This document shows positions 1 through 64,000 of a DNA stretch of 64,000 nucleotides, one piece after another; position 1 is the stretch's first letter, and every line of letters begins with the position of its first letter. The notes below the pieces were generated by a model. The model was not told the DNA's origin and ran no database searches. It worked only from the letters and a program-made list of their open reading frames with translations. The translations under genes and the position numbers were made by a program. The stretch covers positions 186,001 through 250,000 of the forward strand of contig NZ_FUYC01000001.1 in NCBI RefSeq assembly GCF_900167125.1. Reading direction: 5' to 3'. This DNA is from Paucidesulfovibrio gracilis DSM 16080. Lineage in GTDB: Bacteria > Desulfobacterota > Desulfovibrionia > Desulfovibrionales > Desulfovibrionaceae.

Positions 1-1421
1 GACGGCACAGGACCAAAAAAATCAAAACGTTCGTGAACACCATGCTCTTCGGCAATACGCAACAGCGATTCCGTGTACTCTGCGGTTCCATACCCCATGA
101 AAACCAAATGGCAATCCGGCAACAGCGCCATGCTTTGGATCACCTTCTCCAACCCTCTGTTAAAGGTAATACCGCCACAATACAGTATCAAAAATCGCTG
201 CTGCGGGATACCAAGTTCCCGCCGAAGCGCTTCCGACTCAACGGCTGCTTCGGTGGACTTGGACAAAGGAGCATTCATGATGACATGCGGCGTGGGAATC
301 CGATACCGCACTGCAAGCTCCTTTGCGATGGTGTCGTTTACCGTTATAGCCGCATGGCAGCGCCGTATGAGAAATTTTTCCATGCTGGCAAGCAGGAAAT
401 CATTGATCCGGCCTCGGGGTTTGGTCCTGTTTCTGTTCAGATACAACTCATGGGAGTCATATACAAGCTTGGCCTTGTGCTTGCGGGCCAGCCACCACGC
501 GACAGGCAGCGTGTTCAAGTCATGGGCCTGATAGATATCCGCAGGTTCGTCCGCAACGGCCTGCATACCGTTTGCATAAAAATTCTGGAAGCAAAGCGGG
601 CGATGATACCGCAAAACGAATTGCTTGATGTGCTCATAGGACCAGTTCTGAAATTGGTTGCCACGCCTAACGCGCCATTGTCGAATTTGGGCGTACCGAC
701 GCTGTACGACTCTTTTGCATAGCACTATGCCGCCTTCCAGTCTCCCTCGCAATGTTTTACAATACCTATTCACTCTTCTCTGTAGAGCTATCCCTGCTCG
801 GGAAAAAGCAGTGGTCAATCGATGCCAGTACAACTTCGAAGTCTGTCCTCGCAATGCCGATTGCATTACGAAAGCATCTCCTGCCCCCCCTCTGCCGACA
901 GCCAGTCGCAGCACAAAGAGTAACGACCCGACAAAATTAACCCCTGCCCCAAAAGCGAGATAGAGAAACTTCAGGACAACCCAACGCAATACGGCAGCAA
1001 TCCGGGCTATGGCAACCTTCAAAAACGAGAACATTGTACTCATGGCATGCGAAACCAGCCTGACAATCTTGCTGAAACCGGATAAGAAAAAATTCCAAAA
1101 CGATGTCAACAGGTTTGCAAACGCGGCAAGAAAAGATGTCGAACCACGACGCCTGAGTCGCGCCAGCATTCTCAGGTGCGGTGGGTCAAGAACAACTCGG
1201 ATAACCCGAAAACCTTCCACGATTTCACGCGACGCAGTCGTTTTATCCTTGAATGCCACGACGCGCACGTCGTACCCCTGCTCCGTCAGCGTCTTGGCCT
1301 CTTTGAGCACCCGGGAATCGTGCGTAAAATTGTTGAAAACGAACATGCACACACGCCGTCCACAGCCAAGACTGGACCGCTCTGCCTCAGGCTCTTCTCC
1401 TGTCCGACGCTTACTAACCAT
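1..1421 (-). CDS. GT4-like glycosyltransferase (C-terminus off window)
   Basis: The frame is open from the ATG at 1421 to the window edge, about 473 codons. The N-terminus (residues 25-60, MFVFNNFTHDSRVLKEAKTL and following) is a typical GT-B donor/acceptor Rossmann start, and the later part contains YDSHELYLNRN and GGITFNRGLEKVIQ, as in family 4 glycosyltransferases that build surface polysaccharides. Residues about 95-185 are an unusual hydrophobic/basic insert that could lie on the membrane. The gene follows the sugar dehydrogenase/acetyltransferase gene by 54 bases on the same strand, so both probably serve O-antigen or capsule synthesis. The donor sugar cannot be inferred. The catalytic EX7E region lies beyond the window. 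Confidence 0.8.
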   Translation of the reverse strand, partial: MVSKRRTGEEPEAERSSLGCGRRVCMFVFNNFTHDSRVLKEAKTLTEQGYDVRVVAFKDKTTASREIVEGFRVIRVVLDPPHLRMLARLRRRGSTSFLAAFANLLTSFWNFFLSGFSKIVRLVSHAMSTMFSFLKVAIARIAAVLRWVVLKFLYLAFGAGVNFVGSLLFVLRLAVGRGGAGDAFVMQSALRGQTSKLYWHRLTTAFSRAGIALQRRVNRYCKTLRGRLEGGIVLCKRVVQRRYAQIRQWRVRRGNQFQNWSYEHIKQFVLRYHRPLCFQNFYANGMQAVADEPADIYQAHDLNTLPVAWWLARKHKAKLVYDSHELYLNRNRTKPRGRINDFLLASMEKFLIRRCHAAITVNDTIAKELAVRYRIPTPHVIMNAPLSKSTEAAVESEALRRELGIPQQRFLILYCGGITFNRGLEKVIQSMALLPDCHLVFMGYGTAEYTESLLRIAEEHGVHERFDFFGPVP

Positions 1422-1475
1422 TCACACAACCCTGGGTACCAAACATTTGTGAGGCATGAACTGCGCCCCGCGCCG

Positions 1476-3047
1476 CTACATGGGCTTCAGGCCAGTGCCC
1501 GCCTTGGCATACGCGGCCCCGCAAACGGCACAGGTGAGATCGTCTTCCAGCTTTTCGCCGCAAGCGCAAACCCAGCCGGCCCTTTTTCCGGGATTTCCCA
1601 TCACCAGTGCATGATCCGGAACATCCCGAGTTACCACAGCGCCTGCCCCGACAAAGGCGTACCGACCAATGGTGTTGCCGCAAACGATCGTGCAGTTCGC
1701 TCCCAACGTCGCGCCTTTCTTCACCAAGGTCGGACGTACCTGGTCCATGCGGCGAATATGCGCGCGCGGATTGAAAACATTCGTGAACACCATCGACGGG
1801 CCGCAAAACACGTCATCTTCCAGGGTGACACCCTTGAAAACAGAAATATTATTCTGAATTTTACACCCGTTGCCCACAGAGACATCCGGTCCGATCACCA
1901 CGTTTTGCCCGATATTGCAGCGCTCCCCGACACGGCTCCCTGGCAGGATGCGCGAAAAATGCCAGACCTTGCTTTCGGCTCCGAGATCGGCTCCTTCATC
2001 CACGACGCTTGTTTCATGCACAAAGGCGGCTCCCGCCTCGTGGTTGCCCGGAGCCACATTGATGCAGCATTTTTCCTCGCCACTATCCATGGAGCGTTGG
2101 CTTGCGTTGAGAACCCTGAGCACCCGCACGCCTTCGGCTCCGTCGGTCAACGGTTGTGTGCCGGATTTCGCGCACTGGAGAAAATGAAGGCACTCTTCCC
2201 TGAGCGGTTCCTTTTGCTCCACCAAAACCGTTGCACCGTCCGCTTTATCCGGCACAGGAATCTGGCCCTGCCAGTTGATTTTATGCGGGTAGATGGTGAG
2301 CTTTTGTTCCCACGGCAGCGTGTCGTCAAACACCGCCATTTTCTTGTCGCCCACGACCACCAACTTCTGCTCCTTAAACGGATGCAGCCAGGAAACAAAG
2401 ATATGGGCTTTGGCTCCGCAGGGAAAACTCAGGTGGGTCGTGGTGACGTCCGCGATTTTCTTGTGCAGATAATACCCGCCGTGACAACACACCTCGTCGG
2501 GCATCTCGCCGACTAGGGAAAGGATCATGGAAATATCGTGCGGGGCAAAAGACCAAAGAATATTCTCTTCGCGCCGAATCTTGCCTAAATTCAGACGATG
2601 AGAATAAATGTAATCCACCCGTCCCAACTCCCCCGCCCCCACCATCTGGCGGAGTTTCACAAACACGGGGTGATATTGAAGCAAATGGCCGACCATGAGT
2701 GTTACGCCATGCTCACTTGCCAGAGCGTGCAGCTTCTCAGCCTCGTTCCCATGCAGGGCCAAGGGCTTTTCCACATACACGTGTTTCCCGGCCATTATCG
2801 CCTCAACCGCAAGTTTATAGTGCGTTTCCGCAGGAGTCGCTATAGCAATGCAGTTTATATCGTCTCTGGCAATAACCTCGGCATATGAAATCGTTCCCTC
2901 AAGACCGGGGTACTGGTCCTGGAACATTTCCAACAACGCTTCGTTTTTGTCGCACACGAGTTGCAACACGCCCAGTGCATGAAAATTCCTGACAAGGTTT
3001 TTTCCCCAATATCCGGAACCAATGACCGCCAGCTTCATATTGTTCAT
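1476..3047 (-). CDS. Gfo/Idh/MocA sugar dehydrogenase fused to hexapeptide N-acetyltransferase
   Basis: This 523-residue protein is a two-domain fusion. Residues 1-325 are a Gfo/Idh/MocA oxidoreductase with an N-terminal NAD-binding VIGSGYWGKN motif and the catalytic EKPLAL loop. Residues 335-480 are a left-handed beta-helix acyltransferase with repeated hexapeptides and the end GAVVTRDVPDHALVMGNP. The last 35 residues form a small Cys4 zinc ribbon (CAC...CAVC). The two catalytic parts correspond to WbpB/WlbA and WbpD/WlbB, which make UDP-2-acetamido-3-acetamido-uronic acid for O-antigen; the aminotransferase and epimerase partners are not in the window. ATG at 3047 is preferred over a GTG one codon upstream because AGGA sits 7 bases before it. 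Confidence 0.87.
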   Translation of the reverse strand: MNNMKLAVIGSGYWGKNLVRNFHALGVLQLVCDKNEALLEMFQDQYPGLEGTISYAEVIARDDINCIAIATPAETHYKLAVEAIMAGKHVYVEKPLALHGNEAEKLHALASEHGVTLMVGHLLQYHPVFVKLRQMVGAGELGRVDYIYSHRLNLGKIRREENILWSFAPHDISMILSLVGEMPDEVCCHGGYYLHKKIADVTTTHLSFPCGAKAHIFVSWLHPFKEQKLVVVGDKKMAVFDDTLPWEQKLTIYPHKINWQGQIPVPDKADGATVLVEQKEPLREECLHFLQCAKSGTQPLTDGAEGVRVLRVLNASQRSMDSGEEKCCINVAPGNHEAGAAFVHETSVVDEGADLGAESKVWHFSRILPGSRVGERCNIGQNVVIGPDVSVGNGCKIQNNISVFKGVTLEDDVFCGPSMVFTNVFNPRAHIRRMDQVRPTLVKKGATLGANCTIVCGNTIGRYAFVGAGAVVTRDVPDHALVMGNPGKRAGWVCACGEKLEDDLTCAVCGAAYAKAGTGLKPM

Positions 3048-3207
3048 CACTACGTCCTGCTACTATAGGCTGCATGGCGTCATTGCCATTTTGCAAACAA
3101 AATAATCCAGGATAATAACGAATCCTACACAGGCAGGCAACAGTAACAATTTTCATAGAAAACAGGGCGTGCTCCTCTCCGTTGCCATCCTGATGAGCAA
3201 CGACCCG

Positions 3208-4491
3208 CTAGGCGGGTAATGGCTCCCGACTCCCATCACGCATCCAAAACAGAACGCCTGCGCCGACAACGCTCCAGCCGATCATCAGCAGCCCGGGCGC
3301 CGTCTCCAGCCCCGTGATCTGCACCAGCCATGTGGCCAGCATGGGCGTTGAACCGCCAACAACCCCCATGCCGAGATTGAAGGCGATGGAATATCCGGAA
3401 AGGCGATCCCCGGCCGGAAACAGTTCCACGAACAGAGCCGGTGCCACGCCGCACGGTACGGCCAGCAGCAGCCCAAAAACCAATTGCGAAATGGTTACGG
3501 AAGTTCCGGTCCCACCAAGCATCCAACTGTGCAGCGGCCACGCCAGCACAAAGATCCCCCCAAAAGCTAAAACAAGCAGGTGTGTGCGCCGGAAAAATTT
3601 ATCCGACACCCAGGCCGCCACAGGTAGTGCCGCAAGAGTCAATGCCGTGGCAGCGGTATTCCAGTCCTGAGCCTGGGCCAACGGAACTTGTCCGTATTCT
3701 TTGAGCCAGGTCGGAATGTAGACAAGGCCTAAATAGAAAACAGCGCCGTACGCCGAAGCAAACAGCACCCCCTGAATCATCTGCTTACGGTTCACCGTCA
3801 AGACTTCGCGAAGCGGCGAGTCCTTGTCCCGTCCCTTGGCATGTTTTGTAAATTGTTTGGAGTTTGGTAACCCCTGGCGCAGGACAATGGCCCCAATCCC
3901 CAACAAACCTGCGACAAAGAACGGCAGCCGCCAGGCCCAGGAGTTCAATTGTTCCGAAGTGAATACGAGCGAAGTCAAGGCAGCCATCCCTGACCCCAGG
4001 AGCATGCCGCCCAAACTGCCCACATTGGCAAAACTGCCGGACAGCCCTCGCTGGTTTTCCGGCGATGTCTCCACCAGATAGGTCACGGAGGAGGAAAACT
4101 CACCGCCCACGGACAACCCCTGAAGCAGACGGATCACCACGAGAAAAATCGGCGCCCAAATCCCGATGGAATGATACGTGGGCAACAGCCCCAGCAACAC
4201 CGTAGGAAAGGTCATCAGCACCACGGAAATAAGCATAACCTTGCTACGGCCTATGGTATCACCAAGCCAGCCGAACAAGGCCGAGCCAAGGGGACGCATG
4301 ATGAACCCGGCCGCGAATACGCCATACGTAGCCATCAGAGATGCGGTTTTGTCTTCGGAGGGGAAAAATTGCTGCGATAAAATCGATGCCATAAAGCCAT
4401 AAAGCGCGAAGTCGTACCACTCCATTATGTTGCCCATGGTCCCCGCGACCAGGGTGGTCAACCGCTGCTCCTTGCGTAGATGATGAAACAC
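3208..4491 (-). CDS. MFS transporter, metabolite:H+ symporter (MHS) family
   Basis: This 427-residue protein has about 12 hydrophobic segments and belongs to the proton-coupled MHS branch of the major facilitator superfamily (ProP, KgtP, ShiA type). Diagnostic pieces are GNIMEWYDFALYGF at the N-terminus, the loop 2-3 motif GWLGDTIGRSKVM, and RLLQGLSVGGEFSSSVTYLVE in TM4-5. Members import organic acids or osmolytes; the substrate cannot be told from sequence alone. The start is GTG at 4491, with a strong GGAGG four bases upstream. It lies 160 bases upstream of the polysaccharide genes and may be transcribed with them, though no terminator or promoter is evident between them. Confidence 0.87.
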   Translation of the reverse strand: MFHHLRKEQRLTTLVAGTMGNIMEWYDFALYGFMASILSQQFFPSEDKTASLMATYGVFAAGFIMRPLGSALFGWLGDTIGRSKVMLISVVLMTFPTVLLGLLPTYHSIGIWAPIFLVVIRLLQGLSVGGEFSSSVTYLVETSPENQRGLSGSFANVGSLGGMLLGSGMAALTSLVFTSEQLNSWAWRLPFFVAGLLGIGAIVLRQGLPNSKQFTKHAKGRDKDSPLREVLTVNRKQMIQGVLFASAYGAVFYLGLVYIPTWLKEYGQVPLAQAQDWNTAATALTLAALPVAAWVSDKFFRRTHLLVLAFGGIFVLAWPLHSWMLGGTGTSVTISQLVFGLLLAVPCGVAPALFVELFPAGDRLSGYSIAFNLGMGVVGGSTPMLATWLVQITGLETAPGLLMIGWSVVGAGVLFWMRDGSREPLPA

Positions 4492-4625
4492 AATGCCTCC
4501 TTCTTGCTTTATTCATCTATAAAACAGTTCAATACAAAAATTGCAAACGCAAGGGGTTGGCTGCGAATTGCCGATACATGACGACTCCTTCGGCTTTCTC
4601 GGTTCTTCATCCACGAAAGGGCTAC

Positions 4626-4665
4626 AAATAAAATGCCCGGTCAGCATATTTGCTAAACGGGCATT
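4626..4665 (-). terminator. Terminator downstream of the tRNA-Ala fossil
   Basis: An 8-bp stem AATGCCCG/CGGGCATT is followed on the minus strand by a T-rich stretch. Its loop (CAGC..AT..GCTAAACGG) closely resembles the loop of the terminator after the intact tRNA-Ala (5774-5812), so tRNA end and terminator look duplicated as a unit. Confidence 0.65.
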
Positions 4666-4675
4666 CCGGAAATTC

Positions 4676-4742
4676 TGGTGGAGCTGGAGGAGATTAAACC
4701 CACGACCTTTCAAACGCTATTCATGAGAGCCAGCTTCCAAAC
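4676..4742 (-). pseudogene. Decayed tRNA-Ala copy
   Basis: Positions 4676-4708 match 30 of 33 bases of the 3' end of the intact tRNA-Ala gene (5828-5860), including CCA, the acceptor strand and the T-arm. Further 5' only scraps of the D-arm and anticodon stem remain (GCTC, AGCG, TTGA, then AGGTCG), and the anticodon arm appears deleted, so no cloverleaf forms. It is either a displaced tRNA end left by an integrated element or a decayed second gene copy; the shared terminator design favours a duplicated unit. Confidence 0.65.
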
Positions 4743-4846
4743 TCCAGAAGCATGACATTTATTTTTCCCAAGTCAACAGGAAAACAGGGATAGTAGAGAT
4801 ATGCCGAAGGCGTTTGGTTGACGGAATGGTTGACCAAAATCTTGGT

Positions 4847-5132
4847 TTATATTTGCTGCTTCACATCCATGCTCTGATGCAGGATTCTGACGATCGTAAC
4901 TGCCCTTCCCTCAACGCGGTAGAAGACGAGATGCTTCCCAACGGGATGACTGAAGTATCCTTCTTTGATATGATTACAATTTCTGCCGATGCCGACATTC
5001 TCAGCGATCAGACGGAAGGACTGATCGAGTCGAGCCAGGTACTCCTTGCTGCTCAATACCCCAAGTCACCTGCGTGTACTTGGCGATATTCTTGAGGTCA
5101 GCATACGCCTTGTTGGTAAGCTGAAATCGCAT
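4847..5132 (-). pseudogene. parE: ParE-family toxin, frameshifted
   Basis: Reading from ATG 5132, which directly follows the antitoxin stop (TAGATG), gives a ParE N-terminus (MRFQLTNKAYADLKNIAKYT) for 28 codons. The rest of the toxin (KEYLARLDQSFRL through YRVEGRAVTIVRILHQSMD) continues in the +1 frame. The shift lies at about 5044-5056; the total of 286 bases is one more than a multiple of three. Without recoding the first frame ends after about 43 residues. ParE toxins poison DNA gyrase and are held in check by the upstream-encoded ParD. As written this copy is inactive, unless the shift is an assembly error. Confidence 0.8.
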
Positions 5133-5365
5133 CTAGCCGTCCAACTCGGCAGACAGCTTTTCAAGGGAGTAATCGGCAATACCGCTCTTTTCGCCCTCAA
5201 TGAGTGCGAGTTGCAGGGCTTTGACCTTGGCTTCGCGCTCCTCAAGGAGTCGCAACCCTGCACGAATAGCTTCGCTGGCGGAATTGAAACGCCCTTCCCT
5301 GACCTGATTGCTGATGAAGTTGTCGAAATGTGGTCCGAGCGTGACGCTGGTGTTTTTTTTTGCAT
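5133..5365 (-). pseudogene. parD: ParD-family antitoxin, start codon out of frame
   Basis: The conserved ParD body is intact ([20 protein letters not shown], then [20 protein letters not shown]), with a ribbon-helix-helix DNA-binding N-terminus and a toxin-binding C-terminus. The only well-placed start, ATG at 5365 behind a strong GGAGG, is in the wrong frame: it is followed by C and a run of nine A residues (5353-5361), and one more A would restore the reading frame. The body frame is open upstream to about 5438 but without a convincing start. Slippage on the A-run could restore some product. ParD normally represses the pair and neutralises ParE. Confidence 0.75.
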
Positions 5366-5439
5366 TTGGTCCTCCTTCGTGGTGGCTTGTGGAAAAATAA
5401 TATTTATTGGTATCAATCGAAAGCGTAGAATGGTCCAAT

Positions 5440-5773
5440 ACGTCATATTTTACACAACCGGGAAAAGAACATCATCTTTTACAAAAACAATATCGAAGTC
5501 TCGCTCCAAAAAATCGTAGGACTGCTAAACAGCCACACGGTTCAGTTACTCAGTGGCAATTTATATTTAATACACATGAAGGAAGAAGGACATGACCAAG
5601 TCCGTGGGTATATTTTCGCAAAGGTAGCCCAAGACACCAACCAAGAGTAACCCTCCGCATCACTCTAGAACCCGGCCTTACAACCCCTCAAATACAGTTC
5701 ATACACATTTTTAATCTGCGATATCAAACACTTTGGTCAACAACCGGTTGACTAAGTGGTTCACCACCACAAG
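5440..5773. other. Intergenic stretch upstream of parD
   Basis: This stretch is relatively AT-rich compared with the rest of the window. I see no coding frame with a ribosome site or family resemblance, no RNA gene and no convincing inverted repeat. It presumably holds the parD promoter. Together with parDE it forms the segment between the tRNA-Ala fossil and the intact tRNA-Ala. Confidence 0.5.
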
Positions 5774-5812
5774 AAAAGGACCATTCAGCCTATCAAGCTA
5801 AACGGTCCTTTT
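5774..5812 (-). terminator. Terminator of tRNA-Ala
   Basis: A 9-bp perfect stem AAAAGGACC/GGTCCTTTT with a 21-base loop lies 15 bases beyond the tRNA CCA end and is followed on the minus strand by TTTTCTT. Confidence 0.8.
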
Positions 5813-5827
5813 ACTTAAGAAATATGG

Positions 5828-5903
<76 letters not shown>

Positions 5904-6049
5904 ACAGCGTTGGGAAGATGACTTTTGCCCTTTTTCAGTGGTGATGTCAACCTGGATTTCCTCAACCTTTGCATTTTTTCTGTATCCATCAAGCCAGCGT
6001 AGTATCTGAACGGCTTGCCTTTGTCTCGCTCTCGGGCCATGTTGCCGCC

Positions 6050-6871
6050 ATGCAGCATTACTCACGCCACGGCATCATCGGGGCAGCCGCAGGATATCAC
6101 TACGGCGACGTTCTCCCCTTTCTGCTTTCTCTGGAGCGTTGCGGCTTTCATGGACACTGCTACCTCTTCGTCTCAGACACCACACGCGATCAGGAACGCA
6201 TGGATGACCTAGCCCGGAGTTATGCACTCCACCGTCTTCCCTTGCACGGACCGGATCGCTTGGACCACCTGCCGTGCAATGCCCTGCGCCACTTTCTTTC
6301 CCTGGAGTTGCTTCAAAGACAGGTGGCCCACCTCGACCAAGTGCTATTGACGGACGTGCGGGACGTGATCTTTCAGCATGACCCCTTCTCCTTTGCCTGG
6401 GGTCCGGGATTGCATGCCGTATTGGAACATCGTGCGGCTCTGCTGGGAAAATGTCCGCACAACAGCCGCTGGGTGCGCGATCACCTTGGCGCGGCCGCGC
6501 TTGAGACCATTGCCCATTGCCCGGTTTCCTGTTCCGGCACGACCCTGGGCGACACACAGGACGTTCTCGACTATCTGGAACGGCTCACATCGCTTCTGTT
6601 GCCGTACGAGCCGGCCCGATTCATGGCCGGATACGACCAGGGCGTGCACAATTACCTGATCCACGGCACCACCCTGCCGAACCTGACCCTGCACGACAAT
6701 TCCGGTCCCGTGCTGACCCTGGCGACGCGGCCGGGTGAACCGCTGTGCAACGAAGCTGGGGAGGTGCTCAACGATGCGGGCGTTCCCGCGCATGTGGTGC
6801 ATCAATACGACCGGAAACCGCATCTTTTTCGCTCCATTCGTGCGCGCTTTCAGTCAGCGGCGGGGAAATAG
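6050..6871 (+). CDS. Glycosyltransferase-like protein (putative nucleotide-sugar transferase fold)
   Basis: The protein is 273 residues long from the ATG at 6050. It shows a GT-A-like layout: a first strand with GAAAGYHYGDVLPFLLSLER, and a central LTDVRDVIFQHDPF that resembles the metal-binding DxD region of nucleotide-diphospho-sugar transferases which act on 'a strand followed by DVRDVVFQ' families. No signal peptide or membrane segment is evident. The open frame extends upstream to a TTG at 5969, but that region overlaps the tRNA promoter area and has no SD, so the ATG is preferred, although it also lacks a good SD. The substrate is unknown. Confidence 0.6.
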   Translation: MQHYSRHGIIGAAAGYHYGDVLPFLLSLERCGFHGHCYLFVSDTTRDQERMDDLARSYALHRLPLHGPDRLDHLPCNALRHFLSLELLQRQVAHLDQVLLTDVRDVIFQHDPFSFAWGPGLHAVLEHRAALLGKCPHNSRWVRDHLGAAALETIAHCPVSCSGTTLGDTQDVLDYLERLTSLLLPYEPARFMAGYDQGVHNYLIHGTTLPNLTLHDNSGPVLTLATRPGEPLCNEAGEVLNDAGVPAHVVHQYDRKPHLFRSIRARFQSAAGK

Positions 6872-6884
6872 CGGCAACACCAAC

Positions 6885-6916
6885 AAAAAAGGGGACTTCG
6901 AACCCGAAGCCCCCTT
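6885..6916 (-). terminator. Terminator of the liv operon
   Basis: The interrupted stem GGGGaCTTCG/CGAAGcCCCC is followed on the minus strand by TTTTTTG. It lies between the stops of the rightward glycosyltransferase-like gene and the leftward livF, and works best for livF. Confidence 0.8.
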
Positions 6917-6937
6917 GCAATATTTTGTTTTTCCTTT

Positions 6938-7675
6938 CTACGCCCCGAGATAGGCCTTCTTCACCTCGGGATCCTCCAGCAACTCCGCAGAAGTGCCCTG
7001 CGCCACGATCTCTCCCGTGTCCAGCACATAGCCCCGGTGCGCAAACTTGAGGGCAAGGTTCGCGTTCTGCTCCACGAGCAAAATGGTCATGCCTTCCTCA
7101 TTCAGCTGTTTGAGCGTGCGGAACATGTCGTACATCAAGGCCGGGGCCAGTCCCATGGACGGTTCGTCCAGCATGATGATGGAACATTTGGACATGAGCG
7201 CACGTCCCACAGCAAGCATCTGCTGCTCACCGCCGGAAAGCGACTCACTTTGCTGTTTCCGACGCTCGGCCAGACGGGGGAACAGGCTATAGACCTGATC
7301 ATAGTCGCGCTGAATGTCGGGAACGGAATCACCTTTGCGGGCGTAGGTGGCCAGCTTGAGGTTCTCCTCCACGGACAGGTTGCCAAAGATATGGCGCCCC
7401 TCCGGGACCAGGGCCGTATGCAGGTCTGAAACGACCTTGTCGGGAGGCATATTCAGGAGGCTGACGCCCTTGTGCCGGATATCCCCGGAAATGACCTTGG
7501 GAGCCTCGGGCGGGGGCAGCCGCGCAATGGACATGAGGGTTGTGGACTTTCCGGCACCGTTGGCCCCGATGAGCGTGACGATTTCCCCTTCCTCCACGGT
7601 AAAGGAGACGCCATGCAGGGCTTCGATGTTGCCGTACCTGACCCTGAGATCTTCGATTTCAAGTAGCGGGTTCAA
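6938..7675 (-). CDS. livF: Branched-chain amino acid ABC transporter ATPase LivF
   Basis: This 245-residue ATP-binding subunit is the second ATPase of the high-affinity branched-chain amino acid importer. It has Walker A GANGAGKST, Q-loop, signature LSGGEQQML, Walker B IIMLDEPSMGLAP and a C-terminal VLDTGEIVAQGT typical of LivF. It is the last gene of livKHMGF. The best start is TTG at 7675, overlapping the livG stop by two bases with a GGGAGA upstream; no ATG is available near the conserved N-terminus (LLEIEDLRVRYG). It acts at the inner membrane with LivG, LivH and LivM. Confidence 0.94.
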   Translation of the reverse strand: MNPLLEIEDLRVRYGNIEALHGVSFTVEEGEIVTLIGANGAGKSTTLMSIARLPPPEAPKVISGDIRHKGVSLLNMPPDKVVSDLHTALVPEGRHIFGNLSVEENLKLATYARKGDSVPDIQRDYDQVYSLFPRLAERRKQQSESLSGGEQQMLAVGRALMSKCSIIMLDEPSMGLAPALMYDMFRTLKQLNEEGMTILLVEQNANLALKFAHRGYVLDTGEIVAQGTSAELLEDPEVKKAYLGA

Positions 7676-8439
7676 ATCGTATCGTCTCCCAGATAGGCTT
7701 TGATGACTTGGGGATGGTTCTGGATTTGCTCGGGCGTGCCTTCAGCGATGGTCTGGCCGAAGTCGATGACCTTGATCCAGGAACAAAGGCTCATAACCAC
7801 TTTCATCTGGTGCTCAATCATCCAGATGGTAATATCGAATGTTTCGTGGATCCAGCGAACCAGATCAATGAGTTCTTCCACGTCCCGGGAGTTCAGGCCC
7901 GCGGCGGGTTCGTCCAGCAGCAGCAACTGAGGCTGGATGGACATGGCCCGGGCGATCTCCACGCGCCGTTGCAGTCCGTACGGCAGGTTCGGCGGCACCT
8001 CGTGAGCATACTCCTTGAGGTTCATGGCCTCGAGCAGTTTCCAGGAAATGCGGTCGATTTCCTTCTCACGCCCCATGTATTTGCGCGTGCGGACGAATGC
8101 GTCCCAAATGCTGTAGCCCATGCGGTAGTGCTGGGCCACGCGGATGTTGTCCAGCACGTCCATATCCTTCCAGAGGCGAATGTTCTGGAATGTCCGGGAG
8201 ACGCCCAAAGCTGTGACCTGATGCGGCCGCATGCCCCGGGTATCCTTGCCCGCGATGCTGATACGGCCCTCACTGGGCTTGTAGAATCCGGATACCAGGT
8301 TAAAAATGGTGGTCTTTCCCGCCCCGTTGGGACCGATGAGCGCCACCAGTTCGCCGCCCTGCAGTTCGATGTTGAAATCCGACACCGCCTGCAGGCCGCC
8401 GAAGTTCTGCGTCATGTGTTCCACTTTCAGAAGCGACAT
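7672..8439 (-). CDS. livG: Branched-chain amino acid ABC transporter ATPase LivG
   Basis: This 255-residue ATPase partner of LivF has Walker A GPNGAGKTT, the LivG-type extended helical region after the Q-loop (GVSRTFQNIRLWKDM), signature LPYGLQRRVEIARA and Walker B LLLLDEPAAGLN. ATG at 8439 follows GGAGAGAG. It overlaps livF by four bases and follows livM by 18, which supports one transcript. Confidence 0.95.
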   Translation of the reverse strand: MSLLKVEHMTQNFGGLQAVSDFNIELQGGELVALIGPNGAGKTTIFNLVSGFYKPSEGRISIAGKDTRGMRPHQVTALGVSRTFQNIRLWKDMDVLDNIRVAQHYRMGYSIWDAFVRTRKYMGREKEIDRISWKLLEAMNLKEYAHEVPPNLPYGLQRRVEIARAMSIQPQLLLLDEPAAGLNSRDVEELIDLVRWIHETFDITIWMIEHQMKVVMSLCSWIKVIDFGQTIAEGTPEQIQNHPQVIKAYLGDDTI

Positions 8440-8457
8440 TGCTCTCTCCAGGCGAGT

Positions 8458-9489
8458 TTACTTGAACCGGCAGTACTTGCGCAGTTTCGGGAAGACGTCG
8501 GTCAATTCCTTGTTGCCCATGATGCCCTCAGGCCGGAACTGCATGAGCAGCACCAGGGTGAAGGGGATGATGACCCACTTGAGAATTTGCAGCGGCCGCA
8601 ACAATTCCAACAGGAATGTGAAGAACACCGCCGACATGACCGCGCCGGAAAGGGAACCCATGCCGCCCAGGTAGACCATGACCATGGCCTCTGTAGACTT
8701 GAGGATATTGAAGGACTGGGGGTTCACATAGCCCACCACATGCGCGAACAGTCCGCCCGCCATGCCGCAAAGTCCCGAAGAAAGCATGAAGGTCACCAGT
8801 TTCACCTTATTGGTGTTCACACTCATGATTTCCGCGGCGATCTCGTCCTGGCAGACGGCGTTTACGCCCTTGCCATAGGTGGACGACACATAGCGCCGGA
8901 TGAGCATCACGCAAAAGATGGTGCCCAGAGCCACAAAAATCATCATCCAAGGCACATCCGCCACCTGGTACATGGACTTGACCACTTTCTTCATGCCCAT
9001 GAACCCGCGGGGACCGCCGATGATGTCCAGGTTCTCGATGCCGGAAATGACCATGTAGTTCACGGCAATGGTGATGATGGCCAGGTAGTCCCCCCTTGTC
9101 TTGAAGGACGGGAGAGCCACAAGAATTCCGGCCAGGGCCGCGACGATTCCCCCGAGGAATACGGAAATGGGGAACACCAGCAGTGAGAATTCCGGCGGCA
9201 GAAACGGTGCGCCGGTGATGTCGTTGGGAGCCATGATCAGCACGCTGGTGATGGACGAGACATACGCGCCCACACACAGGAACGCGGCGTGCCCGCACGA
9301 GAATTCTCCCATGTTGCCGTTGACCAGGTTCAGACTCGTGGAAATCATGATGTTGATTCCCATGAACATGATCACGGATTGGATGTAAAGGTTGATGACT
9401 TTAAATTGCGCCAGCAGGATGATCAGGACGCAACCCGAAATCACCGCCAGGGCAAAGGCATTGCGTTGCAGTTTGTTGCCTGTTTCCAT
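8458..9489 (-). CDS. livM: Branched-chain amino acid ABC transporter permease LivM
   Basis: The protein is 343 residues with about 8-9 membrane spans and the LivM-type cytoplasmic EAA-like loop (VCQDEIAAEIMSVNTNKVKL). It forms the translocation pore with LivH. ATG at 9489 follows a weak AAGG-type SD. It is the third gene of the liv operon. Confidence 0.94.
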   Translation of the reverse strand: METGNKLQRNAFALAVISGCVLIILLAQFKVINLYIQSVIMFMGINIMISTSLNLVNGNMGEFSCGHAAFLCVGAYVSSITSVLIMAPNDITGAPFLPPEFSLLVFPISVFLGGIVAALAGILVALPSFKTRGDYLAIITIAVNYMVISGIENLDIIGGPRGFMGMKKVVKSMYQVADVPWMMIFVALGTIFCVMLIRRYVSSTYGKGVNAVCQDEIAAEIMSVNTNKVKLVTFMLSSGLCGMAGGLFAHVVGYVNPQSFNILKSTEAMVMVYLGGMGSLSGAVMSAVFFTFLLELLRPLQILKWVIIPFTLVLLMQFRPEGIMGNKELTDVFPKLRKYCRFK

Positions 9490-9516
9490 GGAGTCGTATC
9501 CCTTGGCTTGCGGTCG

Positions 9517-10425
9517 TCAGATCTTCTGGTTGCGCGCCAGCCCGAACAGGCCGGTGGGCTTGGCCCAGAGAATGAGCAGCAGAATGGTGAAAGCGAAGAG
9601 GTCGCGCATGGTGGACGGGAAAATGGCCACCACGCCGATCTCGATGAAGCCGAGCAGGAATCCGCCCACAAAGGCTCCGCGGATGTCCCCGATGCCCCCC
9701 ACCACGGCGGCGATGAACGCCTTCCAGCCGATGAGCGCGCCCATGTATGGCTCCAGCACCGGATAGCTCATGGCAAAGAGCAGTCCCGCCAGTCCTGCAA
9801 ACCCCGATCCCAGGATAAAGGTGAACACGATGACCGTATCCACGGGAATCCCCATCAGGGGGATGGCGAACTTATCGTAGGAAATACCGCGCATAGCCAT
9901 GCCGATCTTGGTCCGCGTGACCACGAACTGCAGAAATAAAAAGACCAGGACGGCCGCGACGATGACGATGATCTTGAGGTTGGTTACGGAAATGTCGCCG
10001 AAGCGGTAAATGGTGGTTTCCAAAAGCTCCGGAAATTTCTTACGGCTCGCTCCGAGCAGGGCGAGGTTTCCATTTTCCAGGATCAGACCGCACATGAGCG
10101 CGGTGATGACCACATACAGCCGGTGGGCGCCCTTTCGCCGCAGGGGGCGGTAGGCCACGCGCTCCAGGGTCACCCCCACACCCGAGGTGAGGATCATGGT
10201 TACCGGTACGGCCAGGGCCAGGGTAATGCCGGGATCCAGCCCCAGATTGCCGAGCATGAAAACGACCGCGAAAAACGCGATGTACGCACCGACCATGAAG
10301 ATATCGCCGTGGGCGAAGTTGATCAGGAGCAGCACGCCGTACACCAGTGTGTAGCCCAGGGCGATGAGCGCGTAAAAGCTCCCCCACTGCAATGCGTTGA
10401 TGATGTTTTGGATCAGGACTTCCAC
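9517..10425 (-). CDS. livH: Branched-chain amino acid ABC transporter permease LivH
   Basis: The protein is 302 residues with about 8 membrane spans. The conserved N-terminus (NALQWGSFYALIALGYTLVY) and GRAxG-like helix LRRKGAHRLYVVITA identify LivH. The frame is open further upstream, but GTG at 10425 has AAAGGAAC at suitable spacing and fits family length, so it is preferred over the longer version starting at 10479. It lies 108 bases after livK, separated by a strong hairpin. Confidence 0.93.
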   Translation of the reverse strand: MEVLIQNIINALQWGSFYALIALGYTLVYGVLLLINFAHGDIFMVGAYIAFFAVVFMLGNLGLDPGITLALAVPVTMILTSGVGVTLERVAYRPLRRKGAHRLYVVITALMCGLILENGNLALLGASRKKFPELLETTIYRFGDISVTNLKIIVIVAAVLVFLFLQFVVTRTKIGMAMRGISYDKFAIPLMGIPVDTVIVFTFILGSGFAGLAGLLFAMSYPVLEPYMGALIGWKAFIAAVVGGIGDIRGAFVGGFLLGFIEIGVVAIFPSTMRDLFAFTILLLILWAKPTGLFGLARNQKI

Positions 10426-10490
10426 TTGTGGTGTTCCTTTCTTTCCGGGACGTGAGAGCCGGTCCCGGAGGCTGCGCATGCGGGAAGGGA

Positions 10491-10510
10491 CGGGAGCCGG
10501 AAGGCTCCCG
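10491..10510 (-). promoter_or_regulatory. Hairpin between livK and livH
   Basis: A perfect 8-bp stem CGGGAGCC/GGCTCCCG with a four-base loop lies just after the livK stop and has no T-run. Stems of this kind commonly protect the 3' end of the binding-protein message, so that binding protein is made in excess over permease. That role is inferred. Confidence 0.6.
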
Positions 10511-10533
10511 CCACAATGAACATCAATGAAGCG

Positions 10534-11718
10534 TTAGGGGCAGACGGATTCGGCGAACTCGAACGCGCCCTCATCGGAAATGCGCACAACAACGGCGCAC
10601 TTGATGGGATCACCCTGCTCGTCGAACTTCATGGTGCCGGTGACACCCTGGAACTCGGCGATATTGCCGAGGGCGTCCCGGATGGCGGCACGCTGAGCTG
10701 TGCGCTCTTCAGGCCACTCGCTCAACCCTTCGATGGCCTGGACCACCAGACGTGTGGCGTCCCAGGTCAGCGCGGCCACGTCATCAGGCGTGTAGCCGTA
10801 CTTCTCGTTATAGCGCTCGATGAACACCTTGGTGTCGCCGGTGGCGCCGGCAGCAGCATAATGCGTCGAGAAGTGCTGACCCTTGCAGTCGTCGCCGCAC
10901 AGTTGCATCAGCTCGGCGGATCCCCAGGCGTCAGAACCCATGAACGGTCCCTGCCAGCCCAGGTCATGGGCCTGCTTCACGATCAAGGCCACCTGGTTGT
11001 AGTTGTTGGGCACAAAGATGAAGTCCGGGGACGCACCGATGATGGTGGTCAGCTGGGCGGAAAAATCCTGATCCTTGGTGCCGTGGGATTCAAAGGCGAC
11101 CACGGAGCCGGGTCCCATTTTCTTTTCCCATTCCTGACGGAAAATCTCGGCCAGACCCTTGGAGTAGTCGTTGGAGATGTCGAAAATGACCGCAGCGGTC
11201 TTCGCGCCAAAGGTCTTGGCCGCGAAGTTCACGGCCACCGGACCCTGGAAGGGATCCAGGAACGCGGCGCGGAAGATCCAGGGGCGATCCTTCGTGGTAT
11301 CGGGGTTGGTGGACCAGGGCGAGATCATGGGCGTCTCGTTCTCGTTGGCGGTACCACCGGCAGGCACGGCCTGCTTGGAGGAGTTGGGACCGATAATGGC
11401 CACCACGCCGTCCTGGTCGATGAGCTTCAGAGCCGCGTTCACCGCGGACTCGGCCTTGGACTCGTTGTCTTCGTAGACGAACTCCACCAGATACTGCTTG
11501 TCGCCGATGGTGATGCCGCCCTTGCCGTTGATGTCCTCAAGGAGCATCTCGGCAGCGAACTTGGAAGCTTCGCCCACTTTGGGAATATCGCCGGTCAGCG
11601 GGATATTGAATCCAATCCGGATGACGTTGTCATCCTGGGAACCGCAGCCGGTGAACAGAAACGCGGCAAGGATCGTAAGGACCGTCATCTGGACGGTGCG
11701 TTTAAGGAACCGTTGCAT
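10534..11718 (-). CDS. livK: Branched-chain amino acid ABC transporter substrate-binding lipoprotein
   Basis: The protein is 394 residues with a lipoprotein signal (positive MQRFLKR, hydrophobic stretch, lipobox LFTGC with Cys25) followed by a periplasmic-binding-protein fold of the Leu/Ile/Val type (IRIGFNIPLTGDIPKVG, IIGPNSSKQAVPAG). It captures branched-chain amino acids or related ligands in the periplasm for LivHMGF. ATG at 11718 sits behind GGAGGAG; a TTG one codon earlier is less likely. It is the first gene of the operon. The cysteine pair near LCGDDC could form a disulfide. Confidence 0.94.
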   Translation of the reverse strand: MQRFLKRTVQMTVLTILAAFLFTGCGSQDDNVIRIGFNIPLTGDIPKVGEASKFAAEMLLEDINGKGGITIGDKQYLVEFVYEDNESKAESAVNAALKLIDQDGVVAIIGPNSSKQAVPAGGTANENETPMISPWSTNPDTTKDRPWIFRAAFLDPFQGPVAVNFAAKTFGAKTAAVIFDISNDYSKGLAEIFRQEWEKKMGPGSVVAFESHGTKDQDFSAQLTTIIGASPDFIFVPNNYNQVALIVKQAHDLGWQGPFMGSDAWGSAELMQLCGDDCKGQHFSTHYAAAGATGDTKVFIERYNEKYGYTPDDVAALTWDATRLVVQAIEGLSEWPEERTAQRAAIRDALGNIAEFQGVTGTMKFDEQGDPIKCAVVVRISDEGAFEFAESVCP

Positions 11719-11976
11719 CAACTCCTCCTTCAGGTATTCAACAGTGAACTTGTGACACGGAAGGGTCGATGTACCTCAAAACGAAATCGAAAGAAAGCAA
11801 TTTTTAAATATTTACATTTTTGGCAATCAGCCTGTTTCCTCTGCTACCAAACGCATTTCACCTTGCATTTGGTCCACTGAATTCTTGCTCGGACCAGGGC
11901 TTTACGCTAACAATTGCAACGAAGCGGACCGGCCGCACATTTTCTTGAAAAACATGGCTCAACCCAAGGCAATAGT

Positions 11977-12600
11977 ATGAGTATCACCGCGCTAGAGAAG
12001 GTCCGCGCCCATGCAGAGGCCGGACAGCGTGTTCGAGAGGCGTTCTTTCAGGATCACTCCGAACAGTTAGTCGAAACCGCCCGCACCTGCGCTGTTTGCC
12101 TGGCCAAAGGCGGCAAGCTCCTGCTGTGCGGCAATGGCGGCTCCGCAGCGGACAGCCAGCATCTCGCGGCGGAATTCGTCAATCGTTTCAAGCTGGAACG
12201 ACCTCCTCTCCCGGCCATTGCCCTGACCACGGATACGTCCATCATCACGGCCACGGGCAACGACTACAGCTTTACCCAGATTTTTGAAAAACAAGTGCAG
12301 GCGCTGGGCAACCCGGGAGATATCCTCCTGGGCATTTCCACTTCGGGCAGCAGCCCCAACGTGCTGGCCGCTCTGCGTGAAGCCCGCCGCCGAGGCATGG
12401 TCACCATCGGACTGACCGGAGAGCGTGGCGGGGAAATGATCGGTCTTTGCGACACGTTACTGGCTGTTCCCTCTCCCGACACCGCCGTGGCCCAGGAGCT
12501 TCATATCGCCATTGGTCATGTGCTGTGTCTGTTGGTGGACCACTTTCTCTTCGAGTCCGTCATGGAGCTGAATCCCTACCTGCAAGAAAATGAGGGTTGA
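11977..12600 (+). CDS. gmhA: Phosphoheptose isomerase
   Basis: This 207-residue SIS-domain protein isomerises sedoheptulose 7-phosphate to D-glycero-D-manno-heptose 7-phosphate, the first step to the LPS core heptose. GmhA signatures are LLLCGNGGSAADSQHLAAEF near residue 50, the phosphate-binding GISTSGSSPNVL, and the C-terminal AQELHIAIGHVLC with catalytic Glu and His. ATG at 11977 follows AAGG at good distance. The gene is divergent from livK and stands alone here. DiaA is a paralogue, but the catalytic residues favour GmhA. Confidence 0.93.
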   Translation: MSITALEKVRAHAEAGQRVREAFFQDHSEQLVETARTCAVCLAKGGKLLLCGNGGSAADSQHLAAEFVNRFKLERPPLPAIALTTDTSIITATGNDYSFTQIFEKQVQALGNPGDILLGISTSGSSPNVLAALREARRRGMVTIGLTGERGGEMIGLCDTLLAVPSPDTAVAQELHIAIGHVLCLLVDHFLFESVMELNPYLQENEG

Positions 12601-12712
12601 TATTTTCTTTTTGGAAAATCCTGCTCTCAAAAACCCTCTTTCGAGAAATTAAGTGTGTTTGTTTTGTCATTTTTGAAAAACTACTTTTTCTACCAAATCA
12701 GGACCAAATAAA

Positions 12713-12738
12713 AAGCCCGGGCAACATTGTCCGGGCTT
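12713..12738 (-). terminator. Terminator for the SPOR-like gene
   Basis: An 8-bp perfect stem AAGCCCGG/CCGGGCTT with a 10-base loop is followed on the minus strand by TTTTTATTT. On the plus strand the T-run is poor, so it mainly serves the leftward gene. Confidence 0.75.
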
Positions 12739-12765
12739 CCTAATTATCTATCGTAATTATATTTT

Positions 12766-13209
12766 TTAGATATATTCGCGAGCAACGCGCATGGTCAGCC
12801 CCTTTTGTCGCAACCGTTCCGCCACCCGCTCGGCCCGTTCTTTGGACGGCAACGTGGTGATCACCAGTTGTACACGATTTTCCTCATCCCAAACCCAAAT
12901 CAATTCCGGGAGGGTGACACCCACGGCCTCGACCTCGGCCAGCAACTGTTCCCGCTTGGTTTCCCTGTCTTCGTATGGAGCATCCTCGAACGGTTCTCCA
13001 CACGCCAACACCCACCAACCATACCCGGAGCGGCCGGGAGCAGTCCCGGTCCCTGCACGGCGCACCGCTGCCGTCAACCGGCGTATCGCAGCTTCCACCC
13101 GGCCGGTTTCGCTGATTTCACGCATCAGATATCCCTTCCAACGAGCATTTTCCGCGTATTCCCCTGTGGTATGCCACCATTGCTCAAACGATTCTGTAAC
13201 CAGAACCAC
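12766..13209 (-). CDS. Small conserved-looking protein with SPOR-like C-terminus
   Basis: The protein is 147 residues from GTG 13209 or 119 from an internal ATG; neither start has a strong SD. It has no signal peptide or membrane segment. The last ~40 residues (VQLVITTLPSKERAERVAER) have the beta-alpha-beta spacing of SPOR peptidoglycan-binding domains, but without a membrane anchor that role is doubtful. A W-rich segment precedes it. It has its own terminator and no obvious operon partner. The function is unknown. Confidence 0.6.
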   Translation of the reverse strand: MVLVTESFEQWWHTTGEYAENARWKGYLMREISETGRVEAAIRRLTAAVRRAGTGTAPGRSGYGWWVLACGEPFEDAPYEDRETKREQLLAEVEAVGVTLPELIWVWDEENRVQLVITTLPSKERAERVAERLRQKGLTMRVAREYI

Positions 13210-13597
13210 TCAGAAGCAACCCCCACCGAACGCCCGACACAAAAGCCGGCCACACGACACATTCCTTGCCCAAATTGGCATGGACCGTTGGGACACCATA
13301 CCTTCCGCTGTTTCGAGACTAGCTGGAGGACCGACCGATGACAAGCCCCAGACCAAACTTGTTCCCCGCCGTAAAAGTGTGTAGTTTTCCCAAGTCGGGC
13401 ATTAGTTATGATATTCGCTGTTGAACCCCTGGTCCGCTTGTCGGGCCGCCGGCCGGGTAGCTGCGGCCTTTTTCAACGACAATTGCAACGGCCTTCGACC
13501 CGGTACAACCTGCCGAGTCCCCTGCGCTGCCCATGTCATCAGGAATTGCGGGTGAACGGGGACATCCCGATACACAACGGAAACAACGGAAAACGGC
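13210..13597. other. Intergenic region upstream of the GGDEF/EAL gene
   Basis: I see no family-like coding frame. A TATGAT-like -10 lies near 13405-13415, but no matching -35 is clear. The stretch presumably carries the promoters of the two divergent neighbours. Confidence 0.4.
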
Positions 13598-16387
13598 TTG
13601 AGCACCACCATCTCACGCAACGGTCAGAGGGCCAGCCGCTCCCTCTCCCAGGACATGACCATTTCGCTGATCCTGCTGATCGCACTGGTCATGCTCGCTC
13701 TTTTCGCGGCAGGCTACTATTTCCGTTCCAACGACATGCGGCAGGAAATCGAATCCACCGCCGACCAATACATCTCCAATCTCGCCGACATCCTCGCCGT
13801 CCCTCTTTGGACCTTTGATGAAAACGGCATTCGCCAGGCCGGGAGCGTATTCGCCCAAAATGAACTGGTTTCTTCGGTCCGCATCCGCGACCATCGAGGA
13901 CGGTTGCTCTTCGAATTGGCCAAGCCGGACGACGGCGCACGCCAGGTCGAGCGGCAACGCGACATCCTCTTTGAAAATCAACGCATCGGCACCGCCCATA
14001 TCACCCTGACCCTGGCACCTTTTGAACGCAGTCTTCGACTCTTCACCGCAACCATGGTTGCCGCCTTCAGTGTGGTGGTAGTGGTTCTGGCCCTGTCCAC
14101 GGGTCTATTTTTGCGGGTTTTCCTGGCCCGGCCATTTCGGGAGCTTACCGAGGGCATGAATCGACTGGCGGACGGTCGTTTTTCCGGCGAGTTCAAGCGC
14201 CCCCGGCACCTGGAACTTGATGAAATCATGCGCAACTTCCGGGCCATGGCCATACGGGTGCAATCCCGCGAGGCCGCCCTGGAAGCCGAGGTGCAGGAAC
14301 GGAAAAAGGCCGAGGAACGGTACGCCGTGGCCGTACGCGGTGCCAATGACGGTATCTGGGACTGGGATCTCAACACCGACGAAGTGTACTATTCCCCCCG
14401 GTGGAAAGGCATCATCGGTTTTGCGGAACACGAATTTCCCCACGACGTGGAGGAGTGGAAAAAACGCATCCACCCAGACGATCTCGAGGCCGTGGTCAAT
14501 GCCCACCAAAACCTCATGGCCGGACTCACAGACGAAATGAACCTTGAATACCGGCTCCGTCACAAACACGGTTCCTACCGTTGGATTCATGCCCGGGGCG
14601 CCAGCCTGAAGGACGATTCCGAAGAACCGCTTCGCATAGCCGGAGCCATCACGGACGTGACCCAGCGGAAGCAGGCGGAACGGCAGTTGCGCAAAAGTGA
14701 GGAAATGTATCGGTCCCTCATTGAGACGACCTCCGAAGGGTATCTTATGCTCGATCCCCACGCCAATATCCGCGGCTCCAACAAGGCCTTTCGGGACATG
14801 CTCGGGTATTCGCGCATTGAAATCGAAGGCCACCGGCCCATGGACTTCATGGCGGAACAGGATAGCCAGATATTCGGGAATCTCATCGCGCAGCTCGACG
14901 CCTCCCCCCACCAGCAGGGGGAATTCACCTTCCGCCGACGGGAAGGCGACGACGTTAACGTGCTGGCCAGCGCCACCACCATGTACCGATCCGACGGCGA
15001 GGTGAAGGGGTGTTTTGTGCTCTTCACCAACATCACCGACCGCAAACGCATGGAAAACCAACTGCGGCATCAGGCCATGCACGATCCTTTGACCGGGCTG
15101 GCCAACCGGACCCTGTGCATGGACCGGCTCACCCGGGCGTTAGAACGTGCCCGGCGGCGGGACGACTACAATTTCGCGCTTATCTTCGTGGACCTGGACC
15201 GCTTCAAAATCATCAACGACAGTCTTGGCCACAACGTGGGCGACAGCCTGCTTATCGAGGTTTCCCGCCGACTGGAGGACAGCGTGCGGGAACTGGACAC
15301 GGTGTCCCGCTTTGGCGGCGATGAATTCATCGTACTCCTGGAGGAATTGCAATCCCCGCGAAAGGCCGTGCAGGTGGTCAAACGCATGCGCCGCCGGTTA
15401 CGCCATCCCTACAACCTGGACGGCCACGAAATTCAGGTCTCGGCCAGCCTGGGCATCGTGCTCGGCCCGGTCCAGGCCGACAATGCCGAAGAAGTATTGC
15501 GTTTTTCCAACCTGGCCATGCACCGCGCCAAAACCGCCGGACGCGACCGTTTCAAGGTCTTCAGCAATCGCCTGCTGGAACACGCGGTACAGCTCATGAC
15601 CCTGGAAAACGACATGGACACGGCCATGGCCGAAGGACAGTTTTTCCTCAACTATCAGCCTATTGTCCAGGTGGACGGTGAACAAAAGCTCTTCGCCTTT
15701 GAGGCGCTGGCTCGCTGGCGGCATCCCGAGCGGGGCATCATCCCTCCTTCCGAATTCATTGCCGTGGCCGAGGAAACAGGGCAGATCACGGACCTGGGAC
15801 TGTGGGTGCTCAACGAGGCGTGCCAAACCATGGTCCACTGGCGCAAAACCATCCCCGGCGCAAAGGACGTTTACGTCAGCGTGAATATTTCCGGCAAACA
15901 GTTCGCCCAGGCCGACCTCATCGGCAAAATCCGCCGCATCCTCAGACGCACCGGCATGCCGGCCAACCGCCTGAAGCTGGAAATCACGGAAACCGCCATC
16001 ATGCAGAACGCGGCCCAGGCCACCAACACCCTGCGTATGCTCAAGAACCTGGGCATTACCCTGGCCGTAGACGATTTCGGTACGGGATATTCGTCCATGA
16101 GCTACCTGCAAAAGCTGCCCCTGGACCACCTCAAGATCGACCTCAGCTTCGTCCAGATGCTGGACGCCGGGCCGGAAAACGTGGAGATCGTCAAGGCCAT
16201 CATCAACCTGGCACACACCCTGGGACTCCAGGTGGTGGCCGAAGGCGTGGAACGCCCCGAACATCAACGCACCCTGCTGGAACTCGGCTGCGAATATTTC
16301 CAGGGATATTTGTATTCCCGCCCCGTATCCTCGCAAGAGGCGGAACAATTCATCAAAACCAAAGACATCCTGCCCCTGGCAGGTTGA
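13598..16387 (+). CDS. Membrane sensor with HAMP, two PAS, GGDEF and EAL domains
   Basis: The protein is 929 residues. Two membrane spans (about 21-43 and 146-172) enclose a ~100-residue periplasmic sensor; then come a HAMP-like linker, a coiled coil (AALEAEVQERKKAEERY), a PAS with PAC (DGIWDWDLNTDEVYYSPRWK), a second PAS, GGDEF and EAL. The GGDEF motif is intact near residue 573 (FGGDEFIVLLEE) and EAL near 701 (FEALARWRHP), with the catalytic-loop DDFGTGYSS present, so both cyclic-di-GMP synthesis and hydrolysis are possible. Start is TTG 13598 (ACGGA upstream) or ATG 13655. It stands alone between divergent and convergent neighbours. Confidence 0.93.
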   Translation: MSTTISRNGQRASRSLSQDMTISLILLIALVMLALFAAGYYFRSNDMRQEIESTADQYISNLADILAVPLWTFDENGIRQAGSVFAQNELVSSVRIRDHRGRLLFELAKPDDGARQVERQRDILFENQRIGTAHITLTLAPFERSLRLFTATMVAAFSVVVVVLALSTGLFLRVFLARPFRELTEGMNRLADGRFSGEFKRPRHLELDEIMRNFRAMAIRVQSREAALEAEVQERKKAEERYAVAVRGANDGIWDWDLNTDEVYYSPRWKGIIGFAEHEFPHDVEEWKKRIHPDDLEAVVNAHQNLMAGLTDEMNLEYRLRHKHGSYRWIHARGASLKDDSEEPLRIAGAITDVTQRKQAERQLRKSEEMYRSLIETTSEGYLMLDPHANIRGSNKAFRDMLGYSRIEIEGHRPMDFMAEQDSQIFGNLIAQLDASPHQQGEFTFRRREGDDVNVLASATTMYRSDGEVKGCFVLFTNITDRKRMENQLRHQAMHDPLTGLANRTLCMDRLTRALERARRRDDYNFALIFVDLDRFKIINDSLGHNVGDSLLIEVSRRLEDSVRELDTVSRFGGDEFIVLLEELQSPRKAVQVVKRMRRRLRHPYNLDGHEIQVSASLGIVLGPVQADNAEEVLRFSNLAMHRAKTAGRDRFKVFSNRLLEHAVQLMTLENDMDTAMAEGQFFLNYQPIVQVDGEQKLFAFEALARWRHPERGIIPPSEFIAVAEETGQITDLGLWVLNEACQTMVHWRKTIPGAKDVYVSVNISGKQFAQADLIGKIRRILRRTGMPANRLKLEITETAIMQNAAQATNTLRMLKNLGITLAVDDFGTGYSSMSYLQKLPLDHLKIDLSFVQMLDAGPENVEIVKAIINLAHTLGLQVVAEGVERPEHQRTLLELGCEYFQGYLYSRPVSSQEAEQFIKTKDILPLAG

Positions 16388-16411
16388 CCGCCCCGTACCG
16401 GGCAACACGCA

Positions 16412-17566
16412 TCAGCCGAACCCCCAGGCCATGACCCATGCCCCCAGAGGCAGGGCTGCGGAAGCAACCCCCGCCATCCAGGACATCGTCTTCCCGGGCC
16501 GGCCATAGCGCCGCGTCAACTCCCAGGCAGCGGCTCCTAAAAGCAACCCTGCCCCGAATCCGAACAGATGCGCTCCCAGGTCGGTATTTTCCCCGCCCGC
16601 GCCCAACATGGCCAGCAGGCCAAACCCCGCGCCGAGGGGGACCAACGGACGCCACCAGCGTGAGCGATCCGCCAGCCCCTGCGTGGCCAGCAGGCCCGCC
16701 GCCGCAAACACTGCTGTGGAAAATCCAATGGAATCATGCGGCGGTCCCATGACCAGAGCGTTGCACAGATTGCCGAGCACGCCTCCCAAGACCGTCAACA
16801 ACAGCGCCGGGCCACATCCCAAACGAACGCACACCAATGACACAAACAAAGTGCTGACCACGGCGTTGCCCAAAACATGCGGTCCGTCACCATGCAGGGT
16901 CAGGGCCGTGGCCGCCCGCCACCACTCTCCGTTCCATATGGCGGCAGCATCGGCGCTCCCCCGCTCCAGAAGCAACCGGGGATACACGTGCAGCGCGGGG
17001 TGGGCGCGTTCACCAAAAGCATACGCCGCAACCAAAGCCAACCCGTAGAGTGCGGGCGGCAAAATCTGATCCGTCCCGGGGAGCGGAGGCGGCGGGGGCG
17101 CTGGAGTCCGCTGCCGTGCATTTTCAGCAAGCCATAGGCCAAGCTCCTCCAAGGCGCGCTCCCGATCCATTCTTCGGACCTGAACACTCCACCCTTCCTT
17201 CCGGCGACGCATGCGGCAAGGAATGTATCGCGCCTGGAGAACCAACGAATAAAGGCGGGCCTGTTCCTGCGGCATGTCGCGATCCGGGGTGCTCAAGCCG
17301 CTCTCGTCCGCCCTTGAGCCATGCAACACCCCAGGGTTTGCTGCGGAATCAGGACGCCCGGACAACGAAAGTTCCACCCATAAGGGAGGACGAGGACGCC
17401 GGGAGGACCGGCGCAAGACAAATCGACGCAAGATGCGGGGCATGGGGTCGGAGTGTACCGGAACCTTCTTATGGAGCAAGGGAAAACCGTTCACGCCGAT
17501 CACAGGCCGGGCCGGAGGCTTCATCGGGCTTTCCGCTCCCGGTTCTTCCGTGCTAGGCATGGGCAT
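16412..17566 (-). CDS. Rhomboid-family intramembrane serine protease
   Basis: The C-terminal ~230 residues form a six-helix rhomboid domain. They contain WWRAATALTLHGDGPHVLGN (the WR and HxxxN region), GFSTAVF with the likely catalytic Ser near 283, and AHLFGFGAG with the catalytic His near 333. A cytoplasmic ~60-residue N-terminal domain (RLYSLVLQARYIPCRMRRRK onwards) precedes it. The upstream ~95 residues overlap the start of the nagZ-like gene on the other strand and are probably not all translated; starts at 17566, 17443 and 17275 are possible and none has a clear SD. It cleaves membrane-protein substrates within the bilayer. Confidence 0.8.
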   Translation of the reverse strand: MPMPSTEEPGAESPMKPPARPVIGVNGFPLLHKKVPVHSDPMPRILRRFVLRRSSRRPRPPLWVELSLSGRPDSAANPGVLHGSRADESGLSTPDRDMPQEQARLYSLVLQARYIPCRMRRRKEGWSVQVRRMDRERALEELGLWLAENARQRTPAPPPPPLPGTDQILPPALYGLALVAAYAFGERAHPALHVYPRLLLERGSADAAAIWNGEWWRAATALTLHGDGPHVLGNAVVSTLFVSLVCVRLGCGPALLLTVLGGVLGNLCNALVMGPPHDSIGFSTAVFAAAGLLATQGLADRSRWWRPLVPLGAGFGLLAMLGAGGENTDLGAHLFGFGAGLLLGAAAWELTRRYGRPGKTMSWMAGVASAALPLGAWVMAWGFG

Positions 17567-18725
17567 GACACGCTATTCACGCCGCCGGGTTCTGCGTATC
17601 CTGGCCTCACTTTCCACGGCGCTTCCCCTGTTTCCAGGTTTGGTTCGCGCTGCATCCGCTCCACCGCTGGATCAAATCCATGCTCTGGTAGGGCAGATGC
17701 TGCTCGTGGGTTTTCGCGGCACCCAGGCTCCCGAAAATTCCCCTGTGGCCCGCGACCTTCAAGCTAGAGACAAGGGAGGCGTCCACGCAGCCGGAACCGT
17801 GCTCTTTGACTATGACATGCAGCTGCATCAATACGGCCGCAACGTGACCGGACCGAAGCAGCTTCGGCAACTGACCGACCAGTTACGTCTGCACGCTCCC
17901 ACGGCCCCCCTCCTCGCCGTGGATCAGGAAGGTGGCCGAGTCCAGCGCCTCAAGCCCGAACAGGGCTTTCCTGGCATTCCTTCGGCCCGGGATCTCGGCG
18001 CTGCAGGCAAGGACACCTCCGCCACGTTCCAGGCCGGTCAAAAGCTTGGGCGCATGCTGCACAGCGCCGGGCTGAACCTGAATTTCGCTCCAGTGGTGGA
18101 CGTGGACCGGAACCAGAGCAGCCCGGCCATAGGAGCCTTGGGCCGGAGCTATTCCCCGGATCCGGACATAACGACCCGGCACGCTGCGGCCTTTATCCGC
18201 GGGTTGCGGGAATATAGCATTCTCAGCTGCCTCAAACATTTTCCCGGACATGGCTCCGCCGCCGAGGACAGCCATGCGGGGCTGCCCGATGTGACCGGGC
18301 TGTGGTCCGAGGTGGAGCTGCTTCCTTACACAACGCTCCTGCCCCAGGGCATGGCCGACATGGTCATGGTGGCGCACCTGTTTAACAGGGAATGGGACAC
18401 CCGCTTCCCGGCCAGCCTCTCGCGGTCCGTTGTCCACGGCATGCTGCGTACGCGTCTTGGTTTTGATGGCGTCATCGTCACGGACGATCTGGACATGAAG
18501 GCCGTGGCCGATCAATATGATCTGGAGCAACGAATTCTCCTGGCCGTACACGCTGGAAACGACCTGCTGCTGTTCGGCAACAACCTCCGGTACGATCCCG
18601 ACCTCGCCCCCACGGTCCGCGCCATTCTGCTGGAGCATATCCTCGCGGAGCGCATTTCCGTGGAACGTATTGTAGCAAGCCTGCGGCGCGTGGCCCGGCT
18701 GAAGCGTTCCCTGGCGCCCTGTTGA
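17559..18725 (+). CDS. nagZ: Tat-exported GH3 beta-N-acetylhexosaminidase
   Basis: The protein is 388 residues of glycoside hydrolase family 3. It has substrate-binding LAVDQEGGRVQRL, the NagZ-type acid/base loop KHFPGHGSAAEDSH, and the nucleophile Asp in VIVTDDLDM. It would remove N-acetylglucosamine from muropeptides or other glycans. Unlike cytoplasmic NagZ it begins with a twin-arginine signal (SRRRVLRI followed by a hydrophobic run ending VRAASA), so it is predicted periplasmic. ATG 17559 or 17565 both fit; the frame stays open to 17274 but lacks a family N-terminus. It overlaps the N-terminal coding region of the divergent rhomboid gene. Confidence 0.88.
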   Translation: MGMTRYSRRRVLRILASLSTALPLFPGLVRAASAPPLDQIHALVGQMLLVGFRGTQAPENSPVARDLQARDKGGVHAAGTVLFDYDMQLHQYGRNVTGPKQLRQLTDQLRLHAPTAPLLAVDQEGGRVQRLKPEQGFPGIPSARDLGAAGKDTSATFQAGQKLGRMLHSAGLNLNFAPVVDVDRNQSSPAIGALGRSYSPDPDITTRHAAAFIRGLREYSILSCLKHFPGHGSAAEDSHAGLPDVTGLWSEVELLPYTTLLPQGMADMVMVAHLFNREWDTRFPASLSRSVVHGMLRTRLGFDGVIVTDDLDMKAVADQYDLEQRILLAVHAGNDLLLFGNNLRYDPDLAPTVRAILLEHILAERISVERIVASLRRVARLKRSLAPC

Positions 18726-18830
18726 ACCGCGCATCTGTTTCCGCTCTTTTCAATGCAGGCCCAACAATTCAAAAAAGCAATTTGTGGGGAGCACTCCCGG
18801 CGTACTTGTCTTGCCTCCCCCAACAACACA

Positions 18831-18859
18831 TTGACAGCCCAAACAGAAGTCAGTAACGT
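18831..18859 (+). promoter_or_regulatory. Promoter of the trp leader
   Basis: TTGACA (18831-18836), a 17-base spacer and TAACGT (18854-18859) form a good sigma-70 promoter. Transcription would begin about 18866-18868, that is, at or next to the ATG of the leader peptide. Confidence 0.65.
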
Positions 18860-18866
18860 TGTTCAC

Positions 18867-18944
18867 ATGAAGCGAATCATCCTGACCGGGATTTCCCGGA
18901 CGCAAAACCAAAACTTTTGGTGGTGCTGGCGGCACAGAACGTGA
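18867..18944 (+). CDS. trpL: trp attenuator leader peptide (25 residues)
   Basis: The ATG opens a 25-codon frame ending in TGA. Near its end it reads Phe-Trp-Trp-Cys-Trp, so three of four consecutive codons specify Trp (18918-18929), a very unlikely arrangement by chance. Immediately after it lie the alternative stems and a terminator, and then trpB2. No SD precedes the ATG and the promoter places the transcript start at it, which suggests leaderless translation. Ribosome stalling at the Trp codons when charged tRNA-Trp is scarce would allow read-through into trpB2. The peptide itself needs no other function. Confidence 0.85.
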   Translation: MKRIILTGISRTQNQNFWWCWRHRT

Positions 18945-19004
18945 GCCGTCGGCAGGGATGATGCATTGAATCAACAGCCGCGGGTTCACGACCCGCGGCT
19001 TTTT
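18924..19004 (+). promoter_or_regulatory. Trp transcription attenuator with alternative stems
   Basis: Segment 1 (18924-18933, within the Trp codons) pairs with segment 2 (18945-18954) in a 10-bp stem with two G-T pairs. Segment 3 (18976-18985, AGCCGCGGGT) pairs perfectly with segment 4 (18991-19000) in a 10-bp terminator stem followed by five T residues. Segment 2 can instead pair with segment 3 (CGGC with GCCG, one bulged T, CCG with CGG), which would prevent the terminator. This is the classic 1:2/2:3/3:4 logic of trp leaders. Confidence 0.82.
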
Positions 19005-19040
19005 CATAGCTCCCGACAGGGCAAGACCTCCGGGATGGCG

Positions 19041-19078
19041 AAAAAGGGTTGCGGGATCGAAAACCGCAACCCTTTTTT
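19041..19078 (+). terminator. Second terminator hairpin before trpB2
   Basis: The stem GGGTTGCGG/CCGCAACCC, extended by five A-T pairs, ends in six T residues, 12 bases before the trpB2 SD. It is a strong, nearly symmetric intrinsic terminator placed between the attenuator and the gene, with no other gene to serve on either strand. Confidence 0.7.
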
Positions 19079-19102
19079 CGTACCAACACCAGGAGGAACA
19101 TC

Positions 19103-20452
19103 ATGTCCAATGCCCACGATCGAATCATTCTTCCCGCCGACAAAATGCCCACACAATGGTACAATCCACAGCCGGATCTGCCCACGCCGCTTGCTCCGCC
19201 TCTGGATCCGGAAACCCATGAACCTGTCACGCCGGACCAATTGGGGGTTATTTTTCCCACGAGCCTCATTGAACAGGAAATGAGCCAGGACCGCTGGATT
19301 CCCATCCCCCAACCCGTCTTGGACGCCTATCGCCTCTGGAGGCCCACGCCCCTGATCCGCGCTCGGAACCTGGAAAAGGCCATTGGCGCCAAGTGCCGGA
19401 TATTCTACAAGGATGAATCGGTATCTCCCGCAGGTTCTCACAAGCCCAACACGGCCGTCCCACAGGCGTATTTCAACATGACCGAAGGGGTGAAACGTCT
19501 TTCCACGGAAACCGGGGCCGGGCAGTGGGGAACCGCGCTTTCCTTTGCGTGCAGCCAGTTCGGGATGGATTGTACGGTCTATATGGTCAAAGTCAGTTAC
19601 GAGATGAAGCCGTACCGACAAATCCTCATTCGCAACTATGGGTCCACGGTCCACCCTTCTCCCTCGGAGTTGACCCGCACCGGCGCGGAAATGCTGCGAC
19701 GCGATCCCGGGTGCAAAGGAAGTCTGGGTCTGGCCATTTCCGAGGCCGTAGAGGATGCCGCCACACACGATGACACAAAATATACGCTGGGAAGCGTACT
19801 CAACCATGTTTTGGTGCATCAGACCATCGTGGGTTTGGAAACGGAACAGCAATTGGCTGAACAAGGGTTGAAGCCGGACCATCTGGTGGGTTGCGTGGGG
19901 GGCGGTTCCAACTTCGCCGGTTTGGTTCTGCCGTTTTTGCGCCGCAAACTCGATGGGGAAAACATTCACTTCGTCGCCTCGGAACCCCGTGCCTGTCCGA
20001 GCCTGACCCGCGGAGAATACCGCTACGACTATGGCGACATGGCCCGTCTGACTCCGCTCATGAAAATGCACACGCTCGGACACGCGTTCATGCCCGCTCC
20101 CATTCACGCCGGCGGACTGCGCTACCATGGAGACGCTCCCATTCTCTGCAACCTGATGGAGGAAGGATTGATCGACGCCCGGTCGTATTTCCAGACCGAT
20201 TGCTTTGACGCGGCCCGGCTGTTTTTGCAGACGCAAGGCTTTTTGCCCGCGCCCGAAACATCCCATGCCATCAAGGCGGCCATTGACGTTGCCAAGGAAG
20301 CCGGACCCGATGAAAACGTGGTTTTCCTCTACTCCGGTCACGGCATGCTCGACCTTGCCTCCTACGATGCCTATCTCAAGGGGAATCTGGACAACTTTGA
20401 ATTGCCCCAATCGGACATCGACAATGCCCTGAAGGAATGCCCACAAATCTGA
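19103..20452 (+). CDS. trpB: Tryptophan synthase beta chain, TrpB2 type
   Basis: The protein is 449 residues, longer than TrpB1 (about 400), with the TrpB2-type N-terminal extension and SPAGSHKPNTA carrying the PLP lysine, followed by TGAGQWGTALSFA and the phosphate-binding CVGGGSNFAG. It condenses indole (or indole from indole-glycerol phosphate) with serine to make tryptophan. ATG 19103 has AGGAGG at 19091-19096. It is not accompanied by trpA, as is common for TrpB2, and may salvage indole. A Trp-codon leader and attenuator immediately upstream tie its expression to tryptophan supply, which supports the assignment. Confidence 0.95.
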   Translation: MSNAHDRIILPADKMPTQWYNPQPDLPTPLAPPLDPETHEPVTPDQLGVIFPTSLIEQEMSQDRWIPIPQPVLDAYRLWRPTPLIRARNLEKAIGAKCRIFYKDESVSPAGSHKPNTAVPQAYFNMTEGVKRLSTETGAGQWGTALSFACSQFGMDCTVYMVKVSYEMKPYRQILIRNYGSTVHPSPSELTRTGAEMLRRDPGCKGSLGLAISEAVEDAATHDDTKYTLGSVLNHVLVHQTIVGLETEQQLAEQGLKPDHLVGCVGGGSNFAGLVLPFLRRKLDGENIHFVASEPRACPSLTRGEYRYDYGDMARLTPLMKMHTLGHAFMPAPIHAGGLRYHGDAPILCNLMEEGLIDARSYFQTDCFDAARLFLQTQGFLPAPETSHAIKAAIDVAKEAGPDENVVFLYSGHGMLDLASYDAYLKGNLDNFELPQSDIDNALKECPQI

Positions 20453-20477
20453 GCCTTCCTATCGTGCTGTTTCAATG

Positions 20478-20513
20478 TTGCGTCCTCGGCACACCTGGCC
20501 GGGGACGCATTTC
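20478..20513 (+). terminator. Terminator after trpB2
   Basis: The stem TGCGTCC.CGGC/GCCG.GGACGCA with one mismatch and a short T stretch lies 26 bases after the trpB2 stop. Confidence 0.6.
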
Positions 20514-20722
20514 GGAGACGTTGCAGCAAAAAATCCGGTCAAATTCACCTTATTTTTCGTAAAAAAATTTCATTTTACCAATCAAAAAACACACGACCGC
20601 ACATCCATTTTCCACAACATTCCAGCGTGCGTTCTCCTTGCCAATTCGGGCCTTGCACGGTTATTATTTCATGATACAGACGCGACGCTCTCGCGCCTCA
20701 TTCCATTTCGCAGGAGGATCTT

Positions 20723-21874
20723 TTGGTTCAACAAACCGTTTATTTTATTGAGGGCGACGGCATTGGCCCGGAAGTTTGGGCCGCGGCGCGGCCCGTGCTG
20801 GATGCGGCCGTGCAGCGCGCCTACGGCAAGGCAAAAAAACTCGCGTGGGAAGAAGTGCTCGCCGGGCAAAAGGCCTTCAGGGAAGTGGGGGAATACCTGC
20901 CCCAAGCCACCATGGACGTCCTGGCCGGAGCGCGGGTTGCCATGAAAGGACCGCTCCAAACCCCCGTCGGAAAGGGGTTTCGCAGCCTAAACGTGACCAT
21001 GCGCCAGGTCTTTGACCTGTATGCCTGCGTTCGTCCGATTCGCTATTTCCAAGGCATCGAATCCCCGGTCAAGCGGCCCGACCTCGTAGACATGGTTGTC
21101 TTCCGTGAAAACACGGAGGATGTTTACGCCGGAATCGAATATGCCTCCGGCACTCCCGAAGCCAAGCGCCTGATCGACTTTTTGCGTTCCGAGCTAAAAG
21201 CCGAGGTGGACGCTGCCGCCGGAATCGGCATCAAGCCCATTACGCAGCTCGGCTCCAAGCGCCTCGTGGACAAAGCCATCCGCTTTGCCCTGGACAACAA
21301 CCGCTCTTCGGTTACACTCGTCCACAAAGGCAACATCATGAAATACACGGAAGGCGCGTTCATGAACTGGGGGTATGAAGTGGCCCGCGAACGCTTTGCG
21401 GACCAAACCATGACCGAATCCGAGCAGGAAAGCGGCGACAAGCCCCTGGTCATCAAGGACCGCATCGCGGACGCCATGTTCCAGGCTGTGTTGCAGGCAC
21501 CCCAGGACTATGACGTCATCGCCACCACCAACCTCAACGGTGACTATCTTTCCGATGCATTGGTCGCCCAGGTGGGCGGGCTTGGACTCGCTCCGGGCGT
21601 GAACAAATCCGATTCCCTGGCCCTTTATGAACCCACCCACGGCACAGCCCCCACCATCGCCGGACAGGACAAAGCCAACCCCGGCAGCCTGATCCTGAGT
21701 GGCGCCATGCTCCTGGAGGATATCGGCTGGACCGAAGCGGCGGAAAATGTCCGGCAGGCCGTTGACGCAGCCATTGCCGGGAAGCGGGTAACCGGGGACC
21801 TGGCAGGCCAGATAACGGGTTCAACCGCTGTAGGCTGCAAGGAATTTGGGGAAGTCATTCTCGCCAACATCTGA
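20723..21874 (+). CDS. icd: Isocitrate dehydrogenase
   Basis: The protein is 383 residues and oxidatively decarboxylates isocitrate to 2-oxoglutarate for amino acid synthesis. Visible motifs are YFIEGDGIGPEVW, the isocitrate-binding SLNVTMRQVFDLYACVRPIR, VVFRENTEDVYAGIEY, and the metal-binding NLNGDYLSDA. The coenzyme loop reads HGTAPTIAGQDKANPGS. The residues matching E. coli Lys344, Tyr345 and Val351 are Thr, Ile and Ala, which resembles NAD-dependent enzymes more than NADP-dependent ones. It starts with TTG at 20723, behind AGGAGG at five bases. A terminator directly follows the stop. Confidence 0.93.
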   Translation: MVQQTVYFIEGDGIGPEVWAAARPVLDAAVQRAYGKAKKLAWEEVLAGQKAFREVGEYLPQATMDVLAGARVAMKGPLQTPVGKGFRSLNVTMRQVFDLYACVRPIRYFQGIESPVKRPDLVDMVVFRENTEDVYAGIEYASGTPEAKRLIDFLRSELKAEVDAAAGIGIKPITQLGSKRLVDKAIRFALDNNRSSVTLVHKGNIMKYTEGAFMNWGYEVARERFADQTMTESEQESGDKPLVIKDRIADAMFQAVLQAPQDYDVIATTNLNGDYLSDALVAQVGGLGLAPGVNKSDSLALYEPTHGTAPTIAGQDKANPGSLILSGAMLLEDIGWTEAAENVRQAVDAAIAGKRVTGDLAGQITGSTAVGCKEFGEVILANI

Positions 21875-21878
21875 CCAC

Positions 21879-21904
21879 AAGGCGGCGTAAGGCCGCCTTT
21901 TTTT
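21879..21904 (+). terminator. Terminator of icd
   Basis: The stem AAGGCGGC/GCCGCCTT is followed by seven T residues. It ends only six bases before the fetA ATG. Confidence 0.85.
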
Positions 21905-21909
21905 ATGCC

Positions 21910-22572
21910 ATGCAGCAAACCATTCTTTCCATACGTGACCTGACCTTCGGCTACCCCCAACGGGACAAGGTCTTCAAACGGGCATCAGCGGATATTCAGT
22001 CCGGTGAATTTATCGTACTGGAAGGGCCGTCCGGTGCCGGAAAATCAACGCTGCTCCGACTGCTTTGCCGCCTGGAAGAACCGCTTGGCGGAACCATTCT
22101 TTTCAACGGAACCCCTATCGATTCCATCCATCCGGTCCGGCTTCGCCGCAGTATCTGCTATCTTCAACAGACCCCTACCCTGGTGGAGGGCAGCGTGCGC
22201 GACAACCTGCTTTTACCCTTCACCCTGCATGGCAATGCCGACCTGAAACCTCCTGCCGACGAACGACTTACCGCGCTTCTCCACGAATTTCTTCTTGATA
22301 CGATACACCTGGAGAACCCGGCCTCCGCACTTTCCGTCGGACAAAAACAGCGACTTTGTGTTATCAGGGCGCTGCTATTATCGCCGCACGTCATGCTGCT
22401 GGACGAGCCAACCAGCTCCCTTGACAAGGAAAGCGCCGCCATCGTCATGCAGGCCGCGCACTCGCTCAACAACCAAGGCGTCACCATTTTACTCGTAACC
22501 CATGCCATGGAGGCGCACACCATCCCAGGAGCCGTCCCCCTTCGCGTTCAACAAAGGAAGCTTGAACGATGA
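21910..22572 (+). CDS. fetA: ABC transporter ATPase, FetA/YbbL type
   Basis: This 220-residue ATPase has Walker A EGPSGAGKSTLLRL, signature LSVGQKQRLCV, Walker B VMLLDEPTSSLD and switch His in LLVTHAMEAH. Paired with the UPF0014 permease downstream (four-base overlap), it matches the FetAB system, which exports iron and protects against oxidative stress in E. coli. The icd terminator ends just before the ATG, leaving no room for an SD; translation may be inefficient or start downstream, or this gene may be expressed by read-through. Confidence 0.87.
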   Translation: MQQTILSIRDLTFGYPQRDKVFKRASADIQSGEFIVLEGPSGAGKSTLLRLLCRLEEPLGGTILFNGTPIDSIHPVRLRRSICYLQQTPTLVEGSVRDNLLLPFTLHGNADLKPPADERLTALLHEFLLDTIHLENPASALSVGQKQRLCVIRALLLSPHVMLLDEPTSSLDKESAAIVMQAAHSLNNQGVTILLVTHAMEAHTIPGAVPLRVQQRKLER

Positions 22573-23357
22573 GCATGCACCCCGTTGACATCGGTCCATG
22601 GCAACTGGCTCTCGGCCTTTTTTTCGTCATTCTCGCCCAAGCGCTCTCCCTTGTTTACAAACTTGGACTGGTTCGCGACCTCGCCATTGGCACCCTTCGG
22701 ACCTTTGCACAGCTCATGCTCATGGGGTACGTGCTGGTGATTGTTTTTCAAGTGGACTACGTCGCCGTCACCCTGGGCGTGTTTGGCATCATGCTGCTCA
22801 CCGCCGTGCATACTGTGCGCGGTCGCGTCAAGGAACGGTCCATCCCCTACCTATTACCCCTTGGTTTCTCCATGTTTGTCAGCTATTTCACGGTTTCCAT
22901 ACTGGTGACCAGCGTCGTGGTCCAGGCCGACCCATGGTGGAATCCCGTATACTTCATCCCGCTTTCCGGCATGGTGGTGGGCAACTCCATGACAGCCATG
23001 GCCATCGCTCTGGACCGTCTGTTCACTTCCCTGCGCACCCGTCGAAACGAAGTGGAAATGCGGCTGACCATCGGAGCGGATTACCGCGAAGCCAGCGCTG
23101 AAATCACGCGAGAGGCGGTCCGGGCCGGTATGATTCCGTCCATCACCTCCATGATGGGCGTTGGCCTAGTTTTTATTCCCGGCATGATGACCGGCCAAAT
23201 CCTCTCCGGTACCGATCCCATGCTCGCGATTCGCTATCAAATCGTGGTCATGCTCATGCTTGTCGGTTCCACGGCCATCGGTTCCACCCTCACGGTGTTG
23301 CTCGTGCGCCGGCGCTGCTTTGGAAAAGGCCACCAACTCCTGCTTCCGCCCCAATGA
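22569..23357 (+). CDS. fetB: ABC transporter permease, FetB/UPF0014 family
   Basis: The protein is 262 residues with about 7 hydrophobic helices. The UPF0014 signature is clear: FIPLSGMVVGNSMTAMAIALDR, then RLTIGADYREASAEITREAV, then SMMGVGLVFIPGMMTGQILSG. The ATG overlaps the fetA stop (ATGA), so the two are translationally coupled. With FetA it forms a putative iron exporter in the inner membrane. Confidence 0.9.
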   Translation: MSMHPVDIGPWQLALGLFFVILAQALSLVYKLGLVRDLAIGTLRTFAQLMLMGYVLVIVFQVDYVAVTLGVFGIMLLTAVHTVRGRVKERSIPYLLPLGFSMFVSYFTVSILVTSVVVQADPWWNPVYFIPLSGMVVGNSMTAMAIALDRLFTSLRTRRNEVEMRLTIGADYREASAEITREAVRAGMIPSITSMMGVGLVFIPGMMTGQILSGTDPMLAIRYQIVVMLMLVGSTAIGSTLTVLLVRRRCFGKGHQLLLPPQ

Positions 23358-23448
23358 CCCTTCCGGTTTTTCATGACAACAGCACACAATCCACGTTACA
23401 ATCCCTCCACCCATTCACCGACGCCGAAACCAAAGACGACGCCGGACC

Positions 23449-23940
23449 ATGAAACATCTGCCGCACAATCTCCTCACCATTCTTCGAGTGGCCCCCTGGC
23501 CGCTGGTACTGGCCGTGCTCTGCGGCCTCACCGCCCTGCTCCTCGGCGGCACCGTCCTGGCACACCACGAGCAAGGCAATCGTGGCATGGCAACCTTGCT
23601 CACTTTCCCCTGCCTTGGCTGGACCTGTCTCGGTATCATCGCCCTGCTCGACGCCCTTGCCCGACACATTGATTTCCGCCGGATCCAACGCATTCTCCAA
23701 CGGCATGGATTCCGAAAAAGGGTCTTCCTCTTGATCGCCGGTTCCCGCTGCCAGCGTGATGCCGCGCTGCACGCCGCCCGAACAACCGGTCACCTGCAAC
23801 AAGCCCGGCAAGTATTTCAATCTCTTGGTTACCGATGGTATCATCTGTTGCCGGACCGGGTCATGGACAACCCGTTGCGATTTTTTGACATCAACTTTCT
23901 GCGGCAGGCATTCCTTCCAAGCCGGACCATGAAAGGATAA
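23449..23940 (+). CDS. Small membrane protein of unknown function
   Basis: The protein is 163 residues with two hydrophobic helices (about 15-38 and 47-68), followed by a basic soluble tail (ILQRHGFRKRVFLLIAGSRC...). The tail has a Cys and several His residues. The ATG at 23449 lacks a strong SD. It lies 92 bases after fetB on the same strand and could be the third gene of that operon. I recognise no family. Confidence 0.6.
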   Translation: MKHLPHNLLTILRVAPWPLVLAVLCGLTALLLGGTVLAHHEQGNRGMATLLTFPCLGWTCLGIIALLDALARHIDFRRIQRILQRHGFRKRVFLLIAGSRCQRDAALHAARTTGHLQQARQVFQSLGYRWYHLLPDRVMDNPLRFFDINFLRQAFLPSRTMKG

Positions 23941-23964
23941 CGGGAAAACATCGGGGCTGTTTGG

Positions 23965-24246
23965 TGGACGGCTCTATGGGCCTGGGAAAGCATGCCTTCG
24001 GCGACCAGGAGGCCCGTGGCCCCCTGGACCCCCATTTACCGGTCACGCGCTACGCGCGGCCGGGGGCAGGGTCAGGGCAGAAGTCATATGGTGTTGAGGG
24101 GGCGATGGACGGCTCCATGGGCCGGGGAAAGCATGCCTTCGGCGACCAGGAGGCCCGTGGCCCCCTGGACCCCCATTTACCGGTCTCGCGCTTCGCGCGG
24201 CCGGGGGCAGGGTCAGGGCAGAAGTCGTATCGTGTTGAGGAGGCGA
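23965..24246. repeat. Tandem duplication, two copies of a 141-bp unit
   Basis: Copy 1 (23965-24105) and copy 2 (24106-24246) are direct repeats with about ten differences, arranged head to tail. The unit length is a multiple of three, and several frames on both strands stay open, but no frame has an SD or known family. Each copy contains a short GCG..CGC hairpin near its middle. It lies between the small membrane protein and the hyn region. Confidence 0.85.
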
Positions 24247-24285
24247 AGTGAATGATTGAAATCATCCCTCATGTGGGCCGTAAAA

Positions 24286-24340
24286 CAAAAAACTCCAGGC
24301 CAACACGTATACGCAATACGTGAAGGATGGAGTTTTTTTT
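24286..24340. terminator. Bidirectional terminator between fetB side and hypC
   Basis: The outer stem AAAAACTCCA/TGGAGTTTTT encloses an inner stem ACGTAT/ATACGT and carries T-runs in both directions (eight T residues on the plus strand). It separates the rightward genes from the leftward hydrogenase operon. Confidence 0.8.
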
Positions 24341-24387
24341 GCGGCAAGAACGCAGGTTACCGCTTAGGGACTGCCTGAAGGAACGCC

Positions 24388-24645
24388 CTAAATCTGATCA
24401 ACATTCATCCCGGCTTCCTCTGCCGCCTGAACCAATTCACGAAGAATTTGCAAAGACTCCTGGGCCTCTTGCGGATCAAGCTTCCGGATGGCAAATCCGG
24501 CATGAATAATCACATAGTCCCCAAGCTCCACGTCTTCATCCAACACCAAAAGGGAGGCGTTGACCGTAGAGCTGCCTTCCCCCACACGGCATGTGGCCAC
24601 GCCGTTGTTTATTTCAATAACTTCAGCAGGAACTGCGAGGCACAT
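24388..24645 (-). CDS. hypC: Hydrogenase maturation factor HypC
   Basis: The protein is 85 residues. The obligatory N-terminal MCLAVPAEV, with Cys2 that binds the Fe(CN)2CO precursor, and the central GDYVIIHAGFAIRKLD identify HypC, the chaperone that delivers the iron ligand set to the large-subunit precursor. ATG 24645 lies inside the end of hynD (23-base overlap). It is the last gene of hynB-hynA-hynD-hypC; HypA, B, D, E and F are not in the window. Confidence 0.95.
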   Translation of the reverse strand: MCLAVPAEVIEINNGVATCRVGEGSSTVNASLLVLDEDVELGDYVIIHAGFAIRKLDPQEAQESLQILRELVQAAEEAGMNVDQI

Positions 24646-25156
24646 ACACGACCTCCTCGGACTTGTTTTCACGCATAGTGTGGGTTCCGCCAGCCGATTC
24701 GACTTCAGCAAGAACATGCTTGATCATCTGTGGAAGATTCGCATCCGCAGCCCCGGAAAGATCCGTGGCCATCGTCTGGTAATCCTCTGGTTCCATGCCG
24801 ATGATCACAGCCTCGGGTCGGTTGCCCGCAAGCTCGCAATAAATCAGCGTATCCACAAGATCAGTGTCGTGCATGGAATTTTTAAAGGCAAGGCTTTGCC
24901 GCAAATCTTCCCCGGTGAGACGGTAAATACTGCCCGGAGGACCGTCCCCAAGCACGGCATCACAGACGATCAGGTAATCGCTCTCCATGATCGGTCCCAT
25001 CAACCGCGTCCCCAACGTGCCGCCATCCATGACGGTCACATTGTCGGAAAATTCGTATTCGGCCTGGAGGTGCTCCGCCGCGCGAACGCCGATGCCTTCA
25101 TCCGTATACAGGACATTGCCCACGCCCAGCACAAGAATGCGTTTTTCGTTGGTCAT
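24623..25156 (-). CDS. hynD: [NiFe] hydrogenase maturation protease
   Basis: This 177-residue endopeptidase of the HybD/HyaD family removes the C-terminal tail of the hydrogenase large subunit after nickel insertion. Conserved nickel-sensing residues are in VLYTDEGIGVRAAE (Glu/Asp), VMDGGTLG (Asp) and the FKNSMHDTD region (His). ATG 25156 has no clear SD. It follows hynA after 184 bases that contain a terminator-like hairpin, and its 3' end overlaps hypC. Confidence 0.94.
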   Translation of the reverse strand: MTNEKRILVLGVGNVLYTDEGIGVRAAEHLQAEYEFSDNVTVMDGGTLGTRLMGPIMESDYLIVCDAVLGDGPPGSIYRLTGEDLRQSLAFKNSMHDTDLVDTLIYCELAGNRPEAVIIGMEPEDYQTMATDLSGAADANLPQMIKHVLAEVESAGGTHTMRENKSEEVVYVPRSSC

Positions 25157-25277
25157 GCGGACTTATACGTGAAAACACCGATACGGACAAGCACCGTTCG
25201 CACCAGGAAGTGCCCAGGTCGGTTTTATTCCGTGGCATTGTAGCGGATTGGAGAGCATGCGTTCTTCAAAGGGAAGA

Positions 25278-25309
25278 CAAAAAAAGGAAAGGGGGGCCAA
25301 AGCCCCCCG
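25278..25309 (-). terminator. Internal terminator/attenuator between hynA and hynD
   Basis: On the minus strand a GC-only stem GGGGGGC/GCCCCCC is followed within five bases by seven T residues. It lies 32 bases after the hynA stop, so it would cut most transcripts before the maturation genes and keep structural subunits in excess. Confidence 0.7.
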
Positions 25310-25340
25310 ATCCATAGTGTTCGAGTATCCGTTGATCGGT

Positions 25341-27047
25341 CTACAGCACCCGGAACTTGCGGGTCTGGCCGGTCTTGGAGTCGATGACATGCACGCCGCA
25401 GGCGATGCAGGGGTCATAGGAGTGCACGGTACGCAGGATTTCCACCGGGCGCATGGGGTCGAAGATCGGGGTACCCATGAGGGCTTCCTCGACCGGACCG
25501 AGCACGCCGCTGTCGTCGCGGGGACCGAGGTTCCAGGTGGACGGAACGACCAGCTGGAAGTTCTCGATCTTGCCGTTCTTGATGTTGATCCAGTGAGACA
25601 GAGCACCACGCGGAGCGTTGACGAAACCAACGCCTTGCGCCTCGTCGGGCATTTCCCACTCGGTGTAGATCTCTTTGTCGCCGGCAGCGATGTTGGCCTT
25701 GAACTCATCCAACCAAGCCTGGGTCTGGTTGGCGATGACCAGGGTTTCAATACCGCGGGCAGCAGTACGACCCAGGGTGGAGTACAGGGCTTCGGGACCA
25801 ACGTTGAGGTACTTCAACACGTAGTCAACGGCATCCACAGTGGGCTTATGGCCACGGGCGTAAGCAACGAGCACCTGCGCCAACGGGCCGACTTCCGTGG
25901 ACTTGCCGTCCAGACGCGGAGCCTTCATCCAGGAGTAGTGCTCCTTGTCGCCCAGCTTGGTGTACTTGGGCTTGGTTTCGCCCTGGTACGGATGCTTGGG
26001 AGAGCCGTATTCGTACCAGGAGTACTTGACGTGCTCGTCGATCTTGGTGGGATCAAAGTCATAGACCTTGGACAGGTCGTTATTGAGAATAACGCCCTGG
26101 GGCAGGAACCGGGAATTGAGGTCGTATTCGTCCTCGGGGAACTCGCCGCAGGTCATGAAGTTGGTGGTCTTTCCGATGCCGCCCCAGTCCTTGTAGAAGG
26201 AGGCCACGGCCAGCAGATCGGGGATGTAGAAGTTGCGCACAAAGGCCGAGGTCTCTTCGTACAGCTCGGTGAACTCTTTGAGGCGCTTTTCCGTCATGGC
26301 TTCGTAGCAAGTGACGCCGCCCACCACGGTGAACTGAGTGTGGGGGTTCTTGGCGCCGAACACGGCCATAAGGCGAGCAGCTTTGACCTGGAGCTTAAGG
26401 GCGTCCAGGTAGTGCTTGGTGGCCATCAGGTCGGCTTCAGCGGGCAGATAGTAGGCGTCGTGGCCGCCTTCACGCAGGAAGTAGGCATTGGTGAACGGGC
26501 CCAGCTGACCGGACTCGATGAGCGCCTTGACGGTATCTTTGACGGCCGCGAAGTCAGCGGCTTTTTCTTTGCGATTGTCGTTCAGGCTATTGGAAAGGGA
26601 GGCAGCCTTTTTCGGGTCCGCATTGAGGACGTTGGCTACGTTGACCCAGTCCAGGGCGTGCAGGTGATAGAAATGCACGATGTGGTCATGCATGAACTGC
26701 GCGGCCAGAACGAGGTTGCGGATCAGCGTGGCATTCTTGGGGATCTTCACGCCCACGGCGTTGTCCACACAGCGGGTGGAGGCCAGGGCATGGGTGTAGG
26801 TGCAAACGCCACAGGAACGCTGGGTGAAGTGCTGGGCATCCCGAGGGTCGCGGCCCTTGAGAATGATCTCAAGACCACGGAACAGCTGGGAGCTGGAACG
26901 AACGTCGGCGACGACGCCGTTCTCGACTTCCACTTCGATGCGCAGGTGACCCTCGATACGGGTAACCGGATCAACCACGACCGGCCCGTTGTACGAGCTT
27001 TTGGGCGTAGCCGTGACCGGGGCGGCAACAGGCTTCTTACCAGACAT
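25341..27047 (-). CDS. hynA: Periplasmic [NiFe] hydrogenase large subunit
   Basis: This 568-residue catalytic subunit carries the Ni-Fe site that splits or forms H2. The nickel ligands are RSCGVC (Cys79, Cys82) and DPCIACGVH (Cys547, Cys550). The precursor ends with a 15-residue tail after His553 (VIDSKTGQTRKFRVL), which is the substrate of the HynD protease. There is no in-frame TGA, so this is a standard cysteine, not a selenocysteine, enzyme. ATG 27047 follows GGAGG. It lies 62 bases after hynB and is co-exported with the Tat-bearing small subunit. Confidence 0.97.
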   Translation of the reverse strand: MSGKKPVAAPVTATPKSSYNGPVVVDPVTRIEGHLRIEVEVENGVVADVRSSSQLFRGLEIILKGRDPRDAQHFTQRSCGVCTYTHALASTRCVDNAVGVKIPKNATLIRNLVLAAQFMHDHIVHFYHLHALDWVNVANVLNADPKKAASLSNSLNDNRKEKAADFAAVKDTVKALIESGQLGPFTNAYFLREGGHDAYYLPAEADLMATKHYLDALKLQVKAARLMAVFGAKNPHTQFTVVGGVTCYEAMTEKRLKEFTELYEETSAFVRNFYIPDLLAVASFYKDWGGIGKTTNFMTCGEFPEDEYDLNSRFLPQGVILNNDLSKVYDFDPTKIDEHVKYSWYEYGSPKHPYQGETKPKYTKLGDKEHYSWMKAPRLDGKSTEVGPLAQVLVAYARGHKPTVDAVDYVLKYLNVGPEALYSTLGRTAARGIETLVIANQTQAWLDEFKANIAAGDKEIYTEWEMPDEAQGVGFVNAPRGALSHWINIKNGKIENFQLVVPSTWNLGPRDDSGVLGPVEEALMGTPIFDPMRPVEILRTVHSYDPCIACGVHVIDSKTGQTRKFRVL

Positions 27048-27109
27048 ATTGAATCCTCCTTGGGTGCGAAACGCTTCTTGTTACAACAACCGATGCTTTA
27101 TACCGAGGG

Positions 27110-28054
27110 CTAGCCTTCTTCATAGAAGGGGGACATGTAGTCCCAGAAGCCAGGCTCGGAGCAGCCGATGCAGGGGTGACCGGCTTCAACAGGCCAGTTG
27201 GTCTGGTTGAACTTCACGGTCGGGCAGTTGTTGTAGGTGTAAGGGCCCTTGCAGCCCAGGCGCAGCAGGCAGTACCCCTTGCGGGCGCCCTCGTCGCCGA
27301 AGCTCTCGGCGAACAGATCTTCGTCGTAGTACTTCTGACGGGGACACTTGTCGTGCACGCTGTCGCCGTAGAACATCATGGGGCGACCCTCGCCGTCCAA
27401 CTCGGGGATGCCGTTTTGCAGGAAGTGCACCACGGTGCCGAGCAGGTTGTACGGGTTCGGCGGGCAACCGGAGATGTTGATGACCGGCTTGTCCGTGATT
27501 TCACGCACGCCGACGGCCTTGGTCGGGTTCGGCGCAGCAGCCTGCACGCCGCCGAAGGTGGCGCAGGTGCCGTAGGCGATGACCGCAGCGGCTTTGTTCA
27601 CGTACTCGGTGTTGTAGTCCAGCATGGTGCGACCAGCCACCTTGCCGTAGATGCCGTCATCGGCGGTGGGGATGGCACCCTCGACCACGCAGACATAGCC
27701 GTGCTCGGAATGAGTGGCCTCGTGCAGAGCCTTTTCAGCCATTTCACCGGCGGCGGCCATGACGGTCTCGTGGTAGTCCAGGGAGATAACGCCCAGAATC
27801 AGCTCGGCGAAGGGGGGGTTCATCCCGCGAAGGATGGACTCCGAGCAGCCGGTGCATTCCGCGTTGTGCAGCCACACCACGGAGGGGCGACGCTTGGAAG
27901 TCAGAGCCTCGGCAACCTTCGGAGCAAAGGCCGTGCCCATGCCCATCACCGCGGCGACCGTGCCGCACATCTTCATGAAATCACGGCGCGACACGCCGGC
28001 CTTCGCCAGCCTTTCCTCGACTTTGTCTCCACCATGACTGACGGAAAACTTCAT
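27110..28054 (-). CDS. hynB: Periplasmic [NiFe] hydrogenase small subunit
   Basis: The 314-residue precursor has a twin-arginine signal ([10 protein letters not shown], residues 22-31) ending about residue 50. The mature part has the proximal cluster motif [15 protein letters not shown], the His and Cys ligands of the distal [4Fe-4S] ([15 protein letters not shown]) and medial cluster ([13 protein letters not shown]). Electrons pass from the Ni-Fe site to cytochrome c3 in the periplasm. ATG 28054 follows GGAGG. It is the first gene of the operon. Confidence 0.97.
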
Positions 28055-28593
28055 AGAACACCTCCAAATTGAATGGATCGCATGACGTTGAACGTCCTTA
28101 TCCTAGCTTTTGTGGCGACCACGGGTCGACACGAAAACATTTCCCCCTGCCTCAAAAATAACACTATCAACTTTCGCGTGTTATTGTTCGCATATTTTAA
28201 CTAGAACTGTGCTATCCAGCTGTTTTCATTAAATTAGTACGTACCTCCTACCCTCTCTTTGAGACAAAAGCAATAGGCTTTGAGAAATCCAACAGAATAG
28301 CACGATTTTACCAACCCAGACATACGCTCGTGAAAAACCGCGCAGGTACTATGCGAAAATATTCACTTGAAAACCATTTTCAATTTTGTAACGTGATTTT
28401 CACTGAAAAATTTTTTTTGAACTTGTTCTTTTTCTGCTTATCCATCGGCAAAACAGCCTCTTTGCCCCGCTTTTCCGTCACACGATGATGCCTACGGGTC
28501 ACATCGTTCACATCACAACGCACGAAAAAAGAACACACCGGGATGGAGAGGACAAAATACAGCATTTTTCCCGAAGGGAAGAATCAAAGAGAC
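28055..28593. other. Long upstream region of the hydrogenase operon
   Basis: This is 540 bases, markedly AT-rich around 28140-28450, between hynB (leftward) and the 3' end of the UPF0280 gene. I see no credible gene. A 61-codon frame on the minus strand (28380-28565) has no SD or family features. The region presumably holds the hyn promoter and regulator sites; no consensus sigma-54 promoter was found by eye. Confidence 0.5.
28157..28185. promoter_or_regulatory. Inverted repeat upstream of hynB
   Basis: AATAACAC and GTGTTATT are perfect 8-base inverted arms separated by 13 bases, about 100-130 bases upstream of the hynB ATG. It could be a regulator-binding palindrome or a small hairpin. The protein is unknown. 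Confidence 0.45.
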
Positions 28594-29349
28594 TCAGAGC
28601 GTAACCAATTCCACATCGCCCCATGCCGCGACCTTGCCGCCGCCCTGGGCAAAAACCCCGCATACTCCATTCCCCGCCCAGCCCTGGGCCGTTTCCAGCA
28701 CACGGTCCACGTCCTCGGCCCGGCGCAACATGTTGCAGAGTGCCGTGGCCGCAGCATCGGCCAGAGCACCGTTTTTTCCCAGAACCGTGACAAGCTCCCC
28801 CTGACCGAGACTCAACGAATGGCCGATAAGCGCCGAAGAGGAGCAGACGGCCAGGGGGAAGGCGTGGGGATCGATACGCAGTCCAAGCCTGGAGCCGGAA
28901 GCGGGATCCGCCAGCAAGGCCACAGTGCGCTCCCGCGTGGATATCATATATATGTCCCCGCCATTCTCCACGAGCACATCCGGGCTAAGCCGGGCCAGCT
29001 CCTCGGCCACGGCCTGCGCGATGGTTCCGGCCACCGAAGCCATGGGACCGACCCCGCAAATCCGACCGGCCTCAGCCATGCCCCGGATCAATTGCGGTGC
29101 TCCGGAAAGGGGTGTCACTGGAGAGAGGGAGGCACCGAATTCCGGATGGAGCGTCAAATACGACGTGAGCTGGCCACGAAATCGATGCAACGCTTCCATG
29201 GCCGGATCCCGCAACCGCTCCCGGGCAACGATCCACAAGTCAGACTGCCCCACCGCCGCCTGAAACGCCACTTCCCCGGAGCGGGTCAGGGACTCGGTGC
29301 GGTATCGCCGTTCCGGGGAGCGGTGCACGGTCCTTGGTCGACGCTTCAC
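28594..29349 (-). CDS. UPF0280 family protein (ApbE-like fold)
   Basis: The protein is 251 residues. GPMASVAGTIAQAVAEELAR, VLVENGGDIYM and the following ADPASGSRLGLRI match UPF0280 proteins, which resemble the ApbE FMN-transferase fold. The biochemical role of the family is unknown. The start is GTG 29349 with an AGGGA-like SD. It follows the LUD-domain gene by 34 bases on the same strand, so the two probably form an operon. Confidence 0.82.
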   Translation of the reverse strand: MKRRPRTVHRSPERRYRTESLTRSGEVAFQAAVGQSDLWIVARERLRDPAMEALHRFRGQLTSYLTLHPEFGASLSPVTPLSGAPQLIRGMAEAGRICGVGPMASVAGTIAQAVAEELARLSPDVLVENGGDIYMISTRERTVALLADPASGSRLGLRIDPHAFPLAVCSSSALIGHSLSLGQGELVTVLGKNGALADAAATALCNMLRRAEDVDRVLETAQGWAGNGVCGVFAQGGGKVAAWGDVELVTL

Positions 29350-29383
29350 AGGGGAATCCCTGCCCTGCGGCTCATCCCGCCGG

Positions 29384-30037
29384 TCACAGTCCCAAATCCT
29401 CGTTGACCAACACCACTTTGATCCGTCCCTGCGGGAAAGACTTTTCAGTGATGGTCCAATGATTACAGATGCGGTCCGGGCTTTTGCAATCCATACAGCG
29501 TCCGGTTTTCACGCACGGAGTCTTCATGTTCAGGCGCATGGCGTTCACCGGGGCGGCATATTCCTTGATGCGCTCCATGGCGGCGTTCAGATCGGATACC
29601 AACTTATTCCGCCCCACCACCACGACAACGGAACGCGGGCCAAAGGTCAGTGCTGCCACGCGGTTGCCGAACATATCAAGGTTGACCAGCATTCCATCCT
29701 CGGTCACGGCGTTGGTGCCGGTGAGGAACAGATCCACCAAAAGCGCCTGACGGCGCAGCTCATACTTGTCTTCCCACGAAAGGTCTTTGTTCCAGGTATC
29801 GAGCACCTCAATATCAGCCATGGCCTTGTAGGCATCATACAATCCAGTGGTCGCGATGCTGCCGGACCCGCCAAAACTGACGCTGGCCGGAGCCAGAGCC
29901 GGAGAGAGTTGCTCAAAGACCAAACGTCTGGCCTGCTCCGCATTCTCCACGACATGGGCTTCAAACTGATTTTGCTCCAACGCCTCGCGGGTCTCGGCCA
30001 ACCGTACATTCCAGTATTCACGGACAGGATCACTCAT
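29384..30037 (-). CDS. LUD-domain protein (LutC/YkgG, DUF162)
   Basis: The protein is 217 residues. The N-terminal [20 protein letters not shown] and the central [15 protein letters not shown], with [19 protein letters not shown] and a C-terminal [10 protein letters not shown], are typical of stand-alone LUD proteins in anaerobes. Homologues work in lactate oxidation (LutC) but this short type is uncharacterised. The four Cys near [17 protein letters not shown] could bind metal. ATG 30037 follows AAGGGG; an upstream in-frame start at 30091 is less likely. It is divergent from rpmH. Confidence 0.85.
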
Positions 30038-30183
30038 GAAAAACACCCCTTCATTCTCTTTGCTTGTCGGGTTACGAGGTCCAAGGCGCAACGGATGCGC
30101 GCCGCTCCCAAATGTGCTATCAAGAAATGAATCAAAGGTTAACCGCCAGAGCGTCGCCCTCGGTTGCCCCGTTGCTTCACGGC

Positions 30184-30212
30184 TTGACGAAGGCCGTCCA
30201 AGCGGCTATAGG
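30184..30212 (+). promoter_or_regulatory. Promoter of the rpmH operon
   Basis: TTGACG (30184-30189), a 17-base spacer and TATAGG (30207-30212) lie about 50 bases before the rpmH start. Confidence 0.65.
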
Positions 30213-30263
30213 GCTGTGTTCCACACTGAGGCATTCAACGACAACATTCTCAGGAGATATACC

Positions 30264-30398
30264 ATGAAGAGAACGTTTCAGCCCCGTAATTTGAAGAGAA
30301 AAAGGACCCACGGATTTCTCGTCCGTTCCCGCACCAAGAACGGCCGCGCCGTGCTGCGTCGCCGCCGGGCCAAGGGACGCAAAAGATTAAGCGTTTAG
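30264..30398 (+). CDS. rpmH: 50S ribosomal protein L34
   Basis: The protein is 44 residues, [20 protein letters not shown] and the basic tail [18 protein letters not shown], nearly invariant in bacteria. ATG 30264 follows AGGAG. It is the first gene of the rpmH-rnpA-yidD-yidC-jag-mnmE block. Its last codons overlap the proposed start of rnpA. Confidence 0.98.
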
Positions 30399-30778
30399 GC
30401 TGGTCGCGGGAGCGCCGCCTGCTCAAGCGGGCCCAGTTCAGTGCCTGCTACGACCATGGACGAAAGTACTTCAGCAAGCTGTTCGTACTCTTCGTCCTGC
30501 CCCGCGACGAAGCTCCGCATCCTGTGCGGATCGGCTTGACCGTGGGGAAAAAGGTCGGCAATGCAGTGGCGCGTAACCGTGTGAAACGTGTATTGCGCGA
30601 GTTCTTCCGCCTTTCGCAGGATCGGTTTTCCTGCCTGGCGGACATTGTGGTCGTGCCGAAACGCACCCTTGATCCGCAACGATTCGATCTCGCCCAGGCC
30701 GACGGGGATCTACGCCCCGTAATGCGCCGGATCATGCGTGACCTGGCGCCGACCCAAGCCCCACTCGAGAGGTCGTGA
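30386..30778 (+). CDS. rnpA: Ribonuclease P protein component, apparent AUU start
   Basis: RnpA is the protein cofactor of the RNase P ribozyme that trims pre-tRNA 5' ends. The conserved core [20 protein letters not shown] and the N-terminal [19 protein letters not shown] are in one frame. That frame has no ATG, GTG or TTG between the stop near 30285 and a GTG at 30524, which would remove the first ~45 conserved residues. The best start is ATT at 30386 with AAGGGA upstream, giving 130 residues and a 13-base overlap with rpmH; CTG 30419 is an alternative. The stop overlaps the yidD ATG. Confidence 0.85.
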
Positions 30779-31020
30779 TGCGCTTTGTCGCATTGGCGTT
30801 GATTTGGATATATCAACGTCTCATTTCGCCCCTCTTTCCGGGCTGCTGCAGGTTCCGCCCCACGTGCTCCGAATATGCGCGTGAGGCGGTAATCCTGCAT
30901 GGTTTTTTTAAAGGTTCCTACTTGACGATCCGACGCCTCCTGCGTTGCCACCCTCTCTGTCGCGGCGGCTTCGACCCCGTGCCCCCGCCCTCTCCGGGCC
31001 AAACCACCAAAGCGAGTTGA
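30778..31020 (+). CDS. yidD: Membrane protein insertion efficiency factor YidD
   Basis: The protein is 80 residues. [32 protein letters not shown] and [13 protein letters not shown] are the family signature with its conserved cysteines. It is a peripheral inner-membrane protein that assists YidC. ATG 30778 overlaps the rnpA stop by one base (TGATG); a GTG one codon upstream is also possible. Confidence 0.95.
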
Positions 31021-31024
31021 TCCC

Positions 31025-32659
31025 ATGGAGACCAAACGCATAATCCTTGCCCTGGTCCTGTCGTTCGCCGTTTTCTTCGGCTGGCAGCTCCTCTTCCCCC
31101 AACAGCGCCCGCAGCAGCCCGCCGAACAGACCACGGCCAGCACCGCGGAACAACCCGCACAGCAAGCCACATCCGCCGCTCCTGCAGCCACGGCTCCCGA
31201 AGCCGCTTTGAGCGCGGACATCGCCCCCATCGAAGCCACCGAGGGACGCGACATCACCGTCAAAACCCCGCTCTACACGGCTCGATTCAACACGCAGGGC
31301 GGCCTGCTGGAAAGCTTCTCGCTGCATGATTATTTCCTTTCCGTTCCTGTGGACGGACAGCCCCTGCCCGACCAGATCAACATGATTTCCGGCGGTGCCT
31401 CCCTGGGGCTGCTCGTGGACGGCGCACGGACCTGGGAAAATGCCCAATGGGACACCGAGGTAAAGAACCTGGAGCTGGAACAGGGGTCCGGCACGGTGAT
31501 CTTTCACGGCCGCATCGAGGGCTACGACATCGAGCGGATCATGACCTTTGAGGCGGACAGCTACAGCATTACGGAAGAAGTGCGGATCATCAGCACCGAT
31601 GCTTCCTCCGCGGACCTGCGCATCACCCACCAGGCCGCGACCAATGCCCTGGCCGAGCTTTCCGGCACCTACAACCCCGCCAAGATCGTTTGGCAGCTCG
31701 ACGGCAGCCTGGACGACGAAACCGACCAGGACGACTTGCGTACCGACGGCTTACAGCCCGTAAGCAACCCCACCTGGTCCGCCATCGACAACAACTATTT
31801 CATCCTGGCCATGCAGCCCTCGGGCAATTCCCTGCTGGAAGGCGGCATGACCGGCGATACGTTCTTCATGAACCTGAGCACCGGCACCGGCTCCATCCGC
31901 CCCGGCGAAAGCCGCAGCATCGCCATGAAGTACTTCATCGGCCCCATGGACCGGGACCAGCTGATTGCCGCGTCCCCGGAACTGGGGCAGGCCGTGAACT
32001 TCGGCTGGTTCGACTTCATCGCCAAGCCCATGCTGCTCTTCCTGGTCTGGCTGCATCAGTACGTTGGCAACTGGGGTGTGGCCATCATCATTCTGACCGT
32101 AATCATCAAGCTGATTTTCTGGCCGCTTTCCCAACGCAGCTACAAATCCATGGAGCAGATGAAAAAAATCCAGCCCATGGTCCAGAAGTTGCGCGAAAAG
32201 TACAAGGACGACAAGCAGCGGCTCAACCAGGAAACCATGCAGCTCTACAAGACCTACAAGGTCAACCCGGCCGGAGGATGTCTGCCCATGGTGGTGCAGA
32301 TTCCGGTCTTCTTCGGCCTGTATAAGGCTCTGCTGGGAGCCATTGAGCTGCGCCACGCCGGGTTCATCGACACCCTGCCCTTCACCGACATGGTCTGGCT
32401 GGCCGACCTGTCCGCAAAGGATCCCTTCTACATCACGCCGCTGGTCATGGGTGCCACCATGTTCCTCCAGCAGCTGATGACGCCCACGGCAGGCGATCCC
32501 ACCCAAAAGAAAATCATGTACATCATGCCCGTGGTCTTCACCTTCCTGTTCCTGCAGTTCCCGGCGGGCCTCGTGGTGTACTGGCTGTGCAACAACGTGC
32601 TCTCCATAGCGCAGCAGTGGTGGATCGCCCAAAGCGGCAAAAAAGGGAAGGCCGCCTAG
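31025..32659 (+). CDS. yidC: Membrane protein insertase YidC
   Basis: The protein is 544 residues with an N-terminal signal-anchor (IILALVLSFAVFFGWQLLFP), a Pro/Gln/Ala-rich linker, the large periplasmic P1 domain (about 80-330) and a C-terminal five-helix 60KD_IMP domain (from FDFIAKPMLLFLVWLHQYV). It inserts and folds inner-membrane proteins alone or with SecYEG. ATG 31025 lies four bases after yidD. Confidence 0.97.
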   Translation: METKRIILALVLSFAVFFGWQLLFPQQRPQQPAEQTTASTAEQPAQQATSAAPAATAPEAALSADIAPIEATEGRDITVKTPLYTARFNTQGGLLESFSLHDYFLSVPVDGQPLPDQINMISGGASLGLLVDGARTWENAQWDTEVKNLELEQGSGTVIFHGRIEGYDIERIMTFEADSYSITEEVRIISTDASSADLRITHQAATNALAELSGTYNPAKIVWQLDGSLDDETDQDDLRTDGLQPVSNPTWSAIDNNYFILAMQPSGNSLLEGGMTGDTFFMNLSTGTGSIRPGESRSIAMKYFIGPMDRDQLIAASPELGQAVNFGWFDFIAKPMLLFLVWLHQYVGNWGVAIIILTVIIKLIFWPLSQRSYKSMEQMKKIQPMVQKLREKYKDDKQRLNQETMQLYKTYKVNPAGGCLPMVVQIPVFFGLYKALLGAIELRHAGFIDTLPFTDMVWLADLSAKDPFYITPLVMGATMFLQQLMTPTAGDPTQKKIMYIMPVVFTFLFLQFPAGLVVYWLCNNVLSIAQQWWIAQSGKKGKAA

Positions 32660-32681
32660 TCCGTCACACAAGAGGAAACAC

Positions 32682-33812
32682 ATGAGCGAGTTCAAGGAAT
32701 TCCAGGGAAAAACCCTGGACGAAGCCATCCAGTCCGCGTGCGAGCACTACGACGTGCCGCGCGCGAAACTGGAAATCGAAATCATTAGCGGCGGTTCCAC
32801 CGGCATCTTCGGGCTGGTGGGCGTACGCAAGGCATCGGTCAAGGCCCGGCCCCGGGGCGGCGTCAAACCCGTCCTTTCACAGGAGGCCTCCAAAGACACC
32901 AAACAATCCGCTCCCCGCTCCGCTGGCGAAGCCAATGACGCACAGCGGCAGAAAAAGTCCGCGAAATCCGGTTCCGCACAAGCGCAAGAACCGAAAAACA
33001 TCGCGCCGGCCCAGGAAGATTCCAAACCTAAATCCACGCCACGCTCCGGGAGCAAACCGCACAAAGCCCCGGCTCCCAAGCCGGAAGCCAAGGCCGAAGC
33101 AGCAGAACCGGTCCGCCAGGCAGGCAACGGCAAAGCTGGACAGGATGCAGGGCAAACGCCCGAATATCCGCCCCGGCGGACCGTGCACGAGGCCAATCCG
33201 GCTCCGGTCCCGGCCGACAAGGACACGGTTCCCGACTTTCCCGGAGACGAACCGGAACAGCAGCCTGCGGATAATAACGGTAACGGTAACGGCGACAACA
33301 ACAGCAACGGCAACGGTTCCCGCGGTCCCTCCCTGGAAGGGCTGGACAAGGAAAAGCTGCAAGCCGTCGTCCGGGAAGCAGCTCTGACCCTGCTCCACAA
33401 TCTGGCCCCGGATCCGGGATTGGATATCACCGTGGAAGCGGACCGGGTTCACGTCATGATTGATGACGAGGAACACTCCGGCCTGATCATTGGGCGTGAG
33501 GGACAAACCCTTTCCGCCCTGCAATACCTGCTCAACCGCATCGTTTCCCGCAATATGGGAACGTCTGTGCGTGTGCAGCTGGATACCGGTGATTACCGCG
33601 AACGGCAGGACGAGAAACTGCGCCAGCAAGCCCGCCGCATGGCGGAAAAGGCCATCAAGTCCCGCCGCACGCAGAGCACCAAGCCCATGAGTTCCTACCA
33701 CCGTCGGGTGGTGCACCTCACGGTGCAGGAGATGTCGGGCGTGATCACGCGTTCCAAGGGCGAAGGCCCGCTCAAGCGTGTGCTCATCGTTCCCAAGCGG
33801 CGCAGCCGCTGA
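32682..33812 (+). CDS. jag: Jag/KhpB family RNA-binding protein
   Basis: The protein is 376 residues: a Jag_N domain (EFQGKTLDEAIQSACEHYDV to about 55), a long low-complexity linker (60-215) rich in Lys/Ala/Pro with an Asn-Gly run, a KH domain (HSGLIIGREGQTLSALQYLL) and an R3H domain ending LKRVLIVPKRRSR. It binds RNA and is coupled to yidC in many bacteria. The linker is longer than in most homologues. ATG 32682 follows AGAGGA. Confidence 0.94.
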   Translation: MSEFKEFQGKTLDEAIQSACEHYDVPRAKLEIEIISGGSTGIFGLVGVRKASVKARPRGGVKPVLSQEASKDTKQSAPRSAGEANDAQRQKKSAKSGSAQAQEPKNIAPAQEDSKPKSTPRSGSKPHKAPAPKPEAKAEAAEPVRQAGNGKAGQDAGQTPEYPPRRTVHEANPAPVPADKDTVPDFPGDEPEQQPADNNGNGNGDNNSNGNGSRGPSLEGLDKEKLQAVVREAALTLLHNLAPDPGLDITVEADRVHVMIDDEEHSGLIIGREGQTLSALQYLLNRIVSRNMGTSVRVQLDTGDYRERQDEKLRQQARRMAEKAIKSRRTQSTKPMSSYHRRVVHLTVQEMSGVITRSKGEGPLKRVLIVPKRRSR

Positions 33813-33968
33813 CCCCGTTTCGGGGGTATCTGCCCCGACGCGAACATGTCATTCAAGGGATGGCGGGGAGACATCGCCCGTCATCCCTTTTTCCGTTCCA
33901 ATGGGACGCCAGGCTACCTCCGACCGTATCCGCTTTCCTGGCTGGGCGTTCCTTACGAGGTGTTTTGC

Positions 33969-35411
33969 ATGAGCCGATCCGATTCCAAGCCCTCCACTCG
34001 CCGCGATACCATTGCGGCCATTGCCACCCCGCCTGGGACCGGAGGCGTGGCCGTGCTCCGCGTGAGCGGACCTGAAGCCCGTTCGCTGGGTTTGCAAATT
34101 TTCCATTCAACCCAGGCAGATTTTCAGGATTTCACCCCGCGCATGCTTCATTTCGGAACAATCTGCACGCCAGCGGGAAACGTGCTGGATGAAGTGCTGA
34201 CCGCGTATATGCCCGGTCCCCACTCCTACACGGGCGAAGACGTTCTGGAAATTCACTGTCATGGTGGAGATGCCGCTCCCTCCGCGGTTCTGGACCTGCT
34301 CCTGCAACATGGTGCCAGGCTTGCGGACCGGGGGGAATTTACGCTTCGGGCCTTTTTGGCCGGCCGCATGGATCTGACACAGGCCGAGGCTGTCGCGGAA
34401 CTCATTGCCGCCCCCGGACGTGCCGCCCTGCATCTGGCTCAGACAAAATTGGCCGGGGGGCTTGGAACCCGTGTGGACGCCCTGCGCGAACGACTCGAGC
34501 ACCTGCGCGCCCAGCTCTGCCTGGCCGTGGACTTTCCCGAGGAAGATGTGGAATGCCTGCCCCCGGAAGACTTGATCCGTGAAGTGCAGCACATCCGCAA
34601 CCGGGTGGATGAATTGCTGGCGGGCATGGAACGCGCCAGAGCCTGGCGTGAAGGTGTCATGGTGGTGCTCGCCGGACGAGTGAACGCAGGTAAATCCAGT
34701 CTGCTCAACGCCCTGCTCGGCCGGGAGCGGGCCATTGTCACGGAGCGGCCCGGCACCACCAGGGACTACATCGAAGAACATCTTCTGCTGGACGGTCTGC
34801 GGGTGCGCATCGTGGACACGGCGGGATTACGCGATCCATCTTCCGACACGTCCGATGCTGCGGCTGCAACCATTCCCGTGGACGAAGTGGAGGCCGCGGG
34901 CATGGAGATCAGCCGCGAACTGGCCTCCCGCGCCGAATTGGTGCTGTTCGTGGTGGATGGATCCCGTCCGCTGGAACCGGAGGAACAACGCATCGCCCGT
35001 GACCTTGCTCCGGGGCGAACCCTTGCCGTGCTCAACAAGGCCGACCAACCCGCGGCCCAGCCGGATCCGGCCGCCACCCTGGAGCAACTTGACCTGGAAA
35101 CGATCCGCGTTTCCGCCCGTACCGGCACCGGAATACAGGAACTGGCCGACCGCATTCGCGCCCGTTGCCTGCGCGACACCGGAGAGCCGGACCCTGACGC
35201 CGCTGTTCCCAATGCCCGGCAAGCCGCGCTGCTGCGTCAGGCGAACCAGGAACTCAAAGCACTGGCTCAGGACGCAGTGCAGGGGGTTCCGTATGATTTG
35301 ATGGGCGTCCGTCTGGAAGGAGCCTGCGAAGCCATGGAGGCTTTGACTGGCCGTATTGCCCCGCAGGACGTCCTGCATTCCATTTTCGACAACTTCTGCA
35401 TCGGAAAGTAA
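33969..35411 (+). CDS. mnmE: tRNA uridine-5-carboxymethylaminomethyl GTPase MnmE
   Basis: The protein is 480 residues: an N-terminal folate-binding domain ([20 protein letters not shown]), a helical domain, an inserted Ras-like G domain ([30 protein letters not shown]) and the C-terminal catalytic FCIGK. With MnmG it modifies U34 of tRNAs. ATG 33969 follows GAGGTG; the open frame upstream to 33846 is not conserved. It is the last core gene of the rpmH block. Confidence 0.96.
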
Positions 35412-35422
35412 CCGGAGCCGCC

Positions 35423-35695
35423 ATGTCTCAAGAACCAACCCCCATTGATGTCCGGCATGTGGTCTGCAATCTCACCCCCACCATCCTGGCCCACCTGGAT
35501 CAAGCCGACAAGGAACCAGGAACCCGGGTGATTTTTCAAATCCGCCAAGGAATTCAATTGGAGATGGGCAGTGCCTTTGGCACGTTGGAAGGCTGGACAC
35601 TGGAAATGGCATCCCAGATCGGCCACGATGTGCTTTGCTTCACACGCCAAAAGGCCCGCCGGGATGTGCCGGACCTGAATTTGCTGGATTACTGA
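35423..35695 (+). CDS. Small protein with distant TusA-like pattern
   Basis: The protein is 90 residues, 11 bases after mnmE and behind GGAG. The sequence IDVRHVVCNLTPTILAHLDQ ... PGTRVIFQIRQG has the beta-alpha-beta order and Cys position of TusA/SirA sulfur-carrier proteins, but the CPxP motif is degenerate (CNLTP), so it may be unrelated. It overlaps the convergent DUF2064 gene by seven bases at the stops. The function is unknown. Confidence 0.6.
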   Translation: MSQEPTPIDVRHVVCNLTPTILAHLDQADKEPGTRVIFQIRQGIQLEMGSAFGTLEGWTLEMASQIGHDVLCFTRQKARRDVPDLNLLDY

Positions 35696-36366
35696 GCCGC
35701 CTGCGCCCCCAAAACCCGATCCGTTTCCATGCGGGTGCGGGTTCCGGGCCGGATGCCGCCGGATCGCGCCAGGGAGCGCCAGCCTGCCAGGGTGTTCACT
35801 TCCTGATACGTGGATGCCCTGAACGGCACCAGCTCCCGGCTCTCCAGGTAGTGCAGGGTTCGCTCGAACTCCTGGGCGGTCCTCCAGGGGATGCCGTGAA
35901 ACACGCCGGGGGAATACGCACTGGCTGCGAACCCGATCAGCCAATACCCCCCGCCTCGGGCAGGACCAAGGCAGGACGGATATTTTCTCAGGGAATCCAA
36001 AGCCTGCGCCACCGCTTCCGCGTGCATCTCCGGGACATCGGTATCAACGATGGCAACTCGCTCATAGCCGCGGCGAAAGGCCGATGTCACGGCATGGTTC
36101 CTCCGTTTTCCTTCATCGCCGCCTTCCTGAGGCCAATATTTTTGTTCTCGACCGAGCCAATGGCGCATTTCCCGTTCGCGCCGTTTTGGAGCAAAGCAAA
36201 GGATCAAGTCCGTTTCTGCAAGCGCCTGCACTGCGGCCAGAGCATCCTCGGCCATGGCCCGGGCCAGCCGGGCGGCTGGTTCCGCCCCGACGTCCGCCGC
36301 CAACCGCGTCTTAACCATGCCGGGTTCCGGGTATTCCACAAACAACAACACACATTGGCTGTTCAT
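35689..36366 (-). CDS. DUF2064/TIGR04282 glycosyltransferase-like protein
   Basis: The protein is 225 residues. LLFVEYPEPGMVKTRLAADV at the N-terminus, AIVDTDVPEM in the middle and ARGGGYWLIGF are the hallmarks of the DUF2064 family, a GT-A fold related to nucleotidyltransferases (the family includes enzymes proposed for arsenosugar synthesis). ATG 36366 follows AGGAGAA; the upstream frame to 36573 is not family-like. Its function here is unknown. Confidence 0.84.
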   Translation of the reverse strand: MNSQCVLLFVEYPEPGMVKTRLAADVGAEPAARLARAMAEDALAAVQALAETDLILCFAPKRREREMRHWLGREQKYWPQEGGDEGKRRNHAVTSAFRRGYERVAIVDTDVPEMHAEAVAQALDSLRKYPSCLGPARGGGYWLIGFAASAYSPGVFHGIPWRTAQEFERTLHYLESRELVPFRASTYQEVNTLAGWRSLARSGGIRPGTRTRMETDRVLGAQAAQ

Positions 36367-36527
36367 AATCGTTCTCCTGTCGCATTTTGCTGAGCGGAAC
36401 CGCTGCGCCCCCCGCACAAGGTGGCTTCTTTTCCTTCCACAGGGCTTGGTGTAGTACTCCCTTTGCAACATTCCGTAAATGCGATGAGAATATAATGAAC
36501 TGCGCCCCCACCTAACCAGGAGACACC

Positions 36528-36977
36528 ATGCGAGCGGACACGAGCAATGATATCGCCAAGGCAACAGCGGCACTGGACCGTGCTCAAATCATGCATCTGG
36601 CGTTGGTCGATGCGGACGGCGCTTTTTGCGTTCCCGTCAACTTCGCACGCCGGGGGAAAACCCTGTACGTGCATTCCGGTCTCCACGGACGCAAGGTTGC
36701 GGCAATGAAGGACAGCACCCATATCGGGTTCTCCGCCATAGCCCACATGGAGCCGCGACCGGGGAAAACCGCCTGCAAATGGGGGTTTCGATTTGAAAGC
36801 GTGCGAGGCAACGCGGTCTGCCGCATCGTGCACGACCTGCAAGAGCGGCAAACCGGCCTGGATGAGCTGGTACTGCGCTACAGCGGCTCGGTTTCGCCCA
36901 TGGATTCCAAAGCGTTGAAACGCACCCTTGTCTTTGCTCTGGAAATTCAGGAGGCCACAGTTCGAGGTAAGATGTAG
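36528..36977 (+). CDS. Pyridoxamine-5'-phosphate-oxidase-like flavin protein
   Basis: The 149-residue split-barrel protein resembles the NimA/PPOX family that binds FMN. The N-terminal helix is followed by AQIMHLALVDADGAFCVPVN, LYVHSGLHGRKVAAMK and WGFRFESVRGNAVCRIV. Members reduce nitroimidazoles or act in heme metabolism; the substrate is unknown. ATG 36528 follows AGGAG. It stands alone and is followed by a strong terminator shared with the chemoreceptor. Confidence 0.84.
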   Translation: MRADTSNDIAKATAALDRAQIMHLALVDADGAFCVPVNFARRGKTLYVHSGLHGRKVAAMKDSTHIGFSAIAHMEPRPGKTACKWGFRFESVRGNAVCRIVHDLQERQTGLDELVLRYSGSVSPMDSKALKRTLVFALEIQEATVRGKM

Positions 36978-36992
36978 GATGCCGCCCGGGGC

Positions 36993-37030
36993 AAAAAAAA
37001 GCGTCGGCCACAAACGGACCGACGCTTTCT
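36993..37030. terminator. Bidirectional terminator between PPOX gene and chemoreceptor
   Basis: The 10-bp stem AAAGCGTCGG/CCGACGCTTT has A/T-rich flanks in both directions (eight consecutive A residues on one side). Confidence 0.8.
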
Positions 37031-37050
37031 TGTTGATTGGTTGACCGGTG

Positions 37051-39138
37051 CTAGAAGCGCTCAAAGTCCTCGTCTTCGCCGTCACCGCCGCCAAGGTTGA
37101 GATCCACGCCGTTACCGCCGGAACCATTGCCGCCGCCGGAATCATCCGACTTCTGCGGACGGGACGCTGGCTTGGATGCCGTTTCCGAACTCCGGCCGCC
37201 ACCGCTTTCCAGCGGTTTGGGCTGGGACTGACGGACCACCATGCGCCGGGACTGATTGTCCTGGCCCACCCGGAAGAAGGACATGGTCTGCTGCAACATC
37301 TGCGACTGGCTCGAAAGCTCCTCGGAAGTTGAAGCCATTTCCTCGGCAGCCGAGGCATTGGACTGAATGACCTGATCAAGCTGCTGGATGGCGCGGTTGA
37401 TCTGCTCCACGCCCGCGTTCTGCTCGTTGCTGGCCGCCGTGATTTCCTGCACCAGCTCGGCGGTTTTCTGGATATCCGGAACCAGCTTGTTGAGCATCTG
37501 ACCGGCATTGTCCGCCACATCCACGGTGCTGGAAGACAGTTCGCTAATCTCACCGGCTGCCGCGCCGCTGCGCTCGGCCAGCTTGCGAACCTCGGCCGCA
37601 ACAACCGCAAAGCCCTTGCCGTGCTCCCCGGCGCGGGCGGCTTCAATGGCCGCGTTCAAGGCCAAGAGGTTGGTCTGCCGGGCAATCTCCTCAATGATGG
37701 AGATTTTTTCCGCAATGTTCTTCATGGCGTCCACGGCCTGATTCACAGCCTGTCCGCCCTCGGCCGCATCCTTGGCCGCCTGCTGGGCAATGGCCTCGGT
37801 CTGCCGGGCGTTATCCGCGTTCTGCTTGATGTTCGCGGTCATCTCTTCCATGGAGGAAGAAACTTCTTCAATGCTGGCGGCTTGTTCCGTAGCCCCCTGA
37901 GACAGGGTTTGGGCCGAGGCGGAAAGCTCCTCGCTCCCGGAGGCCACATTCTCCGTGGCAGATTGCACCTCGTGAACCACCTGACGCAGACGCGTGACCA
38001 TGTCGTTGAGGGAACGGGCCAACAGCCCCACCTCGTCGCTCTGGTCGATATTCAGGGTCTGCGTAAAGTCGCCCTGGGACATGCCTTCCGCAAACTTGAC
38101 TCCCAGGAACACAGGCTTGGTGATGGCGCGTGTGAGCACGATGGCCACGCTGACGCCAAGAATCAAGGCGATGACCAATCCCACAATCATGACGGTGGAG
38201 GCGAGGTTCAAGGCATCCACTGCCGCGACAGCGCGGGCGCGGGCTTCCACCATACCGGCATTGGCGGTTTCCTGTGAGGCATCCAGCACGCCTGAAGAAA
38301 CGTTTTCGCGTTCAAGGCCGATGTCCTGCAGCTCAAGCCAATTTTTCAAATATGCTTCCATGACTTTACGATAGGAATCAGCGGCCTCCCGCGTCGCGGC
38401 GATCTGCTTGAGATTCTCAGCACGTCGCGTAACGTTGCGAAGCTTATCGAAAAGGTCTTCCATCGCGTCGAAGTTCTGCAAGGCACTGCGCAACAGCTCC
38501 GGATCCCGCAGAGCCTGGGCCTTGAAGTTGCGCACCCGCGTATCGTTCCCCAGGTCGATGATATCGTTGACCCAGGTGATCTTGTCCAAACGCTCGGTAA
38601 TTCGGGCTGGGGGCAGTCCCTGGTTCAGCTCCCGAACCATGGCTTCGTTCTGCGTCTCAAGAAAGGCTGCACAGTTGCGGACATAGATCCCGGCCGCCTC
38701 ATCCATCTGGTCGCGGACATCCTGCATGATGCCGACCAGTTCGTCAGTTCGATCAGCCAGCGCCGCATACTGCTCCACCAGAGTGGAAGCCTTGCCCACC
38801 CCTTCACGAAGCTTGACCAAATCCGGATAATCTTCGGCGTGCTGTTTCGCTTCCGCCAGGGAACTCCGCACGGATTCAAGCTGCTCCTGGGCCTTGAGCC
38901 AATACGCCTTATCCATGCTCAACGCATACCCGCGCATCTCGTACATGGTCAGCAGCGAATTGCGCTCAATGGTGGCAGCCATGTCCACTTCCGGGACGTA
39001 TTCCTCAGCAAGCTCCTGAGACTGCCCTCCCACGCTGAGCATGTTATACGTTGCAATGCCCCCAAGGATCGCAGCGATGAGCATCAGCAGACCAAACCCT
39101 GCTCCCAGCTTAACGCCAAGCTTCATGTTCTTCAGCAT
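37051..39138 (-). CDS. Methyl-accepting chemotaxis protein
   Basis: The 695-residue chemoreceptor has TM1 at 8-31, a periplasmic ~260-residue helical sensor, TM2 near 310-332, HAMP, and a cytoplasmic signaling domain with the hairpin tip [42 protein letters not shown]. Methylation-helix glutamines and glutamates flank it. The C-terminus is a flexible Gly/Asn/Asp tail ending DEDFERF, which may be a tether for CheR/CheB. ATG 39138 follows GAGGG. The ligand is unknown. Confidence 0.95.
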
Positions 39139-39415
39139 CTGGGTGATCCCTCCATCTTCGTTCCCTCTCCCGGCGCCGATGAAATCTGACAGGGTGACCG
39201 GGATATTCGCCCCTGATTAGAATCTTCTATTTGATACACAGTTAAAACCATAATGACAAGATAGGTCGTGGAGTTTCCCTCTCTGCTGCGGTTTCGACGA
39301 AATCCACAGATTAGATTAGACCTTTCTCCTGAAAAATGGAACTTTTTTCCTGCTGTTGCATTACCTTTCCCGTTCACCACAAGGTGATGCCAAGACGTTA
39401 GCCGGAGGTATTTGA

Positions 39416-39997
39416 ATGATAATTTGTTGTTTCGGCGATTCCCTGACCCTCGGGGTGGGGGATTCGTCCGGCTTGGGCTGGCCCGGCCGACTGGCCCAAC
39501 GCCTAGGCGCAGACCTGACCAAGACCACACTCTACAACCTCGGGGTTCGCGCCGACACGAGCGTCCGCCTCGGGCAACGCTGGATGGCCGAGGCTCTGGC
39601 ACGCAGCAACAACGCAACGGATACGCGATTGGTGTTCTGCGTCGGCACGGCCGACGTGGCGCAGCACGTCCCTCCAAAAGACAGCACCCGGGCCTGCACG
39701 GACATTCTGCGCCGATCCGGTGAGGTGGGGAGCCATCTGCTGATCACTCCGCCCCCCATGGCGGACCCGGACAAAAACGCCCGCCTCGGCGCCCTGGCCG
39801 CTCAATTTCGTACCGTAACCGAAAGGCATGGAGCGGCCTGCTTTGACCTGTTTTCCGCACTCGTGGAAAACAGGACATACCGGCATGCCCTGGAGCGCGG
39901 TGACGGCGTGCATCCCGATGACCGGGGACATGAGCTGCTGGCTGCCACGCTTGCGTCGTGGCCGCCGCTTGCCGCGCTGTTTCTCGGTTCTTCCTGA
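39416..39997 (+). CDS. SGNH/GDSL-family hydrolase
   Basis: The protein is 193 residues. Block I CFGDSLTLGVG supplies the nucleophile Ser, block II NLGVRADTS an oxyanion Gly, and block V DGVHPDDRGH the catalytic Asp and His. Block III, normally GxND, reads GTAD, so the oxyanion Asn is absent. It has no signal peptide. It may be an esterase or acyl-transfer hydrolase. ATG 39416 follows GGAGG. It is convergent with the OlsF-like gene across a terminator. Confidence 0.85.
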   Translation: MIICCFGDSLTLGVGDSSGLGWPGRLAQRLGADLTKTTLYNLGVRADTSVRLGQRWMAEALARSNNATDTRLVFCVGTADVAQHVPPKDSTRACTDILRRSGEVGSHLLITPPPMADPDKNARLGALAAQFRTVTERHGAACFDLFSALVENRTYRHALERGDGVHPDDRGHELLAATLASWPPLAALFLGSS

Positions 39998-40008
39998 TTC
40001 AGCCAGAA

Positions 40009-40043
40009 GAAACGCCCCGGAGCCGTCAACCCCGGGGCGTTTC
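40009..40043. terminator. Terminator between SGNH hydrolase and OlsF-like gene
   Basis: The 10-bp stem AACGCCCCGG/CCGGGGCGTT has an 11-base loop and short T/A flanks; it serves two convergent genes. Confidence 0.75.
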
Positions 40044-40085
40044 CGCCATGTCTTCATGATGCCCGGAAAATCGGGCACCCACCCG

Positions 40086-41915
40086 TCATTTCGTCTCATC
40101 AGCCGGAAGTACGCCGTGGTATTCCAAAAAGGTCGCGGCCTTATCCGGTCCCATGAACCGATTGAGCATCCGCCGTTCGGTTTCCCGAAGATCGACCAGG
40201 ATCAGGCCATCCATGCAATCTCCGAAATCCGGGTCAATATTGAAGGAAAGAATCCGTCCTCCCAGCTTGAGATATTGCTTGAGCAATACCGGGATGGACT
40301 TGTCGGTTTCGATGTCCCCGACCACGACGCCGATGTCCTCAATGTCGTTGAATGCGGTTTCCGGCAAGGAGATATCCAGCCGTTTAACATACTTGAGCTT
40401 TGGTGGACGCTTGGGCCTGGCCAGATGTTCCAGATCCGGCACGGCGCGGTGCCGACGCAAAAAACGAACCATCAACTCCCGCGAAACCGGCGTATAATCG
40501 CTGGACACGCTCACGCATCCGAACAGGGTCTTGTAGCGGGGGTTGCGGGTGACGTATTCCGAAATCCCTTTCCAAAGCAGCAACAGGGATTGGTAACTGC
40601 GCTGGTATTCCGAACAAATGAAAGAACGGCCCATTTCCATGGCCGGTCCCATCCGCTCGAAGAGTTCAGGCCGCAGCTTGAACAGCGTGGAGGAGTACAG
40701 CCCCCGGATGCCCTGGCGCGCCAGCAGCTCGTCCGTGCGGCCGAAGCGATACGCCCCGGCAAGCCGCTCGTTCTCCTCATCCCAAAGCACGATATGCCGG
40801 TAGGTCATGTCGAAGCGGTCCGTGTCCAGTTCCCGGCCCGTGCCTTCCCCCACGGGGCGGAAGGTCTCCTCGCGCAACCGGCCAATCTCGTGCAGCAACC
40901 CGGGCATGCGGCTCACCCCGGTCTCAAAAACCAAAAATTCCCCGGAACGAAGCAAAATCCGCTCTTCATCCAACGACCGGATTTCGCGCATCAGATCGTC
41001 ATGCGGCCAGGGCGCGGCGATGGGCGTTTCCTCGAGCTGCCCGTCGCTTGCCTTGTCCTTTTTTCGATCAATGCGACGCAGGATGTGAGTGCGAAAGCGT
41101 AAATAATTAATGGCCTCTTCATCCGTGGCAAAGCTGCGGGTCTTGGCTGCGGAAATGGGCTTGCCGATGGTCACGTCCACGGCCTGATTGCCTTTCTTGA
41201 GATTCACCCGGGGCAACATCACGGTTCGCAGCCGGGGATGCACCAGTCCCAAGGCCTGGAACAACGGACCGTGCCGCCCTTTGAAAAACATGGGAACGAC
41301 CTGGGCGCCGGTCTTACGCACAATCCCCGCCACAATGGGACTCCACTGCGGATCACGCACCATGCGTTTGCGCAGACGGAGGGAGGCGACCTCCCCGGCC
41401 GGGAACGTGCCGATCATGTGTCCCTGCCGCAACAGGCGCAACGCGGCCTTGAGTCCGCCAATGTTCCGCTTGGCCGATTCACTCGTGCCGAAGGGATCCA
41501 CTTCCACAAGGTACGGACGCATCTCCGGAATCATTCCGAGCATGCTGTTGGCCATGACCATGGAATCCGGACGCACCATGCGCATGGTCTTCATTAAAAT
41601 CAGGCCGTCGATGATGCCGAACGGATGGTTGGCCACCACGAACACCGGTCCCTTGGCCGGAATATGCCGCAGGCTTTCCTCGTTGATGTTCACCTGCACA
41701 TTGAGCAGATCCAGAACCACATCCACGAAATCCTGACCGGCCTCCACTTGATTATGGACGCTTTCGTACAGACTGTTCAACTTCTTAAAGCACAAAAGGC
41801 GCGCCAGTGGGCGTTTCATGAGCGCAAAAAGCGCCTTGCGAAGCGGGTCGTCAAAGGGCTGTTCGAGCTTGAAAAGTCCGCTGGCATCTTCTGAATGCAG
41901 CTCCCGTGCGTGCAT
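40086..41915 (-). CDS. OlsF-like bifunctional acyltransferase (PlsC-type plus GNAT)
   Basis: The protein is 609 residues. Residues 1-310 form a PlsC-like acyltransferase with FVVANHPFGIIDG near residue 96 and the substrate-binding GTFPAGEVAS. Residues about 320-590 form an OlsB/GNAT-like domain (FRPVGEGTGRELDTDRFDMT; LAGAYRFGRTDELL) of the hemolysin/ornithine N-acyltransferase family. OlsF-type enzymes N-acylate then O-acylate ornithine to make ornithine lipid; the product here could be ornithine, lysine or another amino acid lipid. ATG 41915 has AGGAG six bases before; the upstream frame is not used. Confidence 0.82.
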   Translation of the reverse strand: MHARELHSEDASGLFKLEQPFDDPLRKALFALMKRPLARLLCFKKLNSLYESVHNQVEAGQDFVDVVLDLLNVQVNINEESLRHIPAKGPVFVVANHPFGIIDGLILMKTMRMVRPDSMVMANSMLGMIPEMRPYLVEVDPFGTSESAKRNIGGLKAALRLLRQGHMIGTFPAGEVASLRLRKRMVRDPQWSPIVAGIVRKTGAQVVPMFFKGRHGPLFQALGLVHPRLRTVMLPRVNLKKGNQAVDVTIGKPISAAKTRSFATDEEAINYLRFRTHILRRIDRKKDKASDGQLEETPIAAPWPHDDLMREIRSLDEERILLRSGEFLVFETGVSRMPGLLHEIGRLREETFRPVGEGTGRELDTDRFDMTYRHIVLWDEENERLAGAYRFGRTDELLARQGIRGLYSSTLFKLRPELFERMGPAMEMGRSFICSEYQRSYQSLLLLWKGISEYVTRNPRYKTLFGCVSVSSDYTPVSRELMVRFLRRHRAVPDLEHLARPKRPPKLKYVKRLDISLPETAFNDIEDIGVVVGDIETDKSIPVLLKQYLKLGGRILSFNIDPDFGDCMDGLILVDLRETERRMLNRFMGPDKAATFLEYHGVLPADETK

Positions 41916-42162
41916 GTCGGCTCCTTGTAACAAAAGCGATGGGTGCGGATGTGTAGCACAGGCGCAGCACCCAGTAAATCTCCACGAAACTGCGCTTCAC
42001 TGCCACAAAACCGCAAGGCTTTGCAATACCGAATCTTTCAGTCTGCTTTTCATTCCCGTTACAAAGCGGTCCCACGCCGGGAAGCCTTGAGGGGAAATCC
42101 TTTCTGGACATCTGCCCCCCGGGAACGTCATACTCGCAGCAGTTCTCATCAATGGAGAGATC

Positions 42163-43737
42163 ATGAAACGTACCAGCGGCATTCTTCTGCCCATCACCGC
42201 CCTGCCCGCCCGATTCGGCGTGGGGGATATCGGTCCCTCAGCGGAGCGCTTCGCCGGTTTTCTGGACCGCGCCGGTGTGCGGCAATGGCAAATCCTGCCC
42301 ATTGCCCCCACATCCTCCTTTGTGGGCGACTCGCCCTATGCCGGACACTCGGCCTTTGGCGGGGATCCCTTGCTGATCAGCCCGGAAAGGCTGCACGAGG
42401 AAGGACTGCTGACCACCTCGGAACTGGACCGCGCTGCCTGCCCCCCGGCCCGCCGCGTGGACTATCCCGAAGCACGCACCCGCAAGGCCGCGCTGTTGCG
42501 CCGGGCCTTTGACCGTGCCGAGCCATCCCTGACGCACGACACGGACTTTCACGCCTTTCTTACGGTCAATGCCCATTGGATCAACGACCTGGCCTTTTTC
42601 CTGGCCTGCAAGGAAGCGCACAACGGCGCGGCATGGTACGATTGGCCCACCCCCCTGCGCGACCGCCACGACAGCGCCCTGCGCGAACACGGCACCCGGC
42701 TGGCCCGGGAAATCCTGTTTCACAAATTCTGCCAGCACCGCTTTTTCAAGCAATGGGGACGGCTGCGCTCCCACATCAATGACCTCGGCATCGACCTGGT
42801 GGGCGACGTCCCCATCTATGTAACGCACGACAGCCCGGACGTTTGGTGCCACAGGCGGCTGTTCAAACTCGATCCCCAGGGCCACCGAACCGTGGTGGCG
42901 GGCGTCCCCCCGGACTATTTTTCCAAAACAGGCCAACGCTGGGGCAACCCGGTGTTTGACTGGCAGGCCAACAAGGAAACAGACTTCTCCTGGTGGTGCG
43001 CCCGGCTCCTGCATCATTTCGGCCTGCATTCCCAAATCCGGCTGGACCATTTCCGCGGCTTTGCCGCCTATTGGGAAATTCCGGCCAGTGAGCGCACCGC
43101 GTCCAACGGCCGCTGGATGCCGGGGCTGGGGCGCGACCTGCTCCACACACTGCAACGTCGCACCGGAGGGGACCAAGAACTCCCCATTCTGGCAGAGAAT
43201 CTCGGCATCATCACCCCGGATGTGGAAGCCCTGCGCCGGGAATTTCATCTGCCGGGAATGCATGTGCTGCAATTCGGCTTCGGTCCCGGGGCCGAACGCA
43301 CGCCCAACGCGCCCTTCCGACATGAACCGCTCGGCGCGGTCTACACCGGAACCCATGACAACAACACCACACGCGGCTGGTTCGAAACCGAACTGGATTC
43401 CAAGGCCAAGACGCGACTCGAACGATTCACGGGTCCGCTTCCCGACCCGGCCGGGGTTCCCCGGGCCTTGATTCGACTGGCCATGGCCAGCCCTGCAAGC
43501 CAGGCGTTTATTCCGGCACAGGATCTACTCGGCCTGGGAACGGACGGACGACTCAACATACCCGGCCGCTCCACCGGCAACTGGAGTTGGCGGCTGCTTC
43601 CTGGAGAGCTGCATCCCCTGGACTCCCCCGCCCTGGCCGATGAACTCGCCGAATTGAACGAATTTTACGGCCGCACCGGCGACGATCTGCTCTACGGCGA
43701 CTATGAGGAACACCTCCGAGCGCCGAGCCGCGGCTAG
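42163..43737 (+). CDS. malQ: 4-alpha-glucanotransferase (amylomaltase)
   Basis: The protein is 524 residues of GH77. It transfers maltooligosaccharides between glucans. Visible are the N-terminal RTSGILLPITALPARFGVGD, the catalytic nucleophile in RLDHFRGFAAYWEIP, the acid/base in PILAENLGIITPDV and the transition-state Asp in TGTHDNNTTRGW. ATG 42163 follows GGAGA. It is alone here, with pgm 9 kb away as a functional relative in glycogen or starch metabolism. Confidence 0.95.
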   Translation: MKRTSGILLPITALPARFGVGDIGPSAERFAGFLDRAGVRQWQILPIAPTSSFVGDSPYAGHSAFGGDPLLISPERLHEEGLLTTSELDRAACPPARRVDYPEARTRKAALLRRAFDRAEPSLTHDTDFHAFLTVNAHWINDLAFFLACKEAHNGAAWYDWPTPLRDRHDSALREHGTRLAREILFHKFCQHRFFKQWGRLRSHINDLGIDLVGDVPIYVTHDSPDVWCHRRLFKLDPQGHRTVVAGVPPDYFSKTGQRWGNPVFDWQANKETDFSWWCARLLHHFGLHSQIRLDHFRGFAAYWEIPASERTASNGRWMPGLGRDLLHTLQRRTGGDQELPILAENLGIITPDVEALRREFHLPGMHVLQFGFGPGAERTPNAPFRHEPLGAVYTGTHDNNTTRGWFETELDSKAKTRLERFTGPLPDPAGVPRALIRLAMASPASQAFIPAQDLLGLGTDGRLNIPGRSTGNWSWRLLPGELHPLDSPALADELAELNEFYGRTGDDLLYGDYEEHLRAPSRG

Positions 43738-43832
43738 GCACGGATTGTACCAAGCCCCTGCCGGATGGACCCGGAATTTTCGTCTTGCCTGACGAGCGGT
43801 TGCTTTCCGTAAAAAAAATCGCCTTCCCTCGC

Positions 43833-43860
43833 TTGACAGGGTAGGCTTCGTGTTTATTTG
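43833..43860 (+). promoter_or_regulatory. Likely promoter of groESL
   Basis: TTGACA (43833-43838), a 16-base spacer and TATTTG (43855-43860) lie 94 bases before the groES start. No CIRCE inverted repeat and no sigma-32 -10 (CCCCAT) is visible. Confidence 0.5.
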
Positions 43861-43953
43861 TCATGCAGCGCCGGGTCCGCGAGGATCGGCACGCCTTCAG
43901 TGCGTTCGGCGCAAGCAACACTACAAATCACATCTAGTTGGAGGAGTAATAGC

Positions 43954-44241
43954 ATGAAGCTGAAGCCCTTGAGCGACCGAGTGCTGGTGAAGCGCCTCGA
44001 GATGGAAGAAAAAACCGCAGGCGGCATCATCATTCCTGATTCTGCCAAGGAAAAGCCCATGCGCGGCGAGGTTGTCGCTGTCGGCCCCGGCAAGGCCGGT
44101 GACGACGGGAAAGTGGTCCCCATGACCGTCAAGGCCGGGGACGTGGTTCTTTTCGCCAAGTACGCTGGCACAGAAATCAAGCTGGATGGCGAAGAGCATC
44201 TGGTGATGCGCGAGGACGACATCCTCGCCGTCGTCGACTAA
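43954..44241 (+). CDS. groES: Co-chaperonin GroES
   Basis: The protein is 95 residues. [33 protein letters not shown] (mobile loop) and the end DDILAVVD are diagnostic. It caps GroEL and assists folding in the cytoplasm. ATG 43954 sits behind GGAGGAG. It is followed by groEL after 50 bases, and the longer upstream frame is not conserved. Confidence 0.97.
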
Positions 44242-44252
44242 GCAGACCGTAG

Positions 44253-45938
<1,686 letters not shown>

Positions 45939-45973
45939 GCCGGTCCATCACCCCAACGCCTCAATTGTGATTC

Positions 45974-46005
45974 AAGGCTCCCTGCTTCGGCGGGGAGCCT
46001 TTTTC
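45974..46005 (+). terminator. Terminator of groESL
   Basis: The 9-bp stem AAGGCTCCC/GGGAGCCTT ends in five T residues 35 bases after the groEL stop. Confidence 0.88.
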
Positions 46006-46127
46006 CATGGGGGAGGCTTCCCCCTCTTCACCATGCTATTTCAGCTCCTGTTCCTGTCCCGCGTCCAAGCCCATGCACCAAACCAGCCGCGTTCAACCGA
46101 TCAGGACACAGGGTGCCTGCTCAACGG

Positions 46128-46156
46128 TTGACGGCAATCCCTTTGCCTTTCATACT
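46128..46156 (+). promoter_or_regulatory. Promoter of the PPC-domain gene
   Basis: TTGACG (46128-46133), a 17-base spacer and CATACT (46151-46156) lie about 70 bases before the start codon. Confidence 0.5.
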
Positions 46157-46226
46157 CTTTCACTACATCTTCACCAATGGTTGCAAGCAATCGTAGTCCC
46201 ACCTGTTCAACCAAGGAGTCAGCAGC

Positions 46227-46646
46227 ATGGAGAGCAAACGTTTCGGCAACCGGATTCTGATCCGGCTGAATCCGGGCGACGAAGTGATCGGCTCGGTCAT
46301 GGCGGTCTGTCGCGAGGAAGCGGTCAAGCTCGGCACGGTCAGCGGCATCGGCGCTGTGAACCGGGCCGTGATCGGTCTTTTTCGCACGGACACCAAGGAA
46401 TATGTGAAAAGCGAGTTACGCAAGGAGTTTGAGATCACGGCTTTGATCGGCAACGTGAGCACGATGGATGGAGAAACCTATCTCCATTTGCATGCCACCC
46501 TTGCGGACGAGGAACATCATGCCTTTGGTGGCCATCTCAACGAGGCCGATGTAAGCGCCACCGCGGAAATCGTCGTGGACGTCATGGAGGGAGAAGTGGA
46601 CCGCGCCTTTGATGCAAATGTCGGGTTGAACCTGATCAAATTCTGA
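46227..46646 (+). CDS. PPC/DUF296-domain protein
   Basis: The 139-residue single-domain protein has the PPC/DUF296 fold: RILIRLNPGDEVIGSVMAV, KLGTVSGIGAVNRAVIG, YLHLHATLAD and FGGHLNEADV, where HLH and GHL form the metal site seen in this family. The bacterial proteins are trimers of unknown role; some are proposed to bind DNA or a metabolite. It has its own promoter and terminator. ATG 46227 follows AAGGAG. Confidence 0.85.
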   Translation: MESKRFGNRILIRLNPGDEVIGSVMAVCREEAVKLGTVSGIGAVNRAVIGLFRTDTKEYVKSELRKEFEITALIGNVSTMDGETYLHLHATLADEEHHAFGGHLNEADVSATAEIVVDVMEGEVDRAFDANVGLNLIKF

Positions 46647-46670
46647 CCCCGCAGGGAGATCCACACAGAA

Positions 46671-46709
46671 ACAAGCCCCCGGGGACGGAGTGTCCACGGG
46701 GGCTTGTAT
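46671..46709. terminator. Terminator between PPC gene and ABC permease
   Basis: The 10-bp stem ACAAGCCCCC/GGGGGCTTGT lies between two convergent genes. The T-run is short on both sides. Confidence 0.7.
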
Positions 46710-46727
46710 TGTGCATCTCGGCAAAAA

Positions 46728-47399
46728 TCAGAGTCGAACCGGCCAGCGCCGTTCGAGGTACTTCATGATCCGGGAGAAGCTCACGGTCAGGGTCAGATAA
46801 ATGAGGGCGGCTCCGAGCAGGAAAGGGACATAATTGTAATATTTGGAGCCGAGCAGCTTTGCCGAGAACATGAGGTCCGCCACCCCGATGGTGGAGATGA
46901 GCGAGGAATCCTTGAGCAGCACGATGAGTTCGTTGAACAAAGGCGGAATCATGCGTCGCAAGGCCTGGGGCAGAATGATGTAGATCATGGTCTGCCGCTT
47001 GTTCAACCCGGAGGAGAGCGCCGCTTCGGTCTGCCCCGTACCGATGGACTGGATTCCGGCACGGATGATCTCGGCGGTGTAGCCGCCGCTGTTCACGCCC
47101 AGGGCCAGGATGCCCGTGATGAGCGGATCAGGGGAGATGGTGTCGCCGGTAATGGCCCGGTAAACTTGGGGACCGCCCAGGTAGAAGAAAAAGATTTGCA
47201 GCAGCAGCGGGGTGCCGCGAATAACCTGCACGTAGATGTCCGAAATCCAACGGTACAGCCGTTTGTCCGAGATGACGCCGATACCGGCGACGATACCCAG
47301 GATGAGACCAAGGGAGATGGCCCCGGAAGTACACTCCAGGGTCGTGACCATGCCCTTGAGCATCAGGGCGTGATGTTTCCAAACGAGCGAAAAATCCAC
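46728..47399 (-). CDS. Polar amino acid ABC transporter permease
   Basis: The protein is 223 residues with five membrane helices and the HisM/GlnP-type EAA loop (AALSSGLNKRQTMIYIILPQ ALRRM, split here). It carries amino acids across the inner membrane with the upstream binding protein; the ATPase is not adjacent. GTG 47399 has GGAGG at five bases. It lies 68 bases after the binding-protein gene, across a GC-rich hairpin. The ligand class is inferred from the binding protein. Confidence 0.93.
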   Translation of the reverse strand: MDFSLVWKHHALMLKGMVTTLECTSGAISLGLILGIVAGIGVISDKRLYRWISDIYVQVIRGTPLLLQIFFFYLGGPQVYRAITGDTISPDPLITGILALGVNSGGYTAEIIRAGIQSIGTGQTEAALSSGLNKRQTMIYIILPQALRRMIPPLFNELIVLLKDSSLISTIGVADLMFSAKLLGSKYYNYVPFLLGAALIYLTLTVSFSRIMKYLERRWPVRL

Positions 47400-47423
47400 C
47401 GTGCCTCCAGAGTACGGGGGTGA

Positions 47424-47449
47424 CGGGCCGGGGACGAATCCCCGGCCCG
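47424..47449 (-). promoter_or_regulatory. Hairpin between binding protein and permease genes
   Basis: A perfect 10-bp stem CGGGCCGGGG/CCCCGGCCCG with a six-base loop has no T-run. It lies just after the binding-protein stop and before the permease SD, as the liv hairpin does. Confidence 0.65.
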
Positions 47450-47467
47450 GTTCCTAGCAGCGTGGGG

Positions 47468-48214
47468 CTACTTCAGACCCCATTTTTTCATCATGGCGTC
47501 CAGTTCGCCGGAAGCCTTCAGCTCCGCCATGGCCTTGTTCATGGCCTCGATAAGCTCAGGGTTGTCCTTGTTGGCGATCATGGCCATTTCCTCATAGGAA
47601 AGCGGATCGCCCACGAGGCTCAGGCCGCCCTGCTTGAGGTATTCCTGGGCCACGGGGATGTCGAACACCGCGGCATCGGCACCGCCGCCCTTGAGCAGGG
47701 CAAAGGACATGTTGTAGTCCTCGGGCGCAGTCAGGTCGATACCTTCGAGCTTTTCCGCAGCGGCGTAGCTGGTGGTGCCCACGGGTGCGGCAACACGCTT
47801 GCCCTTAAGATCGTCCAGCGTCTTGATTCCGGTCTCGTCGCGGGTGATCACGACCTGACCGGCGATGACGTACGGATCTGTAAAATTCACGTACTGCTTG
47901 CGCTCCTCGGTGATGCTCAGGCCGGAAACACCGACATCCACCTGGCCGCTCTGCACGGCCGTGACGATGACTTCAAAACCGAGGGTCACGAATTTGACTT
48001 CCAGGCCCAGACGCTCAGCCACGGCGCGAATCAGATCAATATCAAAACCGATACGTTCGCCGTTGTCGTCAATGGACTCGAACGGGGGGTAATCCGGGGC
48101 GTTGCCCACGGTGATGACGCCTTTTTCCTGAATTTCCGCCCAGGTATTGGCGGACGCAAGTCCGGCGGAAAGCACCAGACAGATGGCCAAAATGGCGGAT
48201 ACGACCTTGTTCAT
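47468..48214 (-). CDS. Polar amino acid ABC transporter binding protein
   Basis: The 248-residue periplasmic protein of the family 3 (HisJ/GlnH) type has a signal peptide (MNKVVSAILAICLVLSAGLA, cleaved after ASA), then ITVGNAPDYPPFESIDDNGE and IGFDIDLIRAVAERLGL. GLSITEERKQYVNFTDPY is the ligand-domain signature. It delivers an amino acid to the permease downstream. ATG 48214 follows AGGAGGAA. The ligand cannot be chosen from sequence. Confidence 0.94.
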   Translation of the reverse strand: MNKVVSAILAICLVLSAGLASANTWAEIQEKGVITVGNAPDYPPFESIDDNGERIGFDIDLIRAVAERLGLEVKFVTLGFEVIVTAVQSGQVDVGVSGLSITEERKQYVNFTDPYVIAGQVVITRDETGIKTLDDLKGKRVAAPVGTTSYAAAEKLEGIDLTAPEDYNMSFALLKGGGADAAVFDIPVAQEYLKQGGLSLVGDPLSYEEMAMIANKDNPELIEAMNKAMAELKASGELDAMMKKWGLK

Positions 48215-48662
48215 CTACTTCCTCCTAGTGAGCAAAGGGTACACGGTTGCGAAATGTGAACGACTCGCTTCCGCGTTCAAAATCCGTGAACATGACTCCG
48301 AAGCGTTTGATTCCGGCATGGTTCGGAGCGGAACACGGCTCAACGCGGAATGGACGATGGGGTGGTTCCACGCCGGACGAACCGATAGCCCCTCATAGCC
48401 TTTGAAACAGCTTTGTGACAATAGACGGCAGGCTGGAAACACTGGCGACCGAGATTCAGCAATGCGGCCCCCTTATGAAGTCGTAAGGCCTCCTCCCTGT
48501 ATGGCGTTCAGCTTTTACACCTCATTTTTGCACCACACAAGGGAATTCTCAAACAATCGTTCAGTCAGGAAGAAAGTAAGAATTTTTGGAGATTTCCTCC
48601 GGGCGTGCCGAATTATGTCGAAATCGGAAACACGGTGATCCGGATGAACAGCGATACCCGAG
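48215..48662. other. Intergenic region upstream of the amino acid importer
   Basis: The region is 448 bases with no coding frame that has both a ribosome site and protein-like composition, no RNA gene, and no convincing hairpin. It must hold the importer promoter; several -35-like TTGNNN hexamers occur on the minus strand but none has a clear partner. Confidence 0.45.
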
Positions 48663-49550
48663 CTACATGTCAAGATTGTAAGATTTTCCTTTGCGCGCCG
48701 AAGCGGTCGCCCCAGCGGGCTTGGTGGACGCGGAGGTGGGTGATCCATTGCCGTACACCTTGGGACGCGCCTTGGCGCGAATCTTCCGAGCCTCGACATT
48801 TAGGGGATTTTTCTTCAGCACGGCCTCGGCAACGTTCAGAGCCGTGGACCAATTTCGGCGTTGGAGCGCCACCTTGCCCAGCCGCAGATACAAATCCTCA
48901 CGGGGACCAAGCTGACGAATGGCGTTCTTGATGGCTTCCTCCACCTTTTCGGCCATGCCCAGCACTTCGTAACACATGATCAGGGAAGAATGCCCCCGCT
49001 CGTCCCGCGCATTCTGCTCCAATCCCCTGCGCAGGTATTCCACGGCCTCCTGGACCAGTCCGCCCATGAGCATACGCGTGCCGATGTCCGAGAGCAGCCC
49101 GGGCTGATCCGGAAAATGGTCCGCAGCGCGCCGAAACAATTTCCGCGCCTCCAGGTAATCCTTATTCTTCAACTGCTCCTGAGCGGCCAGCAGGGTTTCG
49201 TCCAGAGTAAGCATGCGTTGTCGCATTTTTTCCAGGCAGGCGCGGTCAATGGCTTCCTTGAGCTTTGCATACAGATGCGCCAGCTTGGAATGCAGACGGG
49301 CTTCCTTTCCCCGCACGTAGTGCACGCCTTGCGGCAGCACACGCTGCATGGTCCGCATGCGGTTCAGGTCGCGCAAGGCCTCCACGAGCAATGATTCGAT
49401 CTCGAATTTTTCCCGCCCAAAGACCTTGTTGTCCACCAACCCGGCCGAGGCGTTCCGCAAGCATTTGAGACAACGCAGCAGATCCCCCTTTTGACCGGCG
49501 GCTCTGGCGCGGGCTATGTGTTCCCGAATTTCCTTAGCTGTCACGGACAT
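48663..49550 (-). CDS. TPR-repeat protein
   Basis: The protein is 295 residues with no signal or membrane segment. A coiled N-terminal half is followed by about four tetratricopeptide repeats (KNKDYLEARKLFRRAADHFP to ALNVAEAVLKKNPLNVEARK), and a basic Ser/Ala-rich tail. TPRs mediate protein-protein contacts; partner and role are unknown. ATG 49550 has no strong SD. It follows the Mut7-C gene by 54 bases on the same strand. Confidence 0.85.
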   Translation of the reverse strand: MSVTAKEIREHIARARAAGQKGDLLRCLKCLRNASAGLVDNKVFGREKFEIESLLVEALRDLNRMRTMQRVLPQGVHYVRGKEARLHSKLAHLYAKLKEAIDRACLEKMRQRMLTLDETLLAAQEQLKNKDYLEARKLFRRAADHFPDQPGLLSDIGTRMLMGGLVQEAVEYLRRGLEQNARDERGHSSLIMCYEVLGMAEKVEEAIKNAIRQLGPREDLYLRLGKVALQRRNWSTALNVAEAVLKKNPLNVEARKIRAKARPKVYGNGSPTSASTKPAGATASARKGKSYNLDM

Positions 49551-49604
49551 GCGTTGTGCGCCCTCCTCCGAACGTATCAGAAATGAATAATATACGCCGC
49601 CGCG

Positions 49605-50402
49605 TTAATCAAGGCGATCCGGGATTTCCCGCGCATCCGCCACCCCGAGCGACACATAGCGCTCCCACATGGACCGCTGATGCGAACCGGGCCAGAACAA
49701 ACGGTCGCATTCCGGACAAATGCTAAACCGATCATAATAGCGTTTCGTGCGGGGTTCCAAGCGATGCCGGATCCGCTCCTTTGCCACGGGCTGCAAGAGG
49801 CAATTGCATCGCAGGCAACGCGTAAAAGGAATCGCATCTCCCGGGCGGGGATACAGGGCCAGCACTTCCACCAGCTGTTCATCGGGCTGTTGCGAACGTA
49901 CCAGCCGCCCATGCTGCACGCAGGACCGCTTGAGCAAGGCCCGGTCACGACTGAGCAACACCCGCGCTTCCCGGAAAGCCGTTTCCGCGATGTGGGCATC
50001 CGACCAGGTACGGTCATACACCGTGTCCAGCCCCAACCCACGCAGCAACGGTACCAACCCGGCCACGTTTTCATCCACCAGGAAGCGCCCCGCACGGGCC
50101 AGAGCCGACCGAAGCCGCGTTTCCCGGGTCACATCCACCGGCACGGACGCAGGCCACAGGTCCATGGTATCGTCCTGACCGGGAAGGTAGGAAAAATCCA
50201 CCTCCTGTTCCCCAATGCGCATTCGGTATAGTTCCGTATGGGGTATGCCCAAACTTTCGATCATGTCTTTAATTGACGCTCTCCGGCCCACTGGATATCG
50301 TACGATTCCCTCGGTAGTATTCGTTCGCAACAGGTCCGCGAGTTCCCCATGAAACCGCAACACCGCTGTGGCCGAACCTCCAACAAGACTACGGAACGCC
50401 AT
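49605..50402 (-). CDS. Mut7-C RNase-like protein with beta-grasp N-terminus
   Basis: The protein is 265 residues. An N-terminal ubiquitin-like beta-grasp domain (TAVLRFHGELADLLR to about 85) is followed by a PIN-like Mut7-C domain (RFLVDENVAGLVPLLRGLGL; ARVLLSRDRALLKR) and a zinc ribbon (CLRCNCL ... ICPECDRLFWPGSH). This is the bacterial Mut7-C RNase family, predicted to cut RNA. The ATG at 50402 shares its AT with the divergent protease ATG at 50401; AAGGG lies upstream. Longer frames upstream are possible but overlap the protease. Confidence 0.86.
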   Translation of the reverse strand: MAFRSLVGGSATAVLRFHGELADLLRTNTTEGIVRYPVGRRASIKDMIESLGIPHTELYRMRIGEQEVDFSYLPGQDDTMDLWPASVPVDVTRETRLRSALARAGRFLVDENVAGLVPLLRGLGLDTVYDRTWSDAHIAETAFREARVLLSRDRALLKRSCVQHGRLVRSQQPDEQLVEVLALYPRPGDAIPFTRCLRCNCLLQPVAKERIRHRLEPRTKRYYDRFSICPECDRLFWPGSHQRSMWERYVSLGVADAREIPDRLD

Positions 50403-51681
50403 GACAACACCCTTGATTCTGCTTCTGATCTGCATTCTTTCGGCCTGGGCGGTCTCCACCCTGGCCGAGCTGCTCAACGCCTTGCGCCGATCCCCTACCC
50501 CCCCGGCCGGACTGGAGGATATCCACGCTCCCGAAGCGTACGCGCGTTCGCAGGATTATGCCAGTGCCAACACTAGGCTGCGTGTCCGATCCGACGCGGT
50601 GTTGACCCTGGCCACGGTGCTACTTCTGCTGTTCAACGGCCTGCCCCTGGCAGACGGACTGGCTCAAAACGCGGCCGCGTCCCTGGGCTTCGGCCCACTC
50701 GGAACCGACCTTGTTGCAGGACTGCTCTTCATCGGCGGGCTGCTATTGCTGAGCCAGCTTCTACAACTGCCCTTTTCCCTCTACCAGACCTTTGTGCTGG
50801 AAGAACGCTTCGGCTTCAACCGGACCACCCCGGCCACCTTTATTCTGGACCGCATCAAGGGACTGCTCCTCGGCGCGGTTATCGGCGGTACGTTGCTCAG
50901 CGGCATCCTTTGGCTGCTGCACGCCTATGGCCCGGGAGCCTGGATCGGCTGCTGGGCGCTCGCGGCCGTGGTCATGTTCACTCTTCAGTTGCTGGCTCCG
51001 GTGATGCTGCCCTTGTTCTTCCGCTTTGAGCCGCTGGAACAGGGTCCGTTACGCCGGGACATCGAACAACTGGCGCAACGCGTGGGATTCTCCCTTACCG
51101 GCTTGTTTACGGTTGACGGCTCCCGCCGCAGCGCCAAAGGGAACGCCTTTTTCACAGGACTGGGCAACAAACGACGTATCGCCCTGTTCGATACGCTGCT
51201 GAACGATCTCAGCCGACAGGAAATCGTAGCGGTTCTCGGGCATGAACTGGGCCACTGGAAGCTCGGGCATATTCGGCGAACCACCCTGGTGGGCGTACTC
51301 AAAATCGGCGCGCTCCTCTGGCTCTTTTCCTTGCTCCTGCGCTGGGAGAGCCTCTTTACCGGACTGGGACTGCAACCCAGCCCGCATGCGGGGTTGTTGC
51401 TGTTCGGCCTGCTCATGGCTCCTTTGTCCCTGGTGCTCGATACCCTGCACAATCTTCTTTCCCGCCGCCATGAGTTCCAGGCGGACCGCTACGCCGCCGA
51501 GGTCACGAAACAGCCCGAGGCACTGGCATCGGCCCTGCGCAAACTGGCCCGCCAGCATCTGGCCAACCTCACGCCGCATCCTCTGTATGTGGCCCTGAAC
51601 CACAGCCACCCGCCCCTGGCGCAACGTCTGGCGGCCCTGGAATCCCTTGCAGCCCAAACCAGACATTCCGGGTCGGGCTAG
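50401..51681 (+). CDS. M48 family zinc metalloprotease, Ste24/CAAX prenyl protease type
   Basis: The protein is 426 residues with a multi-helix N-terminal membrane region and the zinc motif GHELGHWKLGH (His281, Glu282, His285). The third ligand Glu is in SRRHEFQADRYA near 357, and a C-terminal NHSHPPLAQRLAAL is typical of the Ste24 branch. It is an inner-membrane protease. ATG 50401 is preferred over GTG 50368. The gene is divergent from the Mut7-C gene, with start codons sharing CATG. Confidence 0.92.
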   Translation: MTTPLILLLICILSAWAVSTLAELLNALRRSPTPPAGLEDIHAPEAYARSQDYASANTRLRVRSDAVLTLATVLLLLFNGLPLADGLAQNAAASLGFGPLGTDLVAGLLFIGGLLLLSQLLQLPFSLYQTFVLEERFGFNRTTPATFILDRIKGLLLGAVIGGTLLSGILWLLHAYGPGAWIGCWALAAVVMFTLQLLAPVMLPLFFRFEPLEQGPLRRDIEQLAQRVGFSLTGLFTVDGSRRSAKGNAFFTGLGNKRRIALFDTLLNDLSRQEIVAVLGHELGHWKLGHIRRTTLVGVLKIGALLWLFSLLLRWESLFTGLGLQPSPHAGLLLFGLLMAPLSLVLDTLHNLLSRRHEFQADRYAAEVTKQPEALASALRKLARQHLANLTPHPLYVALNHSHPPLAQRLAALESLAAQTRHSGSG

Positions 51682-51880
51682 CGCCTTGCGCGATCGGAGT
51701 AAACGCGACCCGCAGGCCTGGCCGGTCGCCAGACCGGCACGACATGGGATGAAGCGGCAAGAGCATCTGCGATGCACATTGTGCGAAAATTCTCCCGGAT
51801 AAAATGACGCCGGACCTTGCCGCTCCCTCGCATTTGGGCCATATTGGGGAATAAAACCACATTGGACCAACGGGGCACAC

Positions 51881-52384
51881 ATGATTGAGAAAGAATTGGA
51901 CCACTCCAACATGGAGATCATCGGCCGACTCCGGCAAATGCCGGTCTTTGACAGCCTGAACTCCGCACAACTGCGCGAAATTCTCCGCGTTTCCAGACTC
52001 AGGAAATATGACCCCGGGGAAGTAGTGATCGAGGAAGGCGCCTATGATCAGCACATTTTCTTCCTCATCGGCGGGGATTTGAGCATTGACCGAAAAGGCG
52101 CGCGCGTCGGCCGCATCCGCCGGCTTGGCGACGTATTCGGTGAAATGGGCATTATCGACGGCAAACCCCGATCCGCCAGCATTACGGCACTGACTCCCAG
52201 CCTCTGCGTGGTGGTGGACGGAGCATTTTTGAACCGGCTCTCCGGTGCGGACAAACTCATTGCCCAGGCACTCTTTTATCGAATTTTCTCCGAAATTCTG
52301 GCGGAACGACTGCGCGACACCAACCAACGCGTTGCAGATCTGGAACAGCGGCTTACGGAACACGGGATTGCCTTTGAGGATTGA
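51881..52384 (+). CDS. Cyclic nucleotide-binding domain protein
   Basis: The 167-residue CRP-type beta-roll (EVVIEEGAYDQHIFFLIGGD) has the phosphate-binding cassette FGEMGIIDGKPRSASITA, including the Arg. It ends in a coiled helix with no helix-turn-helix, so it is not a DNA-binding regulator by itself. It may bind a cyclic nucleotide and contact a partner. It is alone, 200 bases after the protease gene; ATG 51881 has no strong SD. Confidence 0.86.
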   Translation: MIEKELDHSNMEIIGRLRQMPVFDSLNSAQLREILRVSRLRKYDPGEVVIEEGAYDQHIFFLIGGDLSIDRKGARVGRIRRLGDVFGEMGIIDGKPRSASITALTPSLCVVVDGAFLNRLSGADKLIAQALFYRIFSEILAERLRDTNQRVADLEQRLTEHGIAFED

Positions 52385-52450
52385 CCACGGCGGCCGCCCG
52401 CCGTATCAAGCATCACACAACCCCACCAGTAAAACAGAGGATTCTGCTCC

Positions 52451-54100
52451 ATGACCGATCCGCAACCCCGTCCGGGAACCCCGGCCCCCGCGTCCATGCT
52501 CGTGGACCCCGAGGCATTGATCCAGGCCTATTATACGCTCTCTCCCCACCCGGACATCCCGGGCCAGGCGGTTTCCTTCGGCACATCCGGCCATCGGGGA
52601 CGCGCTCTGGAGGGCGGATTCAACGAAGGGCATATCCTGGCCGTGACCCAAGCCCTTTGCGAACATCGCGCCCGGGCAGGCGTGAACGGTCCCCTGTTTC
52701 TCGGCATGGACACCCACGCCCTCTCCGAACCGGCCCAACGGACAGCCATTGAGGTGCTGGCGGGCAACGGCGTACACGTGTTCATCCAGCAGGACAACGG
52801 CCACACTCCCACCCCGGTGATCTCTCACGCCATTTTATCGTGGAACAGAGGCGGCAAAGGCAGCCTGGCCGACGGCGTGGTGGTCACGCCCTCGCACAAC
52901 CCGCCTTCCGACGGGGGATTCAAGTACAACCCACCCTCGGGCGGTCCGGCCGGACCGAACATCACTGGCCCGGTGCAGGAACGCGCCAACCAGATCCTGC
53001 GTGACGGCCTGCACGAGGTTCGCCGCCTGCCGTATGAACGTGCGATTCAATCCGAGCTTGTCCACCTGCACGACTATGTGCGCCCGTACGTGTTGGATTT
53101 GGAAAACGTGGTGGACATGGAGACCATTCGTTCGGCCGGGCTGAAAATCGGCGCCGACCCGTTGGGCGGATCCGGTCTGGCCTACTTCGACCCTATCGCG
53201 GATCTCTATGGGCTGGATATCGAGGTGGTCAATCGCTCCACGGACCCGCGATTCGCGTTCATGCCGCTGGATCACGACCTGAAAATCCGTATGGACTGCT
53301 CTTCCGCCCACGCCATGGCAGGATTGATCCGGCTCAAGGACCAATTTGACGTGGCCTTCGGCAATGATCCGGACTTTGACCGGCACGGCATCGTCACATC
53401 GCAAGGACTCATGAATCCGAATCATTTTCTGGCCGTGGCCTGCGAACATCTGTTCCAGACGCGCACGGGCTGGAGCCGCGCCGCCGGGCTGGGCAAAACC
53501 CTGGTTTCCTCATCCATGCTCGATCGCGTTGCCGCCCATCTGGACCGCACCCTGTATGAAGTCCCCGTGGGCTTCAAATGGTTCGTGGACGGTCTTCTGG
53601 ACGGCTCGCTGGGCTTTGGCGGTGAGGAGTCCGCGGGCGCAAGCTTTCTGCGCAAGGACGGCACAGCCTGGAGCACGGACAAGGACGGCATCATCATGGA
53701 CCTGCTGGCCTGCGAAATCACGGCCACGGGAAACAATCCGGCCCAACGGTATACGTCGCTGACGGAACGCTTCGGCGAACCGGTCTATGCCCGCATCGAC
53801 GCCCCGGCCAGTCCGGATCAAAAAGCCGCGTTCAAACAGCTCACCCCGGACATGGTCACTGCCGAACACCTGGCCGGAGAACCGATTCTCGCAAGACTGA
53901 CCCGCGCCCCGGGCAACAACGCGCCCATCGGCGGGCTGAAAGTGACCACAAAAAACGGCTGGTTCGCGGCACGCCCCTCGGGAACCGAGGACATCTACAA
54001 AATCTATGCGGAAAGCTTTCTTGGCGCAGAGCACCTTGCCGATATACAAGACGAGGCAAAGGCCATTGTGAACGCGGCCTTCCAAGCCACCGGCGCATAG
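52451..54100 (+). CDS. pgm: Phosphoglucomutase (alpha-D-glucose specific)
   Basis: The 549-residue alpha-D-phosphohexomutase converts glucose 1- and 6-phosphate. It has the entry motif [11 protein letters not shown], active-site phosphoserine in [18 protein letters not shown], metal-binding [11 protein letters not shown], sugar-binding [12 protein letters not shown], and a phosphate-binding [13 protein letters not shown]. It supplies UDP-glucose and connects to glycogen via malQ. ATG 52451 lies after an ACAGAGGA-type site. A strong terminator follows. Confidence 0.96.
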
Positions 54101-54146
54101 CCGCTCCTGCGCGGACAAAAATCCCAACCGGCTCGGAAATGAACAC

Positions 54147-54195
54147 AAAAAATCCGCTCGCTGCATGCGTTCCTGTTGCAGAGAGCGGATTTTTC
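54147..54195. terminator. Bidirectional terminator between pgm and GGDEF/TPR gene
   Basis: The 12-bp outer stem AAAAATCCGCTC/GAGCGGATTTTT, with an inner CTGCA/TGCAG stem, has T-runs in both directions. Confidence 0.85.
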
Positions 54196-54232
54196 ATGAG
54201 CCGCCTGAGACTTCCAGGGGACGAAACCGACG

Positions 54233-56656
54233 CTATCCCCGCAACTTCCGGGCATCGGCCATGCGGGCTTCTTCGGTTTTGCCCTGTTCGTTCAACGTAC
54301 GGATGAACAAATCCCAATATTCGCTCTTTTCCGGAGCCAAAGCCGAGCATTGGCGGGCCAGCACTTCCGCGATCTGCGGATCTTCGCCGGAGTCCAGATA
54401 AAGCCGGGCCAGAAGGAACATGGCGTAATGGTCGTTGTGGTTGGCGTTGAGCGCCAAATGCAGGCACTCCCTGGCCCGCTCCTTGTCCTCCCGCTCCACG
54501 GCCAGTCGCGCCAGATGCCGCATGGTCAACGGCTCCCCTCCGGGCAGCGCTGAAGCGCGTAAATACCATTTTTCCGCAACGTCCTTATCCCCACGCTGCT
54601 CCGCCAAGGCTCCAAGGCGCAGCATGCTGTAGATGTGGGACGGATCCAATTCAAGACAACGGGAAAAATATTCAGCGGCCCGGTCCGTATCTGCCATGCG
54701 CTGGCTGATCCAGCCCAGGTTGTATACGGCCATGATATCGTCGGGTGCGTGGCGCAACGCCTCGGCAAACTGGGTTCGAGCCTGCTCCGGTCTGCCGAGC
54801 TGGGCATAGCAAATCCCCAGGGAGTTGCGGGCCAGGACATTGGCCTCGTCCGCCAGCAAGGAAAGCTTGAACTCCTCCACCGCCCCGAACAGATCCCCCT
54901 GCATGAACAGCCGATCCGCAGAAATGTTCAAAGAAACCGAATCAAACACCGCGGCGCGGGGATGCTCCAAAAGCAAGGCATGGTCCAATGCCTTGCGCGC
55001 ATTGTCGAGCATGTCGGCCCGTGTGAAGGACATATAAGGATACACGCCGCTTCCGGCCGCCAGTTCCAGACCGCGCCGATCCGCATCCATGACCACGTCC
55101 CGCATGAAGGCCTGCGCCCGGTCTCTGTCCACGCCCGGCAAAAACCAGACCACACCGCCCAGACCGAATTCACCGCCCACAGCGCCTTCGGGCAGGCGGG
55201 ACTCCACCAGCTCGGTCAGTCCCGCCACTCTGGAACGCATGGCGCTTTCATAGCCGCGAGCAAAGCCGTCCGCCCCGGAAAGCACCCGGAAGAGCACCAG
55301 GGAGAATGTCTCCGGTCCCCGGCGCAGCACAGGCCAGCGCGCCAAGAAATCACGATGCGCATACAACCCGGTGACCCGGTCCCGATCCGCATCAACCCGC
55401 CCCGTGCCGTCGTGTTCAAAGGGAGCGCCCTCCTCGGAAACCTTGACAAGACGATCACCCGCCGAAATCGGCAGGGACGGATCCGTAGCGTGCAGCACAT
55501 CGGCATAGGCCATGTCGTTCTGCACCTCAATGAGCACGGCTTCGCCCTTGTGCGTCACATTCCCGGCCGCTTCCACTCCCTGCCGATGGCCTTTTGCGTC
55601 CGCTGCCCGGTGTCCCCCGCCTGAAGGTAAAATCAAAAACCGCTGGCCCACCCGGGCATCCACGTCCCGGCCAAGCGTCACGCTGAGCCGCCCCATGGGT
55701 AAAACATCCAGAATTTTACCCCCCTTGGCCAATATGTCCGCAAATCCAAAGACCCGGTTGCGGCCATGCTGTTTGGCCGTGGACACGGCCTTGGTGGCCT
55801 TGCGCAGCAGGATGCGGGCGCGTTCCGGCGTGGAGCGTCCCAATTGCGGGCCGGTCATTCCCTGGGGATAGCAGACGTGTCCCACGCTGGCCGTCACGGA
55901 AATGGCGTCGCCGGTGACGGGGTCCGTATGTGTCAGACGGGAAATGCCCGACCGGATCAGTTCGGCGAGTTGAAAACAGGCCCGGGGACGGGCATCCGGC
56001 AAAAACACGGCAAAACGGTCATGAATCAGCCGCGCAGCCACGGCGTGCTGTGGGCAAATACGCAGCAGGGCATTGCCCGCCGCCTGGGAAATGGCATCCC
56101 CCACGCCGTAGCCGTACCGCTCATTGATGAGCATGAATCGATCCAGATCCAAAGAAATAACGCCCAGACCGCCGGAAAAACCGCTTCCCCGCCCGGCCGC
56201 GTCCAAGGCCACCGCGTCCCCGGCCATGAGCGCGGCATCCACCAACTCGATCTCCCGCTCCAGGACGTCCAAAAAATGATCGCGGTTGAACAGGCCGGTA
56301 AGCCGATCCGTAATGCTGCTTTTATAAAGCGCAAATTTTTCCAGCTCGCCCCGCGCCAACGCTGCCAGATAGGCCGGAGCACTGCGCGGCGCCTTGAGCC
56401 GCACTCCCCGGGCCACGAACCAGCCCAAGAGATGATCCTCCAGCACCAGGGGCAACAGCAACTCCCGGCTGGAGGAACGATAGGACGCCTTGGGTTCCCC
56501 CTGCCCCTGATTCATGGACTCCGGGAAAAAGAGGCTGTAGGACTCGAACGGCACATGAAGACGCAACGCATCCTTGAGCGCATGTTCAAATTCCACGAGA
56601 TCCCTGCCGGTAAGCGGGGGAACCCCCCGCAGCAAATCATTACGCTTCACACTCAT
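54233..56656 (-). CDS. Double GGDEF-like, TPR-containing protein (degenerate diguanylate cyclase)
   Basis: The protein is 807 residues. A first GGDEF-like domain (about 110-305) starts with ITDRLTGLFNRDHFLDVLER and has LDLDRFMLIN, but the catalytic GGDEF is replaced by IHDRF. A second, more diverged one (about 430-575) begins VTGLYAHRDFL and has GGEFGLGG in place of the loop. Residues 590-800 contain five to six TPRs (ARNSLGICYAQLGRPEQART; AVYNLGWISQRMADTDRAAE). It is cytoplasmic. Enzyme activity is doubtful, so it is more likely a scaffold or c-di-GMP sensor. ATG 56656 follows AAGG. Confidence 0.86.
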   Translation of the reverse strand: MSVKRNDLLRGVPPLTGRDLVEFEHALKDALRLHVPFESYSLFFPESMNQGQGEPKASYRSSSRELLLPLVLEDHLLGWFVARGVRLKAPRSAPAYLAALARGELEKFALYKSSITDRLTGLFNRDHFLDVLEREIELVDAALMAGDAVALDAAGRGSGFSGGLGVISLDLDRFMLINERYGYGVGDAISQAAGNALLRICPQHAVAARLIHDRFAVFLPDARPRACFQLAELIRSGISRLTHTDPVTGDAISVTASVGHVCYPQGMTGPQLGRSTPERARILLRKATKAVSTAKQHGRNRVFGFADILAKGGKILDVLPMGRLSVTLGRDVDARVGQRFLILPSGGGHRAADAKGHRQGVEAAGNVTHKGEAVLIEVQNDMAYADVLHATDPSLPISAGDRLVKVSEEGAPFEHDGTGRVDADRDRVTGLYAHRDFLARWPVLRRGPETFSLVLFRVLSGADGFARGYESAMRSRVAGLTELVESRLPEGAVGGEFGLGGVVWFLPGVDRDRAQAFMRDVVMDADRRGLELAAGSGVYPYMSFTRADMLDNARKALDHALLLEHPRAAVFDSVSLNISADRLFMQGDLFGAVEEFKLSLLADEANVLARNSLGICYAQLGRPEQARTQFAEALRHAPDDIMAVYNLGWISQRMADTDRAAEYFSRCLELDPSHIYSMLRLGALAEQRGDKDVAEKWYLRASALPGGEPLTMRHLARLAVEREDKERARECLHLALNANHNDHYAMFLLARLYLDSGEDPQIAEVLARQCSALAPEKSEYWDLFIRTLNEQGKTEEARMADARKLRG

Positions 56657-56757
56657 ATTCTGGAACCTTATCCTTGCAGCACATATTTCTCAAGCGTTAC
56701 GCTGGACAACCCGTACAAAATGACATAGCCCTGATTGCCTTGCCGGAGGCCAAGCCA

Positions 56758-57606
56758 ATGATTACCATCACCGACCCCAACGAATTGCAGACCACCTGCC
56801 GCCACTGGCGCGACCAGGGGCTGCGGACGGCCCTGGTTCCCACCATGGGCTATTTTCACGCAGGCCACCTCTCGCTCATGGACCGGGCCAGCCCCCAGGC
56901 CGACAAGCTGGTGGTTTCCCTGTTCGTGAACCCGACCCAATTCGGACCCAACGAAGATCTGGACAGCTACCCACGGGATCATGATCGTGATGCCGCCCTG
57001 GCCGAAGCACACGGCGTGGACGCCCTGTTCATGCCCGAGCCGGGCAGCATGTACGCCCCGGATCACGCCACATGGATCGAAGTGCCGGAACTGGCACGCG
57101 GCTTATGCGGCGCGACCCGCCCCACACACTTTCGCGGGGTCTGCACCGTGGTCTGCAAGCTGCTCCACCTGGTGCAGCCGGAGCTGGCGGTGTTCGGCCA
57201 AAAGGACTGGCAGCAACTGGCCATCATCCGGCGCATGGTGCGTGACCTGAACATGCCCGTACAGATCCAAGCCGGACCCATCGTCCGCGAAGAGGACGGG
57301 CTTGCCCTCAGCTCCCGCAACGTGCGGCTCTCCCCCGAGGAACGCGCCCAGGCGCCCGCCATCCGCCAGGGGCTTCTGACCGTGCAAACCGCGCTGCACG
57401 ACGGAGAACGCTCCGCTCCCCGCCTGCTGCAAACATTGCACGAATATTACGACGCCGCACTCCCCCTGGGAGAGGCCGACTACCTGAGCATTGTGGATCC
57501 GGACGATCTGCACCCGCTGGAAACAGTGGAACAACGCGCCCTGCTGGCCGTTGCCATACGGATGAAAAACGCCCGGTTGATAGACAATCTTCTTCTGGAG
57601 GTGTAA
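56758..57606 (+). CDS. panC: Pantothenate synthetase
   Basis: The protein is 282 residues and joins pantoate and beta-alanine using ATP. It has PTMGYFHAGHLSLM (HxGH), LFVNPTQFGPNEDL, FGQKDWQQLAII, and the KMSKS-like loop SSRNVRLSPEER. ATG 56758 follows GGAGG at good spacing; the frame upstream to 56674 is not family-like. Its stop overlaps the panD start. Together with panD it makes coenzyme A precursor. Confidence 0.96.
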   Translation: MITITDPNELQTTCRHWRDQGLRTALVPTMGYFHAGHLSLMDRASPQADKLVVSLFVNPTQFGPNEDLDSYPRDHDRDAALAEAHGVDALFMPEPGSMYAPDHATWIEVPELARGLCGATRPTHFRGVCTVVCKLLHLVQPELAVFGQKDWQQLAIIRRMVRDLNMPVQIQAGPIVREEDGLALSSRNVRLSPEERAQAPAIRQGLLTVQTALHDGERSAPRLLQTLHEYYDAALPLGEADYLSIVDPDDLHPLETVEQRALLAVAIRMKNARLIDNLLLEV

Positions 57607-57983
57607 TGAGGATGCCCGGCAGGTGCTTCCTGAACGCCAAGGTGCATGGCGCGACCATCACCAGGGCCAACCCCGACTACCACGGCAGCCTGTCCGTGGA
57701 TACCAGACTGCTTGAGGCCGCGGGCATACTGCCCTATGAACAGGTGGACGTATACAACCTGGGCAACGGCGAACGCCTGACCACCTACGCCATTCCCGGC
57801 GGTCCGGGTGAGATCTGCCTCAACGGGGCCGCCGCCTTGCGCGGCGAAGCGGGACAAAAAGTTATTGTAGCGGCCTATGCCTGGCTGGACCAGGATGAAA
57901 TCAAAAACCACGCGGCCCATGTGGTGCTCGTGGACGAAGACAACAACATCGAACAGGTATTGGAACAGCGTCCCTGCGGCTGA
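57606..57983 (+). CDS. panD: Aspartate 1-decarboxylase
   Basis: The 125-residue pyruvoyl enzyme makes beta-alanine from aspartate for PanC. The self-cleavage site is Gly-Ser in NPDYHGSLSVD, with Ser28 if translation begins at 57606 or Ser26 from the ATG at 57612. NGAAALRGEAGQKVIVAAYA is the conserved core. The panC TAA overlaps the first ATG (TAATG). It is followed by metK after 23 bases. Confidence 0.95.
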   Translation: MRMPGRCFLNAKVHGATITRANPDYHGSLSVDTRLLEAAGILPYEQVDVYNLGNGERLTTYAIPGGPGEICLNGAAALRGEAGQKVIVAAYAWLDQDEIKNHAAHVVLVDEDNNIEQVLEQRPCG

Positions 57984-58006
57984 CCACTTTGTAAGGAGGA
58001 TACTGC

Positions 58007-59182
58007 ATGTTTTTTTCGCCCAAAGGGAAATACATTTTCACCTCGGAATCCGTAACCGAAGGACACCCGGACAAGGTGGCCGACCAGATTTCCGATGCGG
58101 TGCTCGACGCCCTCATCGGCCAGGATCCCGCCTCCCGCGTTGCCTGCGAAACGCTCGTCACAACGGGCATGGCCTTCATCGCCGGTGAAATCACCACCTC
58201 GGCCTACGCCGATCTGCCCGAGATCGTGCGGGACACCATCAAAAGCATCGGCTACAATTCCTCCGACACCATGGGCTTTGACTGGCAGACCTGCGCCGTC
58301 ATCTCCTCCATTGACAAACAGTCCCCGGACATCGCCCAGGGCGTAGACCGCCAGAAGCCCGAAGAAATGGGCGCGGGCGACCAGGGCATGATGTTCGGCT
58401 TCGCCACCCGCGAGACCGAACCCTTGATGCCCACTTCCATCTACATGGCCCACAAGCTGTCCCGCCGCCTGACCTACGTTCGCAAGGAAGGAATACTCGA
58501 CTTCCTGCGGCCCGACGGCAAGACCCAGGTGGCCGTGCAGTATGAAGACGGCAAGCCCGTGCGCATCGACAACGTGGTGGTCTCCTCCCAGCATGATGAA
58601 CACATCGCCCATGCCGACCTCGTGGAAGCCATCAAAAAGGAAGTGATCTTCCACAGCCTGCCCCAGGATCTGCTGGACGACGACCTCAAGGTCTACGTGA
58701 ACCCCACCGGCCGGTTCGTCATCGGCGGTCCCGTGGGTGACTGCGGCCTGACCGGACGCAAAATCATCCAGGACACCTATGGTGGAGCCGGCGCCCACGG
58801 CGGTGGCGCATTCTCCGGCAAGGATCCGTCCAAGGTGGACCGTTCCGGTGCCTACATGGCCCGCTACGTTGCCAAAAACGTGGTCGCCGCAGGCCTGGCC
58901 CGCGAGTGCGAAGTCCAAATCGCCTACGCCATCGGCGTGGCCGAGCCTGTTTCCGTGGTGGTCACCTCCCACGGCACCGGCGAGTGCAGCGACGAAACCC
59001 TGACCAAGGCCGTGCGCGAAGTCTTTGACCTGCGCCCGTACTTCATCCAGGAGCGCTTGAACCTGCGCCGCCCCATTTTCCGCAAGACCACCAACTACGG
59101 TCACTTCGGCCGGGAACTCCCCGAATTCACCTGGGAACAGACCGATGCCGCAGATGATCTGAAAACCGCCTGCAAGCTGTAG
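58007..59182 (+). CDS. metK: S-adenosylmethionine synthetase
   Basis: The 391-residue enzyme makes S-adenosylmethionine from methionine and ATP. It has [40 protein letters not shown] (ATP-binding), and the methionine/phosphate loop [24 protein letters not shown] 58007 sits behind TAAGGAGG. It is apparently in one operon with panCD; only 23 bases precede it, so no SAM riboswitch fits. A GNRA-like-loop terminator follows. Confidence 0.98.
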
Positions 59183-59206
59183 ATACGGCTTCATCTCGAC
59201 CCTTCA

Positions 59207-59235
59207 GGGCGGTGGCTTCGGCCACCGCCTTTTTT
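59207..59235 (+). terminator. Terminator of panCD-metK
   Basis: The perfect 9-bp stem GGCGGTGGC/GCCACCGCC with a TTCG tetraloop ends in six T residues. Confidence 0.92.
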
Positions 59236-59324
59236 ATTTCGGGCCTGTCGCCATCGTCACGGAACATCTTTTTCCATTAAAAATCATCACGATATGGAAA
59301 TGTCATTGTTATTTTTCACCTCGC

Positions 59325-59353
59325 TTGACAGATAATAGTTGCGCGGCTATCAG
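59325..59353 (+). promoter_or_regulatory. Promoter of the RND efflux operon
   Basis: TTGACA (59325-59330), a 17-base spacer and TATCAG (59348-59353) lie 65 bases before the membrane-fusion gene start. Confidence 0.7.
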
Positions 59354-59368
59354 TTGCCTCTCTAATAA

Positions 59369-59380
59369 TTAGCCAGCTAA
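59369..59380. promoter_or_regulatory. SlyA/MarR-type operator
   Basis: TTAGCCAGCTAA matches the SlyA consensus TTAGCAAGCTAA at 11 of 12 positions and is an inverted repeat (TTAGC/GCTAA). It lies 15-27 bases after the -10 hexamer, a position where a bound repressor would block early elongation. The operon ends in a marR gene. Confidence 0.7.
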
Positions 59381-59417
59381 CTTTCTTGGCAACCAATATC
59401 CAACAACGGAAGGAACC

Positions 59418-60620
59418 GTGACCACGATCCACACCACCATCCATCGTCTGGGCCTGCTGCTGCTTGTCGTTTTTGCCCTGGCCCTGTCCGGCTGCGGCAA
59501 CGAGGAACAACAAGGACAGATGCCGCCGCCCATGGTCAAAGCCATGACCATTAAGCGCGCGAACCAGCCCATCACGTTCGAATATATGGGGCAGACCGCG
59601 GGAGCGCGGGAAATCGACATAACCGCCCGTACCGGCGGCATTCTCCTGGAACGCAAATACGTGGAAGGGTCATATGTGGATGAGAACGACCTGCTCTTCA
59701 CCATTGACCCGGAAAAATCCGACGCCAATCTCGCCCAATACGTGAGCACCCTGGCTCGGGAACGGGCCACTCTGGAAAACGCCCGACGTGAGCGCAACCG
59801 TATCGTCAAACTCTACAAGGACGGAGCTGTAAGCGCCCAGGAACGCGACAACGCGGTCACCGCCTACGAATCCGCCCTGGCCAGCGTACAGGAAGCCGAA
59901 GCCAAGGTCCGCGACGCCCGCATCAGCGTGGATTACAATGAGGTGCGTGCGCCCATTTCCGGCATGACCAGCAAGGAAACCATGAGTGAAGGCAGCCTGG
60001 TGATTTCCAACAGCAGCGTGCTCACCACCATCACTCAGCTGGATCCGTTCTACGTGAACTTTTCCGTACCCAGCGCCGTGGCCCTGCGTAACCGCCGCTG
60101 GCTGGCTGAGGGCAAAATGTTCCTGGAAAACGACGAGTACACGTTGGGACTGCGGCTGGTGGACGGCAGTATCTATCCCATCTCCGGCTTCATCAACTTT
60201 TCCGATAAACGCGTGGATCCCCAAACCGGTTCCATCCGTGTACGCGGAGAGTTCTCCAACCCGGACAAGCTCGTTTTGCCTGGGCAGTACGTCCGCATCT
60301 TCGTCAAGGGCGCCGTGCTCAAGGACGCCCTGCTCATCCCGCAGCGCGCCGTGCTCTTCACCCAGCAGGGACCAATAGCCTATGTCCTCGACGAACAGAA
60401 CATGCCCACTCCCCGCCCGCTCAAGCTCGGCATTGAAATTGAGGATTCCTTTGTGGTGGAATCCGGCCTGGAAGCCGGGGACCGCATCGTCAGTGAGGGC
60501 GTGATCAAAGTACGGCCCGGCGCTCCGGTGAACGTGGCGCAGCCGCAACCGCCTGAAGGACAGGCTCCCGGCGACGGCTCGGCCCCGGACGGCCAAACCC
60601 CTGACGGAGAGGAGCAATAG
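59418..60620 (+). CDS. RND efflux membrane-fusion protein (AcrA type)
   Basis: The 400-residue lipoprotein (lipobox ALSGC, Cys26) spans the periplasm. It has the barrel-sandwich [20 protein letters not shown], coiled-coil hairpin ([20 protein letters not shown]) and the second half-motif [21 protein letters not shown] Pro/Asp-rich tail ends the protein. It links the RND pump to an outer-membrane channel. GTG 59418 has AGGAA close upstream. It is the first gene of the efflux operon. Confidence 0.95.
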
Positions 60621-60621
60621 G

Positions 60622-63600
60622 ATGTTCTCCCGCTTTTTCGTCAACCGCCCGGTTTTCGCCACGGTCATTTCCCTGGTGATCTGCCTGGCAGGGGCTATCT
60701 CCCTGTTCAATCTGCCCATTGCGGAATTCCCGGAGATCGTGCCACCGCAGGTGGAAGTCTCGGCCAACTACCCCGGCGCCAGCGCCGAAGTCATCGCCGA
60801 CACCGTGGCCGCTCCCCTGGAGCAGCAAATCAACGGTGTGGACGACATGCTCTACGTCAACTCCGCCAGCTCGGACAGCGGCACCCTGAGCATCACCGTG
60901 ACCTTTGCCGTTGGCTCGGACCCGGACCAGAACACCATCAACGTGAACAACCGCGTGCAGGCGGCCCTAAACAGTCTGCCCGAGGAGGTGCGCCGCCTCG
61001 GCGTCACCGTTCGCAAGCGCTCTTCCAGCATGCTCCAGGTGGTCAACCTCATGTCCGAAGGCGGACGCTACGACACCACCTACATGAGCAACTACGCCCT
61101 GGTGAACATCGTGGACGAACTCAAACGTCTCGAAGGCGTGGGCGACGCCACGATTTTCGGATCCAGGGACTACTCCATGCGCGTCTGGCTGCAACCGGAC
61201 AGACTGGCACAGCTGGGCCTGACTCCAGCGGATGTGGCCGAAGCCATCAAGGAACAAAACGCCCAGTTCGCGGCCGGTTCCGTTGGTTCACGTCCTACCG
61301 GCCAAGTGGAGCTGAAATATACGGTCACCACCCTGGGCCGACTTACGGACATCGACGAATTCGGCGACATCATCCTGCGCGCTAATCCGGACGGCACCAT
61401 TTTGCGTCTGCGGGACGTGGCCCGCATTGAGCTGGGTTCCAAGGCCTATCGAGTGGACTCCAAAATCACGGGTGATCCGTCCGTGGCCATGGGCATTTAC
61501 CTCGCGCCCGGCGCCAACGCCCTGGACACGGCGGAACGGGTCCATGACAAAATGGAAGAGCTTTCGCAGAACTTCCCGGAAAGCATCATCTATTCCCTGC
61601 CATACGACACCACAACCTTTGTGCGCATTTCCGTGGAAGAAGTGCGGCAAACCTTGATCGAAGCTTTCCTGCTCGTCTCGCTGATCATCTTCCTCTTTCT
61701 GCAGGACTGGCGCGCCACGGTCATCCCGGTTCTGGCGGTTCCGGTCTCCATCATCGGCGCGTTCGCCGGCATGCAGGCCTTGGGCTTTTCCATCAACACC
61801 CTGACCATGTTCGGCCTGGTGCTGGCCATCGGCACCGTGGTGGACGACGCCATTCTGGTCATCGAGAACGTGGAGCGCGTCATGCGGGAGCACAAACTCC
61901 CGCCCAAGCAGGCGACCATCAAGGCCATGGACGAAGTGTCCGGTGCTCTGGTGGCCACAGTGCTGGTGCTCTGCGCCGTGTTCGTCCCTGTTGCTTTCAT
62001 GGGCGGCCTAGCCGGTGAAATGTATAAACAATTTGCCGTGACCATCGCCGTGTCCGTGGTCATCTCCGGCGTCGTGGCCCTGACCCTGACCCCGGCCCTG
62101 TGCGCGCTGCTGCTGCGCGAAAAGCACGGCAGCGCGATCCGGCCGCTGCAATGGTTCAACAAGTTCTTTGACCGCGTTACCAACGGGTACACCTCGGGCG
62201 TACGCTTCATGCTCAAACGCGGCTTTTTGGCGCTGCTGCTCTTTGCCGCGCTCGTTGCCTGCACCTGGGGGCTGTTCAACAAGGTGCCGGGCGGCCTCGT
62301 GCCCAATGAAGACAAGGGCTATGCTATGGCCGTGACCATGTTGCCGGACGGTGCGTCCATGGACCGCACCGAAGCCGCCATGGACCAACTGGACCAAAGC
62401 CTGAAGGCCCAGCCCGAGGTGGATTCCTTCATCTCCCTCACCGGCCTGGACATACTCTCCGGCACCCGAAAGTCCAACTCCGGCACCACCTTCATCAAAC
62501 TCAAGCCCTGGAGCGAACGCACAGGAGAAGGGCAAGACGCGGACAGCTTCGTGAAACGCGTTTTCGGTCTGGCCTATCCCATCACGGACGCCTTTGTGCT
62601 CTGCTTTGGCATGCCTCCCATTCAGGGCATGAGCAACACCGGCGGCTTTGAAGGCTACATCCAGAGCCGGGCGGGCGGAAGCGCCACGGAATTGGCGGCA
62701 GTGACGCAAAAGGTCATCGCCGCCGCAGGAAAACGCCCTGAACTGGGCCGCGTGTCCACCACCTACTCCGCCAACTGGCCACAACTGCGCGTGAACCTGG
62801 ACCGGGAACGGGCCATGGCCATGGGGGTTCCCGTGGACCGTGTGTTCTCCACCATGCAGGCCACCTTCGGATCGTACTACATCAACGACTTCAACATGCT
62901 GGGGCGCACGTTCCAGGTGAACATGCAATCCGAGGCCGAGTACCGCGACAATCCCGGTGATCTCTCCAATGTATACGTCCGCTCTGACGACGGCGACATG
63001 ATCCCGCTCACGGCGTTGGTGAATGTGGAGCAGACCACCGGACCGGTAACCGTGGAACGCTTCAACGTGTTCCCCGCGGCCAAGCTGGTGGGCGGTCCTG
63101 CTCCAGGCTACAGCTCGGGACAGGCGCTCCAGGCCATGCAGGAAATCGCCGACGAAGTGCTCGGCCATGAATACGCCCTGGCCTGGACAGGCTCCGCCTA
63201 CCAGGAAACCACCTCGGGCGACAGCGCGACCTTTGTATTCCTGCTCGGCCTGCTCATGGTCTTCCTGATCCTGGCGGCCCAGTATGAACAGTGGACCCTG
63301 CCACTGGCGGTCATCATGGTGGTTCCGTTCGCCCTGTTCGGTGCCATTGCCGCCACCTGGCTGCGCGGTCTGTCCAATGACGTCTATTTACAGATTGCGC
63401 TGCTGACGCTCATCGGACTGTCCGCCAAGAACTCCATTCTCATTGTGGAATTTGCTGTGCAGTTACGCCGGCAGGGGCTTTCTCTGCTCGAATCCGCAGC
63501 CCAGGCCGCCCATTTGCGCTTCCGGCCCATCATCATGACATCCATGGCCTTTGTGCTCGGCGTTGTCCCGCTGGCCATCAGCTCCGGCGCAGGTGCGGCC

Positions 63601-63747
63601 TCGCGCCACGCTATCGGAACAGGCGTTATCGGCGGCATGCTCGCCGCAACCTACATCGCCACGTTCTTCATTCCCACGTTCTACCGCATGATCATGGGAG
63701 CCACGGAATGGGTGCGCGGCAAGCGAGGCAAGGAGCAACAGGCATGA
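60622..63747 (+). CDS. RND multidrug efflux transporter (AcrB/HAE1 type)
   Basis: The protein is 1041 residues with twelve membrane helices and two large periplasmic loops. It is the proton-driven pump, with the TM4 proton-relay AspAsp in [20 protein letters not shown] and the TM10 Lys in [36 protein letters not shown] is in the second docking loop. Likely drug or bile-salt-like substrates cannot be told. ATG 60622 is preceded by GAGGAG one base after the membrane-fusion stop. No outer-membrane channel gene is in the window. Confidence 0.97.
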
Positions 63748-64000
63748 GTACGCCCCAATACCCCCCTCAATTGGAGAACGAGTGCATCCAATGGGGGTTG
63801 CGGCAAGGCTCCAACCTGCTCGGATTGACCTTGTACGAAGTGTCCCGCGAATGGCGCTACGCCCTGGACCAGCGGCTCAAGCCGCTGGGTCTGAGCAACA
63901 GCCGCTGGATGGCCTTGAAAACCGTCCAGTTCCTGGGGTCGCCGGTTTCCCAGCGGGAAATCGCCGAGGCCATGGGGGTGGAAAGTCCCACCCTGGCGCG
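63744..64000 (+). CDS. MarR-family transcriptional regulator (3' end off window)
   Basis: 85 codons are visible. The N-terminal helices ([20 protein letters not shown]) and the start of the winged helix ([17 protein letters not shown]) identify a MarR/SlyA regulator. The ATG overlaps the pump stop (ATGA), so it is translated with the efflux operon. It probably represses that operon through the SlyA-type site at 59369-59380. Confidence 0.85.

Follow-up and report, generated by a model that had tools for sequence, protein, structure and literature searches.

A predicted tryptophan attenuator ahead of a stand-alone trpB2 in Paucidesulfovibrio gracilis, and leader-like sequences at other aromatic pathway genes of Desulfovibrionales

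The trpB2 locus

The window, i.e. the whole stretch of 64,000 nucleotides that was analyzed, carries a gene for a TrpB-like PLP enzyme, which is preceded by a short open reading frame and two terminator-like hairpins. The features are, in order along the DNA:

18831..18859, plus strand: predicted promoter (TTGACA at 18831-18836, 17-nt spacer, TAACGT at 18854-18859; 7 nt to the leader ATG)
18867..18944, plus strand: leader peptide ORF (ATG at 18867, 25 sense codons, stop TGA at 18942-18944), probably leaderless
18918..18929, plus strand: putative regulatory codons Trp18, Trp19, (Cys20), Trp21
18925..18933, plus strand: segment 1, pairs with 18945-18953
18942..18953, plus strand: segment 2, opens with the stop codon; partner is segment 1 or 3
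18977..18989, plus strand: segment 3, 5' arm and loop of the terminator; partner is segment 2 or 4
18990-18999 and 19000-19004, plus strand: segment 4 and T5, predicted intrinsic terminator
19045..19078 (hairpin 19045-19073), plus strand: second terminator-like hairpin and T run, terminator-like on the minus strand too
19091..19096, plus strand: Shine-Dalgarno sequence AGGAGG of trpB2
19103..20452, plus strand: trpB2, 449 aa, TrpB-like PLP enzyme (PRK12391/TIGR01415)

The product of trpB2 scores above the curated cut-offs of both PRK12391 (681.7 bits, cut-off 366) and TIGR01415 (619.3 bits, cut-off 518.85), and its closest solved relatives, 6hul, 4qys and 6hte, are deposited as tryptophan synthase beta chain 1 or 2. 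Upstream lies a beta-N-acetylhexosaminidase-like gene (below the family cut-off) that ends at 18725 and downstream an isocitrate dehydrogenase gene, and trpB2 is therefore not part of a trp cluster. The genome's trpEGDCFBA operon, which includes trpB1, is found about 55 kb away (trpF was assigned by position, with no match at the threshold used), and TrpB1 is 31% identical to TrpB2. Both the family scores and the distance to the operon bear out the initial annotation, which had called the gene a trpB2 standing alone. Such a pair, with trpB1 in the operon and trpB2 elsewhere in the genome, corresponds to the trpB2_o arrangement described in the literature (PMC1854888, excerpt; here and below, papers so marked are cited from a part of their text), and indole scavenging is a published statement on beta-2 proteins (PMC2700814, excerpt).

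The leader and its alternative stems

The 25-codon ORF in 18867-19004 encodes the peptide MKRIILTGISRTQNQNFWWCWRHRT, with Trp codons at 18918-18920, 18921-18923 and 18927-18929. Three mutually exclusive pairings can be drawn: 1:2 (18925-18933 with 18945-18953), 2:3 (18942-18953 with 18977-18989) and 3:4 (18977-18986 with 18990-18999), the last being a 10-bp terminator that is followed by T5 at 19000-19004. The ORF, the Trp codons, the three alternative stems and the terminator with its T5 had all been pointed out from the letters alone, and each was found in its place. Two details were corrected. The peptide had been said to end in FWWCW and in fact runs on for four more residues, RHRT, and the stop codon had been described as followed by the stems; stem segments do lie there, but the stop codon itself forms the first part of segment 2.

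The RNA from 18867 to 19010 folds with −65.6 kcal/mol (z = −5.69), and none of 200 shuffles was as low. When both strands of the 64 kb were scanned for clusters of three Trp codons in a short ORF at most 200 nt ahead of a high-scoring terminator, this was the sole locus (listed twice, once per hairpin); the same scan found nothing in 20 dinucleotide shuffles (one strand each), and its criteria were set after the element was known. A plain terminator scan of the window did no better than shuffles (1 found vs. 0.9 expected). A chance neighbourhood of ORF and terminator was rejected on the z-score of the fold, the single-locus scan and the conserved Trp clusters in homologues.

Conservation of the leader among relatives

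We collected 112 regions upstream of trpB2, 82 from genomes of the order and 30 more from a search of the family. The gene was present in 82 of 199 order genomes and in 76 of 288 family-search genomes, and one genome gave two regions. A homologous multi-Trp leader was found in 14 of the regions and a different, single-Trp leader in 25 (genus g8); no leader was counted in 72 others, with families f2, f3 and f5 screened by Trp-cluster filters only, and the last region was too short to be judged. The set of 14 was read by hand, because the Trp-cluster filter was too strict (11 multi-Trp matches). It spans four genera in two families (g1, g9 and g2 of f1, and g43 of f4), with the leader in 3/3 regions of the own genus (g1), 3/3 of g9, 7/13 of g2 and in one of g43. 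Three regions with no matching terminator or alignment were left out, L196 (g53, MLEKFVSRHWRGWRHIR, weak terminator), L130 (genome G002) and L161 (genome G027), and so were L125, L126 and L224 of g7, whose ORFs hold a W-G-R-W motif. Within g2 no leader was seen in six of the 13 regions, one of which (L201) holds masked N runs; this could possibly be a contrast of gain or loss inside a single genus.

Trp clusters are kept in 14/14 leaders, with TGAAGCCGCCGGC / GGGCCGCGGACTTC / GGACCGCGGCCC-like segments, and segments 1 to 4 align. In the 14 sequences 93.5% of the cells were paired for 3:4, 94.4% for 1:2 and 91.4% for 2:3, as compared to at most 59%, 68% and 42%, respectively, in controls with slid partners. 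Compensatory change was modest, as only three pairs in 3:4, none in 1:2 and one in 2:3 had changed on both sides. Covariation as high was reached by 5 of 500 shuffles for 3:4, by 56 of 500 for 2:3 and by 484 of 500 for 1:2, and the latter two pairings did not clearly exceed the shuffle control. Low variation is expected here, since such segments must pair with two partners. An alignment of this kind had been proposed in the initial annotation as a check for conserved Trp codons and compensatory changes; the codons and the stems are indeed kept, but double-sided changes are few. It had also named a lack of Trp codons or stems in related genomes as evidence against the reading, and many relatives do lack the leader, while 14 retain both. 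A covariance model built from the 14 leaders recovered 13 of them in 285 family genomes and the one of G048 in 101 order genomes, all with more than 70 bits, and the next best match in either search had 37.3 bits. At 16 more distant trpB2 loci from other phyla Rfam reported only tRNA and tmRNA, and the 449 nt upstream of the gene showed no ORF in which Trp codons neighbour each other.

A promoter-like sequence is conserved as well. TTGAC, a 17-nt spacer and a −10-like hexamer that ends 5-9 nt before the ATG are found in 14/14 homologous leaders. The −10 hexamers match poorly, at 2 to 4 of 6 positions across the leaders (3 of 6 in P. gracilis), and a general promoter scan of the window reported none at the leader. 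The conserved spacing from promoter to ATG would place +1 on or beside the A of the ATG, and the leader mRNA is thereby predicted to be leaderless.

Proposed mechanism and folding models

Taken together, the ORF, the codons, the stems and the conservation of the stems, all read from the sequence, make it highly probable that 18867-19004 is a ribosome-mediated tryptophan attenuator for trpB2. Transcription would begin on or beside the leader ATG, with translation of the leader by a ribosome following immediately. With ample charged tRNA-Trp the ribosome would arrive at the stop codon (18942) and cover segment 2, letting 3:4 pair and transcription terminate at 19000-19004. When charged tRNA-Trp is short, the ribosome would stall on Trp18, Trp19 or Trp21. 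Segment 2 begins only at 18942, downstream of the last Trp codon (end at 18929), and a ribosome on any of the Trp codons should therefore leave this segment free; 2:3 would pair before segment 4 exists, and transcription would continue into trpB2. If the leader is not translated at all, 1:2 would form and termination would be favoured. We infer the start of transcription, the stalling, the response to tryptophan and the passage of the polymerase through the second hairpin (19045-19073). The initial annotation had implied control of trpB2 by tryptophan starvation; the Trp codons, the three stems and their positions, kept in 14 leaders, support such control, but it would not be universal among relatives.

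Equilibrium folding with a ribosome mask was rejected as a test of the switch, as it mostly returned the terminator whatever the state. When the ribosome was placed on the last Trp codon, 3:4 formed in 14/14 leaders (P at least 0.84 in 13 and 0.61 in P. gracilis), with the ribosome on the first Trp codon P of 3:4 was above 0.5 in 9/14, and in P. gracilis with downstream RNA included 3:4 folded even in the stalled state. Co-transcriptional snapshots were therefore used, in which the RNA was folded in silico only as far as segment 3, and the leading edge of the ribosome was set, from general knowledge, 12 nt past the first base of the A-site codon. In these snapshots the expected number of 2:3 pairs (mean of 14) was 13.5 with the ribosome on the first Trp codon, 12.4 on the last, 2.6 at the stop and 4.7 with no ribosome, and for P. 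gracilis the corresponding values were 11.9, 11.9, 0.3 and 0.0. Without a ribosome, 2:3 formed instead of 1:2 in 3 of the 14 leaders. The energy of 2:3 was −15.5 to −21.3 kcal/mol in 14/14. Since the equilibrium favours the terminator, the switch must be kinetic, relying on 2:3 being formed first.

A second hairpin and alternative explanations

Between the attenuator and the Shine-Dalgarno sequence of trpB2 sits a second terminator-like hairpin, AGGGTTGCGG-N9-CCGCAACCCT followed by a T run, which is absent from the initial annotation. The stem is perfect with 9-10 bp, and the run is T6 in P. gracilis and T4 and T5 in two congeners. The hairpin is kept in 3/3 genomes of the genus, with a T-A to C-G change in the stem, and the same scan did not report it in the other 11 homologous leaders. 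Transcription that reads through into trpB2 would have to get past this hairpin, which should itself act as a terminator. A dispersed repeat was rejected, as the genome holds no second full copy and the best other match is the hairpin's own reverse complement. Part of a coding ORF was rejected too, as that ORF is by eye not kept in the three genomes.

The second hairpin could be given a role in a two-stage attenuator, where formation of 2:3 frees segment 4 to pair with the 5' arm of the second hairpin (4:5) and thereby opens the second terminator. A 4:5 duplex of 8-9 bp (−13.8 to −15.8 kcal/mol) can be drawn in 3/3 genomes of the genus, and the conservation of the hairpin in all three congeners with the base-pair change in its stem would agree with this. 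However, the hairpin's own pairing (5:6) is stronger, −16.8 to −19.2 kcal/mol, and was present in the minimum-energy folds of all six states computed. The 4:5 duplex may be a by-product, because the arms share GC-rich motifs, and it is based on three genomes without a shuffle control. We consider the two-stage arrangement unlikely. Two terminator-like hairpins in a row, the second so on both strands, could also be ordinary tandem terminators that end the hexosaminidase-like gene, where the Trp ORF would be incidental and trpB2 would be transcribed from an unseen promoter. This we find very improbable, as the Trp codons, the position of the stop codon and segments 1 and 2 are conserved together with the terminator in 14 leaders, and TTGAC lies at a fixed spacing directly before the leader ATG in 14/14. 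The 24 nt from the T run of the second hairpin to the trpB2 ATG are moreover too few for a standard promoter.

Another Trp-responsive switch at the leader, such as a T-box, a riboswitch or a site for an RNA-binding protein, is harder still to credit. No Rfam family reached its gathering score at the leader, the Trp codons are conserved, and the best sub-threshold match was Termite-leu, on the minus strand with 25 of the required 51 bits (E 0.003). Neither Trp_leader nor T-box matched the window at its gathering score, and both were also absent from 18700-19200 when E values of up to 10 were allowed. With no Rfam match, a T-box or other known RNA family was rejected as the identity of the element.

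Relation to known systems

Trp attenuation in E. coli is built on trpL, a short ORF with clustered Trp codons, on 1:2, 2:3 and 3:4 pairings and on an intrinsic terminator. The proposed ribosome-mediated attenuator of trpB2 has the same parts, but unlike trpL it has no match to the Rfam family Trp_leader (RF00513), precedes a lone trpB2, is predicted to be leaderless and has a second hairpin downstream. The mechanism is ordinary and the setting, trpB2, is new; the element lies outside Rfam. In S. meliloti, trpL/rnTrpL is likewise a Trp attenuator and a known leaderless case, its RNA starting at the trpL ATG, but it controls trpE(G), and its leader peptide and sRNA act in trans (PMC7298713, excerpt). 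Predicted attenuators are also published for trpB2A of Corynebacterium diphtheriae and trpS2 of Streptomyces avermitilis (PMC1262725, excerpt). The one in C. diphtheriae, as in P. gracilis, is a Trp attenuator ahead of a trpB outside the main trp operon, but there trpB2A is a second operon with trpA in another phylum. Closer at hand, D. vulgaris has a putative attenuator ahead of aroA'-aroB'-aroQ-pheA-aroF-tyrA-[trp operon] (PMC1173090, excerpt). It belongs to the same order and has the same kind of aromatic pathway cluster as P. gracilis, but the excerpt marks the attenuator at the cluster head only and gives no leader peptide, tyrA-trpE attenuator or trpB2.

From an earlier Rfam-based survey it was proposed that attenuators for amino acids originated in Gammaproteobacteria and were seldom transferred (PMC3766115, excerpt), and TrpR is reported absent outside Gammaproteobacteria (PMC5343134, excerpt). 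The conserved trpB2 attenuator and the attenuator-like signals in the main cluster (below) point to a way in which tryptophan synthesis could be regulated without TrpR in these presumed sulfate reducers. Among licensed PMC papers, none was found that joins Desulfovibrio, tryptophan, attenuation and leader peptide, or attenuator, leader peptide and Desulfovibrio, and the matches listed held no earlier report of the trpB2 leader element.

A different leader in genus g8

The g8 leaders of trpB2 have exactly 23 residues with one Trp in 25/25 regions (L098:1232-1413 and 24 further loci). Codons 13-23 give RGW[RL]NVKRP.S in every one, and most also retain the TPIS start despite synonymous changes. 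TTGAC lies 36-38 nt before the ATG and TA 18 nt past the hexamer in 24/25 (the exception is L087). The final codons pair, as an antiterminator, with a stretch that takes in part of the terminator's 5' arm and the bases ahead of it. These duplexes had a matched mean of −24.1 kcal/mol vs. −21.1 for swaps between species, a mean that was reached by 0 of 10,000 permutations, with related species that are not independent. Where codon 22 has changed, the leader pairs better with its own partner than with the common type in 5/8 cases and not in the other three. The mean P of the terminator was 0.89 with the ribosome at Trp15, 0.94 at the stop and 0.49 without a ribosome. Since the terminator is mostly formed at Trp15, simple starvation sensing is not well supported in g8. 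A peptide-based mechanism is possible, and the nearly invariant single-Trp peptide could even be a ligand-sensing arrest peptide.

Leader-like sequences in the main aromatic cluster

The initial annotation had set the lone trpB2 against a trp operon as the place of the leader; the leader does precede trpB2, but the trp cluster too has attenuator-like signals. At the head of the aro-tyrA-trp cluster of P. gracilis (L003 17909-18001, minus strand, outside the window) lies a leader, MNSHKDLGVFASFYFWYWFTRVSGHGRVVA, that holds FASFYFWYWF. As at trpB2, TTGACA is separated by 17 nt from a −10-like hexamer, here 6 nt ahead of the ATG, and downstream of the leader lies a hairpin. An ORF rich in F/Y/W (5 or more of 9 residues, including a Trp) was found in 19 of the 20 other cluster heads fetched, 17 of which were chosen by a weak model match, a biased choice without a shuffle control; the three chosen by position alone were all positive.

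The TyrA-like enzyme encoded upstream of trpE ends in ARWWWRSES in P. gracilis (L003 12703-12740, minus strand, outside the window). TyrA was present in 137 of 150 genomes; 109 tyrA-trpE junctions were fetched (28 were not), one shortened sequence was dropped and 108 were kept. WWW occurred within the last 45 TyrA residues in 87/108, and not even WW was found there in TyrA homologues from outside the order (0/25). Where trpE lies at least 60 nt from tyrA, WWW was accompanied by a terminator-like hairpin in 61/68 junctions, and where trpE overlaps or abuts tyrA, WWW was found in 2/13. With no trpE in view, WWW was still present in 21/27, 20 of them from genus g3. In snapshots of 61 junctions outside g3 the number of antiterminator pairs was 12.8 at the first W and 5.0 at the stop, without a shuffle control, and 57 of the 61 differed by at least 4 pairs between these two positions. 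These sequences suggest that the C-terminus of TyrA with its WWW may act as a leader peptide for trpE across the order. Neither of the two junctions from the own genus gave a scored terminator (a hairpin without a U run), and attenuation there may therefore be weak in P. gracilis. WWW may not be purely regulatory; it is kept in g3, with no trpE found adjacent to it, and a role in the protein or ancestry is therefore possible. If the junction works as it seems to, regulatory RNA pairing would shape the end of an enzyme, and attenuation with the tail of a functional enzyme as its sensor would be a new form of this control. Both this junction and the g8 peptide are more surprising as leads than the trpB2 attenuator.

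A further stand-alone gene is found in genus g14, where a second trpB apart from the operon encodes a protein 54-57% identical to TrpB1 of P. gracilis. A WWWR leader lies about 150-210 nt upstream of this gene in 10/11 genomes (L371-L381). Our confidence is evenly balanced on whether Desulfovibrionales use tiered ribosome-based attenuators, with a Phe/Tyr/Trp leader at aro-tyrA-trp, the WWW of TyrA for trpE and Trp leaders at stand-alone trpB genes (trpB2, and the other trpB in g14). In D. hydrothermalis the separate trpB DESAMv2_21414, presumably of the g14 type, was lowered along with the aro-tyrA-trp genes under high pressure, in a set of only 65 changed genes (PMC4162548, excerpt). Although pressure is not Trp limitation, the response fits shared control of these genes.
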